From Actinomycetota bacterium (GTDB lineage: Bacteria > Actinomycetota > Actinomycetes > Nanopelagicales > Nanopelagicaceae): a DNA stretch of 51,750 bases. The first letter of the stretch is position 1. Every line of letters starts with the position of its first letter. A model generated the notes under the pieces. That model was not told the DNA's origin. It saw nothing but the letters and a program-made list of their open reading frames with translations, and did no database searches. The position numbers and the translations under genes are program-made. Where the stretch lies: positions 79,266 to 131,015 of the forward strand of contig CANFVU010000002.1 in the NCBI GenBank assembly GCA_947450545.1, given 5' to 3'. This document shows, one piece after another, positions 1-51,750 of the stretch.

Positions 1-389
1 GCAATGGGCTTCTCGTGAAAACCAAGATAGCGACCAACCCAAATTTCGAAGAACTCTTCGAGAGTTCCGATGCCACCAGGCAACGCAATAAATGCATCGC
101 TCAGTTCTTCAATTTTTGCTTTACGAGTTCGCATTGAATCAACTTCAATTATTTCTGTTGATTCCTTATCTTCCATTTCCAGGTTCAACAATTTGGTGGG
201 AATAACTCCAAAAGTCTTTCCGCCATGATCGCGAGTGCCGCGTGCAACGGCGCCCATCATTGAAATTGCGCCGCCACCCCAGACTAAATCCCAACCGCGC
301 TGACCAATCCCTTTTCCAATTTCATATGCGAGATCGAGGTGGGCTGGGTCGATATCCGGTGCTGAGGAGCAATAAACAGAGATGCGCAT
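1..389 (-). CDS. LOG family protein (TIGR00730-like), partial
   Basis: The reading frame begins at ATG 389 on the minus strand and runs off the left edge, so only about 129 N-terminal residues are visible. They start MRISVYCSSAP and include a VWGGGAISMMGAVARG segment and the family signature PGGIGTLEE near the edge. LOG proteins (once misannotated as lysine decarboxylases) are nucleotide 5'-monophosphate phosphoribohydrolases, best known for releasing cytokinin bases; the bacterial role is often unclear. The gene is divergent from dapD with 34 bp between starts. A -10-like TACACT lies exactly 6 nt before the ATG, which supports this start and suggests a leaderless mRNA. Family assignment is firm, substrate is not. 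Confidence 0.88.
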   Translation of the reverse strand, partial: MRISVYCSSAPDIDPAHLDLAYEIGKGIGQRGWDLVWGGGAISMMGAVARGTRDHGGKTFGVIPTKLLNLEMEDKESTEIIEVDSMRTRKAKIEELSDAFIALPGGIGTLEEFFEIWVGRYLGFHEKPI

Positions 390-395
390 ACGAGA

Positions 396-401
396 AGTGT
401 A
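396..401 (-). promoter_or_regulatory. -10 element of the LOG gene
   Basis: TACACT on the minus strand followed by exactly 6 nt and the ATG at 389. The predicted +1 is the A of the start codon. No clear -35 box was recognised. Confidence 0.55.
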
Positions 402-411
402 AGGAGTTTGC

Positions 412-417
412 TAAGTT
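412..417 (+). promoter_or_regulatory. -10 element of dapD
   Basis: TAAGTT, then 6 nt, then ATG at 424, so the predicted transcript starts at the start codon. Confidence 0.55.
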
Positions 418-423
418 TGGCTA

Positions 424-1350
424 ATGAGCGAGCAAACACAGGCTTTTGGATACGGCGTAGCAACGATTGCATCAAACGGGGATGTTCTCGATACCTGGTA
501 TCTCGCATTGGGGCTAGGCAAACTCACCTCTTCATCCAAACCTGACCGTTCAGAATTTCTTGCTCCCGATTCCCTTCGTGGAATAACAAAGCGCGAAGTT
601 GATCTAGAAATCTCCATTACAGATGCTCCCAAGGATGCATCCGATGCGTATTTGCGACTTCACTTGCTTTCACATCGCATTGTAAAACCACATGGAATTA
701 ATTTGGATGGAATCTTTGGACTCCTCACAAACGTCGCCTGGACATCTGCAGGCCCTTGTTCGCTTGATAATTTTGCACTCACCCAACAGCGCTTACGAGC
801 AGCTCTTGGAAATCTCACTGTTTATAGCGTGGATAAATTCCCTCGCATGGTTGATTATGTTGTACCGGATGGGGTTCGTATTGCAGATGCAGATCGAGTT
901 CGCCTTGGTGCGCACCTTGCAGCTGGCACAACTGTGATGCATGAAGGTTTCGTGAACTTCAATGCCGGAACACTTGGCAAGTCAATGGTCGAAGGTCGCA
1001 TTAGCGCAGGCGTTGTCGTCGGTGACGGTAGTGATATCGGTGGCGGCGCATCCATCATGGGAACGCTAAGCGGTGGTGGCAAGGCTGTTATCTCGATCGG
1101 CGAACGCTCACTTCTTGGCGCAAATGCAGGACTTGGAATTTCACTGGGTGATGAGTGCGTTGTTGAATCGGGTCTCTACATCACAGCAGGATCCAAAGTC
1201 GCACTTCCTGATGGAACTACTGTGAAGGCGCGCGAACTATCTGGCGCAGATAATCTTCTATTCCGTCGCAACTCTCAAACAGGTGCGATTGAAGCAACGC
1301 CTAAGACAGGTGTGTGGGAAGGGTTGAATTCAATCCTTCACGCTAATTAA
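424..1350 (+). CDS. dapD: 2,3,4,5-tetrahydropyridine-2,6-dicarboxylate N-succinyltransferase
   Basis: DapD transfers succinyl from succinyl-CoA to tetrahydrodipicolinate in the succinylase branch of lysine and meso-diaminopimelate synthesis, in the cytoplasm. The 308-residue product has the length and layout of the actinobacterial DapD subfamily: an N-terminal alpha/beta part (1-150) and a left-handed beta-helix acyltransferase part (about 155-275) with hexapeptide-like turns such as VVGDGSDIGGGASIMG and LGANAGLGISLGDECVVE. The ATG at 424 is chosen because a TAAGTT box sits 6 nt upstream and the N-terminus matches the family. It is transcribed alone and faces the SpoIID-like gene, with only 5 bp between their stops. 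No anomalies. Confidence 0.95.
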   Translation: MSEQTQAFGYGVATIASNGDVLDTWYLALGLGKLTSSSKPDRSEFLAPDSLRGITKREVDLEISITDAPKDASDAYLRLHLLSHRIVKPHGINLDGIFGLLTNVAWTSAGPCSLDNFALTQQRLRAALGNLTVYSVDKFPRMVDYVVPDGVRIADADRVRLGAHLAAGTTVMHEGFVNFNAGTLGKSMVEGRISAGVVVGDGSDIGGGASIMGTLSGGGKAVISIGERSLLGANAGLGISLGDECVVESGLYITAGSKVALPDGTTVKARELSGADNLLFRRNSQTGAIEATPKTGVWEGLNSILHAN

Positions 1351-1355
1351 TTTAG

Positions 1356-2525
1356 TTAGCTGCGTATTTCAAACCACGAAGCTGGAATCAAAAGCTTGGT
1401 TTTAAATACCCCAACAGGCAATTGAGATGTTGCGCCTGAACTCGAAGTTGCTGTGAGCGAAATAGCACTATTTGATGTGGTGCGAGCATCAATAACAACA
1501 GATACAACATCCGGCAATGCAAATGCTTTTGCGATATCGCTTTGGCTGATGACTCGCATCCAATGTGCATATTGAGGATTGAGAACGATATCTAAGCTCC
1601 AGGGATCTGGAACATTGGTGAGGTAAGGGAAATCTGTTCCCCACACATCTGCAGCTTTTTGAGTGACTCCGCCAGAAGATGATGAGAAATAGACGCTTAT
1701 AGGTTTTCCTTGATAGGTAATGATTTGTCCGGCTGTTGCATCAACAGCAGACTTCCACATCGCTCCGAATTTAGCTTCGCTCTCTTTGGAATACCCTGCA
1801 TAATTTTGATCGTATTTAGTGTTGTAGATATTGCAGTCGCATTCTTTGCGGATAGATCCCATCCGAGACAGGCCATAGGTGCGCGAAGCGATAACTTGAG
1901 CTTGCATCGCTGCGTCTGGCCACGAAGAAGGCATTTCGCTTATTCCATAAATATATTGATCATTAAGACGCATCGTCGTTGTGAGTTCAATTTTATTCGC
2001 AACGCTTTTTGCATTGACTTCGCCATAAGTGAGCTTTGTTGTTGCTCCCCCATTATTAACGACCACGATGCTTCCTGGCTCCCACGTAATATTCCAACCA
2101 GTGGCTGCAGGAATTACAAGTGGTTTCTGCTTTGGAGTAGAAATAGTTGGGGAAATAACTTTTGTTACTGCAGCAAGTTTGAGTGAGCTACCCGCAGGAA
2201 CCGTTGCAACAGATGTTCCGTCACTCTTATTCAGAGTAATTGTGCCGTTGGTGTTTGTGAGAGTCACATACGTAGAAGCATGCGCAATGTTGACGCGTAT
2301 ATTTCCCAAATCAGGGTTGGTGATGATTGTTGTGCCGGGAAAGTAATAGTTGAGAATGTCGGTAGAGCTTTTTCCTTCAAGCGCTAAACCCTTTGCGCCG
2401 ATCTGGCTAAGCCCCACACCATGTCCAAAACCGCTTCCTGTTACATAGAAACGTTCAGGGACACCAGCAGCGCTTGCGCTCACAGGTATTGCAAGCAGAG
2501 CTAGAACGAGCAGAAAGCGCTTCAT
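1356..2525 (-). CDS. SpoIID/LytB-domain secreted protein
   Basis: A 389-residue exported protein. Start ATG 2525 overlaps the stop of the upstream glycosyltransferase gene (ATGA), so the two are translationally coupled; a longer in-frame start at 2567 would put 14 extra residues before the signal peptide. Residues 1-20 (MKRFLLVLALLAIPVSASA) form a clear signal peptide. A GFGHGVGLSQIGAKGLA motif follows at about 30-50, then the SpoIID core with QVIASRTYGLSR near 215 and SSSSGGVTQKAADVWG near 285. SpoIID proteins are lytic transglycosylases acting on peptidoglycan glycan strands; in non-sporulating actinobacteria their role is wall remodelling (inference). The GHGVG motif at the N-terminus is an arrangement seen in actinobacterial members. 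Confidence 0.85.
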   Translation of the reverse strand: MKRFLLVLALLAIPVSASAAGVPERFYVTGSGFGHGVGLSQIGAKGLALEGKSSTDILNYYFPGTTIITNPDLGNIRVNIAHASTYVTLTNTNGTITLNKSDGTSVATVPAGSSLKLAAVTKVISPTISTPKQKPLVIPAATGWNITWEPGSIVVVNNGGATTKLTYGEVNAKSVANKIELTTTMRLNDQYIYGISEMPSSWPDAAMQAQVIASRTYGLSRMGSIRKECDCNIYNTKYDQNYAGYSKESEAKFGAMWKSAVDATAGQIITYQGKPISVYFSSSSGGVTQKAADVWGTDFPYLTNVPDPWSLDIVLNPQYAHWMRVISQSDIAKAFALPDVVSVVIDARTTSNSAISLTATSSSGATSQLPVGVFKTKLLIPASWFEIRS

Positions 2526-3523
2526 GAGATCAATCTGCGAGGCGATGAGAGATACCCAAGCCCCCACGAAATATGCATTGTCGCGAGTACTGCAGGAAGA
2601 GCAATTCTTTCAAAGAGCGATTTACCAATAGAAAGTGAACCAATCAAAATGGCACTTGCATACGTAAGCGCTGGAATGAGGAAAAGTGGATGAGCAGTTG
2701 CACCAAGAACTAGTGAAAGCGCAATGATCGATGTAGCAAGAGGGGGTGCCAAATAACGATAATTGGCAGTCCCCTTATGGGTGCGTACAACTGCGTGACG
2801 CCAACGACCATATTCAAAATATTGTTTTGAAAGAGCGCGCAACGTAGGGCGTGGTCGATACGTAACTAAGAGCCGTGGATCGAAATAGATAACGCCGCCA
2901 CTTTTTCTCAATCGATAATTCAGTTCCCAATCCTGGGCACGTGTAAACCGCTCGTCATATAACCCGACGCTAAGGAGCGCGGATTTCTTAAAGACTCCAA
3001 GGTACACAGTGTCTGCAGGTCCAGCTTTCCCACCAACGTGAAAGCGCGCTCCCCCAACACCAAGCGGAGATCTCATTGCAGTTGCAACAGCACCTTCAAA
3101 AGAGTTTTTCCCGACAGCAGCCATAATTCCACCGACATTGACTGCGCCGGTCTGTTCCATAATTGAGACTGCATCCTGAATATATGTTCGAGATACTTCT
3201 GCATGGCCATCGATACGACAGATGATGTCGAAGCGCGATTTCTTGATTGCTAAATTCAATCCTGCCGCAGTGCGACCTGTGGGACTCTCGACTAGAACTA
3301 CTCGTGAATCACTTTTGCTGAGTTGGTTGGCTATTTCGTTTGTCTTATCTTTGGAGGGTCCAAGTGCCAGAATAACTTCAAGATCTCCTGGATATTCTTG
3401 CTCAAGAATTGCTTCGATTGCATGCTTGAGAAAGCGCTCCTCATTCAAAATTGGAAGCACAACACTCACGCCAGGATATTTCACGCTCCCACGGTACCTT
3501 TTTTTACTGTGAAGCACCTGCAC
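2522..3523 (-). CDS. Family 2 glycosyltransferase, membrane-associated
   Basis: The 333-residue product is a GT-A fold family 2 glycosyltransferase. Residues about 19-110 contain VSVVLPILNEERFL (nucleotide-sugar binding start) and a CRIDGHAEV segment carrying the metal-binding DxD-like Asp; an ARAQDWELNYRLRKSGG-type region near 195-210 fits the catalytic QxxRW-like zone. The C-terminal ~80 residues are hydrophobic with two or three membrane segments, as in ExoA-like enzymes that extend exopolysaccharide. Start is a GTG at 3523, 19 bp from the divergent ugd start. It is coupled to the SpoIID-like gene and faces away from UDP-glucose dehydrogenase, so a wall or surface glycan role is likely (inference). 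Exact sugar unknown. Confidence 0.85.
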   Translation of the reverse strand: MQVLHSKKRYRGSVKYPGVSVVLPILNEERFLKHAIEAILEQEYPGDLEVILALGPSKDKTNEIANQLSKSDSRVVLVESPTGRTAAGLNLAIKKSRFDIICRIDGHAEVSRTYIQDAVSIMEQTGAVNVGGIMAAVGKNSFEGAVATAMRSPLGVGGARFHVGGKAGPADTVYLGVFKKSALLSVGLYDERFTRAQDWELNYRLRKSGGVIYFDPRLLVTYRPRPTLRALSKQYFEYGRWRHAVVRTHKGTANYRYLAPPLATSIIALSLVLGATAHPLFLIPALTYASAILIGSLSIGKSLFERIALPAVLATMHISWGLGYLSSPRRLIS

Positions 3524-3527
3524 TATC

Positions 3528-3534
3528 TATACTA
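3528..3534. promoter_or_regulatory. Shared divergent -10 element, glycosyltransferase/ugd
   Basis: The 7-bp TATACTA reads as TATACT (3528-3533) toward ugd and TAGTAT (3534-3529) toward the glycosyltransferase. Predicted +1 positions are about 3540 and 3522, next to ATG 3543 and GTG 3523. Nothing else separates the two genes. Confidence 0.6.
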
Positions 3535-3542
3535 GATTCAAT

Positions 3543-4850
3543 ATGGCACTGAAAATATCTGTAATTGGCACCGGTTATCTGGGTGCAACTCATGCTGCCT
3601 GCATGGCGAGCCTCGGCTTCGACGTCGTTGGAATCGATGTGGATCCAGCGAAAATCGCACTGCTCTCCAAAGGTGAAATCCCTTTTTATGAACCTGGTCT
3701 CGATACTTTGCTTGCAGAGCAAGTGAAATCAGGAAGACTCACATTCTCCAGTAATTTTTCAGATGCATCGTCGGCAGATGTGCATTTTCTCTGCGTTGGA
3801 ACTCCGCAAGTTAAAGATGGTCTCGCAGCCGATCTCACCTGTGTGAATGCATCGCTGGAAGCAATTGCCGGATTTGCGAAAGCCGGTTCTCTTGTAGTTG
3901 GCAAGTCAACTGTGCCAGTTGGAACTGCTGCACGATTACGTGCACGCCTGCTCGAACTTAACCCCGACTCTGATCTTGCATGGAACCCAGAATTTTTGCG
4001 AGAAGGTTTTGCAGTTGAAGATACCCTGCATCCCAATCGTCTTGTCGTTGGAGTAACAAGTGATGCAGCAGAAAATATTCTCAAAGACGTGTATGCAGCG
4101 AATCTTGCCGAGAACACTCCTTGGGTGCGCGCCGATTTGCCGACTGCTGAACTTGTAAAAGTTGCCGCGAATTCATTCCTCGCTACAAAGATTTCTTTTA
4201 TTAACGCGATGGCAGAAATCTGCGAAGCTGCTGGTGGAGATGTCACTATTCTTGCCAAAGCCATTGGATATGACCCACGTATAGGAAATCGCTTCTTACA
4301 AGCAGGCATCGGATTTGGTGGAGGTTGTCTGCCTAAAGACATACGAGCATTTATGGCACGTGCTGAAGAACTTGGGGCTTCACAAGCGCTGGAGTTCTTG
4401 CGTGAAATCGATTCCATCAACATCCGCGCTCGCCAACGTGTTATTGAATTAGTGCGCCGCGATTTATCTGAAGATTTACGCGGGAAGAAGATTGCAGTGC
4501 TTGGTGCTGCTTTTAAGCCAGATAGCGATGATGTTCGCGACTCCCCTGCCCTTGATATCGCAGTACAAATTCAAGCTGCAGGTGCCCATGTAACCGTTCA
4601 TGATCCAAAAGCTATGGAGCCTGCTGCAAAGCGTTTCCCCGTTTTGAACTTTGCTCAGACCGTTGAAGAGTGCCTTACTGGTGCAGATATCGTCTTACAT
4701 TTAACCGAATGGAAGATGTATCGCGAGCTAGATCCTGCTGCGCTTAAAGCGCACGTTGCTCAAGCAATTGTTATTGATGGACGCAACGCACTAGACCGTG
4801 AAAAATGGCTTGCTGCAGGATGGAAATTTAGGGCTTTGGGACGCGCTTAG
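3543..4850 (+). CDS. ugd: UDP-glucose 6-dehydrogenase
   Basis: Oxidises UDP-glucose to UDP-glucuronate with two NAD+, supplying glucuronate for surface polymers. The 435-residue length is typical. The N-terminal Rossmann domain begins [18 protein letters not shown] with the acidic GIDVD strand end at about 30-34; the central helix domain is followed by the catalytic motif [14 protein letters not shown] (Cys near 260); the C-terminal UDP-binding domain carries [16 protein letters not shown]. Start ATG 3543 lies 2-3 nt downstream of the predicted +1. The 3' end overlaps the convergent purE by 23 bp. The divergent GT2 gene suggests a shared surface-glycan role (inference). Confidence 0.95.
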
Positions 4851-5310
4851 AAAGCGATTCGTCACGAGCGCTTTCCATTAGCTCTGCAACTTTGGCAGCA
4901 ACGGCTGAATCAGAACTTCCAATAATTCGAGCAGCAAGAAGACCCGCATTCTTTGCATTACCAATTCCTACTGTCGCTACAGGAATTCCTGCTGGCATTT
5001 GGACGATAGAAAGAAGTGAATCCATTCCATCTAGATATTTGAGTGGAACTGGAACGCCAATGACTGGAAGCGTTGTTGCTGCTGCAACCATTCCTGGAAG
5101 ATGTGCAGCGCCACCAGCGCCAGCGATCACAACTTTAAAACCTGCAGATGCCGCTCCTTTAGCAAACGAGATCATCTCGTCAGGTGTTCGGTGTGCACTG
5201 ACAACGCTCGCTTCATAAGAAATTCCACATTGATCAAGAATTAAAGCTGCTGCTTCCATAACTGGCCAATCAGAATCTGAACCCATAATGATTGCTACTT
5301 GCTTACTCAT
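4828..5310 (-). CDS. purE: 5-(carboxyamino)imidazole ribonucleotide mutase
   Basis: PurE converts N5-CAIR to CAIR in purine synthesis, directly after PurK. The 160-residue protein has [12 protein letters not shown] at the N-terminus and the SAHRTPD catalytic His motif near 40. ATG 5310 is preferred over an in-frame TTG at 5313 because GGAG stands 6 nt before it. The start lies inside the last codons of purK (8-bp overlap), so the two are coupled. The 3' end overlaps ugd by 23 bp on the opposite strand. Confidence 0.95.
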
Positions 5311-6418
5311 CAACGGCTCCGCTCAGATAGTCGAGTGCATGTTGCACTTCATTGCGCAATTCTACGAGGTCATCACCGAGAAGCGTGACGTGACCAATTT
5401 TGCGTCCCAGGCGCACTTCCTTTCGGTAATGGTGGAACTTAAGCGCAGGTGTGCGAGCCATTAAGTGCAGATAAGGGCGATACATGTCGCTTTTCTCCCC
5501 ACCGAGAATATTTCCCATCACTGCCCATGTGGAGGTGAGTGAAGTATCGCCGAGAGGCAAATCGAGTACTGCGCGAATGTGTTGCTCGAATTGTGAGGTC
5601 AACGATCCTTCGATGGTCCAATGCCCAGAATTATGTGGGCGCATAGCTAATTCATTGACGATCAATTTTTCGCCAACCTGGAAAAGTTCAACAGCCATTA
5701 CACCCACGAGAGATATTCCTTGCGCAATTTTCAGTGCTATTTCTGCAGCAGCAGTTGCAAGAGAAGTTGAAAGTTCTGGTGCTGGCGTCACTGTTGTCGT
5801 GCAGATGCCGTGTTCTTGCACTGTCCATGTCGGAGCCCATGTCGCAGCCTGTCCATGAGGTGAACGCGCAACCATGATTGCAATTTCGGATGTGAAATTG
5901 AGTTTCTGTTCGAGCAGCAGAGTCTTTCCAATTTCCTTGTGCAGCGCTTCCAACTCTGATTGAGAATTAATAACGAAGACTCCGCGCCCGTCGTATCCAC
6001 CTGTAATAGTTTTCGCAATTAACGGAAATGAAAGAGTGACAGCGTCGCCGTCGTATTCTTGCCATTGAGGATTAGGAAGTTGGAGTTCATCCATCTTCTT
6101 TCGCATCTCGACTTTATTTTGGGAAAAAATAAAGGCATCCGAACGCGGATATACCTTGATGCCATTGCTCTCTAAATTTTTGATAACACTTTGAGGGACT
6201 TGCTCATGTTCAAAAGTCACAACATCGCATGTTCGTGCAAATTTCAATACTGCGGCAGAGTCGCTGGGATCTCCAAGGAAATAATCGCAAATTTGCGCTG
6301 CGCTATCCTCGGAATCTTGTGCAAGAAGTCGTAAATTGATTCCTAATTCGGTCGCAGGAGCAACCATCATGCGCGCCAATTGGCCCGCACCGATTACGCC
6401 AAGCCGAGGAAAAGTCAC
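5303..6418 (-). CDS. purK: N5-carboxyaminoimidazole ribonucleotide synthase
   Basis: ATP-grasp enzyme that makes N5-CAIR from AIR, bicarbonate and ATP. The 371-residue product opens [14 protein letters not shown], has the ATP-grasp lysine/glycine segment [18 protein letters not shown] near 130-150 and the metal-site region [24 protein letters not shown] near 240-265, all canonical. The start is GTG 6418, supported by TAAACT exactly 6 nt upstream. It is first in a purK-purE operon. The promoter sits directly against the stop of the CopD-CtaG gene (6431). Confidence 0.95.
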
Positions 6419-6424
6419 TAGTGA

Positions 6425-6430
6425 AGTTTA
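6425..6430 (-). promoter_or_regulatory. -10 element of purK-purE
   Basis: TAAACT followed by 6 nt and GTG 6418; predicted +1 is the G of the start codon. It begins one base after the upstream stop codon. Confidence 0.6.
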
Positions 6431-8284
6431 CTAGTCGTTTTTGAGGTCGCGTTCACCAAGACTGGCGAGATATCTGTTGTATTCCGCTAGCTCATCATCT
6501 TCGCCCATTGCATCGGCTCTCTGAGCAGCACGATCGATTCGCACCGCTTCACGTGAATCATCACGAACCCATTGAATAAAAGTTGCAATAAGCGCCAAGA
6601 GAATTGGAATTTCGCCCATGGCCCATCCGATAGAGCCTCCGAGATGTTGATCGACCAAGAGATCGGTATTCCACGTGCGATGAAGTGTCGCGAAATATCC
6701 TCCGTCGAGAAGTGTGGAAGTCGAGAGCAATGTAATCGAGAAGAATGCATGAATGCTCATCGCAGCAAAGAGCACGATGATTCGCACAATGTGGGGGACT
6801 TTCTTTGGATTGGGATCTACTCCGATGATCACGTGGAAGAAGAGATACCCAGAAAGGAGGAAGTGAATATCCATAATGAGATGGCCAGTATGGCTATGCA
6901 TCATCGCGCCAAATAACGGTGTCATGTACAAGAGAAAGAGTGAGCCATCAAAGATTGCAAGGACGACAATTGGATTAGTGTAAAAACCAAGGACCTTAGA
7001 ATGAATGAGTGAGATCAGCGATCCGCGAATGCCGCGCTCATCAGCATCCCGTCCAATAGGTAAAGTGCGAAGTGCAAGAGTCATTGGCGCGCTTAAAACA
7101 AATCCGATTGGTGCGATCATTCCAATAATCATGTGAGCAATCATGTGATAAGAAAATGCGTAGCTGGCATAAATGCCTATGCCACCGCTCGTTGCATAAT
7201 CAGCAAAACCAACGCCGCAGAAAAATGCAATGGTGCGCCCGATAGGCCACTTATCCCCGCGCTTAGAAAGCACAACAACTCCGCGAATATAGAGAGCACT
7301 TGCAAGGATGAGTATCCCTAGAAAGAGAGCATCCGGTGAGTAATACCAAATGAGACGACTGAGATTAGGTGCTGGCGGAATCGATGCTGAACTTGGATGC
7401 TCTGGTGGATTCAGCGTGGAAAGCCAACCTCCGACTGCAATGGTCGCGACCATAACAACGAGTTCCATCCCCAGCAGAGAGAACGTGTCGTTTGGTTTCT
7501 TAAGAAGAATAAATTTTCGGTGTTTAGCCCCAAAAGCAATGAGCAATCCGGTCAACACAATTTTTAATAGAACTAGTGATGCATAAGAAGAGTTCCATGC
7601 GGAGAGAAAGTTGAGTCGGCTATATGCGTTTGCTGCTCCGCTGAGAGAGACGATAATCGCTGCCCACAGCGCAAAAGCACTAAAACGCGAGAGTGATGCA
7701 GTGCGCTCTTCGGGAGAGATTACGATCAACCCTAAAACTCCACCCACCCACAGAGTGATGAATATGACGTGAAAAACTAAAGAGCCAATAGCTAACGTGT
7801 GATTGCTCAGTCCACTTGAGTGACTTTGAAAAATTGGAAGTATGGTCGCGAGAAGAGTTAAACCTAAAGACCAGTAAATACTTCCCACTTTACGTGCTTT
7901 GCTGAGAACCAAAATTGCCACAAGAGCGAAAATTAATTGAGCCAGATATGTGCGACCAATGATGGTCTGCTGAAGAAAAGATCGCAGAACAGTTGAATTA
8001 AATGAACTGAGCAAGCTTTCATTGAGGATATCTGCAAGCTCGACGAAAATTGATCCCACAAGAGTTGCAATCCAAACAAGTGCCGAAAGTTGGGCAAGTT
8101 TGCGAACTCTCATCGCTTCGGCTTGCAAGAAGCCCTTTTTCTCGTGAATAAAGAAAGCAATCGCTAAGAGAAGCCCGATTGTTGCAGTGGATGCAATTAA
8201 AGAGAGATCTTTAACGACAGGTGAAAGAATCGAAACCAGGGTATTCGAGCTGATATGTCCGTGCGTGATGACTCCGTAGCGCAA
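6431..8284 (-). CDS. CopD-CtaG fusion, copper membrane protein / cytochrome oxidase assembly factor
   Basis: A 617-residue polytopic membrane protein with two modules. Residues about 15-300 resemble CopD (copper uptake/resistance), with a VFHVIFITLWVGG segment holding a membrane His. Residues about 315-580 resemble caa3-type CtaG, with HMIAHMIIGMIAPIGFVLSA and MHSHTGHLIMDIHFLL, His-rich segments expected to handle copper for cytochrome oxidase. The C-terminal ~40 residues are charged and cytoplasmic. This fusion is known in actinobacteria. The start is TTG 8284: GAAGGA lies 7 nt upstream inside the end of copC, which stops only 3 nt before it, and no ATG is nearby. With CopC it likely moves copper to the oxidase (inference). 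Confidence 0.88.
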   Translation of the reverse strand: MRYGVITHGHISSNTLVSILSPVVKDLSLIASTATIGLLLAIAFFIHEKKGFLQAEAMRVRKLAQLSALVWIATLVGSIFVELADILNESLLSSFNSTVLRSFLQQTIIGRTYLAQLIFALVAILVLSKARKVGSIYWSLGLTLLATILPIFQSHSSGLSNHTLAIGSLVFHVIFITLWVGGVLGLIVISPEERTASLSRFSAFALWAAIIVSLSGAANAYSRLNFLSAWNSSYASLVLLKIVLTGLLIAFGAKHRKFILLKKPNDTFSLLGMELVVMVATIAVGGWLSTLNPPEHPSSASIPPAPNLSRLIWYYSPDALFLGILILASALYIRGVVVLSKRGDKWPIGRTIAFFCGVGFADYATSGGIGIYASYAFSYHMIAHMIIGMIAPIGFVLSAPMTLALRTLPIGRDADERGIRGSLISLIHSKVLGFYTNPIVVLAIFDGSLFLLYMTPLFGAMMHSHTGHLIMDIHFLLSGYLFFHVIIGVDPNPKKVPHIVRIIVLFAAMSIHAFFSITLLSTSTLLDGGYFATLHRTWNTDLLVDQHLGGSIGWAMGEIPILLALIATFIQWVRDDSREAVRIDRAAQRADAMGEDDELAEYNRYLASLGERDLKND

Positions 8285-8287
8285 AGA

Positions 8288-8887
8288 TTATTCCTTCTGT
8301 TGCGACTTTTGTGAGCGAGCGCTCGGAGCTGTTCTCTTCTTCGTTGCTTTGCGCTTTCTCTTCTGAGTTTGGCGCCACAAGGTGCGTGCATACCAAAGTA
8401 AAAAGAGAAGCATTCCAACGCCGAGAAGGAAAATAACAATTACAAATATTGCTGCGCCATGTCCCGTGCTAGACCCTGTACTTGTTTTTGACAACGTTGG
8501 AGTCGGGGTTGGAGATGCTGATGACATATCTGCTGGAGCGTTATATAAAAATGTGTATGTGCCTTGAAGAGGTGGTTCACCAGCTGCAAGCAGTGTGTAT
8601 GTAACTGTGTAAACACCAGCTGCTGTAAGAGGTTTTAACCCGACAACAACGGATGCATCAGCAACTGTTACAGAGCCATCATCAACTGCAATTCCCTTTG
8701 GATCCACAACTGAAAGTTGATTGCCATCTGCTTGTAAGGGTGATGTGCCAACGACAGAAACAGCGTTAGGGGCAACTACGAGAACAGAGCCTGCGGCTGG
8801 AACTGTTGAGGTCAAGGTGTTGGCGTGCGCTGAAATGGGCAGGGCCATCAGCAGCAGTGACGCAGCTGTGATGAGGCCTCTTTTCAT
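8288..8887 (-). CDS. copC: CopC-domain copper-binding exported protein
   Basis: A 199-residue membrane-anchored exported protein. Residues 1-22 (MKRGLITAASLLLMALPISA then HA) are a signal peptide; the mature N-terminus begins HANTLTSTVPAAGSVL, where the His at the cleavage point is the usual first copper ligand. The CopC beta-sandwich spans about 23-118, followed by a Ser/Pro/Thr linker, a membrane helix at about 145-165 and a very basic cytoplasmic tail. It lies 3 nt before the CopD-CtaG gene in one operon. Start ATG 8887 has TATTGT exactly 6 nt upstream. Periplasm-like copper delivery or binding is the likely job. Confidence 0.88.
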   Translation of the reverse strand: MKRGLITAASLLLMALPISAHANTLTSTVPAAGSVLVVAPNAVSVVGTSPLQADGNQLSVVDPKGIAVDDGSVTVADASVVVGLKPLTAAGVYTVTYTLLAAGEPPLQGTYTFLYNAPADMSSASPTPTPTLSKTSTGSSTGHGAAIFVIVIFLLGVGMLLFLLWYARTLWRQTQKRKRKATKKRTAPSARSQKSQQKE

Positions 8888-8892
8888 ACCTT

Positions 8893-8899
8893 TACAATA
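8893..8899. promoter_or_regulatory. Symmetric bidirectional -10 element, copC/fmdB
   Basis: TACAATA reads TACAAT (8893-8898) toward fmdB and TATTGT (8899-8894) toward copC. In both directions exactly 6 nt separate the hexamer from ATG (8905 and 8887). The two start codons are only 17 bp apart, so this element is the only room for both promoters. Confidence 0.7.
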
Positions 8900-8904
8900 C
8901 GCCT

Positions 8905-9108
8905 ATGCCTACGTATCAATATGCCTGCAGCCCTTGTGGCCACGAGTTTGAACTGGTTCAGTCATTCTCGGATGAGGCGATCTCGGTCTGCCCTGAATGT
9001 GGCGGCGAGGTACGTAAGGTTTATGCAAATGTGGGCGTAGTTTTTAAAGGTTCTGGTTTTTACAAAACTGATTCACGACCAGCCTCGAGTAAGCCAGCTT
9101 CCGAGTAA
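8905..9108 (+). CDS. FmdB family zinc-ribbon protein
   Basis: A 67-residue cytoplasmic protein. Residues 1-40 form the FmdB/CxxC_CxxC regulatory-type ribbon: MPTYQYACSPCGHEFE, then VCPECGGEV, giving four Cys for one zinc. The tail (about 50-67) is polar and rich in Ser/Pro. FmdB was named from a putative regulator of formamidase, but the biochemical role of the family is not established. It is divergent from copC and its stop directly abuts the stop of the 44-residue gene on the other strand. Confidence 0.88.
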   Translation: MPTYQYACSPCGHEFELVQSFSDEAISVCPECGGEVRKVYANVGVVFKGSGFYKTDSRPASSKPASE

Positions 9109-9243
9109 TCACTCGTAATGCGGCGGGCGATCTCGCTTAATCTCATCATCGCGAGAATTATCAGATGCAATCTCTGATGGATCCTTCTGCTCTTCATCGG
9201 CAGTTTTTGCTGGGATCAATGGCTTAACTATCTTCTCGCTCAC
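9109..9243 (-). CDS. Small hypothetical protein, 44 residues
   Basis: A short charged protein starting at GTG 9243 (MSEKIVKPLIPAKTADEE) and ending KRDRPPHYE. It has no membrane segment or Cys and looks disordered. Three things argue that it is real: TAGGAT lies exactly 6 nt before the GTG, the same spacing seen at many genes here; the frame fills the whole gap between fmdB (stop adjacent, no gap) and the divergent MMPL gene; and a C-terminal RPPH motif is, to my recollection, common in small actinobacterial hypothetical proteins. Function unknown. Confidence 0.6.
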   Translation of the reverse strand: MSEKIVKPLIPAKTADEEQKDPSEIASDNSRDDEIKRDRPPHYE

Positions 9244-9249
9244 ACAATT

Positions 9250-9255
9250 ATCCTA
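9250..9255 (-). promoter_or_regulatory. -10 element of the 44-residue gene
   Basis: TAGGAT followed by 6 nt and GTG 9243; it is the main support for that small gene. Confidence 0.5.
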
Positions 9256-9271
9256 CTCCCAGATTGGGTGA

Positions 9272-9277
9272 GACAAT
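9272..9277 (+). promoter_or_regulatory. -10-like element of the MMPL gene
   Basis: GACAAT followed by 6 nt and ATG 9284. The first base deviates from TANNNT but spacing is the same as at neighbouring genes. Confidence 0.4.
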
Positions 9278-9283
9278 TAAGTT

Positions 9284-11383
9284 ATGTTCATTCGCCTCGG
9301 GTCGCTTATTGTTCGTCGCAAGAAATCAGTCTTTGCAATTTTTATTGCAGCTATTTTAGTTATGGGAGGCGTGGGTTCGCTCGCTTTCGCCAAGCTCGAT
9401 AGCGGTGGATATTCAGATCCTAAGAGTGACTCAGCTAAAGCTGCGAAGTACATCAGCGATACCTTCCATATTAAAGATCCAGCAGCTCTCCTCATTGTTC
9501 GTTCACAAACCGTAATGAGCGATCCGACATCAATCGCAGATGCGCAGATATTGGAAAGTTCATTGGTAAAAGAAAATGGAGTTGCCAAGACCCTTTCATA
9601 TTGGAGTGCTGGCGGTGCACCTTCTCTGCTAAGTACAGATAAGAAAGCCGCTTACATATTTATTTATGCAAAAGCTTCTGACCCCCTAAAAGCAAAAGAC
9701 CTAGGAAAAATTCTCACAACGAAATATGAAGGTCAATACAAGAGTTTCCATGTATACGCCGGTGGTATTTCTGTATTCAACTATGCCATCAGCACAAAGA
9801 TTTCAAAGGATCTCGCTGTTGCAGAATCCATCTCTATCCCGCTGACATTCATCCTTCTTACATTTGTCTTTGGAGGGCTTGTTGCGTCCGCTATGCCTCT
9901 CGTTGTCGGAGTGAGCGCGATTCTTGGAGCGTTCTTCTTTATTTATCTCATCACTCTCTTTACGGGAGTCTCGATCTTTGCGCTCAACCTCATCACGGGT
10001 ATGGGTCTAGGCCTAGGTATCGACTACGCACTCTTGATCGTGAATCGTTTTCGCGAAGAGATTCATCATGGTAAATCAGTTGAGGATGCGGTCATCAGAA
10101 CGGTTAGCACAGCAGGTAAAACAGTATTTTATTCAGGTATCACGGTCATCATCACATTGGCATCGCTGATGTTCTTCCCTCAGATGTTCTTGAAGTCATT
10201 TGGATATGCAGGTGTCACCGTTGTTTCTATGGCAATACTTGGGGCACTTATTCCACTCCCTGCAATCCTTGCAATGCTTGGCCATCGCATCGACAAAATA
10301 GTTGTACGCCGAAGCGCCATCACACCTAAAGAAGATGGTCGTTGGGCCGATACTGCTCGCTTTGTAATGCGCCGCCCTGTCACAGTTGTTTTACTTTCGC
10401 TCATCACTTTAGGAATCATCGCTGCCCCTATCAAGAGCGTTGTTTTCTCTCAAGTGGATAGCCGAGTTATGCCAGCAAGTGCTCCAGTCGCAATCACTGC
10501 AGTTGAGATGGCAAAGAGTTTTCCGGGACAAGAAGGCAACCCAATCGAATTCATTATTCCTAATGGCGCAACGATGGGCACTCAAGTTCTCGACTTTGCA
10601 AATGAAGTAGCAAAGGTTCCAGGCGTTGTCCACGTCAATGCAAGTGAAGTTTCTGGATCAACAGTTCGCTTCACAGCAATTCATTCAATGGGTGCACGCA
10701 CGCCAGCCGCAGAAAAGATGATTAATGCAATCCGAGCACTTCCACATCCACAAGGATTGCTTGTGGGCGGAGTGGCAGCAGATTATGCCGATAGCCAAAA
10801 AGGAATTGCCAAAACTCTGCCATTCGCACTTGGGTGGATTGTTGTTGGAGTTTTGATTCTCCTCTTCTTATTCACGGGATCTCTTATACTGCCAATAAAA
10901 GCCGTTCTACTTAATGTCCTCTCATTGGCAGCGATGATGGGCGCGATGACCTGGATTTTCGTCGAAGGGCACATGATGTGGCTCGTTGGAAAATTCACAG
11001 TCACAGGAACAATCGATACGTCTATGGTGATCTTGGTAGCAGTTGTGACCTTTGGATTATCGATGGATTACGAAGTTTTCTTACTCTCACGCATCAAAGA
11101 AGAACATGATGCTGGTAAATCGAATGTGGAAGCTGTTGCCACAGGTCTCCAACGATCTGCTCGCATTATTACTGCAGCTGCTCTTCTACTTGCAATCGTT
11201 TTCGCAGCATTCTTAACCAGTGGTGTTACATCGATTAAGACTTTGGGATTTGGCGTAGCTTTTGCGATTTTGGTGGATGCGACGCTAGTTAGAGCCCTAT
11301 TAGTTCCTGCTCTTATGCGCTTATTTGGTGAACGCAATTGGTGGGCTCCTGCGTGGATGAAGCGATTTAGTATCGAGCACTAA
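9284..11383 (+). CDS. MMPL family RND-type transporter
   Basis: A 699-residue inner-membrane protein with the MMPL duplication: a first membrane helix at about 15-35, a soluble loop (40-170), a helical bundle at about 180-345, a second soluble loop (380-500) and a second bundle at about 510-685. Proton-relay regions are visible as GMGLGLGIDYALLIVNRFREE and TFGLSMDYEVFLLSRIKEEHD, each with the Asp-Tyr pair typical of MmpL proteins. Such transporters export lipids or peptides in actinobacteria; the substrate cannot be read here. Start ATG 9284 fits the upstream GACAAT. purU follows after 18 bp but has its own -10. Confidence 0.9.
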   Translation: MFIRLGSLIVRRKKSVFAIFIAAILVMGGVGSLAFAKLDSGGYSDPKSDSAKAAKYISDTFHIKDPAALLIVRSQTVMSDPTSIADAQILESSLVKENGVAKTLSYWSAGGAPSLLSTDKKAAYIFIYAKASDPLKAKDLGKILTTKYEGQYKSFHVYAGGISVFNYAISTKISKDLAVAESISIPLTFILLTFVFGGLVASAMPLVVGVSAILGAFFFIYLITLFTGVSIFALNLITGMGLGLGIDYALLIVNRFREEIHHGKSVEDAVIRTVSTAGKTVFYSGITVIITLASLMFFPQMFLKSFGYAGVTVVSMAILGALIPLPAILAMLGHRIDKIVVRRSAITPKEDGRWADTARFVMRRPVTVVLLSLITLGIIAAPIKSVVFSQVDSRVMPASAPVAITAVEMAKSFPGQEGNPIEFIIPNGATMGTQVLDFANEVAKVPGVVHVNASEVSGSTVRFTAIHSMGARTPAAEKMINAIRALPHPQGLLVGGVAADYADSQKGIAKTLPFALGWIVVGVLILLFLFTGSLILPIKAVLLNVLSLAAMMGAMTWIFVEGHMMWLVGKFTVTGTIDTSMVILVAVVTFGLSMDYEVFLLSRIKEEHDAGKSNVEAVATGLQRSARIITAAALLLAIVFAAFLTSGVTSIKTLGFGVAFAILVDATLVRALLVPALMRLFGERNWWAPAWMKRFSIEH

Positions 11384-11389
11384 ATCCTT

Positions 11390-11395
11390 TACGCT
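11390..11395 (+). promoter_or_regulatory. -10 element of purU
   Basis: TACGCT, 6 nt, ATG 11402. It lies between the MMPL stop and purU, so purU can be transcribed independently. Confidence 0.5.
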
Positions 11396-11401
11396 TAACC
11401 C

Positions 11402-12238
11402 ATGGATTTAATCGTCACGCTTCAATGCCAAGACCAACCTGGCATCGTGCATGCGATGACGACTTCAATTCTTCTCTGCGGTGGAAATATCATCGAGAAC
11501 CAGCAATTCACAGATCCTGTCACAAAAACCTTTGTGATGCGGACTCGTTTTGAGACGAGCCAATCGCTTGCGGATGCTGAAAAAGTATTGGGTAAAGGAC
11601 TTGGACACCTCAACCCGAAAGTCACCATTCGACCTGTAGAACAGAAGAAGCGCGTTCTGATCATGGTGACATCTGAAAGCCATTGCTTACGTGATTTGCT
11701 CTACCTTCAAGAACTCAATGAACTTCCTGTTGAAATCCCTGCAGTCGTTTCAAACCACGAAACTTTGCGGCCGCTTGTTGAGTCACATGGAATTTCATTC
11801 CACTACATCAATGTAAAAAATTTTGGCAAAGTAATTGCCGAGAAAGATTTATCTAAAATTGTTACTGACGAGAAAATTGATTTCGTCGTTTTAGCTCGTT
11901 ACATGCAAATATTAAGTAGCGATTTCTGTCACCAACTGCCTGGTCGCATCATCAATATTCACCACTCATTCTTGCCGGGATTCAAAGGCGCAAAGCCGTA
12001 TCACCAAGCCCATGACCGCGGAGTTAAGATTATTGGCGCGACCGCACACTTCGTCACAGCAGATCTCGATGAAGGCCCAATCATTGAACAAGATGTTGCG
12101 CACGTAAATCACACTGCAACGCCTGAGGATATGATTGCTCTTGGCCGCGATGTTGAACGTCGAGTACTTTCAAAAGCTGTAAAACTCTTTGCTGAAGACC
12201 GTATTTTTGTTGTTGGCAGTAGGACAATCGTCTTTTAA
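11402..12238 (+). CDS. purU: Formyltetrahydrofolate deformylase
   Basis: PurU hydrolyses 10-formyl-THF to formate and THF, balancing one-carbon pools. The 278-residue protein has an N-terminal ACT domain (LQCQDQPGIVHAMTTSIL, about 5-75) and a C-terminal formyl-transferase-like domain (about 85-278) with INIHHSFLPGFKGAKPY (catalytic His) and TADLDEGPIIEQD (catalytic Asp). It ends 7 bp before tRNA-Arg and may be cotranscribed with it. Confidence 0.95.
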   Translation: MDLIVTLQCQDQPGIVHAMTTSILLCGGNIIENQQFTDPVTKTFVMRTRFETSQSLADAEKVLGKGLGHLNPKVTIRPVEQKKRVLIMVTSESHCLRDLLYLQELNELPVEIPAVVSNHETLRPLVESHGISFHYINVKNFGKVIAEKDLSKIVTDEKIDFVVLARYMQILSSDFCHQLPGRIINIHHSFLPGFKGAKPYHQAHDRGVKIIGATAHFVTADLDEGPIIEQDVAHVNHTATPEDMIALGRDVERRVLSKAVKLFAEDRIFVVGSRTIVF

Positions 12239-12245
12239 TAGATCC

Positions 12246-12318
12246 GTCCTAGTAGCTCAGTGGATAGAGCAACCGCCTCCTAAGCGGTAGGTCGCAGGTT
12301 CAACTCCCGCCTAGGACA
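12246..12318 (+). tRNA. tRNA-Arg (anticodon CCT)
   Basis: The 73-nt cloverleaf has acceptor stem GTCCTAG/CTAGGAC with discriminator A, a D arm GCTC...GAGC, anticodon stem ACCGC/GCGGT with loop CTCCTAA (anticodon CCT, codon AGG), a 5-nt variable loop and a T loop TTCAACT. The T stem GCAGG/CCCGC has one A-C mismatch in the middle. CCA is not encoded (the genome has ACA after the stem). It lies 7 bp after purU and 3 bp from the convergent crtYd. Confidence 0.95.
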
Positions 12319-12321
12319 CAA

Positions 12322-12621
12322 TTAAGCAGCAGCTCTCTTAGTGACGAAGTCCCATAAAGTCAGAGTTACCAAAATGAGCGAAAATCCAAAGAGTAAATCC
12401 TCAATAGGCGCACCAGCAAAGCGTCTTCCAATTATTTCAGTCGATGAATACATCACAATATTTTTGGAAGTTAGCCACCAGTTTGTGAGAAGTTGAAAAG
12501 GAAATATCAGACCGTATGTCATCCAAAATATGCCGCGTGTGAGCATTTGAGTCTTGAAGATAAATAGATCTGCGAAAACAGCGATGATGATCGCGTTGAG
12601 GGCGATATCGGAATAAATCAT
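12322..12621 (-). CDS. crtYd: Lycopene cyclase subunit, CrtYd type
   Basis: A 99-residue membrane protein with about three helices, matching the lycopene cyclase domain of heterodimeric CrtYc/CrtYd enzymes of Gram-positive bacteria. The PIEDLLFGF segment near 75 is the family's conserved acidic motif. Start ATG 12621 overlaps the crtYc stop (ATGA); a longer start at 12669 would lie inside crtYc and is rejected. Together with CrtYc it closes the ends of lycopene to give beta-carotene, the substrate of the divergent Blh. Confidence 0.87.
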   Translation of the reverse strand: MIYSDIALNAIIIAVFADLFIFKTQMLTRGIFWMTYGLIFPFQLLTNWWLTSKNIVMYSSTEIIGRRFAGAPIEDLLFGFSLILVTLTLWDFVTKRAAA

Positions 12622-12944
12622 TTGTTGTCCTTCACTCGTGCAATAAGTTTGGTGAGTGACAGATAACAAAGAACGACCATCAATGGAACAAGAAAGAAAA
12701 ATAATACTTCCTCAATTGGTAATACACCGAATATCTTGAGTCCGATAATTTTATTCTGGTCGAAGTACCAACTTCCCTTTTTGACCGCCCAAATATCCCA
12801 GGTCAAGTAGAGAGCCATTAACCCAATGTCAGCTATGACAAACGCCTTCCACTGGCGGCGAATCTTGAGTTTAAATCCAAGATTTACAAACACCGCACAA
12901 ATAGCGATGAATGCCAGGACTGCGACATAATTTAAGTGAGTCAC
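12618..12944 (-). CDS. crtYc: Lycopene cyclase subunit, CrtYc type
   Basis: A 108-residue, three-helix membrane protein beginning GTG 12944 (MTHLNYVAVLAFIAI) with the conserved LPIEEVLFFFLVPL motif near 78-90. It is the first subunit of the two-gene lycopene cyclase and overlaps crtYd by 4 bp. Which subunit is 'c' and which 'd' is assigned from gene order and motif only. It is divergent from blh with 46 bp between starts. A GAGTAT hexamer lies 5 nt upstream of the GTG and could be its -10. Confidence 0.87.
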   Translation of the reverse strand: MTHLNYVAVLAFIAICAVFVNLGFKLKIRRQWKAFVIADIGLMALYLTWDIWAVKKGSWYFDQNKIIGLKIFGVLPIEEVLFFFLVPLMVVLCYLSLTKLIARVKDNK

Positions 12945-12978
12945 ACCCCATACTCTCCCAAAAAAATCACTTTTCTCC

Positions 12979-12984
12979 TAGCCT
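12979..12984 (+). promoter_or_regulatory. -10 element of blh
   Basis: TAGCCT, 6 nt, ATG 12991. It decides for this ATG over an in-frame TTG at 12985. Confidence 0.55.
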
Positions 12985-12990
12985 TTGACT

Positions 12991-13959
12991 ATGAGTCCTG
13001 GGATTGCATTGGCATACAAAAGTTGTCAGAAATTCTCGCGCGTGAGCTGCGTCGTTGCAATTGTTCTTATTTCGATCCTCAATCTTGCAAGAGTTGAACT
13101 AAACATTTCGGTTCAACTGATTATTGCCTTATCTGCCTTGGCACTGGGCATCCCCCATGGAGCAGTCGATCATCTTGTCGCACTCCCGTCGCGACCACGC
13201 TCGCGTTTGATTATTTACATGGGAATCTACGTTGTGTTAGCCGCGTGCGCTGTCGCATTCATAGCGCATTGGGCCACTCTTGGATTTCAACTAGTTCTCA
13301 TCATGAGTGGCTTACATTTTGGATTTGGGGATGCATCATTTAAGAATGAAGAGTTGGAATATTCAGGTAAGGAGCGTAATTCTTTAGCAACAGAAATAAT
13401 CTTTGCAATACCTGCTGGCTTCATTGCACTCCTTCTGCCTCTAACAAATTCACAGACTGCTTCTGCATTAGCAAGAATTAATGAAGATATTGTGAATTGG
13501 GCTGGGGGCTACTCGCACTTATTGAGGATGGCAACACTAACTACAGCTCTTTTATCTCTTGGTTGCCTAGCGCTCCTGAAGAAGTTTGATTTGGCCTTGG
13601 ATCTTCTACTACTTTTATTACTCGGACTTCTCACTCCGCCTTTAATTACTTTTGCAATCTACTTCGGATGTTGGCATGCCATTCGACATACTGCTCGATT
13701 GATTCCAAAATTACACAAGGCACAGAACTTGGCTGATGCTCACGATCTTTGGGGAGCGCTTCGAGCTGCAGTATTTCCAGGCCTCTACGCACTCATCGGT
13801 ACGGTATGTACTGCTGCCATCTTGATGGTTTTCTCACCAACCAATTTCTCTTCGAGTCTTTTGTGGTCCACTCTTGTCTTAGTTTGGGCACTGACGGTGC
13901 CACATATGCTGACCACCGCTCGCTTCGATTTCTCGGCGCTCGGAAGCGCGGCGAAGTAG
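12991..13959 (+). CDS. blh: Brp/Blh beta-carotene 15,15'-dioxygenase (retinal synthesis)
   Basis: Blh splits beta-carotene centrally into two retinal molecules, the chromophore of microbial rhodopsins. The 322-residue integral membrane protein has about nine hydrophobic segments and the family's iron-ligand histidines: GIPHGAVDHLVAL near 50, SGLHFGFGDASF near 108 and FGCWHAIRHTARL near 230. The first and third motifs are as in bacterial Blh. It stands beside crtYcd, so beta-carotene to retinal is encoded in one spot; no rhodopsin, crtE, crtB or crtI is in the window. In acI actinobacteria an actinorhodopsin elsewhere would be the consumer (inference). Confidence 0.92.
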   Translation: MSPGIALAYKSCQKFSRVSCVVAIVLISILNLARVELNISVQLIIALSALALGIPHGAVDHLVALPSRPRSRLIIYMGIYVVLAACAVAFIAHWATLGFQLVLIMSGLHFGFGDASFKNEELEYSGKERNSLATEIIFAIPAGFIALLLPLTNSQTASALARINEDIVNWAGGYSHLLRMATLTTALLSLGCLALLKKFDLALDLLLLLLLGLLTPPLITFAIYFGCWHAIRHTARLIPKLHKAQNLADAHDLWGALRAAVFPGLYALIGTVCTAAILMVFSPTNFSSSLLWSTLVLVWALTVPHMLTTARFDFSALGSAAK

Positions 13960-13964
13960 CTTCT

Positions 13965-14018
13965 CGGTGCCTCCCGTGCAGAGCTGAAACCGCAATTTCG
14001 CCCCAACCTCGGGCACCG
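13965..14018 (+). other. Inverted repeat between blh and the rib promoter
   Basis: CGGTGCC (13965-13971) is repeated inverted as GGCACCG (14012-14018), a 7-bp stem closing a 40-nt loop that itself holds a GAAA/TTTC stem. It has no T run, so it is not a standard intrinsic terminator; it lies before the predicted rib -10, so it belongs to the blh 3' side or acts as DNA. Confidence 0.35.
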
Positions 14019-14019
14019 G

Positions 14020-14025
14020 TAGGAT
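14020..14025 (+). promoter_or_regulatory. -10 element of the rib operon
   Basis: TAGGAT places +1 near 14032, four bases before the first base of the FMN aptamer at 14036. The fit of the two independent predictions is good; no -35 was recognised. Confidence 0.55.
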
Positions 14026-14035
14026 TCAGGCAGTT

Positions 14036-14155
14036 GTTATCGGGGTCGATGAAATTTCGAACCGGCGGTTATAGTCCGCGACCCGCACACATCCAGTGGG
14101 CGGTTGACTCAGTGAAATTCTGAGACCGACGGTTAAAGTCCGGATGAGAGATAAC
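14036..14155 (+). promoter_or_regulatory. FMN riboswitch (RFN element)
   Basis: A complete RFN aptamer. P1 is GTTATC (14036-14041) with GATAAC (14150-14155). Conserved blocks are in order: GAAATTTCGAACCGGCGG, TATAGTCCGCGACCCGC, GTGAAATTCTGAGACCGA, CGGTTAAAGTCCGGATGAGA. It senses FMN and lowers expression of the riboflavin genes that follow. The expression platform between 14156 and 14243 has no terminator T run, so control of ribD translation is more likely than attenuation. Confidence 0.96.
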
Positions 14156-14162
14156 GCTAGTG

Positions 14163-14236
14163 AATCATCGCGCGCTCATGCGTTGGTGATTGTGCTTTCC
14201 GCACCCCGATAACTCGTGCAAGAAAACGAGAACGGG
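14163..14236 (+). promoter_or_regulatory. Expression platform of the rib riboswitch
   Basis: Contains a hairpin AATCATC/GGTGATT (14163-14169 with 14185-14191, extended inside by CGC/GCG), then CCCCGATAAC at 14204-14213, which is the exact complement of aptamer bases 14036-14045, and a second hairpin CTCGT/ACGAG (14213-14217 with 14226-14230) flanked by CCCG and CGGG that ends 7 nt before the ribD ATG. The two uses of 14204-14213 exclude each other. Confidence 0.5.
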
Positions 14237-14243
14237 CCAGGCG

Positions 14244-15242
14244 ATGAATATCAATGAGGCGTACACACGGCTCTATGAGTTGTGCAAAAAAGGTCTCGGT
14301 TCTACATCTCCAAATCCAAATGTATCGGCAGCCATTTATAGCGCTGACGGAAAATTTATTGCTGAGGGTTTTCATAATCGAATTGAATCTCCCGATCATG
14401 CCGAGGTCATTGCACTGAAGAAAGCTGGCGAGTCAGCGCGCGGAGCCACCATTGTCGTTTCCCTAGAACCGTGTTCTCACCACGGAACTACTCCGCCGTG
14501 CACACAGGCAATCATTGATGCCGGAATTTCAAAAGTTTATTATGCGGTAAGAGATCCAAATCCCATCGCAGCTGGTGGTGGAGAATTTCTCAAAAATGCT
14601 GGAATCGAAGTTGAATACCTTGACTCCCCTGAACTTCACTTTATTCAACGAGCTTGGCTCCACAAAATCACTACTGGCTATCCACTTCTGATTTGGAAAG
14701 TTGCTACTTCTCTTGACAGCAAAATTGCTGCTTTAGATGGATCATCGCAGTGGATATCTAATGAGCACTCACGCAATGATGTGCAGCAACTCCGCGCTGA
14801 ATCTGACGCGCTATTGATTGGCACGCAAACTGCAATTATTGATAATCCACATCTTGTCCCACGAGGGTCTTCAAAACGACCCGTACGAGTCGTTTGTGGC
14901 GAGCAAATAATCCCTCCAATGCACCATATTTTTGATAACGAATCTAGGACTCTGCTTGTCCAATCTAAATCTCTCCCGCATCTCATGGAGACTCTCGCTA
15001 GCGAAGGATTCAATCAGGTGCTAGTTGAGGCAGGACCAACTTTTGGCTCAGCCCTATTTCGTGCTGGGTGGATTAACGAACTCATCACTTATCAGGCGCC
15101 AATATTGCTCGGTGCCGGAAAAGAATTTATCTCTGATTTAGGAATTTCAACATTAGGCCAAAAAATTGAATTAAAACTCTTATCCACTCATGAAATTTAT
15201 GGAGATCTCAAAACACATTACCAAGTCGGAAAGGGAAAATAA
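14244..15242 (+). CDS. ribD: Bifunctional riboflavin deaminase-reductase
   Basis: RibD deaminates the GTP-derived pyrimidine and reduces its ribosyl chain, the second and third steps of riboflavin synthesis. The 332-residue protein has the zinc deaminase domain (1-145) with HAEVIAL and PCSHHGTTPPC, and the RibG reductase domain (about 150-330) with VATSLDSKIAA and VEAGPTFGSALF. ATG 14244 is used because the protein begins MNINEAYTRLYELC as the family does; an in-frame TTG at 14190 falls in the leader hairpin. The stop overlaps the ribE start by one base (TAATG). Confidence 0.95.
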   Translation: MNINEAYTRLYELCKKGLGSTSPNPNVSAAIYSADGKFIAEGFHNRIESPDHAEVIALKKAGESARGATIVVSLEPCSHHGTTPPCTQAIIDAGISKVYYAVRDPNPIAAGGGEFLKNAGIEVEYLDSPELHFIQRAWLHKITTGYPLLIWKVATSLDSKIAALDGSSQWISNEHSRNDVQQLRAESDALLIGTQTAIIDNPHLVPRGSSKRPVRVVCGEQIIPPMHHIFDNESRTLLVQSKSLPHLMETLASEGFNQVLVEAGPTFGSALFRAGWINELITYQAPILLGAGKEFISDLGISTLGQKIELKLLSTHEIYGDLKTHYQVGKGK

Positions 15243-15862
15243 TGTTTACCGGTCTGGTTACGGAAAAAGGTGAAGTGAAATATATTTCACGAGGGGAAAG
15301 CTCCGCGGTGTTCACGATAGATGCACCTAAGTCCACGAAAGACTTATCTATTGGAGATTCGATAGCAGTAAATGGAGTATGTCTCACCGTTGTGGAACTC
15401 GATGACACTTCTTTTAAGGCGGATGTTATGGTCCAAACGCTTTCACTTACTTCTATGGGACAACTTCATGAAGGAAGTCACGTCAACCTTGAATTAGCAG
15501 CTCAGTTAGATATGCGGCTTGGCGGTCACATCGTGCAGGGGCATATCGATGGGGTAGCCAAAGTTTCCCTTATCCAACCCGGTGAACGTTGGTTGCAAAT
15601 GGACCTTCACATCCCAGCGAAACTCCAACACTATGTCGTTGCTCAAGGATCGATTACTGTCGATGGAGTTTCTTTAACGGTGGGATCAATGGATGATGAA
15701 CAATGCAAAATCACAGTTTGGCTTATTCCTGAAACCCTTGAAAAGACAAATCTCTCAGAGAAAAAAGTGGGAGACGAAGTTAATATCGAAGTAGATATCT
15801 TGGCCAAGTACGTAGAACGCATTATGACTAAGAAATCCACGGCGGTGATGAATGAGCGCTAA
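15242..15862 (+). CDS. ribE: Riboflavin synthase, alpha subunit
   Basis: Dismutates two 6,7-dimethyl-8-ribityllumazine molecules to riboflavin. The 206-residue protein begins with the signature MFTGLVTEKGEV and shows the internal duplication of two lumazine-binding beta-barrels, each with a GDSIAVNGVCLTV or QGSITVDGVSLTV segment (near 40 and 135), plus GGHIVQGHIDG near 95. Coupled by overlap to ribD and ribBA (its stop lies 11 bp inside ribBA). Confidence 0.96.
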   Translation: MFTGLVTEKGEVKYISRGESSAVFTIDAPKSTKDLSIGDSIAVNGVCLTVVELDDTSFKADVMVQTLSLTSMGQLHEGSHVNLELAAQLDMRLGGHIVQGHIDGVAKVSLIQPGERWLQMDLHIPAKLQHYVVAQGSITVDGVSLTVGSMDDEQCKITVWLIPETLEKTNLSEKKVGDEVNIEVDILAKYVERIMTKKSTAVMNER

Positions 15863-17060
15863 CCTCTTAGATGCAATTACGCGTTTTCGTTCTGGCGAGA
15901 TGGTTATCGTTGTTGATGATCATGATCGTGAAAATGAAGGCGATCTCATCATGCTTGCCGAATTTGCTACTCCAGAAAAAATTGCATTCGTTGTGCGTCA
16001 TACAACGGGGATTTTATGTGTTGCGCTTACAGCTGAGCGAGCACTCGAGCTTCGCCTTCCATTCATGGTGGAACAAAATCAAGATACCCGAAAAACTGCC
16101 TTTACTGTCTCGGTTGATCTCGCCGAAGGAATCACAACTGGAGTCAGCGCAGCTGAGCGATCCAAGACGATTTTTGCTTTGGGTAAACAATCAAGTGTTG
16201 CAAGTGACTTCATTAGACCTGGACATATTTTCCCGTTAATCGCCCATTCAGATGGACTTAATGCTCGTCAAGGACATACTGAAGCTGGAGTTGCTTTAGC
16301 GAAGATTGTTGGAGCCGAACCAGCGGCGCTACTTTCAGAAATTGTCGCAGAGGATGGTTCTATGGCTCGCGGGGATGAGCTAGAGAAATTTGCAAATGAA
16401 CACGACCTACCAATTATCTCAATTCGCGATATTCATGAGTATCAGCAGTCAATAGCGCCCCGTTTGGACAATCAAGAGATTTATAAGCATACATTTGATT
16501 GGACTGAAGTGGAGCTGGCAAATAGCGTGTGGAGCCTTTCCACATATCCCTGTCTAAGACATCGAGAGCATGTCGTAATGCGTTACGGCAGTGAAAACCA
16601 AAGACCGCTTGTACGAATACATTCCGAATGTTTTACCGGTGATGTCTTGCATTCTCAACGATGCGATTGTGGTGAGCAGCTTTCACATTCTATTTCCTTA
16701 ATTGAAAAGAATGGATACGGTTATATTCTTTATCTTCGTGATCACGAAGGGCGAGGAATCGGGCTCACCGAGAAACTCAAAGCATATAAACTTCAAAATG
16801 CAGGTTTGGATACGGTCGATGCAAATATTGCTTTGGGGCACCCTGTAGATCAACGTGATTGGGCAGATTCTGTTCAAATTTTACATAGCCTCGGATTGCG
16901 TGAGATTGAGCTGCTCACGAATAATCCTGAAAAGGTAGATGCTGTAAGGGCAAGTGGAATTATCTGCAATCAAGTCCCTCTTAGTGTTGCTCCGAATCCA
17001 TTTAATATTAAGTATCTTCAAACAAAGTTAGAACGTTTAGGACACATAAGGAGTTTATGA
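15852..17060 (+). CDS. ribBA: DHBP synthase / GTP cyclohydrolase II
   Basis: Bifunctional protein supplying both precursors of riboflavin. Residues about 1-200 are RibB, with DDHDRENEGDLIMLAE (metal site) and RQGHTEAGVALA; residues about 205-402 are RibA, with HSECFTGDVLHSQRCDCG (three zinc Cys) and DHEGRGIGLTEKL. Catalytic residues of both halves look intact, so the enzyme should be fully bifunctional. Start overlaps ribE, stop overlaps ribH (ATGA). Confidence 0.96.
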   Translation: MSANLLDAITRFRSGEMVIVVDDHDRENEGDLIMLAEFATPEKIAFVVRHTTGILCVALTAERALELRLPFMVEQNQDTRKTAFTVSVDLAEGITTGVSAAERSKTIFALGKQSSVASDFIRPGHIFPLIAHSDGLNARQGHTEAGVALAKIVGAEPAALLSEIVAEDGSMARGDELEKFANEHDLPIISIRDIHEYQQSIAPRLDNQEIYKHTFDWTEVELANSVWSLSTYPCLRHREHVVMRYGSENQRPLVRIHSECFTGDVLHSQRCDCGEQLSHSISLIEKNGYGYILYLRDHEGRGIGLTEKLKAYKLQNAGLDTVDANIALGHPVDQRDWADSVQILHSLGLREIELLTNNPEKVDAVRASGIICNQVPLSVAPNPFNIKYLQTKLERLGHIRSL

Positions 17061-17512
17061 TGGCTGGTCAATCACCTGTACTTGCGACCAAAAAACATCC
17101 TGGCAAGCGAGTTGCAATAATTTCTGCTTCATGGCATCTCGATATTTGCAACCACTTAATTGAAGGTGCTCGCCGTGCGCTTGAGCAGGCTGAGGTGAGC
17201 GAGATTGAAATTACATACGTACCAGGTTCATTCGAATTACCTCTCGCGGCGCAGAGAGGATTTGAATCTGGATTTGACGCTGTCATCACCGTTGGCTTGG
17301 TGTTAAAAGGGGAAACCCCCCATTTCGATTACGTTTGCCAAGGCGTTACTCAAGGAATAATGGACGTTCAATTAAGATTCTCCAAGCCGATTGGGTTTGG
17401 AGTTTTAATGTGTGAAACTCTCGACCAGGCGATAGATAGATCGGGTCTCGCAGGAAGCAAAGAGGATAAGGGCTTCGATGCAGCTCTGGCCGCTCTCTCA
17501 CTAATTATCTGA
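17057..17512 (+). CDS. ribH: 6,7-dimethyl-8-ribityllumazine synthase
   Basis: Condenses the pyrimidine from RibD with 3,4-dihydroxy-2-butanone 4-phosphate. The 151-residue protein has VPGSFELPLAAQ near 54-65, TVGLVLKGETPHFDYV (catalytic His region) near 81-96 and GFGVLMCETLDQA near 115. It closes the four-gene rib operon. ATG 17057 overlaps the ribBA stop; a second ATG follows at 17060 and could be used instead. Confidence 0.95.
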   Translation: MMAGQSPVLATKKHPGKRVAIISASWHLDICNHLIEGARRALEQAEVSEIEITYVPGSFELPLAAQRGFESGFDAVITVGLVLKGETPHFDYVCQGVTQGIMDVQLRFSKPIGFGVLMCETLDQAIDRSGLAGSKEDKGFDAALAALSLII

Positions 17513-17514
17513 TC

Positions 17515-17592
17515 TTGGAGAACGTGCCAAGGCTTCGCTCTGGGTGCGCACAGACCCTTGTGAGAACATACGATTCACAGGAAATTCTCCAG
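17515..17592 (+). other. Possible structured RNA in the rib 3' region
   Basis: An outer stem TTGGAGAA/TTCTCCAG (17515-17522 with 17585-17592, one wobble pair) encloses two smaller hairpins: GGGT/ACCC (17542-17557) and TGTGA/TCACA (17559-17579). No T run follows. It could be an mRNA 3' end structure; evidence is folding by eye only. Confidence 0.3.
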
Positions 17593-17666
17593 CTGTATAG
17601 CGGGAATCTCCCTACTCTGCTTCGACCCCTGGCTTAGACTGACCCCATAATCTCTGGAGGTTTATT

Positions 17667-18437
17667 GTGTTGAAGAAAATTGCCCCAATCGGTCTCATGG
17701 CCGTTGTCCTACTTGCAGGAGTTTCCTCACCTGTCCACGCGGCTGTTACTAAGCAGGGCGCTGCTTGTACAAAAGCAGGCGCTAAGTCCGTTAAGGGCAA
17801 AATCAGCTATGTCTGCCAAAAGAACCCAGCATCGACAAGCTCGAAGCTCGTTTGGGTCACCACAGATTGCGTTACTGCTGCAAAAACTTATGCATCAACA
17901 AAGAAAGATGCAGATAACTTTGCAAGCGAACAAGGCGCTGCGCTCACAAAGATGAAAGCTAGCGTTGCTTCTTGGCAGAATGTTGTTGTTCTTCTTGATC
18001 AAAAGAAAGCAGCTCTTGAAACAAACCTTTATCCATTGTGGAGTGACCCTCTCACCAAGCAAATGGTGAAAGCACAAGGCATCACCGCTGCAATTACCCA
18101 ACTCACTGCAAAGATCGCTGAGATCACTGCAAAGCGCGATAACGCTGTAGCTAAGTCAACCGCTGCATCTTCATCTGCTTCTGATAAAGCTAACTGGGCT
18201 AAAGCTGCAAAGTATTACGACCAGAGCGTTCTTACATATACACGTAATCGCGACAACCTAGCAAAGGTTGCTCCAAAGATTGATTCAGATCGTGCTCGCG
18301 CGGTTTCACAAATTGCGACAATGCAAGCACAGCTCGATGCAAGTACTTCTGCTCAAGATTCACTCACATCACAAATCACAGATGGCGCTACACAAGCGCT
18401 GAAGTACCGTGATCTTGCATGTAAGGCTGGAATCTAA
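17667..18437 (+). CDS. Secreted coiled-coil protein of unknown function
   Basis: A 256-residue exported protein starting at GTG 17667, with a strong GGAGG 6 nt upstream. Residues 1-25 (MLKKIAPIGLMAVVLLAG, SSPVHA) are a signal peptide. The mature N-terminus has a small module, ACTKAGAKSVKG...YVCQKN...KLVWV (about 31-66), with two Cys and a Trp; I recall this pattern from many actinobacterial secreted proteins but know no function. From about 75 to 245 the sequence is Ala/Lys/Gln-rich and heptad-like, so a long helical coiled coil is likely, ending in a Cys (DLACKAGI). Two further Cys could form disulfides. Possible promoter TAGACT at 17635. No homolog recognised. Confidence 0.75.
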   Translation: MLKKIAPIGLMAVVLLAGVSSPVHAAVTKQGAACTKAGAKSVKGKISYVCQKNPASTSSKLVWVTTDCVTAAKTYASTKKDADNFASEQGAALTKMKASVASWQNVVVLLDQKKAALETNLYPLWSDPLTKQMVKAQGITAAITQLTAKIAEITAKRDNAVAKSTAASSSASDKANWAKAAKYYDQSVLTYTRNRDNLAKVAPKIDSDRARAVSQIATMQAQLDASTSAQDSLTSQITDGATQALKYRDLACKAGI

Positions 18438-18447
18438 ACCTTACTGA

Positions 18448-18900
18448 TTAACCAATAGTTACTGTCTTCGCGGTCGCTGCGACCGGGTACTTATAAAGTG
18501 CCTGATTCGCAGGGCCGCGAAGTACTTTTCCGGCACTACTAAATTGTGAACCGTGCGCAGGGCAAATCCAATTGGAACCTTGTTGCTCAACTTGTACGCC
18601 TTGATGAGTACATGAAAGATTCATTGCAACAAAACCATTTGTTGTGGCTGCGGTTCGCACAACGGCAACACTCGAACCATCGCCGAGTGCGATAGTGACT
18701 GCGCCACCGATTTTGAGCAGAGCTTTATTTTTAGCGAGATCGAGTTGAAGTTTCTTACCCACTTGCTTAAGACCAACAGCAGGAGAGGAAGCGGTAGCGA
18801 TATCTGCCGACAAACCAAAGGCCACAGCGAGAGCACCGCACAGAACGGCGCGGCGACCAAGGTGAGCACTCTTTAAACCATCTAATTCAAAATCGCTCAT
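18448..18900 (-). CDS. Rieske [2Fe-2S] protein with Tat-like signal
   Basis: A 150-residue exported protein. The N-terminus has LGRRAVLCGALAVAFGLS (about 14-31), a twin-arginine type signal, which fits export of a folded iron-sulfur protein. The Rieske domain covers about 55-150, with cluster motifs CTHQG and CPAHGSQF (two Cys, two His) near 95 and 111. It stands alone, without cytochrome b or oxygenase partner genes, as in other small actinobacterial Rieske proteins of unknown partner. Start ATG 18900 has GGGGAG about 9 nt upstream and a TATTAT -10 at 18934-18929. Confidence 0.88.
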   Translation of the reverse strand: MSDFELDGLKSAHLGRRAVLCGALAVAFGLSADIATASSPAVGLKQVGKKLQLDLAKNKALLKIGGAVTIALGDGSSVAVVRTAATTNGFVAMNLSCTHQGVQVEQQGSNWICPAHGSQFSSAGKVLRGPANQALYKYPVAATAKTVTIG

Positions 18901-18928
18901 CTAAAAAATCTCCCCTGTGAATTTCTGC

Positions 18929-18938
18929 ATAATACTTT
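18929..18938. promoter_or_regulatory. Overlapping divergent -10 elements, Rieske/GGDEF
   Basis: TACTTT (18933-18938) is 6 nt before the GGDEF ATG at 18945. TATTAT (18934-18929) on the other strand gives +1 near 18922 for the Rieske gene, which then has a 21-nt leader with a Shine-Dalgarno. The hexamers share their TA. Confidence 0.55.
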
Positions 18939-18944
18939 TCTCGT

Positions 18945-20336
18945 ATGGATAGTGGCGTGCGGGGTAAAACGTATCGCCTTTTGCGCATGAGCGCACCCGC
19001 TTTTCTCGCCGTTCAAATTGCGTTTCGCTTTTGGCATCCAGCGCCATCCGCCCTTGCCGATCTCTTCCTCTTTAACGGAGCAGTCTTTCTGGCTTCCACC
19101 GGTGCATTCCTCTCCCCTCACTTCAACGATCGTTGGGCAGCGATTGGAATAGCTTCCGCTCTTGGAATTTGGGCCATCGGGTCAACTCTTTCAACTGCAG
19201 AATCTTTTTATACTTTTCATCTTTGGCGTGGATTCTCGGATACCGCTTACGCTCTTTTCTATCCATTGGTATTGCTGGGGCTGATACGAGCACTGTCTGC
19301 ACATCAATCTTTGAAAGCAGTAGAAATTCTCGATGTAGTAATCATCGGACTGGGATCAACAAGTGCACTTGCTTCACTTCTTTTGAAACCGGCGATGATT
19401 ACATTAGATGGTTCTGCAACCGCTGTCTTTCTAGCAATCCTGTATCCCATCGGAGATATTGTCTTGTTTGTCATCGTGCTTCTGGCTATGTGGATGCAGA
19501 AATTCTCACTGCGGACTATTTTGCTGGGGGTTGGGGTTGCACTCTTTACCGCATCCGATCTCTTCTTTATTTATAAATCTGCCACCAGTGGCTACGCCTT
19601 TGCTTCGCTTTACGATGATGGATGGGTGCTCGGCTTGATTCTGATTTCAGAATCGCTGTGGCACCATGGGAAAGAGCGCGAAATCAATTCCAAGCTCGTC
19701 TCTGGTGCAACGCTTGTATCGCTACTTCTCAGCGGAATACTGCTCGCCCTAGCTGTAATTCGACCCTCTGAACTTCCGACTTTTGTTCTCATTCCTGCTT
19801 TCGCAACTCTTGCATTCTCCTTTATTCGAATGTCGATTGCTCTGCGCGAAGCACGCGAGATCAAGGACGAGCGAGCTCTTGCCCGAACGGATGAATTAAC
19901 AGGACTACCCAACCGTCGCAGGTTTATTAACGCTCTCTCCTCTTTAAACCAACGGGAAGCAACGCTTCTCCTAATGGATTTGGATGGTTTTAAAGAGGTT
20001 AATGACACTCTTGGCCATGGGGCAGGCGATGAGTTATTGCGCCAGATTGCACTTCGTTTTTCGAGACAGATGCCGAAAGATTCTCTATTGGCGCGACTAG
20101 GCGGCGATGAATTTGGAGCAATTATTTACGGGAGTTCGCGCGAAGGGCTGGAAATCGCTTACGCGCTTCGCTCATCCCTCTCATATCCGGCAGAAGTTGG
20201 AACTCATTCCATCACGATGAGCGTGAGCATCGGAGCGATCTCCAATGATGGTAAACCTGAATTGATGAGACGTGCTGATGAAGCGATGTATGAATCAAAG
20301 AGAAGTGGATCTGGAGTTACTCTGTTTGAACTTTAA
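18945..20336 (+). CDS. Membrane diguanylate cyclase (GGDEF)
   Basis: A 463-residue protein with an N-terminal membrane part (about 10-300, seven to nine helices) and a C-terminal GGDEF domain (about 310-463). The domain has RTDELTGLPNRRRF, LLLMDLDGFKEVNDTLGHG and the intact active site ARLGGDEFG, so it should make cyclic di-GMP from GTP. The inhibitory RxxD site normally five residues before GGDEF is absent (PKDS there), so product inhibition is not expected. No EAL domain is fused. The membrane part is a likely sensor of unknown signal. The 3' end overlaps the convergent photolyase gene by 20 bp. Confidence 0.9.
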   Translation: MDSGVRGKTYRLLRMSAPAFLAVQIAFRFWHPAPSALADLFLFNGAVFLASTGAFLSPHFNDRWAAIGIASALGIWAIGSTLSTAESFYTFHLWRGFSDTAYALFYPLVLLGLIRALSAHQSLKAVEILDVVIIGLGSTSALASLLLKPAMITLDGSATAVFLAILYPIGDIVLFVIVLLAMWMQKFSLRTILLGVGVALFTASDLFFIYKSATSGYAFASLYDDGWVLGLILISESLWHHGKEREINSKLVSGATLVSLLLSGILLALAVIRPSELPTFVLIPAFATLAFSFIRMSIALREAREIKDERALARTDELTGLPNRRRFINALSSLNQREATLLLMDLDGFKEVNDTLGHGAGDELLRQIALRFSRQMPKDSLLARLGGDEFGAIIYGSSREGLEIAYALRSSLSYPAEVGTHSITMSVSIGAISNDGKPELMRRADEAMYESKRSGSGVTLFEL

Positions 20337-21690
20337 TCTCGTTTAATCGAGCAAGTGATTCAACTCGTTCTAGTGCGTGGTCAACTATTCGCTCTGGATA
20401 ATCATGCAAATATCCATCGAGCACGGTCCATGGTTCGTGAATATCGTCGCCTGATAAATGTCGTAGCTCGGGAACGTACTTACGAATGTAATCCCCATTC
20501 TCATCAAAGCGCTTGCCTTGCTCAATTGGATTAAAAACGCGGTAATACGGTGAGGCGTCAGTGCCGCACCCGGCAGTCCACTGCCACCCATGAACATTCG
20601 ATGCTAAATCGAAATCAATCAAGTGCTCGCGGAAAAACGCTTCCCCTAGCTGCCATTCCAAGTGCAGATCTTTTACTAAGAATGATGCAACAACCATGCG
20701 CGTGCGATTGTGCATCCATCCTTCTTTAAGCATTTGGCGCATCGCAGCATCTACGAATGGATAGCCGGTCTTGCCTTCTTTCCACGCCTCAAATTGTTTA
20801 CCTGGCTTGTCGTAACGCATGTCAGCAAAACGAGGTGCGTAGTACTGCTTTTCAGTGTGGGGATTATTAAAAAGTACATCTGCATAAAACTCACGCCATG
20901 CAATCTCTTTACGAAACACATCATGTGCTTTTGTTTGCCCAAGACCTCGAAGAAGGGTGCGCGGATGAATCTCACCCCATTTAAGGTGCGCACTCATCTT
21001 GCTTGTGCCATCAATCCCAGCCATGTTTCGTGCTTCGTCGTATTGATCAAGATGGTTCTTCGTGAAGTAAGCAAATCGTTCCAGTGCAGCTTTTTCACCA
21101 GCGGGAGTGATTTCTGTTCCTTCAGGAAGTTTCCAATCAGGGAAATTGCGATCCGCAGCCGTTGCTTTAGCAAGAGGAATCTCTTTAGGTGTTGGGGCAG
21201 CTTCGCGCCAACCATGAACACACCATGCTCGATAGAACGGGGTGTACACCTTGTACGGAGTTCCATCACTCGGCTTCACTACTCGACCTGGTGCAACTGC
21301 ATAAGGACTTCCTGTGCGAACAAGTTTGATTCCCGCTGCTTCAACCCGTTTGTCACGATCAACACCGTATCGCTCAAACTCTTGAGAGATATGAACGGAT
21401 GATGCGTTGTAACGCTTCAGTAATTCTTTGAGCACATCTACTTGATCTCCGATAAGTACATGCAAATTATTGTTAAGCGATTCATCAAGCGCACGCAATG
21501 AGTTCCCTAAGTAAGCAAGTCGCTTTGAACCTGCGCCGCCGATAAGTGCTGGGTCGAGAATGAAAACAGGCACGACTGCTCCGCCATGTGATTGCGCTTC
21601 TTCAATCGCAGCGTTGAGAGCTGGATGATCGCCGATACGAAGGTCGCGGCGAAACCACATAATGGTGTGTGTGGTGCTCGAAGAAGTCAT
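20317..21690 (-). CDS. phr: Deoxyribodipyrimidine photolyase
   Basis: Repairs UV-induced cyclobutane pyrimidine dimers using blue light and FADH-. The 457-residue protein has the N-terminal antenna-binding Rossmann domain (IMWFRRDLRIGDHPAL near 10-25) and the FAD domain with WREFYADVL, GYPFVDAAMRQ, GWMHNRTRM and WTAGCGTDASPYYRVF, all class I photolyase signatures. Start ATG 21690 has AGAGG about 8 nt upstream. It is divergent from the esterase gene. Cryptochrome function cannot be excluded but CPD photolyase is most likely. Confidence 0.93.
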   Translation of the reverse strand: MTSSSTTHTIMWFRRDLRIGDHPALNAAIEEAQSHGGAVVPVFILDPALIGGAGSKRLAYLGNSLRALDESLNNNLHVLIGDQVDVLKELLKRYNASSVHISQEFERYGVDRDKRVEAAGIKLVRTGSPYAVAPGRVVKPSDGTPYKVYTPFYRAWCVHGWREAAPTPKEIPLAKATAADRNFPDWKLPEGTEITPAGEKAALERFAYFTKNHLDQYDEARNMAGIDGTSKMSAHLKWGEIHPRTLLRGLGQTKAHDVFRKEIAWREFYADVLFNNPHTEKQYYAPRFADMRYDKPGKQFEAWKEGKTGYPFVDAAMRQMLKEGWMHNRTRMVVASFLVKDLHLEWQLGEAFFREHLIDFDLASNVHGWQWTAGCGTDASPYYRVFNPIEQGKRFDENGDYIRKYVPELRHLSGDDIHEPWTVLDGYLHDYPERIVDHALERVESLARLNEIKVQTE

Positions 21691-21720
21691 GCTTTATCCT
21701 CTCACTATGCAATCGTTTTG

Positions 21721-22542
21721 GTGGCAAATGTGAAGATTGTGAAGCAATTTCAGGTTCGGGGTCTCCCAGGAAACGTCACTCGAGCAGAATTTAACGGCCG
21801 GCTTGTGGATTTTTGGGGGCCAGCAAACCCTACTCATGTTCTTGTTGCCCACGATGGACAAAATATTTTTGATAGAGGAACTGCGACCAATCGAAGTACA
21901 TGGAAGTTGGCTCAAAATGCGATTCGAGTTGCAGATGAATTAGGGAAAACTCCTCCACTCATCATTGGCGTATTTCATTCACGTACTGCAGCAGATCCTG
22001 AAGGCCGCTACAAAGATTTAACTCCACTCCAACCTTTTCACAATGGAGTGAAAACTGTGGTCGAAGCCAATTTCACTTTGAATGAAATTCGCTCTGATAA
22101 ATATTTGCAACACATCAGCGATGAGATTCTTCCCTCCATCTCTTCTTTGTATTCCCTTACCCCTTCATCTGCGAACACAGCGATGTTGGGTTCGAGTATG
22201 GGTGGATTGATGGCGCTCTATGGAGTTGGGCTTCGACCTGATCTCTACGGAACTGCTCTTTCGTTTAGTCCCCATTGGATTATTTCTGATAACAGCTTGG
22301 TCGAATACTTAATCGATGCTCTGCCAAAGCCGGGTACACATAAATTGTGGATGAGCCGTGGCACCAAAGGACATGATGCGAACTATGGTCCTCTACAAAA
22401 TTACGCTGATGAACGCGCGCAGAAAAATGGTTGGCGTTTACATCACGATTTCATCACGAGGATCTACCCACGAACTGGCCATAACCAACGTTCATGGCAG
22501 AAATATGTTGATGATGCTTTGCGCTTCTGGCTAGAGAAGTAA
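21721..22542 (+). CDS. Esterase, alpha/beta hydrolase of the Fes/PF00756 type
   Basis: A cytoplasmic hydrolase without signal peptide. The nucleophile elbow GSSMGGLMALYG (about 154-165) and the HVLVAHDGQNIFDR segment (about 34-47) match enterochelin-esterase-like (D-esterase) proteins; RTGHNQRSW near 257 holds the probable catalytic His. The start is uncertain: the frame is open back to 21592 but that part overlaps phr. GTG 21721 (273 residues, MANVKIVKQ) follows TGCAAT by 7 nt; GTG 21730 or 21739 are alternatives. Substrate unknown. Confidence 0.82.
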   Translation: MANVKIVKQFQVRGLPGNVTRAEFNGRLVDFWGPANPTHVLVAHDGQNIFDRGTATNRSTWKLAQNAIRVADELGKTPPLIIGVFHSRTAADPEGRYKDLTPLQPFHNGVKTVVEANFTLNEIRSDKYLQHISDEILPSISSLYSLTPSSANTAMLGSSMGGLMALYGVGLRPDLYGTALSFSPHWIISDNSLVEYLIDALPKPGTHKLWMSRGTKGHDANYGPLQNYADERAQKNGWRLHHDFITRIYPRTGHNQRSWQKYVDDALRFWLEK

Positions 22543-22555
22543 AGAAGCAGTAAAA

Positions 22556-23671
22556 CTAGAACGAGTGAAGAGAGGCTACTGAATCGTCCCAGCCTTTTAC
22601 ATCCTGAGGCTTACGTGGGCCAGGGCCGATGTAACGAGCTGATGGGCGAACAAGGCGACCAGTGCGCTTCTGCTCAAGAATATGTGCAGACCAACCTGCT
22701 GTACGTGCTGCAGTAAACATTGATGTGAACATATGTGCTGGAACCTCGGCGAAATCAAGAATGATTGCTGCCCAGAATTCAACGTTTGTCTCAAGTACGC
22801 GATCTGGTTGGCGTTCACGAAGTTCAGCAAGTGCTGCTTTTTCAAGTGCTTCAGCAACTTCGTAACGAGGTGCATTCAATTCCTTAGCGGTACGACGAAG
22901 CGTGCGAGCACGTGGATCTTCAGCGCGATAAACGCGGTGACCGAAACCCATCAAACGTTCTTTGCGATCCATCAAATCCTTAACGTATTTGCGAGCATCG
23001 CCATTCTTTTCAACTTCTTCAATCATATGTAATACACGTGAAGGAGCTCCACCATGAAGTGGACCTGACATCGCTCCGATTGCGCCGGAGAGAGATGCTG
23101 CAACATCTGCACCTGTTGAGGCGATGACGCGTGCAGTAAATGTTGAGGCGTTCATTCCGTGTTCTGCTGCAGAAACAAAGTAAGCATCGATTGCGCGAAC
23201 ATGCTTTGGATCTGGCTCTCCACGCCAACGACGCATCATGCGCTCGACAACGGTATGCGCTTTATCAACTTCAGATTCTGGAACTGCTGGCTCAATACCG
23301 CGAGCAGCTTGCGCAACATAAGAAAGAACCATGACAGATGCGCGAGCAAGATTGTCGCGAGCTTCTACATCATCAATATCAAGAAGTGGCTTGAATCCCT
23401 TTGCAGGAGCAAGCATTGCGATCGCGGATTGGACATCTACGCGAATATCGCCTGAGTGAACTGGTAGTGGGAATTGTTCTGCAGGTGGAAGACCTGGATT
23501 AAATTCATCGTCTACAAGTAAGCCCCAGACATTTCCAAATGTCACTCGGCCAACGAGATCTTCAATATCAACGCCACGGTAACGAAGTGCGCTTCCCTCT
23601 TTATCTGGCTCGGCAATTGTTGACTCGAAAGCGACAACGCCTTCTAAACCAGGCTTGAAATCATCTGACAC
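22556..23671 (-). CDS. Citrate synthase
   Basis: Condenses oxaloacetate and acetyl-CoA. The 371-residue length matches the shorter Gram-positive/archaeal-type enzyme (CitA of mycobacteria is similar). Catalytic residues are visible: His in SGPLHGGAPSRVLH (about 205), His in GFGHRVYRAEDPRART (about 245) and Asp in AAIILDFAEVP (about 305). Start is GTG 23671. A methylcitrate synthase activity cannot be excluded from sequence alone. It is divergent from pdxH with 118 bp between; no clear -10 was chosen there. Confidence 0.93.
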   Translation of the reverse strand: MSDDFKPGLEGVVAFESTIAEPDKEGSALRYRGVDIEDLVGRVTFGNVWGLLVDDEFNPGLPPAEQFPLPVHSGDIRVDVQSAIAMLAPAKGFKPLLDIDDVEARDNLARASVMVLSYVAQAARGIEPAVPESEVDKAHTVVERMMRRWRGEPDPKHVRAIDAYFVSAAEHGMNASTFTARVIASTGADVAASLSGAIGAMSGPLHGGAPSRVLHMIEEVEKNGDARKYVKDLMDRKERLMGFGHRVYRAEDPRARTLRRTAKELNAPRYEVAEALEKAALAELRERQPDRVLETNVEFWAAIILDFAEVPAHMFTSMFTAARTAGWSAHILEQKRTGRLVRPSARYIGPGPRKPQDVKGWDDSVASLHSF

Positions 23672-23789
23672 AGGGAGACCCTCTTTCGTTACTGTTGTTC
23701 AACTACCGCGTATTCTGCTCCTTAAGCCCGTGTGCATCCAAACGCAGATTCGGGGTGCGCACTCATAGGGAAAGTGACCTTCGATACAT

Positions 23790-24455
23790 ATGAGCGAGAA
23801 ACTCGACCGCGAGGCAATTGCAGCACTGCGCCGCTCCTATGGAGAGGCTGGCCTTGTCTCAGCCCCCACCGACCCATACGAACTTTTCCATCAGTGGCTC
23901 AAAGAGGCAGTTGAGAATCCCATCATCGTTGAGGCAAATGCAATGGTGCTCTCAACAGTTGATAACGATCAACCGGTCTCACGAACAGTTCTTCTTAAAG
24001 ATGTGACTCCCCAATTCACGCTATCGTTTTTTACCAATTACAACTCTCGAAAAGCTAACCACATAGAAGCAAACAACCACGTCAGCCTTCTCTTCCCGTG
24101 GTTTGCGATGGAACGCCAAGTCATCATTCTCGGAACTGCTAAGAAAGTTTCGCGCGAAGCAAGCGACGCATATTTTCAATCCCGTCCATGGGGTTCTCAA
24201 ATCGGCGCGTGGTCGAGCGAGCAATCAGCAGATCTTGACTCTCGCGAGGAGTTAGAAGTTCGCTATGTAGAATTTGCGAAGAAGTATCCTGAAGGTTCAC
24301 CGGTCCCAACGCCTCCGCATTGGGGCGGGTACGAAGTGGTACCGACCAGTATCGAATTTTGGCAGGGGCGTTACTCACGCCTGCACGATCGTGTGCGCTA
24401 CATCGCAGCTTCAAGCGCGCCTACAGGCTGGGAAGTGAAACGAGTCAACCCGTAA
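23790..24455 (+). CDS. pdxH: Pyridoxamine/pyridoxine 5'-phosphate oxidase
   Basis: FMN-dependent oxidase making pyridoxal 5'-phosphate. The 221-residue protein has SRTVLLKDV (FMN binding) near 60, SRKANHIEAN near 85, FPWFAMERQVIILG near 102 and the C-terminal FWQGRYSRLHDR block. It sits 18 bp before serC, a PLP enzyme. It depends on FMN, so it links functionally with the rib operon, though the distance gives no operon. Start ATG 23790; upstream signals are weak. Confidence 0.95.
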   Translation: MSEKLDREAIAALRRSYGEAGLVSAPTDPYELFHQWLKEAVENPIIVEANAMVLSTVDNDQPVSRTVLLKDVTPQFTLSFFTNYNSRKANHIEANNHVSLLFPWFAMERQVIILGTAKKVSREASDAYFQSRPWGSQIGAWSSEQSADLDSREELEVRYVEFAKKYPEGSPVPTPPHWGGYEVVPTSIEFWQGRYSRLHDRVRYIAASSAPTGWEVKRVNP

Positions 24456-24461
24456 TTGCTT

Positions 24462-25613
<1,152 letters not shown>

Positions 25614-25616
25614 GCA

Positions 25617-25694
25617 ATGACCTACAAAGTCCGTCGCTTAGTGACAGCGGCTGTGCTCATCGGATTGGTTGTCCTTGTAATTATTAAGGGTTAA
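25617..25694 (+). CDS. Possible 25-residue membrane peptide
   Basis: ATG 25617, 3 bp after the serC stop, opens a 25-codon frame: a basic N-terminus (MTYKVRRLV), one hydrophobic helix and a lysine near the end. The charge layout fits a single-span membrane peptide. The stop overlaps that of the convergent MFS gene. There is no clear Shine-Dalgarno. It could be chance. Confidence 0.35.
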   Translation: MTYKVRRLVTAAVLIGLVVLVIIKG

Positions 25695-26953
25695 TCCTTA
25701 AATCCTTCATACCCTTGCAAGACATCATTCACGCTGATGCTTACTGGTCGAGCTCTGTTGTTGCGATAAATAAATGCGATGATCAAAGCCGATGCTGTTG
25801 CAATAATTCCGCATCCTGCAATTGTCTGGCGCACTCCATAGTGATCCATAAACCACCCAATAAGTGGGGATGCAAAAGGTGTTCCACCTAAGAAAACCAT
25901 GAGATAAACACCCATTACGCGTCCGCGAATAGCCGGATCAGTGGTCTGTTGAATATACGAGTTTGAAGAAATCATTGTGGTGAGAGCAGCAAAACCAAGG
26001 AATGGCAAAATTAATCCGTAGATGAAATATGTAGGAGCAATCGATTGGATTGTCACAATCACTCCAAATATTGCTGCCATCGCTCCAATAAATCTAGGGC
26101 CCCGGCGGCGATCGAGTTTTGCAAATGTAATTGCAGCAGCAAATGATCCGATTGCAATCACGCTTCCCAAAGTTCCATACGTTGCAGGGCCTTTACCAAA
26201 TTCACGCGTCGCCATCATGGCGCTGAAGATTTGGAAATTGAGTCCAAATGTTCCAGCAAAGAAAACAGTAAGCATCACAGCCATGATGTCAGGGCGAGCT
26301 AAAACATAACGCAATCCATCACGCGCTTTCGCTTCAAGAGATGGCTTGTGGTCGATATGCATTTCACTTTCACGCATGCGCCATAAAGCAATAACCACGA
26401 CGACATAGGTTGAAGCGTTGAAGAAGAATGATGGCCCTGTTCCAAACCAAGCAATTAATAGCCCTGAGAGAGCGGGTCCAATGAGGCGACCACCATGGAA
26501 GTTTGCGGAGTTAAGACTCACTGCGTTTGCGAGATCTTCTTTTCCAACAAGTTCAGGCGTAAATGCGAATCGAATTGGCCCATCGATAGCGCCAAATATT
26601 CCCAGCACGAATGCGAGTAAGTAGACATGCCAAATCTGAACTGTGTGAGTCATAACAAGAGTGCCAAGGACTGTGGCGGTTGCACCTGTGCCGACAGTCG
26701 TCATGAAAAGAAGTCGTCGTTTATTGAATCGATCGGCCAATCGACCGCCATACATACTCAATAAGAGTGACGGTAGGAACTGAAGTCCGGTAACAATTCC
26801 AAGCTCTTTCGAAGAATGCGTGAGCTGGAGGACAAGCCAATCTTGAGCGATGCGTTGCGCCCACGATCCAATATTGGAGAGAGCATTCGCTGCAAAAAAG
26901 AGTCTGTAATTTCGGTGGCGGAGGGATCGCAAAGAACTCTTCGAAGTAGCCAC
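25691..26953 (-). CDS. MFS transporter
   Basis: A 420-residue protein with twelve predicted helices of the major facilitator superfamily (MFS_3/enterobactin exporter-like type, as in macrolide or siderophore exporters). The loop between helices 2 and 3 has GGRLADRFNKRRLL, the MFS motif A. Start GTG 26953 has TACAAT exactly 6 nt upstream. It is divergent from DUF2530 with 23 bp between starts. The same neighbourhood of MFS, DUF2530, a CspB-like protein and DUF3027 is, from memory, kept in mycobacteria. Substrate unknown. Confidence 0.88.
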   Translation of the reverse strand: MATSKSSLRSLRHRNYRLFFAANALSNIGSWAQRIAQDWLVLQLTHSSKELGIVTGLQFLPSLLLSMYGGRLADRFNKRRLLFMTTVGTGATATVLGTLVMTHTVQIWHVYLLAFVLGIFGAIDGPIRFAFTPELVGKEDLANAVSLNSANFHGGRLIGPALSGLLIAWFGTGPSFFFNASTYVVVVIALWRMRESEMHIDHKPSLEAKARDGLRYVLARPDIMAVMLTVFFAGTFGLNFQIFSAMMATREFGKGPATYGTLGSVIAIGSFAAAITFAKLDRRRGPRFIGAMAAIFGVIVTIQSIAPTYFIYGLILPFLGFAALTTMISSNSYIQQTTDPAIRGRVMGVYLMVFLGGTPFASPLIGWFMDHYGVRQTIAGCGIIATASALIIAFIYRNNRARPVSISVNDVLQGYEGFKD

Positions 26954-26959
26954 GGTTTC

Positions 26960-26969
26960 ATTGTAGGCT
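26960..26969. promoter_or_regulatory. Overlapping divergent -10 elements, MFS/DUF2530
   Basis: TACAAT (26965-26960) is 6 nt before the MFS GTG at 26953; TAGGCT (26964-26969) is 7 nt before the DUF2530 ATG at 26977. The hexamers share their TA. Confidence 0.6.
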
Positions 26970-26976
26970 TAATTTC

Positions 26977-27153
26977 ATGGGAACAACTGTGAAAGTAATC
27001 GTCGTAGGAATAATCTTGTGGCTCATCGCTCTGGTTGTAGAAATTGCCCGCTCAGCCCCAACATCCAACATTTGGGTATGCCTCGTCGGTGCGCTTTTAG
27101 GCCTTGTCGGCCTGCGCTATTCGATTAAACGTTTACGTCGAGAAGGAAATTAA
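26977..27153 (+). CDS. DUF2530-like small membrane protein
   Basis: A 58-residue protein with two hydrophobic helices (about 5-22 and 31-49) around a short polar loop (EIARSAPTSN), and a strongly basic tail (SIKRLRREGN). Size, layout and position next to the MFS, CspB-like and DUF3027 genes match actinobacterial DUF2530. Function unknown. Start ATG 26977 fits the TAGGCT element. Its stop overlaps the convergent csp stop by 4 bp. Confidence 0.78.
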   Translation: MGTTVKVIVVGIILWLIALVVEIARSAPTSNIWVCLVGALLGLVGLRYSIKRLRREGN

Positions 27154-27536
27154 AGGCTATTAATTTGACCGGCGATGCCGTTCAAAACCTTTGCAAGACG
27201 CTCTGCTTCGCCAGAAGATGGGTAGCGGCCATGACGAAGTCCGTTACCAACTTTATCGAGCAACTTAATTGTGTCTTCGATAATTGTTGCTAGATCATCT
27301 GCATCGATACGAGTATTCGCAACGACCGATGCTGGCTCTTCAATAATATGTACGGACATAGCTTGTGGACCTTTGCGGCCTTCAGCAACAGAGAACTCAA
27401 GTTTTGTTCCAGGCTTTACTGAAGGAACACCGCTAGGAAGTGATGAAGCGGCAAGATAAACATCTTCGCCTTCTTCATTTGAAATAAATCCAAAACCCTT
27501 TTCAAGGCTGAACCATTTAACGCGACCAATTGGCAT
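27150..27536 (-). CDS. Cold-shock domain protein with C-terminal extension
   Basis: A 128-residue protein: residues 1-70 are a cold-shock domain with RVKWFSLEKGFGFI (RNP1) and DVYLAASSL (RNP2-like), binding single-stranded RNA or DNA. Residues 75-128 form a helical extension of unknown role, as in mycobacterial CspB (about 135 residues). Start ATG 27536 has the strong GAAGGAG 6 nt upstream; a longer start at 27554 is rejected because it places the Shine-Dalgarno inside the gene. It follows DUF3027 by 63 bp on the same strand. Confidence 0.9.
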   Translation of the reverse strand: MPIGRVKWFSLEKGFGFISNEEGEDVYLAASSLPSGVPSVKPGTKLEFSVAEGRKGPQAMSVHIIEEPASVVANTRIDADDLATIIEDTIKLLDKVGNGLRHGRYPSSGEAERLAKVLNGIAGQINSL

Positions 27537-27599
27537 GGGGAACTCCTTCTTCAAAAGTCCTTGTGATGACTACTAGGGACAGGGAACTAGTTTAACTGA

Positions 27600-28268
27600 T
27601 TACTCGTTGACGACGAGTGCCTCGGAATGAGCACCGCATCCATGGTCAACAGAGACCACACGCGCATCATCCGGAGCTAGCGCATTGGCGCATACGCCAA
27701 ATGCTGAGCGCAACGATCCAGCGATAGGTAAGAAGAATCCACATGAACCGCATGCTTTTGAAGCATGTTGCGCGATAGATGTGTTGGGACCGCGGTCACC
27801 TTCATACCAACGCTTGCTTGCCTGGTCACGACCCTCAATCGAAAGAACTCGTGCTCGACCCAAACCAAATTCAAAGAGTTGAGTTGGATCAAGTTCTTCA
27901 TCACCAGGAAGTGCTGCAAATCCAGGAACTAAACGCGCATCATCTGCAGAAGTTGGGACGATATCGCCAACTCCAACATCGCCAGGAAGTAGACGGTCCT
28001 TGTAAGGAATCCACTCAGGCGCAAGAAGTGCTTCTTTACCTGGGAGCAAAACAACATCGCAGATTGTGGCTGGAGATTCATCATCAACTTTGATAACTGT
28101 GACAGCCCAGTGCCAATCGGTATAACCGGCTACAAAACTTTCAAAGAGATAGGTCGCAATGCGATCATCAGTTTCTGCGGAGATGAACTTGCCGACAAGT
28201 TTTTCTTGACCAGCATCCTCAAGGGCAGCAGAACGTGCAAGGTCTACTGCGTTAAATGGATCGTTCAT
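27600..28268 (-). CDS. DUF3027 protein
   Basis: A 222-residue cytoplasmic protein of the actinobacterial DUF3027 family (Rv0877-like, from memory). The N-terminal part has ARSAALEDAGQEKLVGKF and GYTDWHWAVTVIKVDDE; the middle holds LLPGKEALLAPEWIPY; the C-terminal part has a Cys cluster, ACGSCGFFLPIAG, FGVCANALAPDD and VDHGCGAHSE, which looks like a zinc site. Function is not known. ATG 28268 is used because GGAG is 6 nt upstream; the ATG two codons earlier touches it. It follows the groEL terminator and precedes csp. Confidence 0.87.
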   Translation of the reverse strand: MNDPFNAVDLARSAALEDAGQEKLVGKFISAETDDRIATYLFESFVAGYTDWHWAVTVIKVDDESPATICDVVLLPGKEALLAPEWIPYKDRLLPGDVGVGDIVPTSADDARLVPGFAALPGDEELDPTQLFEFGLGRARVLSIEGRDQASKRWYEGDRGPNTSIAQHASKACGSCGFFLPIAGSLRSAFGVCANALAPDDARVVSVDHGCGAHSEALVVNE

Positions 28269-28288
28269 GCTCATCTCCTAACTGTAAA

Positions 28289-28324
28289 TTAAAAAGGCCT
28301 GCAGACCAAAGTCCGCAGGCCTTT
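28289..28324 (-). terminator. Intrinsic terminator after groEL
   Basis: A 14-bp stem AAAGGCCTGCGGAC/GTCTGCAGGCCTTT (one G-U pair) with a 4-nt loop, followed on the minus strand by a T run. It lies 19 bp after the groEL stop and separates groEL from DUF3027. Confidence 0.9.
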
Positions 28325-28342
28325 CACGCTTAATCAGACTCT

Positions 28343-29974
<1,632 letters not shown>

Positions 29975-29978
29975 CTAT

Positions 29979-30005
29979 TTATCACTCAAAGGACCCGAGT
30001 GCTAA
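29979..30005. promoter_or_regulatory. CIRCE element (HrcA operator) of groEL
   Basis: TTATCACTC, 9 nt, GAGTGCTAA, which is the CIRCE inverted repeat with one mismatch (T for G at position 4 of the left arm). It is 17 bp upstream of the groEL start codon, so the heat-shock repressor HrcA should control groEL here. Confidence 0.9.
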
Positions 30006-30065
30006 TGCCCAATTTAGTCTGCGAAGGCGGGGGTATCAAATCCGAGTGTTTCCCGTGTGAGGAGT

Positions 30066-30341
30066 TCAGCGGGAGAAAGATGCTGAGCGTGAGCTTGTAC
30101 GGGCCTCGCGGAGGCGCCGTAGGCGCTTTACAAGCATTGGCTGAGCCAACAGAGCGTCATCACGGTCAATCAGGTTATTCAGCGCTTGGTAGTAGGCAGG
30201 AGGCGTGAGGTCGAAGAGCTCCTTGATTGCAGACTCTTTAGCACCTGCGTAGCGCCACCAGCTGCGCTCAAATTCCAAGATGCGAAGCTCGAGATCGGTC
30301 AGGTTTGCGCTGGTCGATTCGGCAAGTACTTGGTTTTCCAT
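30066..30341 (-). CDS. DUF3263 protein, small DNA-binding-like
   Basis: A 91-residue actinobacterial protein. The core LTDLELRILEFERSWWRYAG and AIKELFDLTPPAYYQALNNL is the DUF3263 signature, with a helix-turn-helix-like look (ELFDLTPPAYYQALN); the tail is rich in Arg and Ser. Such proteins have been suggested to bind DNA, without proof. Start ATG 30341 has TACTAT exactly 6 nt upstream. Confidence 0.88.
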   Translation of the reverse strand: MENQVLAESTSANLTDLELRILEFERSWWRYAGAKESAIKELFDLTPPAYYQALNNLIDRDDALLAQPMLVKRLRRLREARTSSRSASFSR

Positions 30342-30347
30342 ATACAG

Positions 30348-30353
30348 ATAGTA
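30348..30353 (-). promoter_or_regulatory. -10 element of the DUF3263 gene
   Basis: TACTAT, 6 nt, ATG 30341. Confidence 0.55.
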
Positions 30354-30387
30354 AGGGTTAGCCCCGACAAAAGTTGGGGATTTACCC

Positions 30388-31752
30388 CTAAAGCGTGGCG
30401 AGAATTTCTGTGAGCTCTTTCTCGGATGTCCAAGGGTTCACAATCGCAAATCGCAAAATCGGTTGACCCAAATGGGCCGACGGAGTCACAAATGCAATCT
30501 GATCATCGAGCAACTTATCGCTCCACTCTTGATATTGCTCAGCACTCCACCCTTTGCGAGTAAATGCAACAATCGAAAGCTGTGGCTCCATTAAAAGTTC
30601 AAGGTTGGGATGTTCATTAATGAGTCGCACTGCAATCTTCGCAGTGTTAATGGTGTCTTCAACTGCATCGGAATATTCCTTACTTCCATTTGCAGCTAAT
30701 GAATACCAGAACGGCAATCCGCGAGGACGACGGGTCAGATGAATTGCATAATCAGATGGATTAAATTCATTCTCATCTTCTAAGGTATCGAGATACGATG
30801 CATGTTGGGTGTGCGCTGCTTTTCCAAGTGCAGGATTGCGATAGATTAAAGCACATGCATCGTATGGCGCAAAGAGCCATTTATGTGGATCGACAATAAG
30901 AGAATCACATTTTTCAATTCCATTAAATAGATCTCGAACAGAGGGTGCGCACAATCCTGCGAGCCCATACGCCCCATCCACATGGAACCAGATTCCGTTC
31001 GTGTTTGCGTAATCCCCCAGCGAATCCAAATCGTCAATGATTCCCAAATTCGTTGAACCCGCTGTGCCCACTAATGCAAAGACTTCATGAGTTGGGTTCG
31101 CCGCGATATATTTTTTGATTGCGACGTCTACGGCGTCGGCACGTAGAGATAAATCAGCATCAGCATTTGCAAAAATCACCTCACAATCCATGACATCAGC
31201 TGCTGACTTAATAGATGAATGGGCTTGATTGCTTGCAACAACAACCCAGCGATCGATTTTTCTGCCTTCAGCTTTCGCTCTCTCGCGAGCTGTGTGGCGC
31301 GCTGCTACGAGCGCCGAGAGGTTGCCAATTGTTCCACCTTGGACAAAAACCCCGCCAGCACTTGCTGGTAGCTTTGCTAAATCGCTGATCCAACGCAGCG
31401 CTTGGTTCTCCGCAAATACAGCGCCGGCACCTTCTACCCATGAACCTCCGTAGATAGCACTTGCTCCCACAACGAGGTCGAAAAGAGTTGCATGTTCACT
31501 TGGCGCTGATGGGATAAATGCAAGATAAGAAGGGTGATCCGTTGAGAGACATGAAGGAGCTAGAACTTCTGTGAATACTCGAAGCGCTTCTTTCCCTCCA
31601 AGACCTGCTTCGGTAATTGTGTTTCCAGCTGCAGCTAATAACTCTTCAGGAGATTTTGCATGATCAAGAGGTGGCTCTTGTCGCATTCGCAAGAGTGAAT
31701 AGTGAAGTATGTCGCGAGCAAGCGCTTCAACATCGGGAGTGAATTCATGCAC
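30388..31752 (-). CDS. PLP-dependent group II amino acid decarboxylase
   Basis: A 454-residue enzyme of the aromatic-L-amino-acid/glutamate decarboxylase family. The PLP lysine is in the VDPHKWLFAPYDACAL block (about 290), with VFVQGGTIGNLSALVAAR near 137, HSSIKSAAD (PLP-stacking His) near 180 and FHVDGAYG near 255. The substrate cannot be fixed from motifs. Start GTG 31752 overlaps the end of the SDR gene by 8 bp with GAGGAG nearby; the ATG at 31748 is out of frame. Cotranscribed with the SDR-DUF2867 gene. Confidence 0.88.
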   Translation of the reverse strand: MHEFTPDVEALARDILHYSLLRMRQEPPLDHAKSPEELLAAAGNTITEAGLGGKEALRVFTEVLAPSCLSTDHPSYLAFIPSAPSEHATLFDLVVGASAIYGGSWVEGAGAVFAENQALRWISDLAKLPASAGGVFVQGGTIGNLSALVAARHTARERAKAEGRKIDRWVVVASNQAHSSIKSAADVMDCEVIFANADADLSLRADAVDVAIKKYIAANPTHEVFALVGTAGSTNLGIIDDLDSLGDYANTNGIWFHVDGAYGLAGLCAPSVRDLFNGIEKCDSLIVDPHKWLFAPYDACALIYRNPALGKAAHTQHASYLDTLEDENEFNPSDYAIHLTRRPRGLPFWYSLAANGSKEYSDAVEDTINTAKIAVRLINEHPNLELLMEPQLSIVAFTRKGWSAEQYQEWSDKLLDDQIAFVTPSAHLGQPILRFAIVNPWTSEKELTEILATL

Positions 31753-33238
31753 GAGCTTCGTTCTCCTCTATCCCTTTCGCAGCTTTAATCAAGTTTCTAA
31801 TCATTGTAGGAAAAACGAGAAAATGTAAGGGGGCAATTGCATACCAATAGAGTTGTCCACCTAAACCGCGAGGTTGGAACGTTGCAGTTTGATTGAGGCG
31901 TAGATGGCCATCGGATATCTCTTCAATTTTAAACTCTAACCACGCTTTTCCTGGCAGAATCATCTCTGCATATAACTTCAACTCTTCACCTGCGACAATA
32001 TTTTCTACGCGCCAGAAATCCACTGCATCGCCCACACGCAAATTCTTGGGATCGCGACGTCCACGACGTAGGCCCACTCCACCAATAAGTCGATCGATAA
32101 GTCCGCGTGCTAACCAGAGAAGGCCAGTTCCATACCACCCTGTATCACCGCCAATTTGTTCGACAGCTTCCCATACTGCTTTACGAGAAACCCCAGTAAT
32201 TAATTGGCGTTTATCGAAGTACAACGTCTCCCCTGCCCAAGTGGGATCGCTCTGAGCTTTCTGCCACGGCGCTGTTGGGCCTGTTGCATCAGACCAGCGT
32301 GTTTCAATGTTATTTCCCGTTGTTTTAGAGAGAGCAAACTCAATGGCTTGTTTTAATGGAAGCAATCCCTCGGGAGGTGGGGCGATGATTGCATCAAGAC
32401 TCTTATTCGGATCTGCAACAACTTCACTGATGAGAGAACCCACCAAAGGACGAGCCAACGTTGTGGGAACAGGGGTTACCAATCCAATCCACAAACTTGA
32501 AAGTTTTGGAGTGAGAACGGGAACTTTAATAATGATGCGACGTCGTAGACCAGAAATCCTTGCAAAAATCTGCATCATGTCTTCATAGGTCACAACTTCA
32601 GGACCACCAACATCGAAAACTCCAGATACGGGTGTGGAAAGTTTTCCGGCTTCAGCGAGGTAATACAAAATATCTCGAATTGCAATCGGATGAGTTTTAT
32701 TCACAACCCACTTCGGAGTTGTCATGATCGGTAATCGGTGAGTTAAATGTCGAAGCATTTCAAAAGATGCAGAGCCAGAACCAATAATCATTCCTGCACG
32801 TAGTTCCATGACAGGAACTTTTCCCTGTGCAAGTTGGCGTCCTGTGTTTGCACGTGATTCAAGGTGTTTGCTGCGCTTCTTATCGTTTGCGATTCCACCG
32901 AGATAAATTATTTGTTGCACTCCTGCTCGTTCAGCAGCCATTGCAAAAGTGCGGGCCATTGCAGCTTCGATCTCATCAAAGCGCGTTGAATAATTAATGG
33001 AGTGAAGCAAGTAATAGGCAGTATGTACTCCCGTAAGAGCGCGGAGAGTTTCTTCAAAACTATTGGCATTTCCGACAGAAATTTCGACCTGCGATTGCCA
33101 TGGTTGGCGAGATATTTTCTTCTCATCGCGAACAAAGACTCGAACATCAAGGCCTTTTTCGAGAAGTGACCGCACCAAACGACCACCCACATAGCCCGAA
33201 GCTCCGGTGACCAGAATCTTGCGATTTATCTCTTTCAT
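31745..33238 (-). CDS. SDR (NmrA-like) oxidoreductase with DUF2867 domain
   Basis: A 497-residue two-domain protein. Residues 1-300 are an atypical extended SDR with the NAD(P) motif LVTGASGYVGGRLVRSL at the N-terminus, plus AYYLLHSINYS and ELRAGMIIGSGSASF blocks; residues about 330-490 are DUF2867 (START-like), with RRGRRDPKNLRVGDAVDFW. Activity unknown; relatives are annotated as nucleoside-diphosphate-sugar epimerase-like. ATG 33238 is chosen over the start at 33262 because TACTGT lies 7 nt before it. It heads an operon with the decarboxylase. Confidence 0.85.
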   Translation of the reverse strand: MKEINRKILVTGASGYVGGRLVRSLLEKGLDVRVFVRDEKKISRQPWQSQVEISVGNANSFEETLRALTGVHTAYYLLHSINYSTRFDEIEAAMARTFAMAAERAGVQQIIYLGGIANDKKRSKHLESRANTGRQLAQGKVPVMELRAGMIIGSGSASFEMLRHLTHRLPIMTTPKWVVNKTHPIAIRDILYYLAEAGKLSTPVSGVFDVGGPEVVTYEDMMQIFARISGLRRRIIIKVPVLTPKLSSLWIGLVTPVPTTLARPLVGSLISEVVADPNKSLDAIIAPPPEGLLPLKQAIEFALSKTTGNNIETRWSDATGPTAPWQKAQSDPTWAGETLYFDKRQLITGVSRKAVWEAVEQIGGDTGWYGTGLLWLARGLIDRLIGGVGLRRGRRDPKNLRVGDAVDFWRVENIVAGEELKLYAEMILPGKAWLEFKIEEISDGHLRLNQTATFQPRGLGGQLYWYAIAPLHFLVFPTMIRNLIKAAKGIEENEARA

Positions 33239-33245
33239 AACCACC

Positions 33246-33251
33246 ACAGTA
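33246..33251 (-). promoter_or_regulatory. -10 element of the SDR-DUF2867 gene
   Basis: TACTGT, 7 nt, ATG 33238. Confidence 0.45.
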
Positions 33252-33299
33252 GACTTCCACAAACATTGGCGTTTACCTGAATACGGAGAGCTGGGTTAC

Positions 33300-34523
33300 A
33301 TGTCGAAACCTCGTGTGGTCATCCTAGGAGCCGGCTTCGCAGGCCTCACCGCCGCGAAAGCAATTGGCCATGATGCTGATGTCACTGTTGTGGACCGCCA
33401 CAACTACCAAACTTTTCTTCCACTTCTCTACCAGGTAGCGACAGCTTCGCTTGCTGCCGATCACGTGGCTTATCCAATTCGTGGAGCGCTTCGCAAGAGC
33501 GGAGCAAAATTCCGCATGGGCTCTCCTATCTCTGTCGATCACAAGAATAAAACCGTGAAACTCGATAGCAGCGAAGTCATTGCATTCGATCACCTTGTTG
33601 TTGCAATGGGATCTGCGACTGCTGATTTCGGAGTTCCTGGTGTCGAAGAACATGCTCTCGGTATGAAGAACATTCATGAAGCACTCCAAATTCGTTCTGA
33701 AATCATGCGACGCTTCGAAGATCTCTGTCGTTTCGAAGATAACACTCGCCTCTCTGTCGTACTTGTCGGCGGAGGTCCTACAGGTGTTGAGATGTCTGGA
33801 GCACTTGCAGAGTTAGTTCGCGGACCACTTGAGAGTGATAACTTCAACGCTGCTAAGCACATCGATATTTATCTCGTCGAAGCAGGTCCACGATTACTTC
33901 CTATGTTTGATGACGATTTATCTGAACGCACCAAAAAAGATCTTGAAAGTTTGGGAGTAAAAGTTCTTCTCAACACTCAAGTGAAAGAAGTTGCCCACCG
34001 CAAAATTCACTTCGCTGATGGCACCTCGATTCCATCCGAGATAACTGTTTGGGCTGCTGGAGTTAAGGGAGTCGATGAACTCTCACTTCTTAATCTCCCG
34101 TTAGCTGGCAATCGCATTAAGACAGATGCAACACTTCAAGTTTCTCACTACCCACATATCTGGGCTATCGGCGATAACGCAGCAGTTATCGGGGCAAATG
34201 GTCGCCCTCTTCCAATGGTCGCCCCTGCAGCAATGCAACAAGGTCGCTTTGTTGCCGATCAAATTCGCCGCATTAAAAGCGGCGCTGCGCTTAAGGAATT
34301 TAAGTACACCGATAAAGGTTCGATGGCCACTATTGGACGCCACAAAGCTGTTGTGCAAGTAAAGAGGCTGAAGCTTCGCGGGCCAATCGCTTGGTTTGCT
34401 TGGCTCTTCTTGCACGTTTTGTATTTGCTTGGTGGACGTAACCGCATTGGCACCATCGCTGATTGGATGTGGAATTACTTCACATTCGATCGTGGCAATC
34501 GCCACATTATGGATTCGCTCTAA
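33300..34523 (+). CDS. ndh: Type II NADH dehydrogenase
   Basis: Single-subunit, non-proton-pumping NADH:quinone oxidoreductase on the inner face of the membrane. The 407-residue protein has two Rossmann folds, VVILGAGFAGLTAAKA (FAD) at 5-20 and VVLVGGGPTGVEMSGAL (NADH) near 160, and IWAIGDNAAV near 290. The C-terminal ~60 residues (LRGPIAWFAWLFLHVLYLLGG) form the amphipathic membrane anchor typical of NDH-2. ATG 33300 is chosen because the family begins there; upstream in-frame codons to 33207 lack family similarity. Its stop overlaps the convergent GMC gene by 4 bp. Confidence 0.93.
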   Translation: MSKPRVVILGAGFAGLTAAKAIGHDADVTVVDRHNYQTFLPLLYQVATASLAADHVAYPIRGALRKSGAKFRMGSPISVDHKNKTVKLDSSEVIAFDHLVVAMGSATADFGVPGVEEHALGMKNIHEALQIRSEIMRRFEDLCRFEDNTRLSVVLVGGGPTGVEMSGALAELVRGPLESDNFNAAKHIDIYLVEAGPRLLPMFDDDLSERTKKDLESLGVKVLLNTQVKEVAHRKIHFADGTSIPSEITVWAAGVKGVDELSLLNLPLAGNRIKTDATLQVSHYPHIWAIGDNAAVIGANGRPLPMVAPAAMQQGRFVADQIRRIKSGAALKEFKYTDKGSMATIGRHKAVVQVKRLKLRGPIAWFAWLFLHVLYLLGGRNRIGTIADWMWNYFTFDRGNRHIMDSL

Positions 34524-36199
34524 TTCCTCATTCTCAAAGCTGCGTACGCGCTTTCAGGAACAGCTGGTGAATGCGGAGCAACCGCTCTCACTTTTTCGTA
34601 TGACGCACCTTGTGTAGGTCGTGAATCTGCTTCGCCTTTATTAGGCCAGAAACTCAACGCCCGTTCTGCTTGCGCAGTAATCGTGAGAGATGGATTTACT
34701 CCAAGATTTGCAGTAACGCTGGATCCATCGACAATATGAAGTGTTGGGTAATTCCAGACACGATGATACGGATCAATCACGCCACTCTTATCTGAATCAC
34801 CAATAACGCATCCCCCAACAAAGTGAGCAGTGAATGGAGCGTTGATAAGTTCGCCAACATTTCCACCAGGAATTCCTCCCCGCTTTTCTGCAATCCGACG
34901 AACAACTTCATTTGCTGCAGGAATGTATGTGGCATTTGGTCGATCTGAATCATTCTTCGACGTTAATCGCCACCCAAAAATGGATCGCTTGCCTCGCACC
35001 GTTATGGCTGAATCAACATTCTGCATCACAAGAGCAATAACTGTTCGCTCACTCCACTTACGGACATTGAGAATCCGATAAAGAATTGAAGGGTTACGTA
35101 AAAAGGTTGCCCACCATTGCTTATGGCGTTCCGAAAGCTTGCTGCTATCTGTTGCGATCGTCTGCAATAACCCCATGGAATTACTGCCTTTTCCGTAGCG
35201 GACAGGCTCAACGTGGGTGTTTTCATCCGGATAGAAAGAGGAGGTGATTGCTGCGCCGAGGGAGTAATCCGTGGAACTGGTCTTCATTAAAGCGCCGGTT
35301 AAAGCTTCACTATTTGTGCGGGATAAACGTCCAAGAGTCTCTGAAATTTTAGGAAGTGTGCCATTGTCTTTCATTCGATGCATCAACTTTTGGGTGTTGT
35401 AGGTGCCGGCAGCGACTATTACTTCTTTAGCAGTGAAAGTCATATTGCCACCAAACCAAGCACCACTCTTGCGAGCGTTAATAACCCAATGACCATCGCG
35501 TTTTTCGATTGAGGTCACGGTCGTCTCTGGAATCACGGTTGCACCAATTTTTTCTGCGATACCTAAATAATTCTTAGGCAAAGTATTTTTTGCATTGTGG
35601 CGACACCCAGTCATGCATTCACCACAATTTCGGCAGCCTTCACGGTCAGGGCCAACTCCACCAAAAAATGGGTCGCTCGAAACTTTTCCAGACCCTTCGC
35701 CAAAGTAAATTCCTAGTGGTGCGAGAGTAAATGTGTGACCCACACCCATCTCCTCCGCAACTTCTTTCATTGCAACATCAGAAGGAGACAAATAGGTATT
35801 TTTAGTAACACCTAACATGCGATGGGCTTGGTCATACCAAGGCGCTAACTCCGCTTTCCAATCGGTAATGTGTCGCCATTGTTGATCGTCAAAATAACTA
35901 TCTGGCGGCGTATATAAAGTATTGGCGTACACAAGTGAGCCGCCGCCAACTCCAGCACCACACAGAACTAAAACATCAGGTAAAGCATGAATTCTTTGAA
36001 TACCGTTAAGCCCAAGTCGGGGCGCAAAGAGAAATCGACGAAGTCGCCACGAAGTCTTAGGAAAATCCTTTTCGGTAAAGCGACGACCCGCTTCAATGAC
36101 TGCGACTTTGTAGCCTTTTTCGCTCAGCCTGAGGGCTGACACTGATCCCCCAAAACCTGAGCCAATAATCACAACATCGTAATCGCTGGCGTATTTCAT
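34520..36199 (-). CDS. GMC-type FAD oxidoreductase (ChoD-like)
   Basis: A 559-residue flavoprotein. The N-terminus has DYDVVIIGSGFGGSVSALRL (FAD-binding), followed by GAGVGGGSLVYANTL near 83 and the C-terminal GMC block SSVTANLGVNPSLTITAQAE. A Cys-rich stretch CRNCGECMTGCRHNAKNTL (about 195-213) resembles the ChoD-type family and could hold an iron-sulfur cluster or zinc. Relatives are called cholesterol oxidase, but steroid use is unproven. Start ATG 36199 follows TATTAC by 6 nt. It is divergent from putA. Confidence 0.85.
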   Translation of the reverse strand: MKYASDYDVVIIGSGFGGSVSALRLSEKGYKVAVIEAGRRFTEKDFPKTSWRLRRFLFAPRLGLNGIQRIHALPDVLVLCGAGVGGGSLVYANTLYTPPDSYFDDQQWRHITDWKAELAPWYDQAHRMLGVTKNTYLSPSDVAMKEVAEEMGVGHTFTLAPLGIYFGEGSGKVSSDPFFGGVGPDREGCRNCGECMTGCRHNAKNTLPKNYLGIAEKIGATVIPETTVTSIEKRDGHWVINARKSGAWFGGNMTFTAKEVIVAAGTYNTQKLMHRMKDNGTLPKISETLGRLSRTNSEALTGALMKTSSTDYSLGAAITSSFYPDENTHVEPVRYGKGSNSMGLLQTIATDSSKLSERHKQWWATFLRNPSILYRILNVRKWSERTVIALVMQNVDSAITVRGKRSIFGWRLTSKNDSDRPNATYIPAANEVVRRIAEKRGGIPGGNVGELINAPFTAHFVGGCVIGDSDKSGVIDPYHRVWNYPTLHIVDGSSVTANLGVNPSLTITAQAERALSFWPNKGEADSRPTQGASYEKVRAVAPHSPAVPESAYAALRMRN

Positions 36200-36253
36200 A
36201 CCTTAGTAATAGCACGATAACCTACCGATTAACAGACTAACTGCAAGGGAAAA

Positions 36254-39200
36254 ATGCATCCTCTACCTACAGACAGCGGCATTGACGCCACTGCACACGC
36301 ATCCGTTGACCACGCTCGCGAGTTGATTCAATCCTCGGAGAAGCTGCGCACCCGTAGAGAGAAAGCCAATCGCAAAAGATTCGGGCGGCTCTTTAAAGAT
36401 CCTAAGGCCATCGAAGTAACTATCACTCTTACCGATGAAGTCATGCGCATTCACTCTATGCGCGAAGCCATCACAATTTTCAATCATGCAGCTAAGAAAG
36501 CTTCCGTGAAGGGTTTTGGACCTTTCAATGCTTTTGGATTGAAATTCATCCGCGTAGTCGCCATTGGTTTACCTGGTGTTGTTGTGAAGCTTGTTCACCA
36601 ACGCGTACGCGCACTCTCTAAAGATTTGATTCTTCCGGCCGAGCAAGATCGACTTGCAAAACATTTGGGTAAGAGAAAAGAAGAAGGCATTCGCCTCAAC
36701 ATCAACGTTTTGGGCGAAGCTGTTCTTGGACAAGCTGAAGCGGATGAACGTTTTAAGCGTCTTGTTGAAATGATTCACCGTCCAGAAGTTGATTATATTT
36801 CCGTAAAGCTCTCTGCCGTTGTTGCGCAGATGATCACGATTGATCACGATGGATCTCTCACGAAAGTTTGTGAAAAGTTGCGCATCATTTATCGCGATGC
36901 TGATACGCATGGCACTTTTATCAATCTCGATATGGAAGAGTTCCGCGATCTCGCGCTGACTGTTGATGCATTTAAGCGAGTACTTTCTGAGCCAGAGTTC
37001 CTCCACATTCATGCCGGAATAGTTCTGCAGGCATACCTTCCTGAATCCCATGCTGCATTCGCAGATCTCGTCGATTTTGCTGTGCAACGCCATGCAGCAA
37101 AAGGTGGCACCATCAAAGTTCGCCTTGTTAAAGGTGCGAACTTGGCGATGGAGAAAGCGGAAGGCGAACTTCACGGCTATACCCCGGCACCATATGGCTC
37201 AAAGTCAGATGTTGACGCTAGTTATGCCCGCCTTGTAGATACTGCGCTCCGTCCTGAACATGCTCATGCTGTTCGGATCGGTATTGCATCCCACAATCTT
37301 TTCCACCTCACATGGGCTCTAGAAGTAGCGCGCTCTCGAAACGTCTTGCACCAACTTGATATTGAGATGCTTGAAGGAATGGCAAATGCTGAAGCACTAG
37401 CTGTTACTCGCTCAGGTCATCACGTTCTCTTCTACACACCGGTCACCAATAAAGATGACTTTGCATCTGCTGTTGCATACCTCGTTCGCCGTCTTGATGA
37501 GAACACATCTGATGAGAACTACCTCAAAGCTGCTTTTGAAATCGGAACCAATCCAGCGAAGTTTGCAGAGCAGAAAGCTCGCTTTGAGAAATCAGTATCA
37601 GAGCGCCACACAATCCCAACTACATCTCGACGTCACCAACCAGACCCAGTTGATTACTCAACATTCCACAATCAAGCATCGGGTGATCCGACTGAACCTC
37701 ATTACATCAAAGCTGTCTCTGATGAGATTGCTCGAGTACGTAAACACGATATGACGATCCCCGTCGTTATCAATGGGGATGAAATCACCACAGATCAATG
37801 TGTCAATGGAACAGATCCAGGTGACAATGCCGCTGAGTGGTACATGTACTGCGTAGCAAATGAAAAGATGATTGATAAAGCTGTTGAGGTATCTCGCAGT
37901 GGCCTCACATCGTGGAGCGCAAAGAGCGTTGCTGAACGCAAAGAGATTCTCTTTAACGTTGCCAACGTCATGCATGCGCAGCGGGCACGCACTATTGCTG
38001 TGATGTCTCGCGATGCTGGCAAGACTGTTTCTGAAGGCGATCCAGAAGTAAGCGAAGCAATCGATTTTGCTCGCTATTACGCAACCCACGGCGTAGATAA
38101 TTCAGATTCCAAAGCAATGGGAGTTGTGCTCGTTATTCCACCATGGAACTTCCCCTATGCAATTCCTGCGGGCGGCGTATGTGCTGCTTTAGCTGCGGGA
38201 AATACTGTTATTTTGAAGCCCGCTCCAGAAACTGTTGCAACAGCGTGGGTATTGGCTGAGCAACTCTGGGAAGGTGGCGTTCCGAAAGATGCACTTCAAT
38301 TTGTGCCAACCTGCGATGATGACACAGGCAAGCACCTTGTCACTCACGACGGTGTCGATGCACTGATTCTGACAGGAGCATTTGAAACAGCAAATATGTT
38401 TGTTAGCTGGAAAAATGAACTCAATATTCTCGCTGAGACAAGCGGCAAAAACTCATTGGTCATATCTGCATGTGCCGATATTGATGCAGCAGTAAAAGAT
38501 CTCGTGCAGTCGGCTTTTGGCCATTCCGGACAAAAGTGCAGCGCAGCGTCTCTCGGAATTATCGTTGAGAGCATTTACAAGGATCCATCATTCATTCGCC
38601 AACTCGTTGACGATGTCACCACTCTTAAAGTCGGTGCAGGGTGGAACTTCGGTACAACTGTAGGAGCCGTCATTCGCAAACCAGAAGGTGCACTCCTTCG
38701 CGCTCTGACAACTTTAGAAGATGGCGAATCATGGCTCGTTGAACCACAACAGCTCGATGAAGCAGGCCAGCTCTGGCGTCCTGGAGTTAAAGTAGGAATC
38801 AAGCCAGGATCATGGAGCCATCGCAATGAATGGTTCGGCCCAGTTCTTGGTCTCATGGTTGCTCCAGATTTGAAAACTGCAATCGAATGGCAAAACGCAA
38901 CTGATTTTGGATTAACCGCGGGAATTCACTCACTTGATGCAGATGAATGTGCACTTTGGATGGACTCTGTTGAAGCAGGAAATCTCTACATCAACCGTGG
39001 AATCACTGGAGCGATAGTTCAACGCCAACCATTTGGTGGATGGAAACGTTCAAGTGTGGGCGCTAACGCTAAAGCTGGCGGCCCTAACTACGTTCATGCG
39101 CTTCGCAATTGGACGCCATTGCAGGATTCACGTGCTGCAAAGTGGTCCGTTGATGAATGGTGGAAGAGAGTAGGCGGACAAGCCATTGACGCTACTGGAC

Positions 39201-39595
39201 TCACTGTTGAGAGGAATTACCAGCGCTATCGCAAGCCGTTAGCGCCTATTCTGGTCCGTATTGATGATTCGACTTCGAATGAAGATATCGCTCTCATTAA
39301 GTACATCGCCCAAGTAACAGGAACAGAAGTTCTATGGTCAACAGCAACTGCAGAGAGCATTGATGAACTCGTTGATCGCGCACAATACAAAGTGCGTTGG
39401 TTATCCGGAGAAGTTGCTCCTCGCAAAGAGCTGCTTGCTAAAGGAGTGTCACTCGACGGTCGTCCCGTTGCTCAACGAGGAGATATTGAAGCCCCTCGTT
39501 GGTTGCTCGAACAATCAGTTGCAATTACCTATCACCGCTACGGCAACGTCAACGGTGGACCTAAGCCAGCATGTAAAGGTTTAGCGAATTACTAA
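36254..39595 (+). CDS. putA: Bifunctional proline dehydrogenase / P5C dehydrogenase
   Basis: Oxidises proline to glutamate in two steps. The 1113-residue protein has the proline dehydrogenase barrel (about 60-420), including YISVKLSAVV, RLVKGANLAMEKAE and SHNLFHLTWAL, and the aldehyde dehydrogenase domain (about 510-990) with PPWNFPYAIPAGGV, ILAETSGKNS (catalytic Glu) and FGHSGQKCSAAS (catalytic Cys). The last ~120 residues are a C-terminal module. There is no N-terminal DNA-binding domain, so it is not the autorepressing type. AAGGG stands just before the ATG at 36254. Confidence 0.95.
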   Translation: MHPLPTDSGIDATAHASVDHARELIQSSEKLRTRREKANRKRFGRLFKDPKAIEVTITLTDEVMRIHSMREAITIFNHAAKKASVKGFGPFNAFGLKFIRVVAIGLPGVVVKLVHQRVRALSKDLILPAEQDRLAKHLGKRKEEGIRLNINVLGEAVLGQAEADERFKRLVEMIHRPEVDYISVKLSAVVAQMITIDHDGSLTKVCEKLRIIYRDADTHGTFINLDMEEFRDLALTVDAFKRVLSEPEFLHIHAGIVLQAYLPESHAAFADLVDFAVQRHAAKGGTIKVRLVKGANLAMEKAEGELHGYTPAPYGSKSDVDASYARLVDTALRPEHAHAVRIGIASHNLFHLTWALEVARSRNVLHQLDIEMLEGMANAEALAVTRSGHHVLFYTPVTNKDDFASAVAYLVRRLDENTSDENYLKAAFEIGTNPAKFAEQKARFEKSVSERHTIPTTSRRHQPDPVDYSTFHNQASGDPTEPHYIKAVSDEIARVRKHDMTIPVVINGDEITTDQCVNGTDPGDNAAEWYMYCVANEKMIDKAVEVSRSGLTSWSAKSVAERKEILFNVANVMHAQRARTIAVMSRDAGKTVSEGDPEVSEAIDFARYYATHGVDNSDSKAMGVVLVIPPWNFPYAIPAGGVCAALAAGNTVILKPAPETVATAWVLAEQLWEGGVPKDALQFVPTCDDDTGKHLVTHDGVDALILTGAFETANMFVSWKNELNILAETSGKNSLVISACADIDAAVKDLVQSAFGHSGQKCSAASLGIIVESIYKDPSFIRQLVDDVTTLKVGAGWNFGTTVGAVIRKPEGALLRALTTLEDGESWLVEPQQLDEAGQLWRPGVKVGIKPGSWSHRNEWFGPVLGLMVAPDLKTAIEWQNATDFGLTAGIHSLDADECALWMDSVEAGNLYINRGITGAIVQRQPFGGWKRSSVGANAKAGGPNYVHALRNWTPLQDSRAAKWSVDEWWKRVGGQAIDATGLTVERNYQRYRKPLAPILVRIDDSTSNEDIALIKYIAQVTGTEVLWSTATAESIDELVDRAQYKVRWLSGEVAPRKELLAKGVSLDGRPVAQRGDIEAPRWLLEQSVAITYHRYGNVNGGPKPACKGLANY

Positions 39596-39598
39596 AGC

Positions 39599-41251
39599 TT
39601 AATTGCCGTCCCATGCTTGCATTTCACGGGCCAGTGGATCTAGCCCCATTGGTCCAATCGCAAGTGCGTAATTGTGGAACTTCTTGATATCAAACTTATC
39701 TCCAAGGCGCTTCTTCGCATCTTCGCGAATCTGCATCCACACACGCTCTCCTACTTTGTATGAGATCGCTTGTCCTGGCCATCCGAGATAACGTTCAATC
39801 TCGCTCTTCGCAAAATCTGGAGCCATCAACGCCCGCTCAACCAATAGGTTATATGCAGAATCTGCGTTCCATACATTGCCGTCATAATCCTTATAACCAA
39901 GGTGCATTCCGATATCTACAACAACGCGAGCTGCGCGAAGTGCTTGCCCTGCAAGATATCCAAGCTCAAGCGATGGCTCATCAAATGCGCCGAGTTCATC
40001 CATAAAGCGCTCTGCATAAAGCGCCCACCCTTCGCCGTATCCACTAATCCATGCATCTGTGCGTTGGAAGCGGCTCAAGCGATCTTTCTCAAGATTGGCT
40101 GTAGCAAATTGCAAGTGATGTCCTGGAACTGCTTCGTGATACCAGGTTGATGCAATGTGCCAGAAATTAAATGTGGTGTGGCCAAGAGTTGGGTACCACG
40201 TGGTTCCAGGACGTGAAAGATCTTCGCTTGGTGGCATGTAATAAGGAGCAGCTGCCGAACCTTCTGGAGCCAATCGCGCATCACAAAATGCAATCGATGG
40301 ATCGATATCGAAGTACTTACCATTGAGTGCTACGACAGCTTCTTGAGTGAAGTCTTTCAACTTCTTGAGAAGTGCATCGGTGCCTTCAATGCGATGGAGC
40401 TCTGCGTTTTCGCAATAATCTGCAACTTCAGCAAGAGACTTTCCCTTCAAACCAAGTTTCTCCGCTGCTTTGTACATGCGGTCATTGATGCGCTGAAGAT
40501 CTTCCATGCCCCACTCATAAGTAGCACGAAGATCAAGGTTTGCTCCCGTGAAGTAACGAGCCCATGGTGCATAACGTGCTTCACCAACAGCATCCACTTC
40601 TGTAGAACGTGGTGCGTGAACATCGCGCATCCACTCTGACATCTTCAGCGACGCTGCTTCGGCGTTCTTCGCTGCTTCGTGAAGCGCCGGATATTTACCG
40701 TCTTTATCAATCTCTTTTGCAAAGCCTTGGTAATTGCCTGATCCATGAACTTTGAGTTGCTCTGCAATTACCGAGACTTGGCGACGTGCTGTTCCAAGGC
40801 CTTTTGCATGCATCTCTTCAATCGTGGATTTCCATGAATCTAGAGCAGCTCCTACAGCGTTCATGCGAGCAGTGATGTTGGCAATCGCCTCATCGCCCTC
40901 GGTTGGCATGATGGTGAAAATAGATCGAATGTGTGAAGCTGGATTAACGATTGGGCTATAGGCAATAAATCGTTCATTGGACTCGTAAACAATTAACCCT
41001 GATTCGATACGCTCGATGAGAACTTCTTTCGCGATGCGATCGATTTCATCAATGGGAGCAATCGCTTTAGCTTTTGCTAGAACTTCACGCGAGTACGCAG
41101 CTTCCTTTGCTGCATGCGCTGTCGAAAAATCATCAAGAAGGTGGTCATATCCCGGAATACCAAGACTCGTTGCAGCCATGGGGCTCATGCGAGCAGCTGT
41201 ATCGATGTATTCATCTGAAAGGGCGAAAATTTGGGAGCGATGTGTTGTCAT
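39599..41251 (-). CDS. DUF885 protein, predicted zinc peptidase
   Basis: A 550-residue cytoplasmic protein without signal peptide. The metallopeptidase motif HEAVPGHHLQF (about 365), with a Glu-containing segment GYGEGWALYAERFM some 35 residues later, matches DUF885 proteins, which are regarded as zinc carboxypeptidase-like. Substrate unknown. ATG 41251 is chosen because TTGGAT lies 6 nt upstream; the alternative TTG 41263 adds four residues. It follows the terminator of the secreted phosphoesterase-like gene and faces putA with 3 bp between stops. Confidence 0.87.
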   Translation of the reverse strand: MTTHRSQIFALSDEYIDTAARMSPMAATSLGIPGYDHLLDDFSTAHAAKEAAYSREVLAKAKAIAPIDEIDRIAKEVLIERIESGLIVYESNERFIAYSPIVNPASHIRSIFTIMPTEGDEAIANITARMNAVGAALDSWKSTIEEMHAKGLGTARRQVSVIAEQLKVHGSGNYQGFAKEIDKDGKYPALHEAAKNAEAASLKMSEWMRDVHAPRSTEVDAVGEARYAPWARYFTGANLDLRATYEWGMEDLQRINDRMYKAAEKLGLKGKSLAEVADYCENAELHRIEGTDALLKKLKDFTQEAVVALNGKYFDIDPSIAFCDARLAPEGSAAAPYYMPPSEDLSRPGTTWYPTLGHTTFNFWHIASTWYHEAVPGHHLQFATANLEKDRLSRFQRTDAWISGYGEGWALYAERFMDELGAFDEPSLELGYLAGQALRAARVVVDIGMHLGYKDYDGNVWNADSAYNLLVERALMAPDFAKSEIERYLGWPGQAISYKVGERVWMQIREDAKKRLGDKFDIKKFHNYALAIGPMGLDPLAREMQAWDGN

Positions 41252-41270
41252 GTCGGTATCCAACCAAAGA

Positions 41271-41309
41271 GAGAGGGCCTTTGGCTAGTAGTACGCCAAA
41301 GACCCTCTC
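41271..41309 (-). terminator. Intrinsic-type terminator of the secreted phosphoesterase-like gene
   Basis: A 15-bp hairpin GAGAGGGTCTTTGGC/GCCAAAGGCCCTCTC on the minus strand, with one G-U pair and a 9-nt loop. It lies 15 bp after the stop at 41325. The following bases (TCTTTGGTTGG) are only partly T-rich, so it may be a weak terminator; the stem itself is strong. It overlaps the upstream region of the DUF885 gene. Confidence 0.75.
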
Positions 41310-41324
41310 GATATATTTACTCAA

Positions 41325-42413
41325 TTATGGAAGTGCTACGTGTGAATCTAAGTTTGCACTGATGATGTGAGGAACAAATGTCCACAAATTCGTGCTCTTA
41401 GGATCAATCTGTAGCTCTACCCAGTGATTGAACCCTGAACCGAAAGTTTGTACTCGTGTGAAGTTCTCAACAAGTGAGCCCTTATCCTTTTCGATGAGTT
41501 TTCCAGCGGTTTCGTTCATTGGCATATCTACTTGATACCAATGTTCATCTCCATTTTGAAGAAGTACTGGGCGTTTGAAGTTGATGGAATTTGTAAGTAG
41601 CGCTTGCTTGATGTTCGCGAACGCAGCAGAGTTTTCATTATTTGGAGATGCCGCATCACGTGCATACCCTTCCCAATCCATATTTGCCTGAACAACAACG
41701 ATCACGCCGAGAGAGTTGTCAGCTTTTGCTTTTGCAAAGCCCTTGTTGATCCATGCAACGTTTGCAGCATCACGTGCTTTGAATTCAGCGTCGTCGCCAT
41801 CTGTAGCTTTATCGTTGTACGTCTTGAAAGCTGGCATAGCAACTGCGGAGTTATTCGCAGAACCAGGTACGTGAGGAATGATCACAGTGATGCCCTTATA
41901 AGAGAACATTTGCATTTCTGGATATTTCGCATCACGAGTGACGCTTGTATTGAGCTTTCCTTGTCCAAGGCTGATGTAGTTACCTTGTGTGCCAAAGTAT
42001 GTCGAGCGGACAAGCGCTAGGCGGTTATTTGGATCAAATCCACCCTTAACAGCGCGGTCACAGTCAACCCATTCGTTATCACCAACTGAGTAAAAGATTT
42101 GATTATTGAACTTATTGAAAAAATCGCTCTTGATTCGTGTGTACGCAGCATCTTCACACTTATCGCCTTTGCCGCTCATCGTATCGCCATCAAAAAGTGT
42201 GAATCGAACTGAACTCGAATTGATTGCATTAATGACAGCAGGAGTTTGAGTTTGGCCTTTTGAGTCATATGGCATATCGCCGATAAGGGCAATCGAGAAT
42301 CGTCCAGGACGATCGAGAGCTGCATTCGCAGCTGTTGATGTGTAGACACCGCTAAGAACGATAGCTACACCAGTAATAGAGAGGATAAGTTTCTTGATAT
42401 AAGTTGTGGTCAT
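41325..42413 (-). CDS. Secreted metallophosphoesterase-like protein
   Basis: A 362-residue exported protein. The first ~30 residues (MTTTYIKKLILSITGVAI...) form a signal peptide ending near AANAA. The rest keeps the order of calcineurin-like phosphoesterase metal motifs: IALIGDMPYD, LFDGDTM, YSVGDNEWVDC, VIIPHVPGS and LQNGDEHWYQVD, with the usual DxH, GD, GDN and GHxH positions partly altered. Hydrolysis of secreted phosphate esters is plausible for phosphorus scavenging (inference). ATG 42413 is preferred because the longer frame to 42542 places residues before the signal peptide. It overlaps no other gene. Confidence 0.7.
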   Translation of the reverse strand: MTTTYIKKLILSITGVAIVLSGVYTSTAANAALDRPGRFSIALIGDMPYDSKGQTQTPAVINAINSSSVRFTLFDGDTMSGKGDKCEDAAYTRIKSDFFNKFNNQIFYSVGDNEWVDCDRAVKGGFDPNNRLALVRSTYFGTQGNYISLGQGKLNTSVTRDAKYPEMQMFSYKGITVIIPHVPGSANNSAVAMPAFKTYNDKATDGDDAEFKARDAANVAWINKGFAKAKADNSLGVIVVVQANMDWEGYARDAASPNNENSAAFANIKQALLTNSINFKRPVLLQNGDEHWYQVDMPMNETAGKLIEKDKGSLVENFTRVQTFGSGFNHWVELQIDPKSTNLWTFVPHIISANLDSHVALP

Positions 42414-42488
42414 GTGCGGACAATTACCAATTTGAATGAACGGAATGGAAAATGACCAATTCGCTGGATTGAACGATACGTGAACGGT

Positions 42489-42494
42489 TAGACT
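42489..42494 (+). promoter_or_regulatory. -10 element of the DinB-like gene
   Basis: TAGACT, 7 nt, ATG 42502. Confidence 0.45.
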
Positions 42495-42501
42495 CGTATT
42501 T

Positions 42502-43023
42502 ATGAACAGCGAAAAACTTCTCAAGCATATGGCTTGGGCCAATAGGGAGATTTTCTCAGCCGTCGCTCAATTGCCGAACGAAGCGCTTGATGCATACGCA
42601 ACAGATCCAGCATGGACTGCCCGCGAAATCATGCGCCATATTTGTAGTTCAGCAACTTGGTATGGCTGGCGATTGCTCGACAAATCTCATTTCACTGAAG
42701 AGCAAAAGAACGCATGGCAAGCTGAATTAGATGCGACAGAGATTCCTCCGGCGACTACTTCAGAAATCGCACTCTTAATCGCGAAACAAGAGAAAGCAGA
42801 TGCGATTCTGCTCGAAGCTGCTCGCTTGCCTGAAGGCACTATTGAAAGAGTTGTGGATGGTAAAACAATTATTCGAGCCCGATCAACCGTTATTTCTCAA
42901 TCCATTCATCATGCAACTGAACATCGCGCGCAGCTTGTATCGGCTTTAGAAGCGCGTGGCTATAAAACGATTAACTTGGATGACTTTGATTTGTGGGCTT
43001 ATTGCGACAAGCACGGGGAATAA
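42502..43023 (+). CDS. DinB family protein
   Basis: A 173-residue four-helix-bundle protein of the DinB/YfiT superfamily. The pattern LLKHMAWANREIFSAVAQL at the N-terminus, IMRHICSSATWYGWRLL near 47 and SIHHATEHRAQLVSAL near 137 place the three metal-binding His typical of the fold. Many members are metal-dependent thiol transferases (mycothiol or bacillithiol users in Gram-positives), but the function here is unknown. Its stop is one base before the tRNA-Thr 3' end. Confidence 0.85.
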   Translation: MNSEKLLKHMAWANREIFSAVAQLPNEALDAYATDPAWTAREIMRHICSSATWYGWRLLDKSHFTEEQKNAWQAELDATEIPPATTSEIALLIAKQEKADAILLEAARLPEGTIERVVDGKTIIRARSTVISQSIHHATEHRAQLVSALEARGYKTINLDDFDLWAYCDKHGE

Positions 43024-43024
43024 A

Positions 43025-43099
43025 TGGAGCCCCCCGTCAGGATTGAACTGACGACCTTCCGCTTACAAGGCGGATGCTCTACCACTGAGCTAGGGAGGC
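43025..43099 (-). tRNA. tRNA-Thr (anticodon TGT)
   Basis: On the minus strand: acceptor GCCTCCC/GGGGGGC (one G-U pair), D arm GCTC...GAGC, anticodon stem CCGCC/GGCGG with loop TTGTAAG-type reading TGT (threonine, ACA), T loop TTCAATC, discriminator T and an encoded CCA (43025-43027). A -10-like GATAAT at 43114-43109 gives +1 near 43102, three bases before the tRNA 5' end. Confidence 0.95.
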
Positions 43100-43187
43100 G
43101 TTCTGATGATTATCAGGCTGAACCAGCGGCTTATTATGCCACGAGAAAAGCGATGGTTCTAACCCGCGAGAAATGGGAATGACCTAG

Positions 43188-43193
43188 TAAGTT
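43188..43193 (+). promoter_or_regulatory. -10 element of ppx
   Basis: TAAGTT, 6 nt, GTG 43200. It fixes this GTG as the start. Confidence 0.55.
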
Positions 43194-43199
43194 CGCCTC

Positions 43200-44117
43200 G
43201 TGCGCTTGGGAGTCCTTGATGTCGGTTCAAATACAGTCCACCTTCAGGTGGTCGATACCCATCTAGGTGCTCGCCCTAACCCAATGTTCAATTACAAAGA
43301 AGAGCTGCGTCTTACAGAATTCCTTCAAAATGACAACACAATTTCTGCTGAGGGAATTGGATCGTTAGAAGCAACACTTCGACGCGCGATCAAAGAAGCG
43401 AGCAAAGCAAAAGTTGAGGAGCTACTTCCTTTTGCAACATCCGCACTTCGCGAAGCAACAAATGGTGAATCCATTATTAATACCTTAAATAAAGATCTTG
43501 AAATTGATCTTCAAGTTTTGAGTGGCGAAGATGAAGCGAAATTAACTTTTCTTGCAGCCAGGCGTTGGTTCGGATGGTCGAGCGGAAGACTTCTTGTTGT
43601 CGATATTGGTGGCGGATCACTAGAAATTGCAGTCGGCATTGATGAGGCACCCGAAGTAGCAGTATCTCTCCCACTAGGTGCTGGAAGACTTACTAAAAAC
43701 CATCTTGTTGGGGATCCGTATTCTGATAAGAGTATTCGCCACTTGCGTGACCATATCGAAAATCAACTTGATTCAATCTTGCCTTCATTAGTCCATCACC
43801 AAGACACCGACCGTGCAATTGCCACGAGCAAAACTCTTCGCACCTTAGCTCGCTTAGGTGGAGACTGGTTTGATGGGAATGGCAAAGTAATTAAAATCGA
43901 TCACATTCGTAAGATCTGTTCAAAACTTTCAGAAATGACGCTGCAAGAAAGAATTAAATTGCCTGGAGTTTCTGCAAACCGTGCCCGTCAAATTGTGGCT
44001 GGCGCATTCGTAACAGAGAGCGTCATGCGTAATCTTGATCTACGCGAACTTGAAATCTGCCCTTGGGCCCTTCGTGAAGGTATTGTGTTGAAGTGGATGG
44101 ATTGGACTGAAAAGTAA
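43200..44117 (+). CDS. ppx: Ppx/GppA phosphatase family protein
   Basis: Exopolyphosphatase or (p)ppGpp-linked phosphatase of the ASKHA fold. The 305-residue protein has LGVLDVGSNTVHLQVVD at the N-terminus and LLVVDIGGGSLEIAVG near 130, the two nucleotide-binding blocks, and lacks the C-terminal HD-like domain of larger enzymes, as do the short mycobacterial Ppx proteins. It converges on mutT1-ppk1, so a polyphosphate role is favoured (inference). Start is GTG 43200. Confidence 0.9.
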   Translation: MRLGVLDVGSNTVHLQVVDTHLGARPNPMFNYKEELRLTEFLQNDNTISAEGIGSLEATLRRAIKEASKAKVEELLPFATSALREATNGESIINTLNKDLEIDLQVLSGEDEAKLTFLAARRWFGWSSGRLLVVDIGGGSLEIAVGIDEAPEVAVSLPLGAGRLTKNHLVGDPYSDKSIRHLRDHIENQLDSILPSLVHHQDTDRAIATSKTLRTLARLGGDWFDGNGKVIKIDHIRKICSKLSEMTLQERIKLPGVSANRARQIVAGAFVTESVMRNLDLRELEICPWALREGIVLKWMDWTEK

Positions 44118-44120
44118 GCC

Positions 44121-45011
44121 TTAGACGGATGGGGCTTCTAGTCGATCAATCTGTAGTACTTCCTTCTTTTTGTGGTGAATAACCCACGCTTCTCCAGGTT
44201 GTAGCTTGTTATCCGGATAATCGAAATCAATCTTCTTTGTAAGTTTCTCAAGCATTCGTGGCAAGACAGGATTATGGCTACAGACCAAAGTGGTTCGTTC
44301 CTCTTTAATGATTTCCTTCGCGAAATCCTTGGCTTTCTCCTTATTCTTCTGCCATACCTCTTCGCTGATGTCCTTCTCAACTTTAAGCTTGAGATCTAAA
44401 GCCCGCGACAACGGTTCTACTGTGTCATAGCAACGAATTGCATCGGAGGTAATAATCTTTTCAAGGTTATATACCTGGTACATGGAAAGCAACCGCTTGG
44501 CTTGTGCCGTTCCTAATTGTTCCAGTGGGCGATCAGAATCTTCGCCTAACCAATCTTTTCGATTGAGAGCCTTGCCGTGACGTAACATGATAAGCGTTTG
44601 AGCATCGTATGGAGCTTTGAAGAAGACTGATAACACTTCTTTATCACTCTCGCGAGTAGCCAGTTCGATTGCATCTTCGATGGTCAACCAACGTGCTTCA
44701 TCAGCTTCGGCATTTGGCAGAAAGATATCGTCATGGTCATATGCATGAGCTGCCCAATAGGAGACTTGCTTAAGCCCATCTGCAACATAGTATTCAACCG
44801 TTGTTATGAAAGGACCAAATTTAATTTTTAGATTGGTTTCTTCAATAACTTCGCGATATGCACAAGCAATAAGTTGCTCGCCTTCATCAAGCTTTCCTTT
44901 TGGAATAGACCAGTCGTCATAACGTGGACGGTGGATGAGTAGGACTACAACTTGTCCATTACCGTCATATCGCCAGACGATTCCGCCGGCTGCAAGGATT
45001 GTTGGATTCAT
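44121..45011 (-). CDS. mutT1: Nudix hydrolase with histidine phosphatase domain (MutT1-like)
   Basis: A 296-residue two-domain protein like mycobacterial MutT1, which hydrolyses oxidised or dinucleoside phosphates. The Nudix box GKLDEGEQLIACAYREVIEET spans about 39-59; from about 140 a histidine phosphatase domain follows, with LIMLRHGKALN and the later LVCSHNPVLP (second His). ATG 45011 overlaps the ppk1 stop (ATGA), so they are coupled, as in mycobacteria where mutT1 follows ppk. The longer start at 45029 is rejected as it lies inside ppk1. Confidence 0.92.
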   Translation of the reverse strand: MNPTILAAGGIVWRYDGNGQVVVLLIHRPRYDDWSIPKGKLDEGEQLIACAYREVIEETNLKIKFGPFITTVEYYVADGLKQVSYWAAHAYDHDDIFLPNAEADEARWLTIEDAIELATRESDKEVLSVFFKAPYDAQTLIMLRHGKALNRKDWLGEDSDRPLEQLGTAQAKRLLSMYQVYNLEKIITSDAIRCYDTVEPLSRALDLKLKVEKDISEEVWQKNKEKAKDFAKEIIKEERTTLVCSHNPVLPRMLEKLTKKIDFDYPDNKLQPGEAWVIHHKKKEVLQIDRLEAPSV

Positions 45012-47092
45012 GCGCGATTCCGATACCACTCGATAGCTTTCATTTGGAAATCATCTAGCCTTTCGCCGTTAGCGTTCTTGGTTTCGCGTTGCCAATGGCC
45101 ATCTTGGTGCATATGCCAACTTGAAGTTGTTTGCGCTAAATATCCATCAATTGCGCGATTTAGTGTGCGCTTATGTTCAGGCTGGATAATTTTCACAAGA
45201 CTTTCAACTCGTCGATCAAGGTTGCGGTGCATCAAATCTGCTGAACCAATCCAATGCTCATCTTCTCCCCCGTTAGCGAAGTGGAAAATTCGTGAGTGCT
45301 CTAAGAAGCGGCCAAGTACCGAGACTGCGCGAATGTTTTCTGACAAACCAGGTACGCCAGCGCGAATTGCACAGATTCCTCGGACTACAAGATCAATCGG
45401 CACACCGTGTTGTGAAGCTTTGTAGAGAGCCTCAATGAATTCTTCATCGAGAAGTGAATTTAACTTCATCCGAATAAAAGCAGGCTTTCCAGCTTTCTTG
45501 TTTTCAATTTCCCGTTCAATCTTCTCAAGCAAACCCTTTCTTAAGGTGCGAGGAGCAACCAGGATTCTGGAGAAGTGTGTTTGAGGTGCAAAGCCGCTGA
45601 GAGAGTTGAAAAGTTTGTTGACGTCATCTCCGAGCAATCCATCAGCGCTCAAAATTCCAAAGTCTTCATAGAGTCGCGCGGTCTTTGGGTGGTAATTACC
45701 AGTTCCCATATGAACGTAGCGACGAATAATTCCGCCTTCTTGGCGCACGACCATGGAGAGTTTGGCGTGGGTCTTTAATCCAACAACTCCATAAACAACG
45801 TGAACTCCTGCATCTTCAAGTTTGCGTGCCCAGCGGACGTTTGCTTGTTCATCAAATCGTGCCCGAATTTCAACAACAGCAAGCACTTGCTTGCCTGCTT
45901 CGGCGGCTTCAATCAAAGCGTTCACGATAGGTGAGTCACCAGATGTGCGATACAAGGTCTGTTTGATTGCCAGAACATGAGGGTCGCGAGCCGCCGATTC
46001 TAAGAAGCGCACCACTGAAGAATTGAAGGATTCATAGGGGTGATGAAGAAGAATTTCACCTCGCCCTATCACTTCAAAGAAGGCGTCATCATCCTCAGAA
46101 TCCACTGCACGAAGCGCCGGAGCCACTTGATTAGCCCACGCTGGAAACTTCAATTTTGGAATATCCAGATCTGCGATTTGATTGAGGCCTGTTAAATCAA
46201 GAGGAGACTTGTAACGGCTGATGTCTTGAACATCGATATCGAGTTCATCCATGAGTGTTGTTAAAAGTTCTGGCTCCATGTCGCGGTCAACTTCCAAGCG
46301 CACTGGAGGTCCAAATTTACGACGAAGAAGTTCCTGCTCCATTGAAGCGAGGATGTCATCTGTGTCATCTTCTTCAATTTCTAAATCTGCATTTCGAGTA
46401 AGTCGGAACATATAGTGATTTTTGACTTCAACACCATGAAAGAGCTCGTGTAAATTTGCAACGATTACATGCTCGATTGCAATCAAGCGCTTGGTCCCAC
46501 CATTAGAAGTTTGGATAAATCGAGGGAGGTTTGATGGAACTTTTACGCGAGCGAAAAGTTCTTCATCTGGTTGTTCACCTTGCAAAATCACAGCAATATT
46601 GAGTGAGAGACCTGAGATGTAAGGGAATGGGTGGGATGGATCCACGGCAAGTGGAGTAAGTACAGGATAAATTTTTGTTGTGAATATATTCGTTACGAAA
46701 GTTTTTTCGTCATCAGAAAGCTGGCTCCATGCGACTAAATCGATTCCGTTTTCTCGAAGCGCTGGAAGAACTGAGTTATGGAAAGCGCTCGATTGGCGCT
46801 CAACAAGTTCTTGAATACGCGCCGAAATGGAGTGCATTAATTGGAGCGGGGTATACCCAGCCGAATTGGGTTTTGTGACTCCATTTTCAATTTTGCGCTT
46901 AACAGAAGCAACGCGAATCATGACGAAGTCATCGAGATTGGAAGAGAAGATTCCTAAGAAACGGCACCGTTCAAGAAGTGGCGTGCTCTCATCTTCGGCT
47001 AACTCTAAAACGCGCTCATTAAAGGCAAGCCAACTGAGCTCGCGATCGATAAGTCGATCTCGCGGGCTTTCGGCAATCGAGTACGAATGCAT
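45008..47092 (-). CDS. ppk1: Polyphosphate kinase 1
   Basis: Makes and breaks polyphosphate from ATP. The 694-residue protein has the N-terminal domain starting LIDRELSWLAFNERVLELA, the H domain and the two PLD-like catalytic domains, with ALIEAAEAGKQVLAVVEIRARFDE and YVHMGTGNYHPKTARLYEDFG (catalytic His) and the second His in IGSADLMHRNLDRRVE. Length is the usual one. Start ATG 47092 follows AGACTT by 6 nt. It is the first gene of ppk1-mutT1. Confidence 0.96.
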   Translation of the reverse strand: MHSYSIAESPRDRLIDRELSWLAFNERVLELAEDESTPLLERCRFLGIFSSNLDDFVMIRVASVKRKIENGVTKPNSAGYTPLQLMHSISARIQELVERQSSAFHNSVLPALRENGIDLVAWSQLSDDEKTFVTNIFTTKIYPVLTPLAVDPSHPFPYISGLSLNIAVILQGEQPDEELFARVKVPSNLPRFIQTSNGGTKRLIAIEHVIVANLHELFHGVEVKNHYMFRLTRNADLEIEEDDTDDILASMEQELLRRKFGPPVRLEVDRDMEPELLTTLMDELDIDVQDISRYKSPLDLTGLNQIADLDIPKLKFPAWANQVAPALRAVDSEDDDAFFEVIGRGEILLHHPYESFNSSVVRFLESAARDPHVLAIKQTLYRTSGDSPIVNALIEAAEAGKQVLAVVEIRARFDEQANVRWARKLEDAGVHVVYGVVGLKTHAKLSMVVRQEGGIIRRYVHMGTGNYHPKTARLYEDFGILSADGLLGDDVNKLFNSLSGFAPQTHFSRILVAPRTLRKGLLEKIEREIENKKAGKPAFIRMKLNSLLDEEFIEALYKASQHGVPIDLVVRGICAIRAGVPGLSENIRAVSVLGRFLEHSRIFHFANGGEDEHWIGSADLMHRNLDRRVESLVKIIQPEHKRTLNRAIDGYLAQTTSSWHMHQDGHWQRETKNANGERLDDFQMKAIEWYRNRA

Positions 47093-47145
47093 CGGGGAAA
47101 GTCTCTCTTACTTAAGTGAACAAGCGGTAACGGGGAACCAAATAT

Positions 47146-47925
47146 CTAGCGTGGACTCCATTCGACAGGCTTTGAATGCTTCGCAGAGCGCCCGTCTCCT
47201 GAGGATTTTCCACGCAATCTGCGCCAAATCCACGGCAATACAAATGTGATGATCCAACGAGTATTGGATGCAGATTTCTTAAAAAAGGAAATTGGTTGCG
47301 CGGGCGGAAGAGGAACTTTCCAATTTGCATCAAAAGGAAGTCCAAGTTTTTCTAGCACTCCTTGTGCCACTCGATAGTGCCCTTCTGCATTGAGATGTAA
47401 TCGATCGACTGCGAGGAATCGAAGGTCAGAGAGAAATGGGGCAACGTTCCAATCAATTAAAACTGCGCCGGTTTCTTCTGCAGTGTGACGAACTATCTTG
47501 TTGAACTCACGGAAGCGCGCTTCCCAAATCTGACCCGTCTTCCCTTTGCTTGCTGGTTTTTCCATCACAGTAAAAAGCATCAAAGTACAACCCGTCGCCG
47601 CAACTTTCTTTGCTGCCTCGATATAGAGAGGCAAAGTAATCGCCGGGTTGTAATTTGGTCGAATAACATCGTTGGCACCTGCGTGAAAACTAACAAGAGT
47701 TTGCTTACCTTCAACGAATGGAACTATCTGCGGGAGTTGATCATCAATAACTTGCTTGATGAGTTTGCCTCGAATTGCGAGGTTCATATAAGTAAATCCT
47801 GGAGTTTGTTTAGCCATGACATCTGCGATGCGATTGGCCCACCCACGAAATTCTCCATTGATGACTTCATCCGTCATACCTTCGGTCATGGAATCTCCGA
47901 GTGCGATGTAACGAGTGAAGCTCAT
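47146..47925 (-). CDS. SGNH/GDSL-type hydrolase
   Basis: A 259-residue esterase/lipase-like protein without signal peptide. Block I IALGDSMTEGM (catalytic Ser near 12), block III GANDVIRP (Asn near 80) and block V VDRLHLNAEGH (His near 188) are all present. The C-terminal ~45 residues are basic and Ser/Trp-rich. ATG 47925 lies one base after the rlmB stop (TAGaATG), so it is coupled to rlmB; the longer start at 47949 lies inside rlmB. Substrate unknown. Confidence 0.88.
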   Translation of the reverse strand: MSFTRYIALGDSMTEGMTDEVINGEFRGWANRIADVMAKQTPGFTYMNLAIRGKLIKQVIDDQLPQIVPFVEGKQTLVSFHAGANDVIRPNYNPAITLPLYIEAAKKVAATGCTLMLFTVMEKPASKGKTGQIWEARFREFNKIVRHTAEETGAVLIDWNVAPFLSDLRFLAVDRLHLNAEGHYRVAQGVLEKLGLPFDANWKVPLPPAQPISFFKKSASNTRWIITFVLPWIWRRLRGKSSGDGRSAKHSKPVEWSPR

Positions 47926-47926
47926 T

Positions 47927-48847
47927 CTATTTAGCTCTTTCCGCCGCAATCCAATGCATCACAATGGCGGTAGCAACGCTTGCGTTGAGTGATTCCATCT
48001 CAGAGTTCATTGGGATTGAAAGGATGAGATCGCATTTCTCGCGAACAAGACGCGAAAGTCCCTTTCCTTCACTTCCTACGATGACGTAGACAGAGTCCTT
48101 CGCGAGCGAGAATTGAGGCAGTGACTCTTGTCCCTCAGCATCAAGACCTACGACAAATAGCCCGGCTTTCTTTGCATCTTCGATAGAACGTACAAGATTC
48201 GTAACTTGCGAAATAGGCATACGAGCCGCTGCTCCAGCAGATGACTTCCACGCACTTCCTGTCATCGAAGCGTTGCGACGTTCTGGAATGACAACTCCAT
48301 CGGCACCAAATGCAGAAGCGCTTCGAACAATTGCTCCAAGGTTGTGAGGATCTGTAACGCCATCCATACCAATGATGAGAGCGGGATTCTTTGCTTTATT
48401 GAGTAGATCATCGAAGTTTGTGTATTGATATTCCTTGATGACGAGGCCAATTCCTTGGTGATTGGTTGTTCCAGTAATGATGTCGAGAACGCCGCGAGCA
48501 ACTTCTTTAATCGCAAGGTTGGCGTTCTTTGCAAGACGTAGAGCCTCCATCATGCGCTCATCCATCTCGGCACGTGAAGCGATAATCAATTCTGTTGCAG
48601 GGACACCTGCACGAAGCGCTTCAACTACGGGATTGCGACCAGCAACTGCATCTTGTGTTGGTTTGCCACTTGAACGTGGCGATCGTGCTGGACGAGTTGA
48701 ACGAGGTGCTGAAGTACGAACCGGAGCATCATCCTTTTGAGGACGGCGTGCAGCGCGCTTCTCTTGTTTAGTCGCTTGCTGCTTGCGAGCAGGTTTTGCT
48801 GCCGCCTTTGGTTTCATGCGATCAGGGTTACGTAATTGTTTTGTCAT
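47927..48847 (-). CDS. rlmB: 23S rRNA (guanosine-2'-O)-methyltransferase
   Basis: TrmH/SpoU family enzyme methylating G2251 (E. coli numbering) of 23S rRNA. The 306-residue protein has a basic, Pro/Arg/Lys-rich N-terminal tail (1-65), a substrate-binding domain with AGRNPVVEALRAGVPA, and the SPOUT knot (about 150-306) with GVTDPHNLGAIVRSA, VGSEGKGLSRLVREKCD and MESLNASVATAIVMHW. It lies 4 bp after cysS, as in mycobacteria. Confidence 0.93.
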   Translation of the reverse strand: MTKQLRNPDRMKPKAAAKPARKQQATKQEKRAARRPQKDDAPVRTSAPRSTRPARSPRSSGKPTQDAVAGRNPVVEALRAGVPATELIIASRAEMDERMMEALRLAKNANLAIKEVARGVLDIITGTTNHQGIGLVIKEYQYTNFDDLLNKAKNPALIIGMDGVTDPHNLGAIVRSASAFGADGVVIPERRNASMTGSAWKSSAGAAARMPISQVTNLVRSIEDAKKAGLFVVGLDAEGQESLPQFSLAKDSVYVIVGSEGKGLSRLVREKCDLILSIPMNSEMESLNASVATAIVMHWIAAERAK

Positions 48848-48851
48848 TTAT

Positions 48852-50243
48852 CTACCGTCCACTAGAAATCTGCCATCGGGGTCCTTGCGGCGTATCTTCA
48901 ATGACAATTCCGAGCGCAGCGATTTGATCGCGAATCGCATCAGAAGCGGCAAAGTCTTTCCGTGCACGTGCAGCTTCGCGTTGTTGCAAAGCAAGTGAGA
49001 TCAAGCCATCGATTGCGCCATTGTTATCAGCGCTTTGGCCTGCAAAAGCATCATCACGAGGATCGCATCCAAGTACACCGAGCGCACCACGTACTTCTGC
49101 AGCAGCAGCAGCTAGTGCCTTAGTGTCATTAGCTGTGAGTGCGTTATTTCCGCTCTTTACGATCTCTGAAATGTACGCAAGGGCGGCGGGAACAGCGAGA
49201 TCATCGTTCATCGCATCAGCAAAGGTAGAAGAAATAACTCCATCAGGCGTGGAGCCTAGAATTCCAATCGCGCGATCAAGAAAAGCTTCGATGCGGCGGA
49301 AAGCAACAGCCGATTCTTCAAGTGCTTCAAATGAAAATTCGAGCATAGAACGGTAGTGAGCGCTGCCGAGATACCAACGAAGTTCGATTCCGCGTACGCG
49401 CTTGATGAGTTCTTGAACTTGAAGTGAATTGCCCAAAGATTTCGACATCTTTTCACCGGCAGTTGTGACCCATGCATTGTGCATCCATGTCTTAGCAAAA
49501 CCATAACCAGCTGCTTCAGATTGCGCGATTTCATTTTCGTGATGAGGGAAAATCAAATCAAGTCCGCCACCGTGAATATCAAATGTTTCACCAAGGTAAG
49601 CCTGGGCCATCGCAGAACATTCAAGGTGCCATCCAGGACGTCCATCGCCCCACGGAGTTGGCCACGAAGGCTCCCCTGGTTTTGCAGCTTTCCATAACGC
49701 AAAGTCGCGTGGATCCTTCTTAAATGTCTCTTCTGAATCCCCTGCGGACTGGAGATCATCCAGTTTTTGGTTCGACAAAGTCAGATATGACTTTAAAGAA
49801 CGTACTTCTAAATAGACATCGCCATTGCCTGGAGCATATGCATGGCCCTTTTCAATAAGAGTTTGCATGAGGTCGATCATCTGAGTGATGTGGCCAGTTG
49901 CGCGAGGTTCATACGTTGGCGGCAGAACGTTGAGAGCTTTATAAGCATCAGTAAATGCACGCTCATATTTCATTGCAACAGCCCACCATGGAATTTCTTC
50001 GTGGACAGCTTTATGCAAAATCTTGTCATCGATATCGGTGACGTTGCGAATAAATGTGACATCAAAACCAGAAGCAGAAAGCCAACGACGAAGAATGTCG
50101 AAGTTCACTCCACTGCGAATGTGACCGATATGTGGAGGTGCTTGCACGGTGGCGCCGCAGAGATAGATACCGACTTTGCCAGGAGTGAGTGGTGTGAACT
50201 CACTGACTGTGCGAGTTGCGGTGTTATAAAGTGAAAGCGCCAT
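48852..50243 (-). CDS. cysS: Cysteinyl-tRNA synthetase
   Basis: Class I synthetase charging tRNA-Cys. The 463-residue protein has YLCGATVQAPPHIGHIRS (HIGH motif, first zinc Cys), GWHLECSAMAQAYLG (zinc Cys), and KMSKSLGN (KMSKS). The C-terminal helical anticodon domain is complete. ATG 50243 overlaps the ispDF stop by one base (TAATG). Part of carD-ispDF-cysS-rlmB-SGNH. Confidence 0.96.
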   Translation of the reverse strand: MALSLYNTATRTVSEFTPLTPGKVGIYLCGATVQAPPHIGHIRSGVNFDILRRWLSASGFDVTFIRNVTDIDDKILHKAVHEEIPWWAVAMKYERAFTDAYKALNVLPPTYEPRATGHITQMIDLMQTLIEKGHAYAPGNGDVYLEVRSLKSYLTLSNQKLDDLQSAGDSEETFKKDPRDFALWKAAKPGEPSWPTPWGDGRPGWHLECSAMAQAYLGETFDIHGGGLDLIFPHHENEIAQSEAAGYGFAKTWMHNAWVTTAGEKMSKSLGNSLQVQELIKRVRGIELRWYLGSAHYRSMLEFSFEALEESAVAFRRIEAFLDRAIGILGSTPDGVISSTFADAMNDDLAVPAALAYISEIVKSGNNALTANDTKALAAAAAEVRGALGVLGCDPRDDAFAGQSADNNGAIDGLISLALQQREAARARKDFAASDAIRDQIAALGIVIEDTPQGPRWQISSGR

Positions 50244-51406
50244 TAGGAGATTCTATCGGTAGCTGTGAGAAGAACTGACGCGATGGCGGAAATGCCTTTG
50301 CCTTCACCGGTAAAGCCAAGACCATCAGTGGTTGTTGCTGAAATCGATACTGGCGCATCAGCCAATGCGCGCGACAGTGCAGCGATTGCTTCAGCGCGAC
50401 GAGGACCAATCTTTGGGCGATTGCCAACAATTTGAACGCTGACATTGTTGATTGCAAATCCAGCTGCAGTGATGCGACGAAGAGTTTCTTGCAAAAGCTT
50501 TGCACCTGATGCACCGGCCCACTCAGGTTCTGCAACACCGTAATTAGAACCAAGATCACCAAGCTGCGCAGCAGAAAAAAGCGCATCGCAAATCGCATGT
50601 GCTGCAACATCACCATCGGAATGCCCATCAACGCCAATTTCATGTGGCCACAACAGTCCTGCGAGCCACATTTCGCGTGAGGGATCGGCGCTAAATGCAT
50701 GTGCATCTGTTCCAACTCCGACGCGAATATCTGCGCTCTGGTCGCCGAGCAACACCCTTTGAGCAGTTGCTAAATCAGCAGGAAGAGTGATTTTAAGAGC
50801 TCGTTCTTCACCTTCTACAGTCTTTACGGGGATATTCATCGCCTCAACAAGAGCTGCATCATCGGTTGCATCACGTGAAGATGCGTGAGCTTCTTTTAAC
50901 GTTGCCGCATCAAAACCTTGTGGAGTTTGCACTGCGCGCAAATCACTTCGCTTGTGTGTAGAAAGAACATATCCATTGCTATTAATTTCTTTGATTGTGT
51001 CGATGACAGGCAAAACTGGAATAACAGCTTTTTCACCAGCAACGAGAGCATCGATAACGCGGCCTGCTAAATCAGAAGAAGCAAGTGATCGCGCTGCATC
51101 ATGAACAAGAATAAAATCCGATGTGGAATGAGCGAGCGCAGCACGGACAGAATCTGCGCGAGTAACGCCACCCGTCACAACAAGTACGTCATCGCCAAGA
51201 AGTGCGCGGAATTGATCTTCATATCCTGAAGGAGCAGCGACAATTATTTGATTAGCAATGGGCGCGATATTAGAAACACAATGTTCAATCAGAGTTCTTC
51301 CAGCAAATGCTACGAGAGCTTTTGGAAGTGCGGCACCCAAACGTTCACCACTTCCCCCTGCAGGGATGATGACGGTTACGGATGAATTAGGAAGCAAGGA
51401 CCTCAT
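50243..51406 (-). CDS. ispDF: Bifunctional IspD/IspF isoprenoid enzyme
   Basis: A 387-residue fusion of two MEP-pathway enzymes. Residues 1-225 are IspD (4-diphosphocytidyl-2C-methylerythritol synthase), with [20 protein letters not shown] and [10 protein letters not shown]; residues about 228-387 are IspF (MECDP synthase), with [11 protein letters not shown] (metal site) and [17 protein letters not shown]. In mycobacteria the two genes are separate neighbours; here one frame carries both without a stop. ATG 51406 lies 18 bases inside carD. It supplies precursors for carotenoids and retinal as well as other isoprenoids. Confidence 0.94.
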
Positions 51407-51750
51407 CAAGAATTACGCCGGCCTTCTCTTCATCAGTGCGCTCTGCAAGTGCGAGCTCAGAAATCAAAATCTGCTTTGCTTTTGCAAGCATGCGCTTTTC
51501 GCCGGCAGAGAGTCCACGATCAAGATCGCGGCGATATAGATCGCGTACAACTTCTGCAACTTTAATAACATCTCCTGAAGCAAGCTTTTCAACATTGGCC
51601 TTGTAACGACGTGACCAGTTTGTTGGCTCTTCGGTGTAAGGCTGGCGCAATACGTTAAATACGCGATCCAAACCTGCTGAATCAACAACGTCACGCACTC
51701 CTACGAGATCAACATTCTCAGCTGGGACGCGGACTGTGAGGTCGCCTTGG
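51387..51750 (-). CDS. carD: CarD transcription factor, partial
   Basis: The C-terminal ~120 residues of CarD are visible; the start is beyond the right edge. The visible part runs from [18 protein letters not shown] through [17 protein letters not shown] and [17 protein letters not shown] to the acidic C-terminus. CarD binds RNA polymerase beta and stabilises open complexes at rRNA and other promoters. The 3' end overlaps ispDF by 20 bases. This region keeps the Mycobacterium order carD, ispD, ispF, cysS, rlmB. Confidence 0.95.

Follow-up and report, generated by a model that had tools for sequence, protein, structure and literature searches.

A symmetric -10 element as the probable shared promoter of copC and fmdB, two predicted leaderless genes, and recurrence of the layout in a family of streamlined actinobacteria

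How are two divergent genes expressed when only 17 bp separate their start codons? The copC/fmdB pair raises this question in a 51,750-nucleotide stretch of DNA, hereafter the window, from a genome of the Nanopelagicaceae. On the minus strand, copC (8288..8887) encodes a 199-aa CopC-domain protein (PF04234; copper binding by family) with a signal-peptide-like N-terminus that begins MKRGLITAASLLLMALPISAHA. On the plus strand, fmdB (8905..9108) encodes a 67-aa FmdB-family zinc ribbon protein (PF09723, TIGR02605) that begins MPTYQYAC. Both start codons are well supported because of the signal-peptide-like start of CopC and because FmdB matches both PF09723 and TIGR02605 from residue 1. A copD/ctaG fusion (6431..8284, minus strand; PF05425, PF09678) lies 3 bp downstream of copC, an order kept in the relatives that have copC, and the two genes are probably cotranscribed. 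At the other end of the pair, a small ORF on the minus strand (9109-9243, coding score 12.6) has a stop codon that directly adjoins the fmdB stop.

The gap itself (8888..8904, both strands) reads ACCTTTACAATACGCCT. It is flanked by the copC start codon, CAT on the plus strand (8885..8887), and the fmdB ATG (8905..8907, plus strand), whose A residues at 8887 and 8905 are the predicted +1 positions and lie 18 bp apart. Within the gap is the symmetric heptamer TACAATA (8893..8899), of the form TANNNTA, which is the proposed -10 core of both strands. Its plus-strand reading, TACAAT (8893..8898), is the proposed fmdB -10 and is followed by 6 nt (8899-8904) before the ATG; its minus-strand reading, TATTGT (8894..8899, read 8899-8894), is the proposed copC -10 and is likewise 6 nt (8893-8888) from an ATG. 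The sequence-only reading of this DNA had these letters and coordinates right. Base pairs 8894 and 8898 are common to the two opposed hexamers, with the -11A of one pairing with the -7T of the other. Each strand also carries a T at -18 (8887 on the plus strand, 8905 on the minus strand), and at fmdB this T is supplied, by complement, by the initiating A of copC. No SD at a usable distance from either start was seen when the gap letters were judged by eye, and no good -35 was seen by eye in either direction around the gap; the leaderless genes of this genome likewise have no clear -35.

That divergent transcription can start from a symmetric -10 is known in bacteria, as the sequence-only reading had stated: such promoters were reported by Warman, Grainger and colleagues (2021 Nature Microbiology, as cited in PMC12825309/PMC10268837), and the parts of PMC10268837 and PMC12825309 considered here describe a -10 common to both directions, transcription starts separated by 18 bp, -7 and -11 positions that coincide reciprocally and an initiating A that forms the -18T of the opposite direction. 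The shared pairs, the 18-bp predicted start spacing and the -18T are all present in the copC/fmdB gap.

Whether both genes could also be leaderless was considered against the rest of the genome. In a sample of 451,750 bp (20 stretches totalling 400 kb, plus the window; 433 ORF-based genes called), the offset of TANNNT before candidate starts was recorded. At 61 of the 374 ATG candidates the hexamer precedes the start by exactly 6 nt, as compared with a mean of 3.8 (range 1-9) over the other 38 ATG offsets (0-39, omitting 6 and 7). The same 6-nt spacing is found at 12 of 130 GTG candidates, and no TANNNT peak was seen for the 104 TTG candidates of the sample. Leaderless starts therefore appear to be routine in this genome, with the peak at the very spacing found on both sides of the gap. 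With TACAAT 6 nt from its ATG and no SD, fmdB has the sequence features of a leaderless gene. The copC side has the 6-nt spacing and no usable SD, but its hexamer fits poorly: in a profile built from 75 leaderless-type sites of this genome (TA(A/G)(A/G)CT-like, no clear -35), TACAAT ranks at the 16th percentile and TATTGT at the 1st, and a T at the third place occurs in only 6 of the 75 sites. That TATTGT is atypical for the genome is the main weakness of the copC side.

This low rank would be expected if fmdB alone used TACAAT leaderlessly, with copC transcribed from a promoter inside fmdB (antisense) or by read-through, as a leadered mRNA lacking an SD, and TATTGT a by-product of the fmdB -10. 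An A following TANNNT yields the symmetry for free, and such symmetry is common at fmdB (32/57 loci, see below), also where the favoured copC start is far away. We nevertheless consider this explanation unlikely, on the evidence from relatives and from the family given below. A single symmetric -10 giving rise to two leaderless mRNAs is, in our judgement, the probable and best explanation of the 17-bp gap. The sequence-only reading, which had one element serving two leaderless genes with starts 18 bp apart, is in this respect strengthened by the relatives; its assertion that the element "must" do so was too strong given a TATTGT that is weak for the genome.

Relatives commonly have the divergent copC/fmdB pair. 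Four loci (L002, L003, L019 and L025) are nearest to the window in CopC and CtaG identity; in them the copC ATG is 54, 50, 65 and 54 bp from fmdB, respectively, and is preceded by an SD-like AGGG, GAGGGG or GGAGG. The fmdB -10 of these loci (TACAAT) is 7 nt from the ATG, versus 6 nt in the window, a point against the shared -10, and their fmdB -35 region contains a block, GATTAG...ATC..CTCAC. The window has neither the block nor an SD leader, and the missing SD of its copC, unlike the four closest relatives, argues against a leadered copC mRNA. L002 and L025 also have an in-frame copC GTG at gap 18, and L003 has an in-frame ATG at gap 23. The longer gap and the conserved block of these relatives, together with the derivation of the window from one genome that is 88% complete, could mean that faulty assembly or binning produced the short gap, with some tens of bp collapsed or mis-joined and the true genome retaining the ancestral longer gap and SD leader. 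This is improbable, as both frames and both starts are intact, the signal-peptide-like start of copC is in frame at the junction, and a similar contraction is found in two other genomes (G048 and G055). Less probable still, to the point of being hardly credible, is a copC start at the internal ATG of codon 14 (MALPISAHA), on a leadered mRNA. The in-frame ATG is indeed there, which would widen the gap to 56 bp, but the signal peptide would be cut to about 9 residues, and the CopC proteins of L019 and L025 align from residue 1 and that of L003 from residue 2.

A broader comparison used 57 distinct loci (window included) with a divergent copC and a TANNNT 6 or 7 nt before fmdB. These were what remained of 135 loci once duplicates, loci with only one of the two genes and loci with no -10 at that spacing had been removed. 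The sequence-only reading had proposed comparing the gap between relatives and had named, as a finding that would go against it, loss of the symmetry in close relatives in which both genes are still expressed. TANNNTA is kept in 32 of the 57 loci, and the 25 non-symmetric loci still have both genes; in the four closest loci, and in another genus in 22 of its 25 loci, the favoured copC start is 50-85 bp away. By that standard these loci would, if both genes are expressed in them, count against the reading. CAC or CAT (GTG or ATG on the copC strand) stands where the window has its copC start, at 6 nt from the reverse -10, in 55 of the 57 loci (31/32 symmetric, 24/25 non-symmetric), so that a copC-strand mRNA starting there would open with GUG or AUG. 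This near-constant reverse codon argues against fmdB being the only user of the element. In the window, L443 and L444, three of the 55, the codon is the ATG of copC itself. In an earlier set of 69 loci (16 symmetric, 24 non-symmetric, 29 without a -10 at 6 or 7 nt), the median distance to codon 23 of copC was 136 bp for symmetric versus 182.5 bp for non-symmetric loci (p = 5e-6, a statistic that ignores phylogeny).

In several loci (L446, L447, L448, L453, L456 and others), a short frame (VRELHLI...) in the copC leader begins with the GTG at the reverse +1, in many cases reaching the copC ATG or overlapping with it, and could encode a leaderless leader peptide. The sequences do not, however, show a conserved leader peptide of the VRELHLI type. 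Many relatives in the window's genus have a stop at codon 4 (VRG*) with the underlying block still kept, and the wobble positions of the copC-leader block look no less conserved than the others; the conservation is therefore read as acting at the DNA level. The block, which resembles CGATTAGANNTAATCCTCTCAC, is partly dyad-symmetric, lies ∼40 to 19 bp before the fmdB ATG in most of L002-L030 and L445-L467, and may be a -35 box or a regulator site. It is absent from the window, L068/L462, L443 and L444, and altered in L445.

Upstream of fmdB, three loci from Nocardioides and Pimelobacter (L052, L083, L099) have CIRCE-like inverted repeats, TTGGCACTC...GAGTGCCAA. This suggests heat-shock control in these genera.

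The short gap seems to have arisen more than once. Genus g2 comprises 27 genomes, of which 25 have FmdB, giving 25 loci. In 22 of these the favoured copC start is 60-85 bp from fmdB, often behind an SD-like leader, and three of the 22 (L450, L464, L465) also have an in-frame copC GTG at gap 18. Among the g2 genomes that depart from this arrangement, G048 and G055 (L443 and L444) have a gap of 18 bp, with TATCCT 6 nt before the copC ATG and TAGGAT 7 nt before the fmdB ATG (CAT TTCTT TAGGATA GTCCCC ATG and CAT TTCTT TAGGATA CTGCCC ATG). In G045 (L462, whose gap is the same as that of L068), copC could start at a GTG at gap 18, which is in frame and 7 nt from the reverse -10, or at an ATG at gap 27. 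That GTG alone is weak evidence because in-frame GTGs at gap 18 also occur in the long-leader loci L002, L025, L450, L464 and L465. The contracted forms have the copC ATG 6 nt (G048/G055), or an in-frame GTG 7 nt (G045), from the reverse -10, a placement not expected if only fmdB used the element. Neither these forms nor the window keep the block of the fmdB -35 region. The 17-bp copC/fmdB gap is known from a single MAG and the 18-bp form is common to G048 and G055 only. We infer that copC lost its SD leader at least three times: in the window, in G048/G055 and in G045. In the relatives, the reverse +1 of the fmdB promoter would already have coincided with a GTG or ATG of the copC strand, copC itself lying farther away behind its SD leader, and deletion of the leader together with the -35-region block would have placed copC's own start at that position on each occasion.

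To what extent the layout occurs at other gene pairs was addressed by searching 296 genomes of the family for CATN5TANNNTAN5ATG (gap 17) and for two control spacings made of the same letters (gaps 13 and 21). The bare pattern was not in excess within the genus (32 genomes; 8 sites versus 13 and 12 at the control spacings and 15 for the reversed pattern). Family-wide, 107 of the 296 genomes had a site at gap 17, 77 at gap 21 and 97 at gap 13; gene context, not the number of sites, made the difference, and these genome counts say little alone. A side was counted as a gene when the ORF starting there was 40 aa or longer and its coding score exceeded 5. All 75 gap-17 sites listed (to G210; the family has more than these) were examined, and the controls were taken from 75 listed sites each. 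Among the sites listed, genes began on both sides at 9 of 75 gap-17 sites (window included) and on one side at 52, compared with 1 and 8 of the 67 gap-21 sites examined and 0 and 33 of the 70 gap-13 sites examined. The excess of two-gene sites (9/75 vs 1/137 among those listed) is significant with the window (Fisher p = 4.4e-4) and without it (p = 1.1e-3), although species are related and the counts are not independent. Part of it stems from leaderless starts, which more often make one side a gene; conditional on at least one gene, the difference among the listed sites is modest (9/61 vs 1/42, p = 0.035). Four cases were doubtful by eye and counted anyway: L241, L250 and L417, where the second ORF is antisense-looking, and the control L291, whose start is probably further in. 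Omitting L241, L250 and L291 gives 7/75 vs 0/137 (p = 6e-4) and, given one gene, 7/61 vs 0/42 (p = 0.02) among the sites listed.

The 18-bp variant, CATN6TANNNTAN5ATG, had genes on both sides at 7 of the 30 loci retrieved (the doubtful L417 being one). For gaps 17 and 18 combined, with the gap-17 and control sites being those listed, the comparison is 16/105 vs 1/137 (p = 8e-6), 15/104 without the window (p = 2e-5), and 16/85 vs 1/42 given at least one gene (p = 0.007). Thirteen of 20 further gap-18 sites also had both genes; these were hand-picked, many for their recurrence between species, and stand outside the test. That two-gene sites are commoner at gaps 17 and 18 than at gaps 13 and 21, among the gap-17 and control sites listed, is a further point against the view that TATTGT is a by-product at copC. 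Because the conditional test is weaker and in-frame GTGs occur in uncontracted loci, our confidence in a shared -10 at copC/fmdB was lowered slightly.

One candidate for a conserved double case was rejected. The CATCACAGTAGGSTAGGC...ATG family (L157, L158, L161, L162 and many of L223-L265) has a coding-like ORF on one side only, with the exception of L250, whose second ORF is the antisense-looking one and which was kept in the count of nine. This sequence and close forms of it occur in ∼20 genomes of a single genus, where one flank has a gene that looks leaderless and the opposite flank lacks a convincing ORF.

The sequence-only reading had called the arrangement an extreme compaction. The layout is there, but copC/fmdB is not its only instance: it is found at further gene pairs of the family, some conserved between species, and once more at copC/fmdB itself, at gap 18, in another genus. 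Within the genome sample the window's pair stands apart, since by eye none of the other divergent pairs among the 71 called in 451,750 bp has a -10 common to both genes. Elsewhere in the family, the layout was found at nucleoside hydrolase/PfkB kinase (L370 scanned for families), PfkB kinase/mannose-6-phosphate-isomerase-like (L231, L263; L231 scanned, TIGR00218 below cut-off), GNAT/PF00144 serine hydrolase (L132), DinB-like/unassigned (L146), dehydratase/C-methyltransferase (L148), rmlA/rmlB-like (L159), glpK/glpD-like (L430, L475, L476; L475 scanned), MobA-like/unassigned (L469, L470, L479-L481; L470 scanned), birA/carboxyltransferase (L471, L472; L472 scanned), tsaC/SIMPL (L473, L474, L478; L474 scanned) and NTP transferase/CDP-alcohol phosphatidyltransferase (L439-L441, L488; L441 scanned) pairs.

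The clearest conservation was found for the nucleoside hydrolase/PfkB pair. Among 70 PfkB loci of genus g11, a nucleoside hydrolase is divergent in 47, at gap 18 in 40 and at gap 23 in 7; of the remaining loci, 2 have a gap of 17 and a different neighbour, and 21 of the 70, which were left aside, have no gap of 17, 18 or 23. TANNNTA occupies columns 7-13 in all 40 gap-18 loci. Across the 21 distinct 18-bp gap sequences, only columns 7, 8, 10, 11, 12 and 13 are invariant, and the chance that six invariant columns all fall within the heptamer is 3.8e-4 by a statistic that ignores relatedness. Gap and TANNNTA are thus kept while the spacers vary, as in a conserved double-leaderless pair. The gap-23 pairs (L362-L365, L367, L373, L377; for example GGAGTTAGCCTATTATCTATTTC) seemingly have two overlapping -10s and no shared heptamer.

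What can be seen directly at and around copC/fmdB is the geometry, the genome-wide leaderless signature, the missing SD, and the recurrence and conservation of the layout; the start sites, the two-way activity and the leaderless translation are inferred from these. The 17-bp gap would hold a bidirectional promoter of the sigma-70 type of which only the -10 core is left. TACAATA would be bound by RNA polymerase in either orientation, never in both simultaneously, with the -11A and -7T coming in each case from the same base pairs. Initiation 6 nt downstream would fall on the A of the ATG, so that the fmdB and copC(-copD/ctaG) mRNAs would begin at the start codon and be translated leaderlessly. 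On either strand, the base pairing with the initiating A of the other gene would serve as the promoter-stabilising -18T, and with starts 18 bp apart the ATG would serve as both start codon and promoter base.

Several known systems share parts of this scheme. The symmetric -10 bidirectional promoters, in the portions of PMC12825309 and PMC10268837 considered, have the same shared -10, 18-bp start spacing, reciprocal -7T/-11A and -18T; here, unlike there, the predicted start sites are the start codons and the core fills the gap, and the word "leaderless" is absent from the main text of both papers. Mycobacterial leaderless genes (PMC4633059, as far as considered) likewise have a -10 a few nt before an ATG or GTG and no SD, and any mRNA with a 5' AUG or GUG is described there as translated, but these are treated as single genes in the parts considered, whereas here there is a pair. 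Bidirectional promoters of Pyrococcus furiosus with a near-symmetric TATA box (PMC6640164, in part) also use one symmetric core for two directions. They differ in their TBP/TFB chemistry, in the 49 bp between the start sites of the case tested, in producing antisense RNA rather than a second gene, and in having 5' UTRs, unlike the mainly leaderless Haloferax. The bidirectional shared -10 promoter is therefore the known part, and both genes being leaderless from it would be the new part. Our literature search found no paper describing two leaderless genes that share a -10; most subscription journals lie outside such a search, and its result does not prove novelty.

The broader finding is the recurrence of the layout within the family and, judging from sequence, its conservation in at least one gene pair. 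The related actinobacteria with the recurring layout are probably freshwater organisms, and freshwater actinobacteria of the acI group exist in culture (PMC5301498 and PMC12381374, in the parts considered). We lean, by a small margin over doubt, towards a general view in which, in the streamlined actinobacteria of this family, a symmetric -10 heptamer with two leaderless mRNAs would be a recurrent and selected architecture of gene pairs (copC/fmdB, nucleoside hydrolase/PfkB, birA/carboxyltransferase, glpK/glpD, tsaC/SIMPL and others), whose start codons would contribute, through their A residues, both +1 and -18T. At fmdB, nearly all relatives examined would make a copC-strand mRNA that opens with GUG or AUG, so a leaderless leader peptide or an extended CopC would be ancestral, and leader deletion would repeatedly have turned that codon into the copC start.

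If this is true, one 7-bp element with two mutually exclusive directions takes up the whole intergenic space, and because the directions exclude each other, copC and fmdB expression would be physically tied. According to the parts of PMC12825309 considered, RNA polymerases cannot bind both ways at once, which had little effect at basal activity in the E. coli cases tested, and one direction, when strongly activated, can repress the other. Mutations in the -10 would hit both genes, and the start codons themselves would be promoter bases. The locus would then be a natural minimal bidirectional promoter, with leader deletion as a testable route to it in streamlined genomes.
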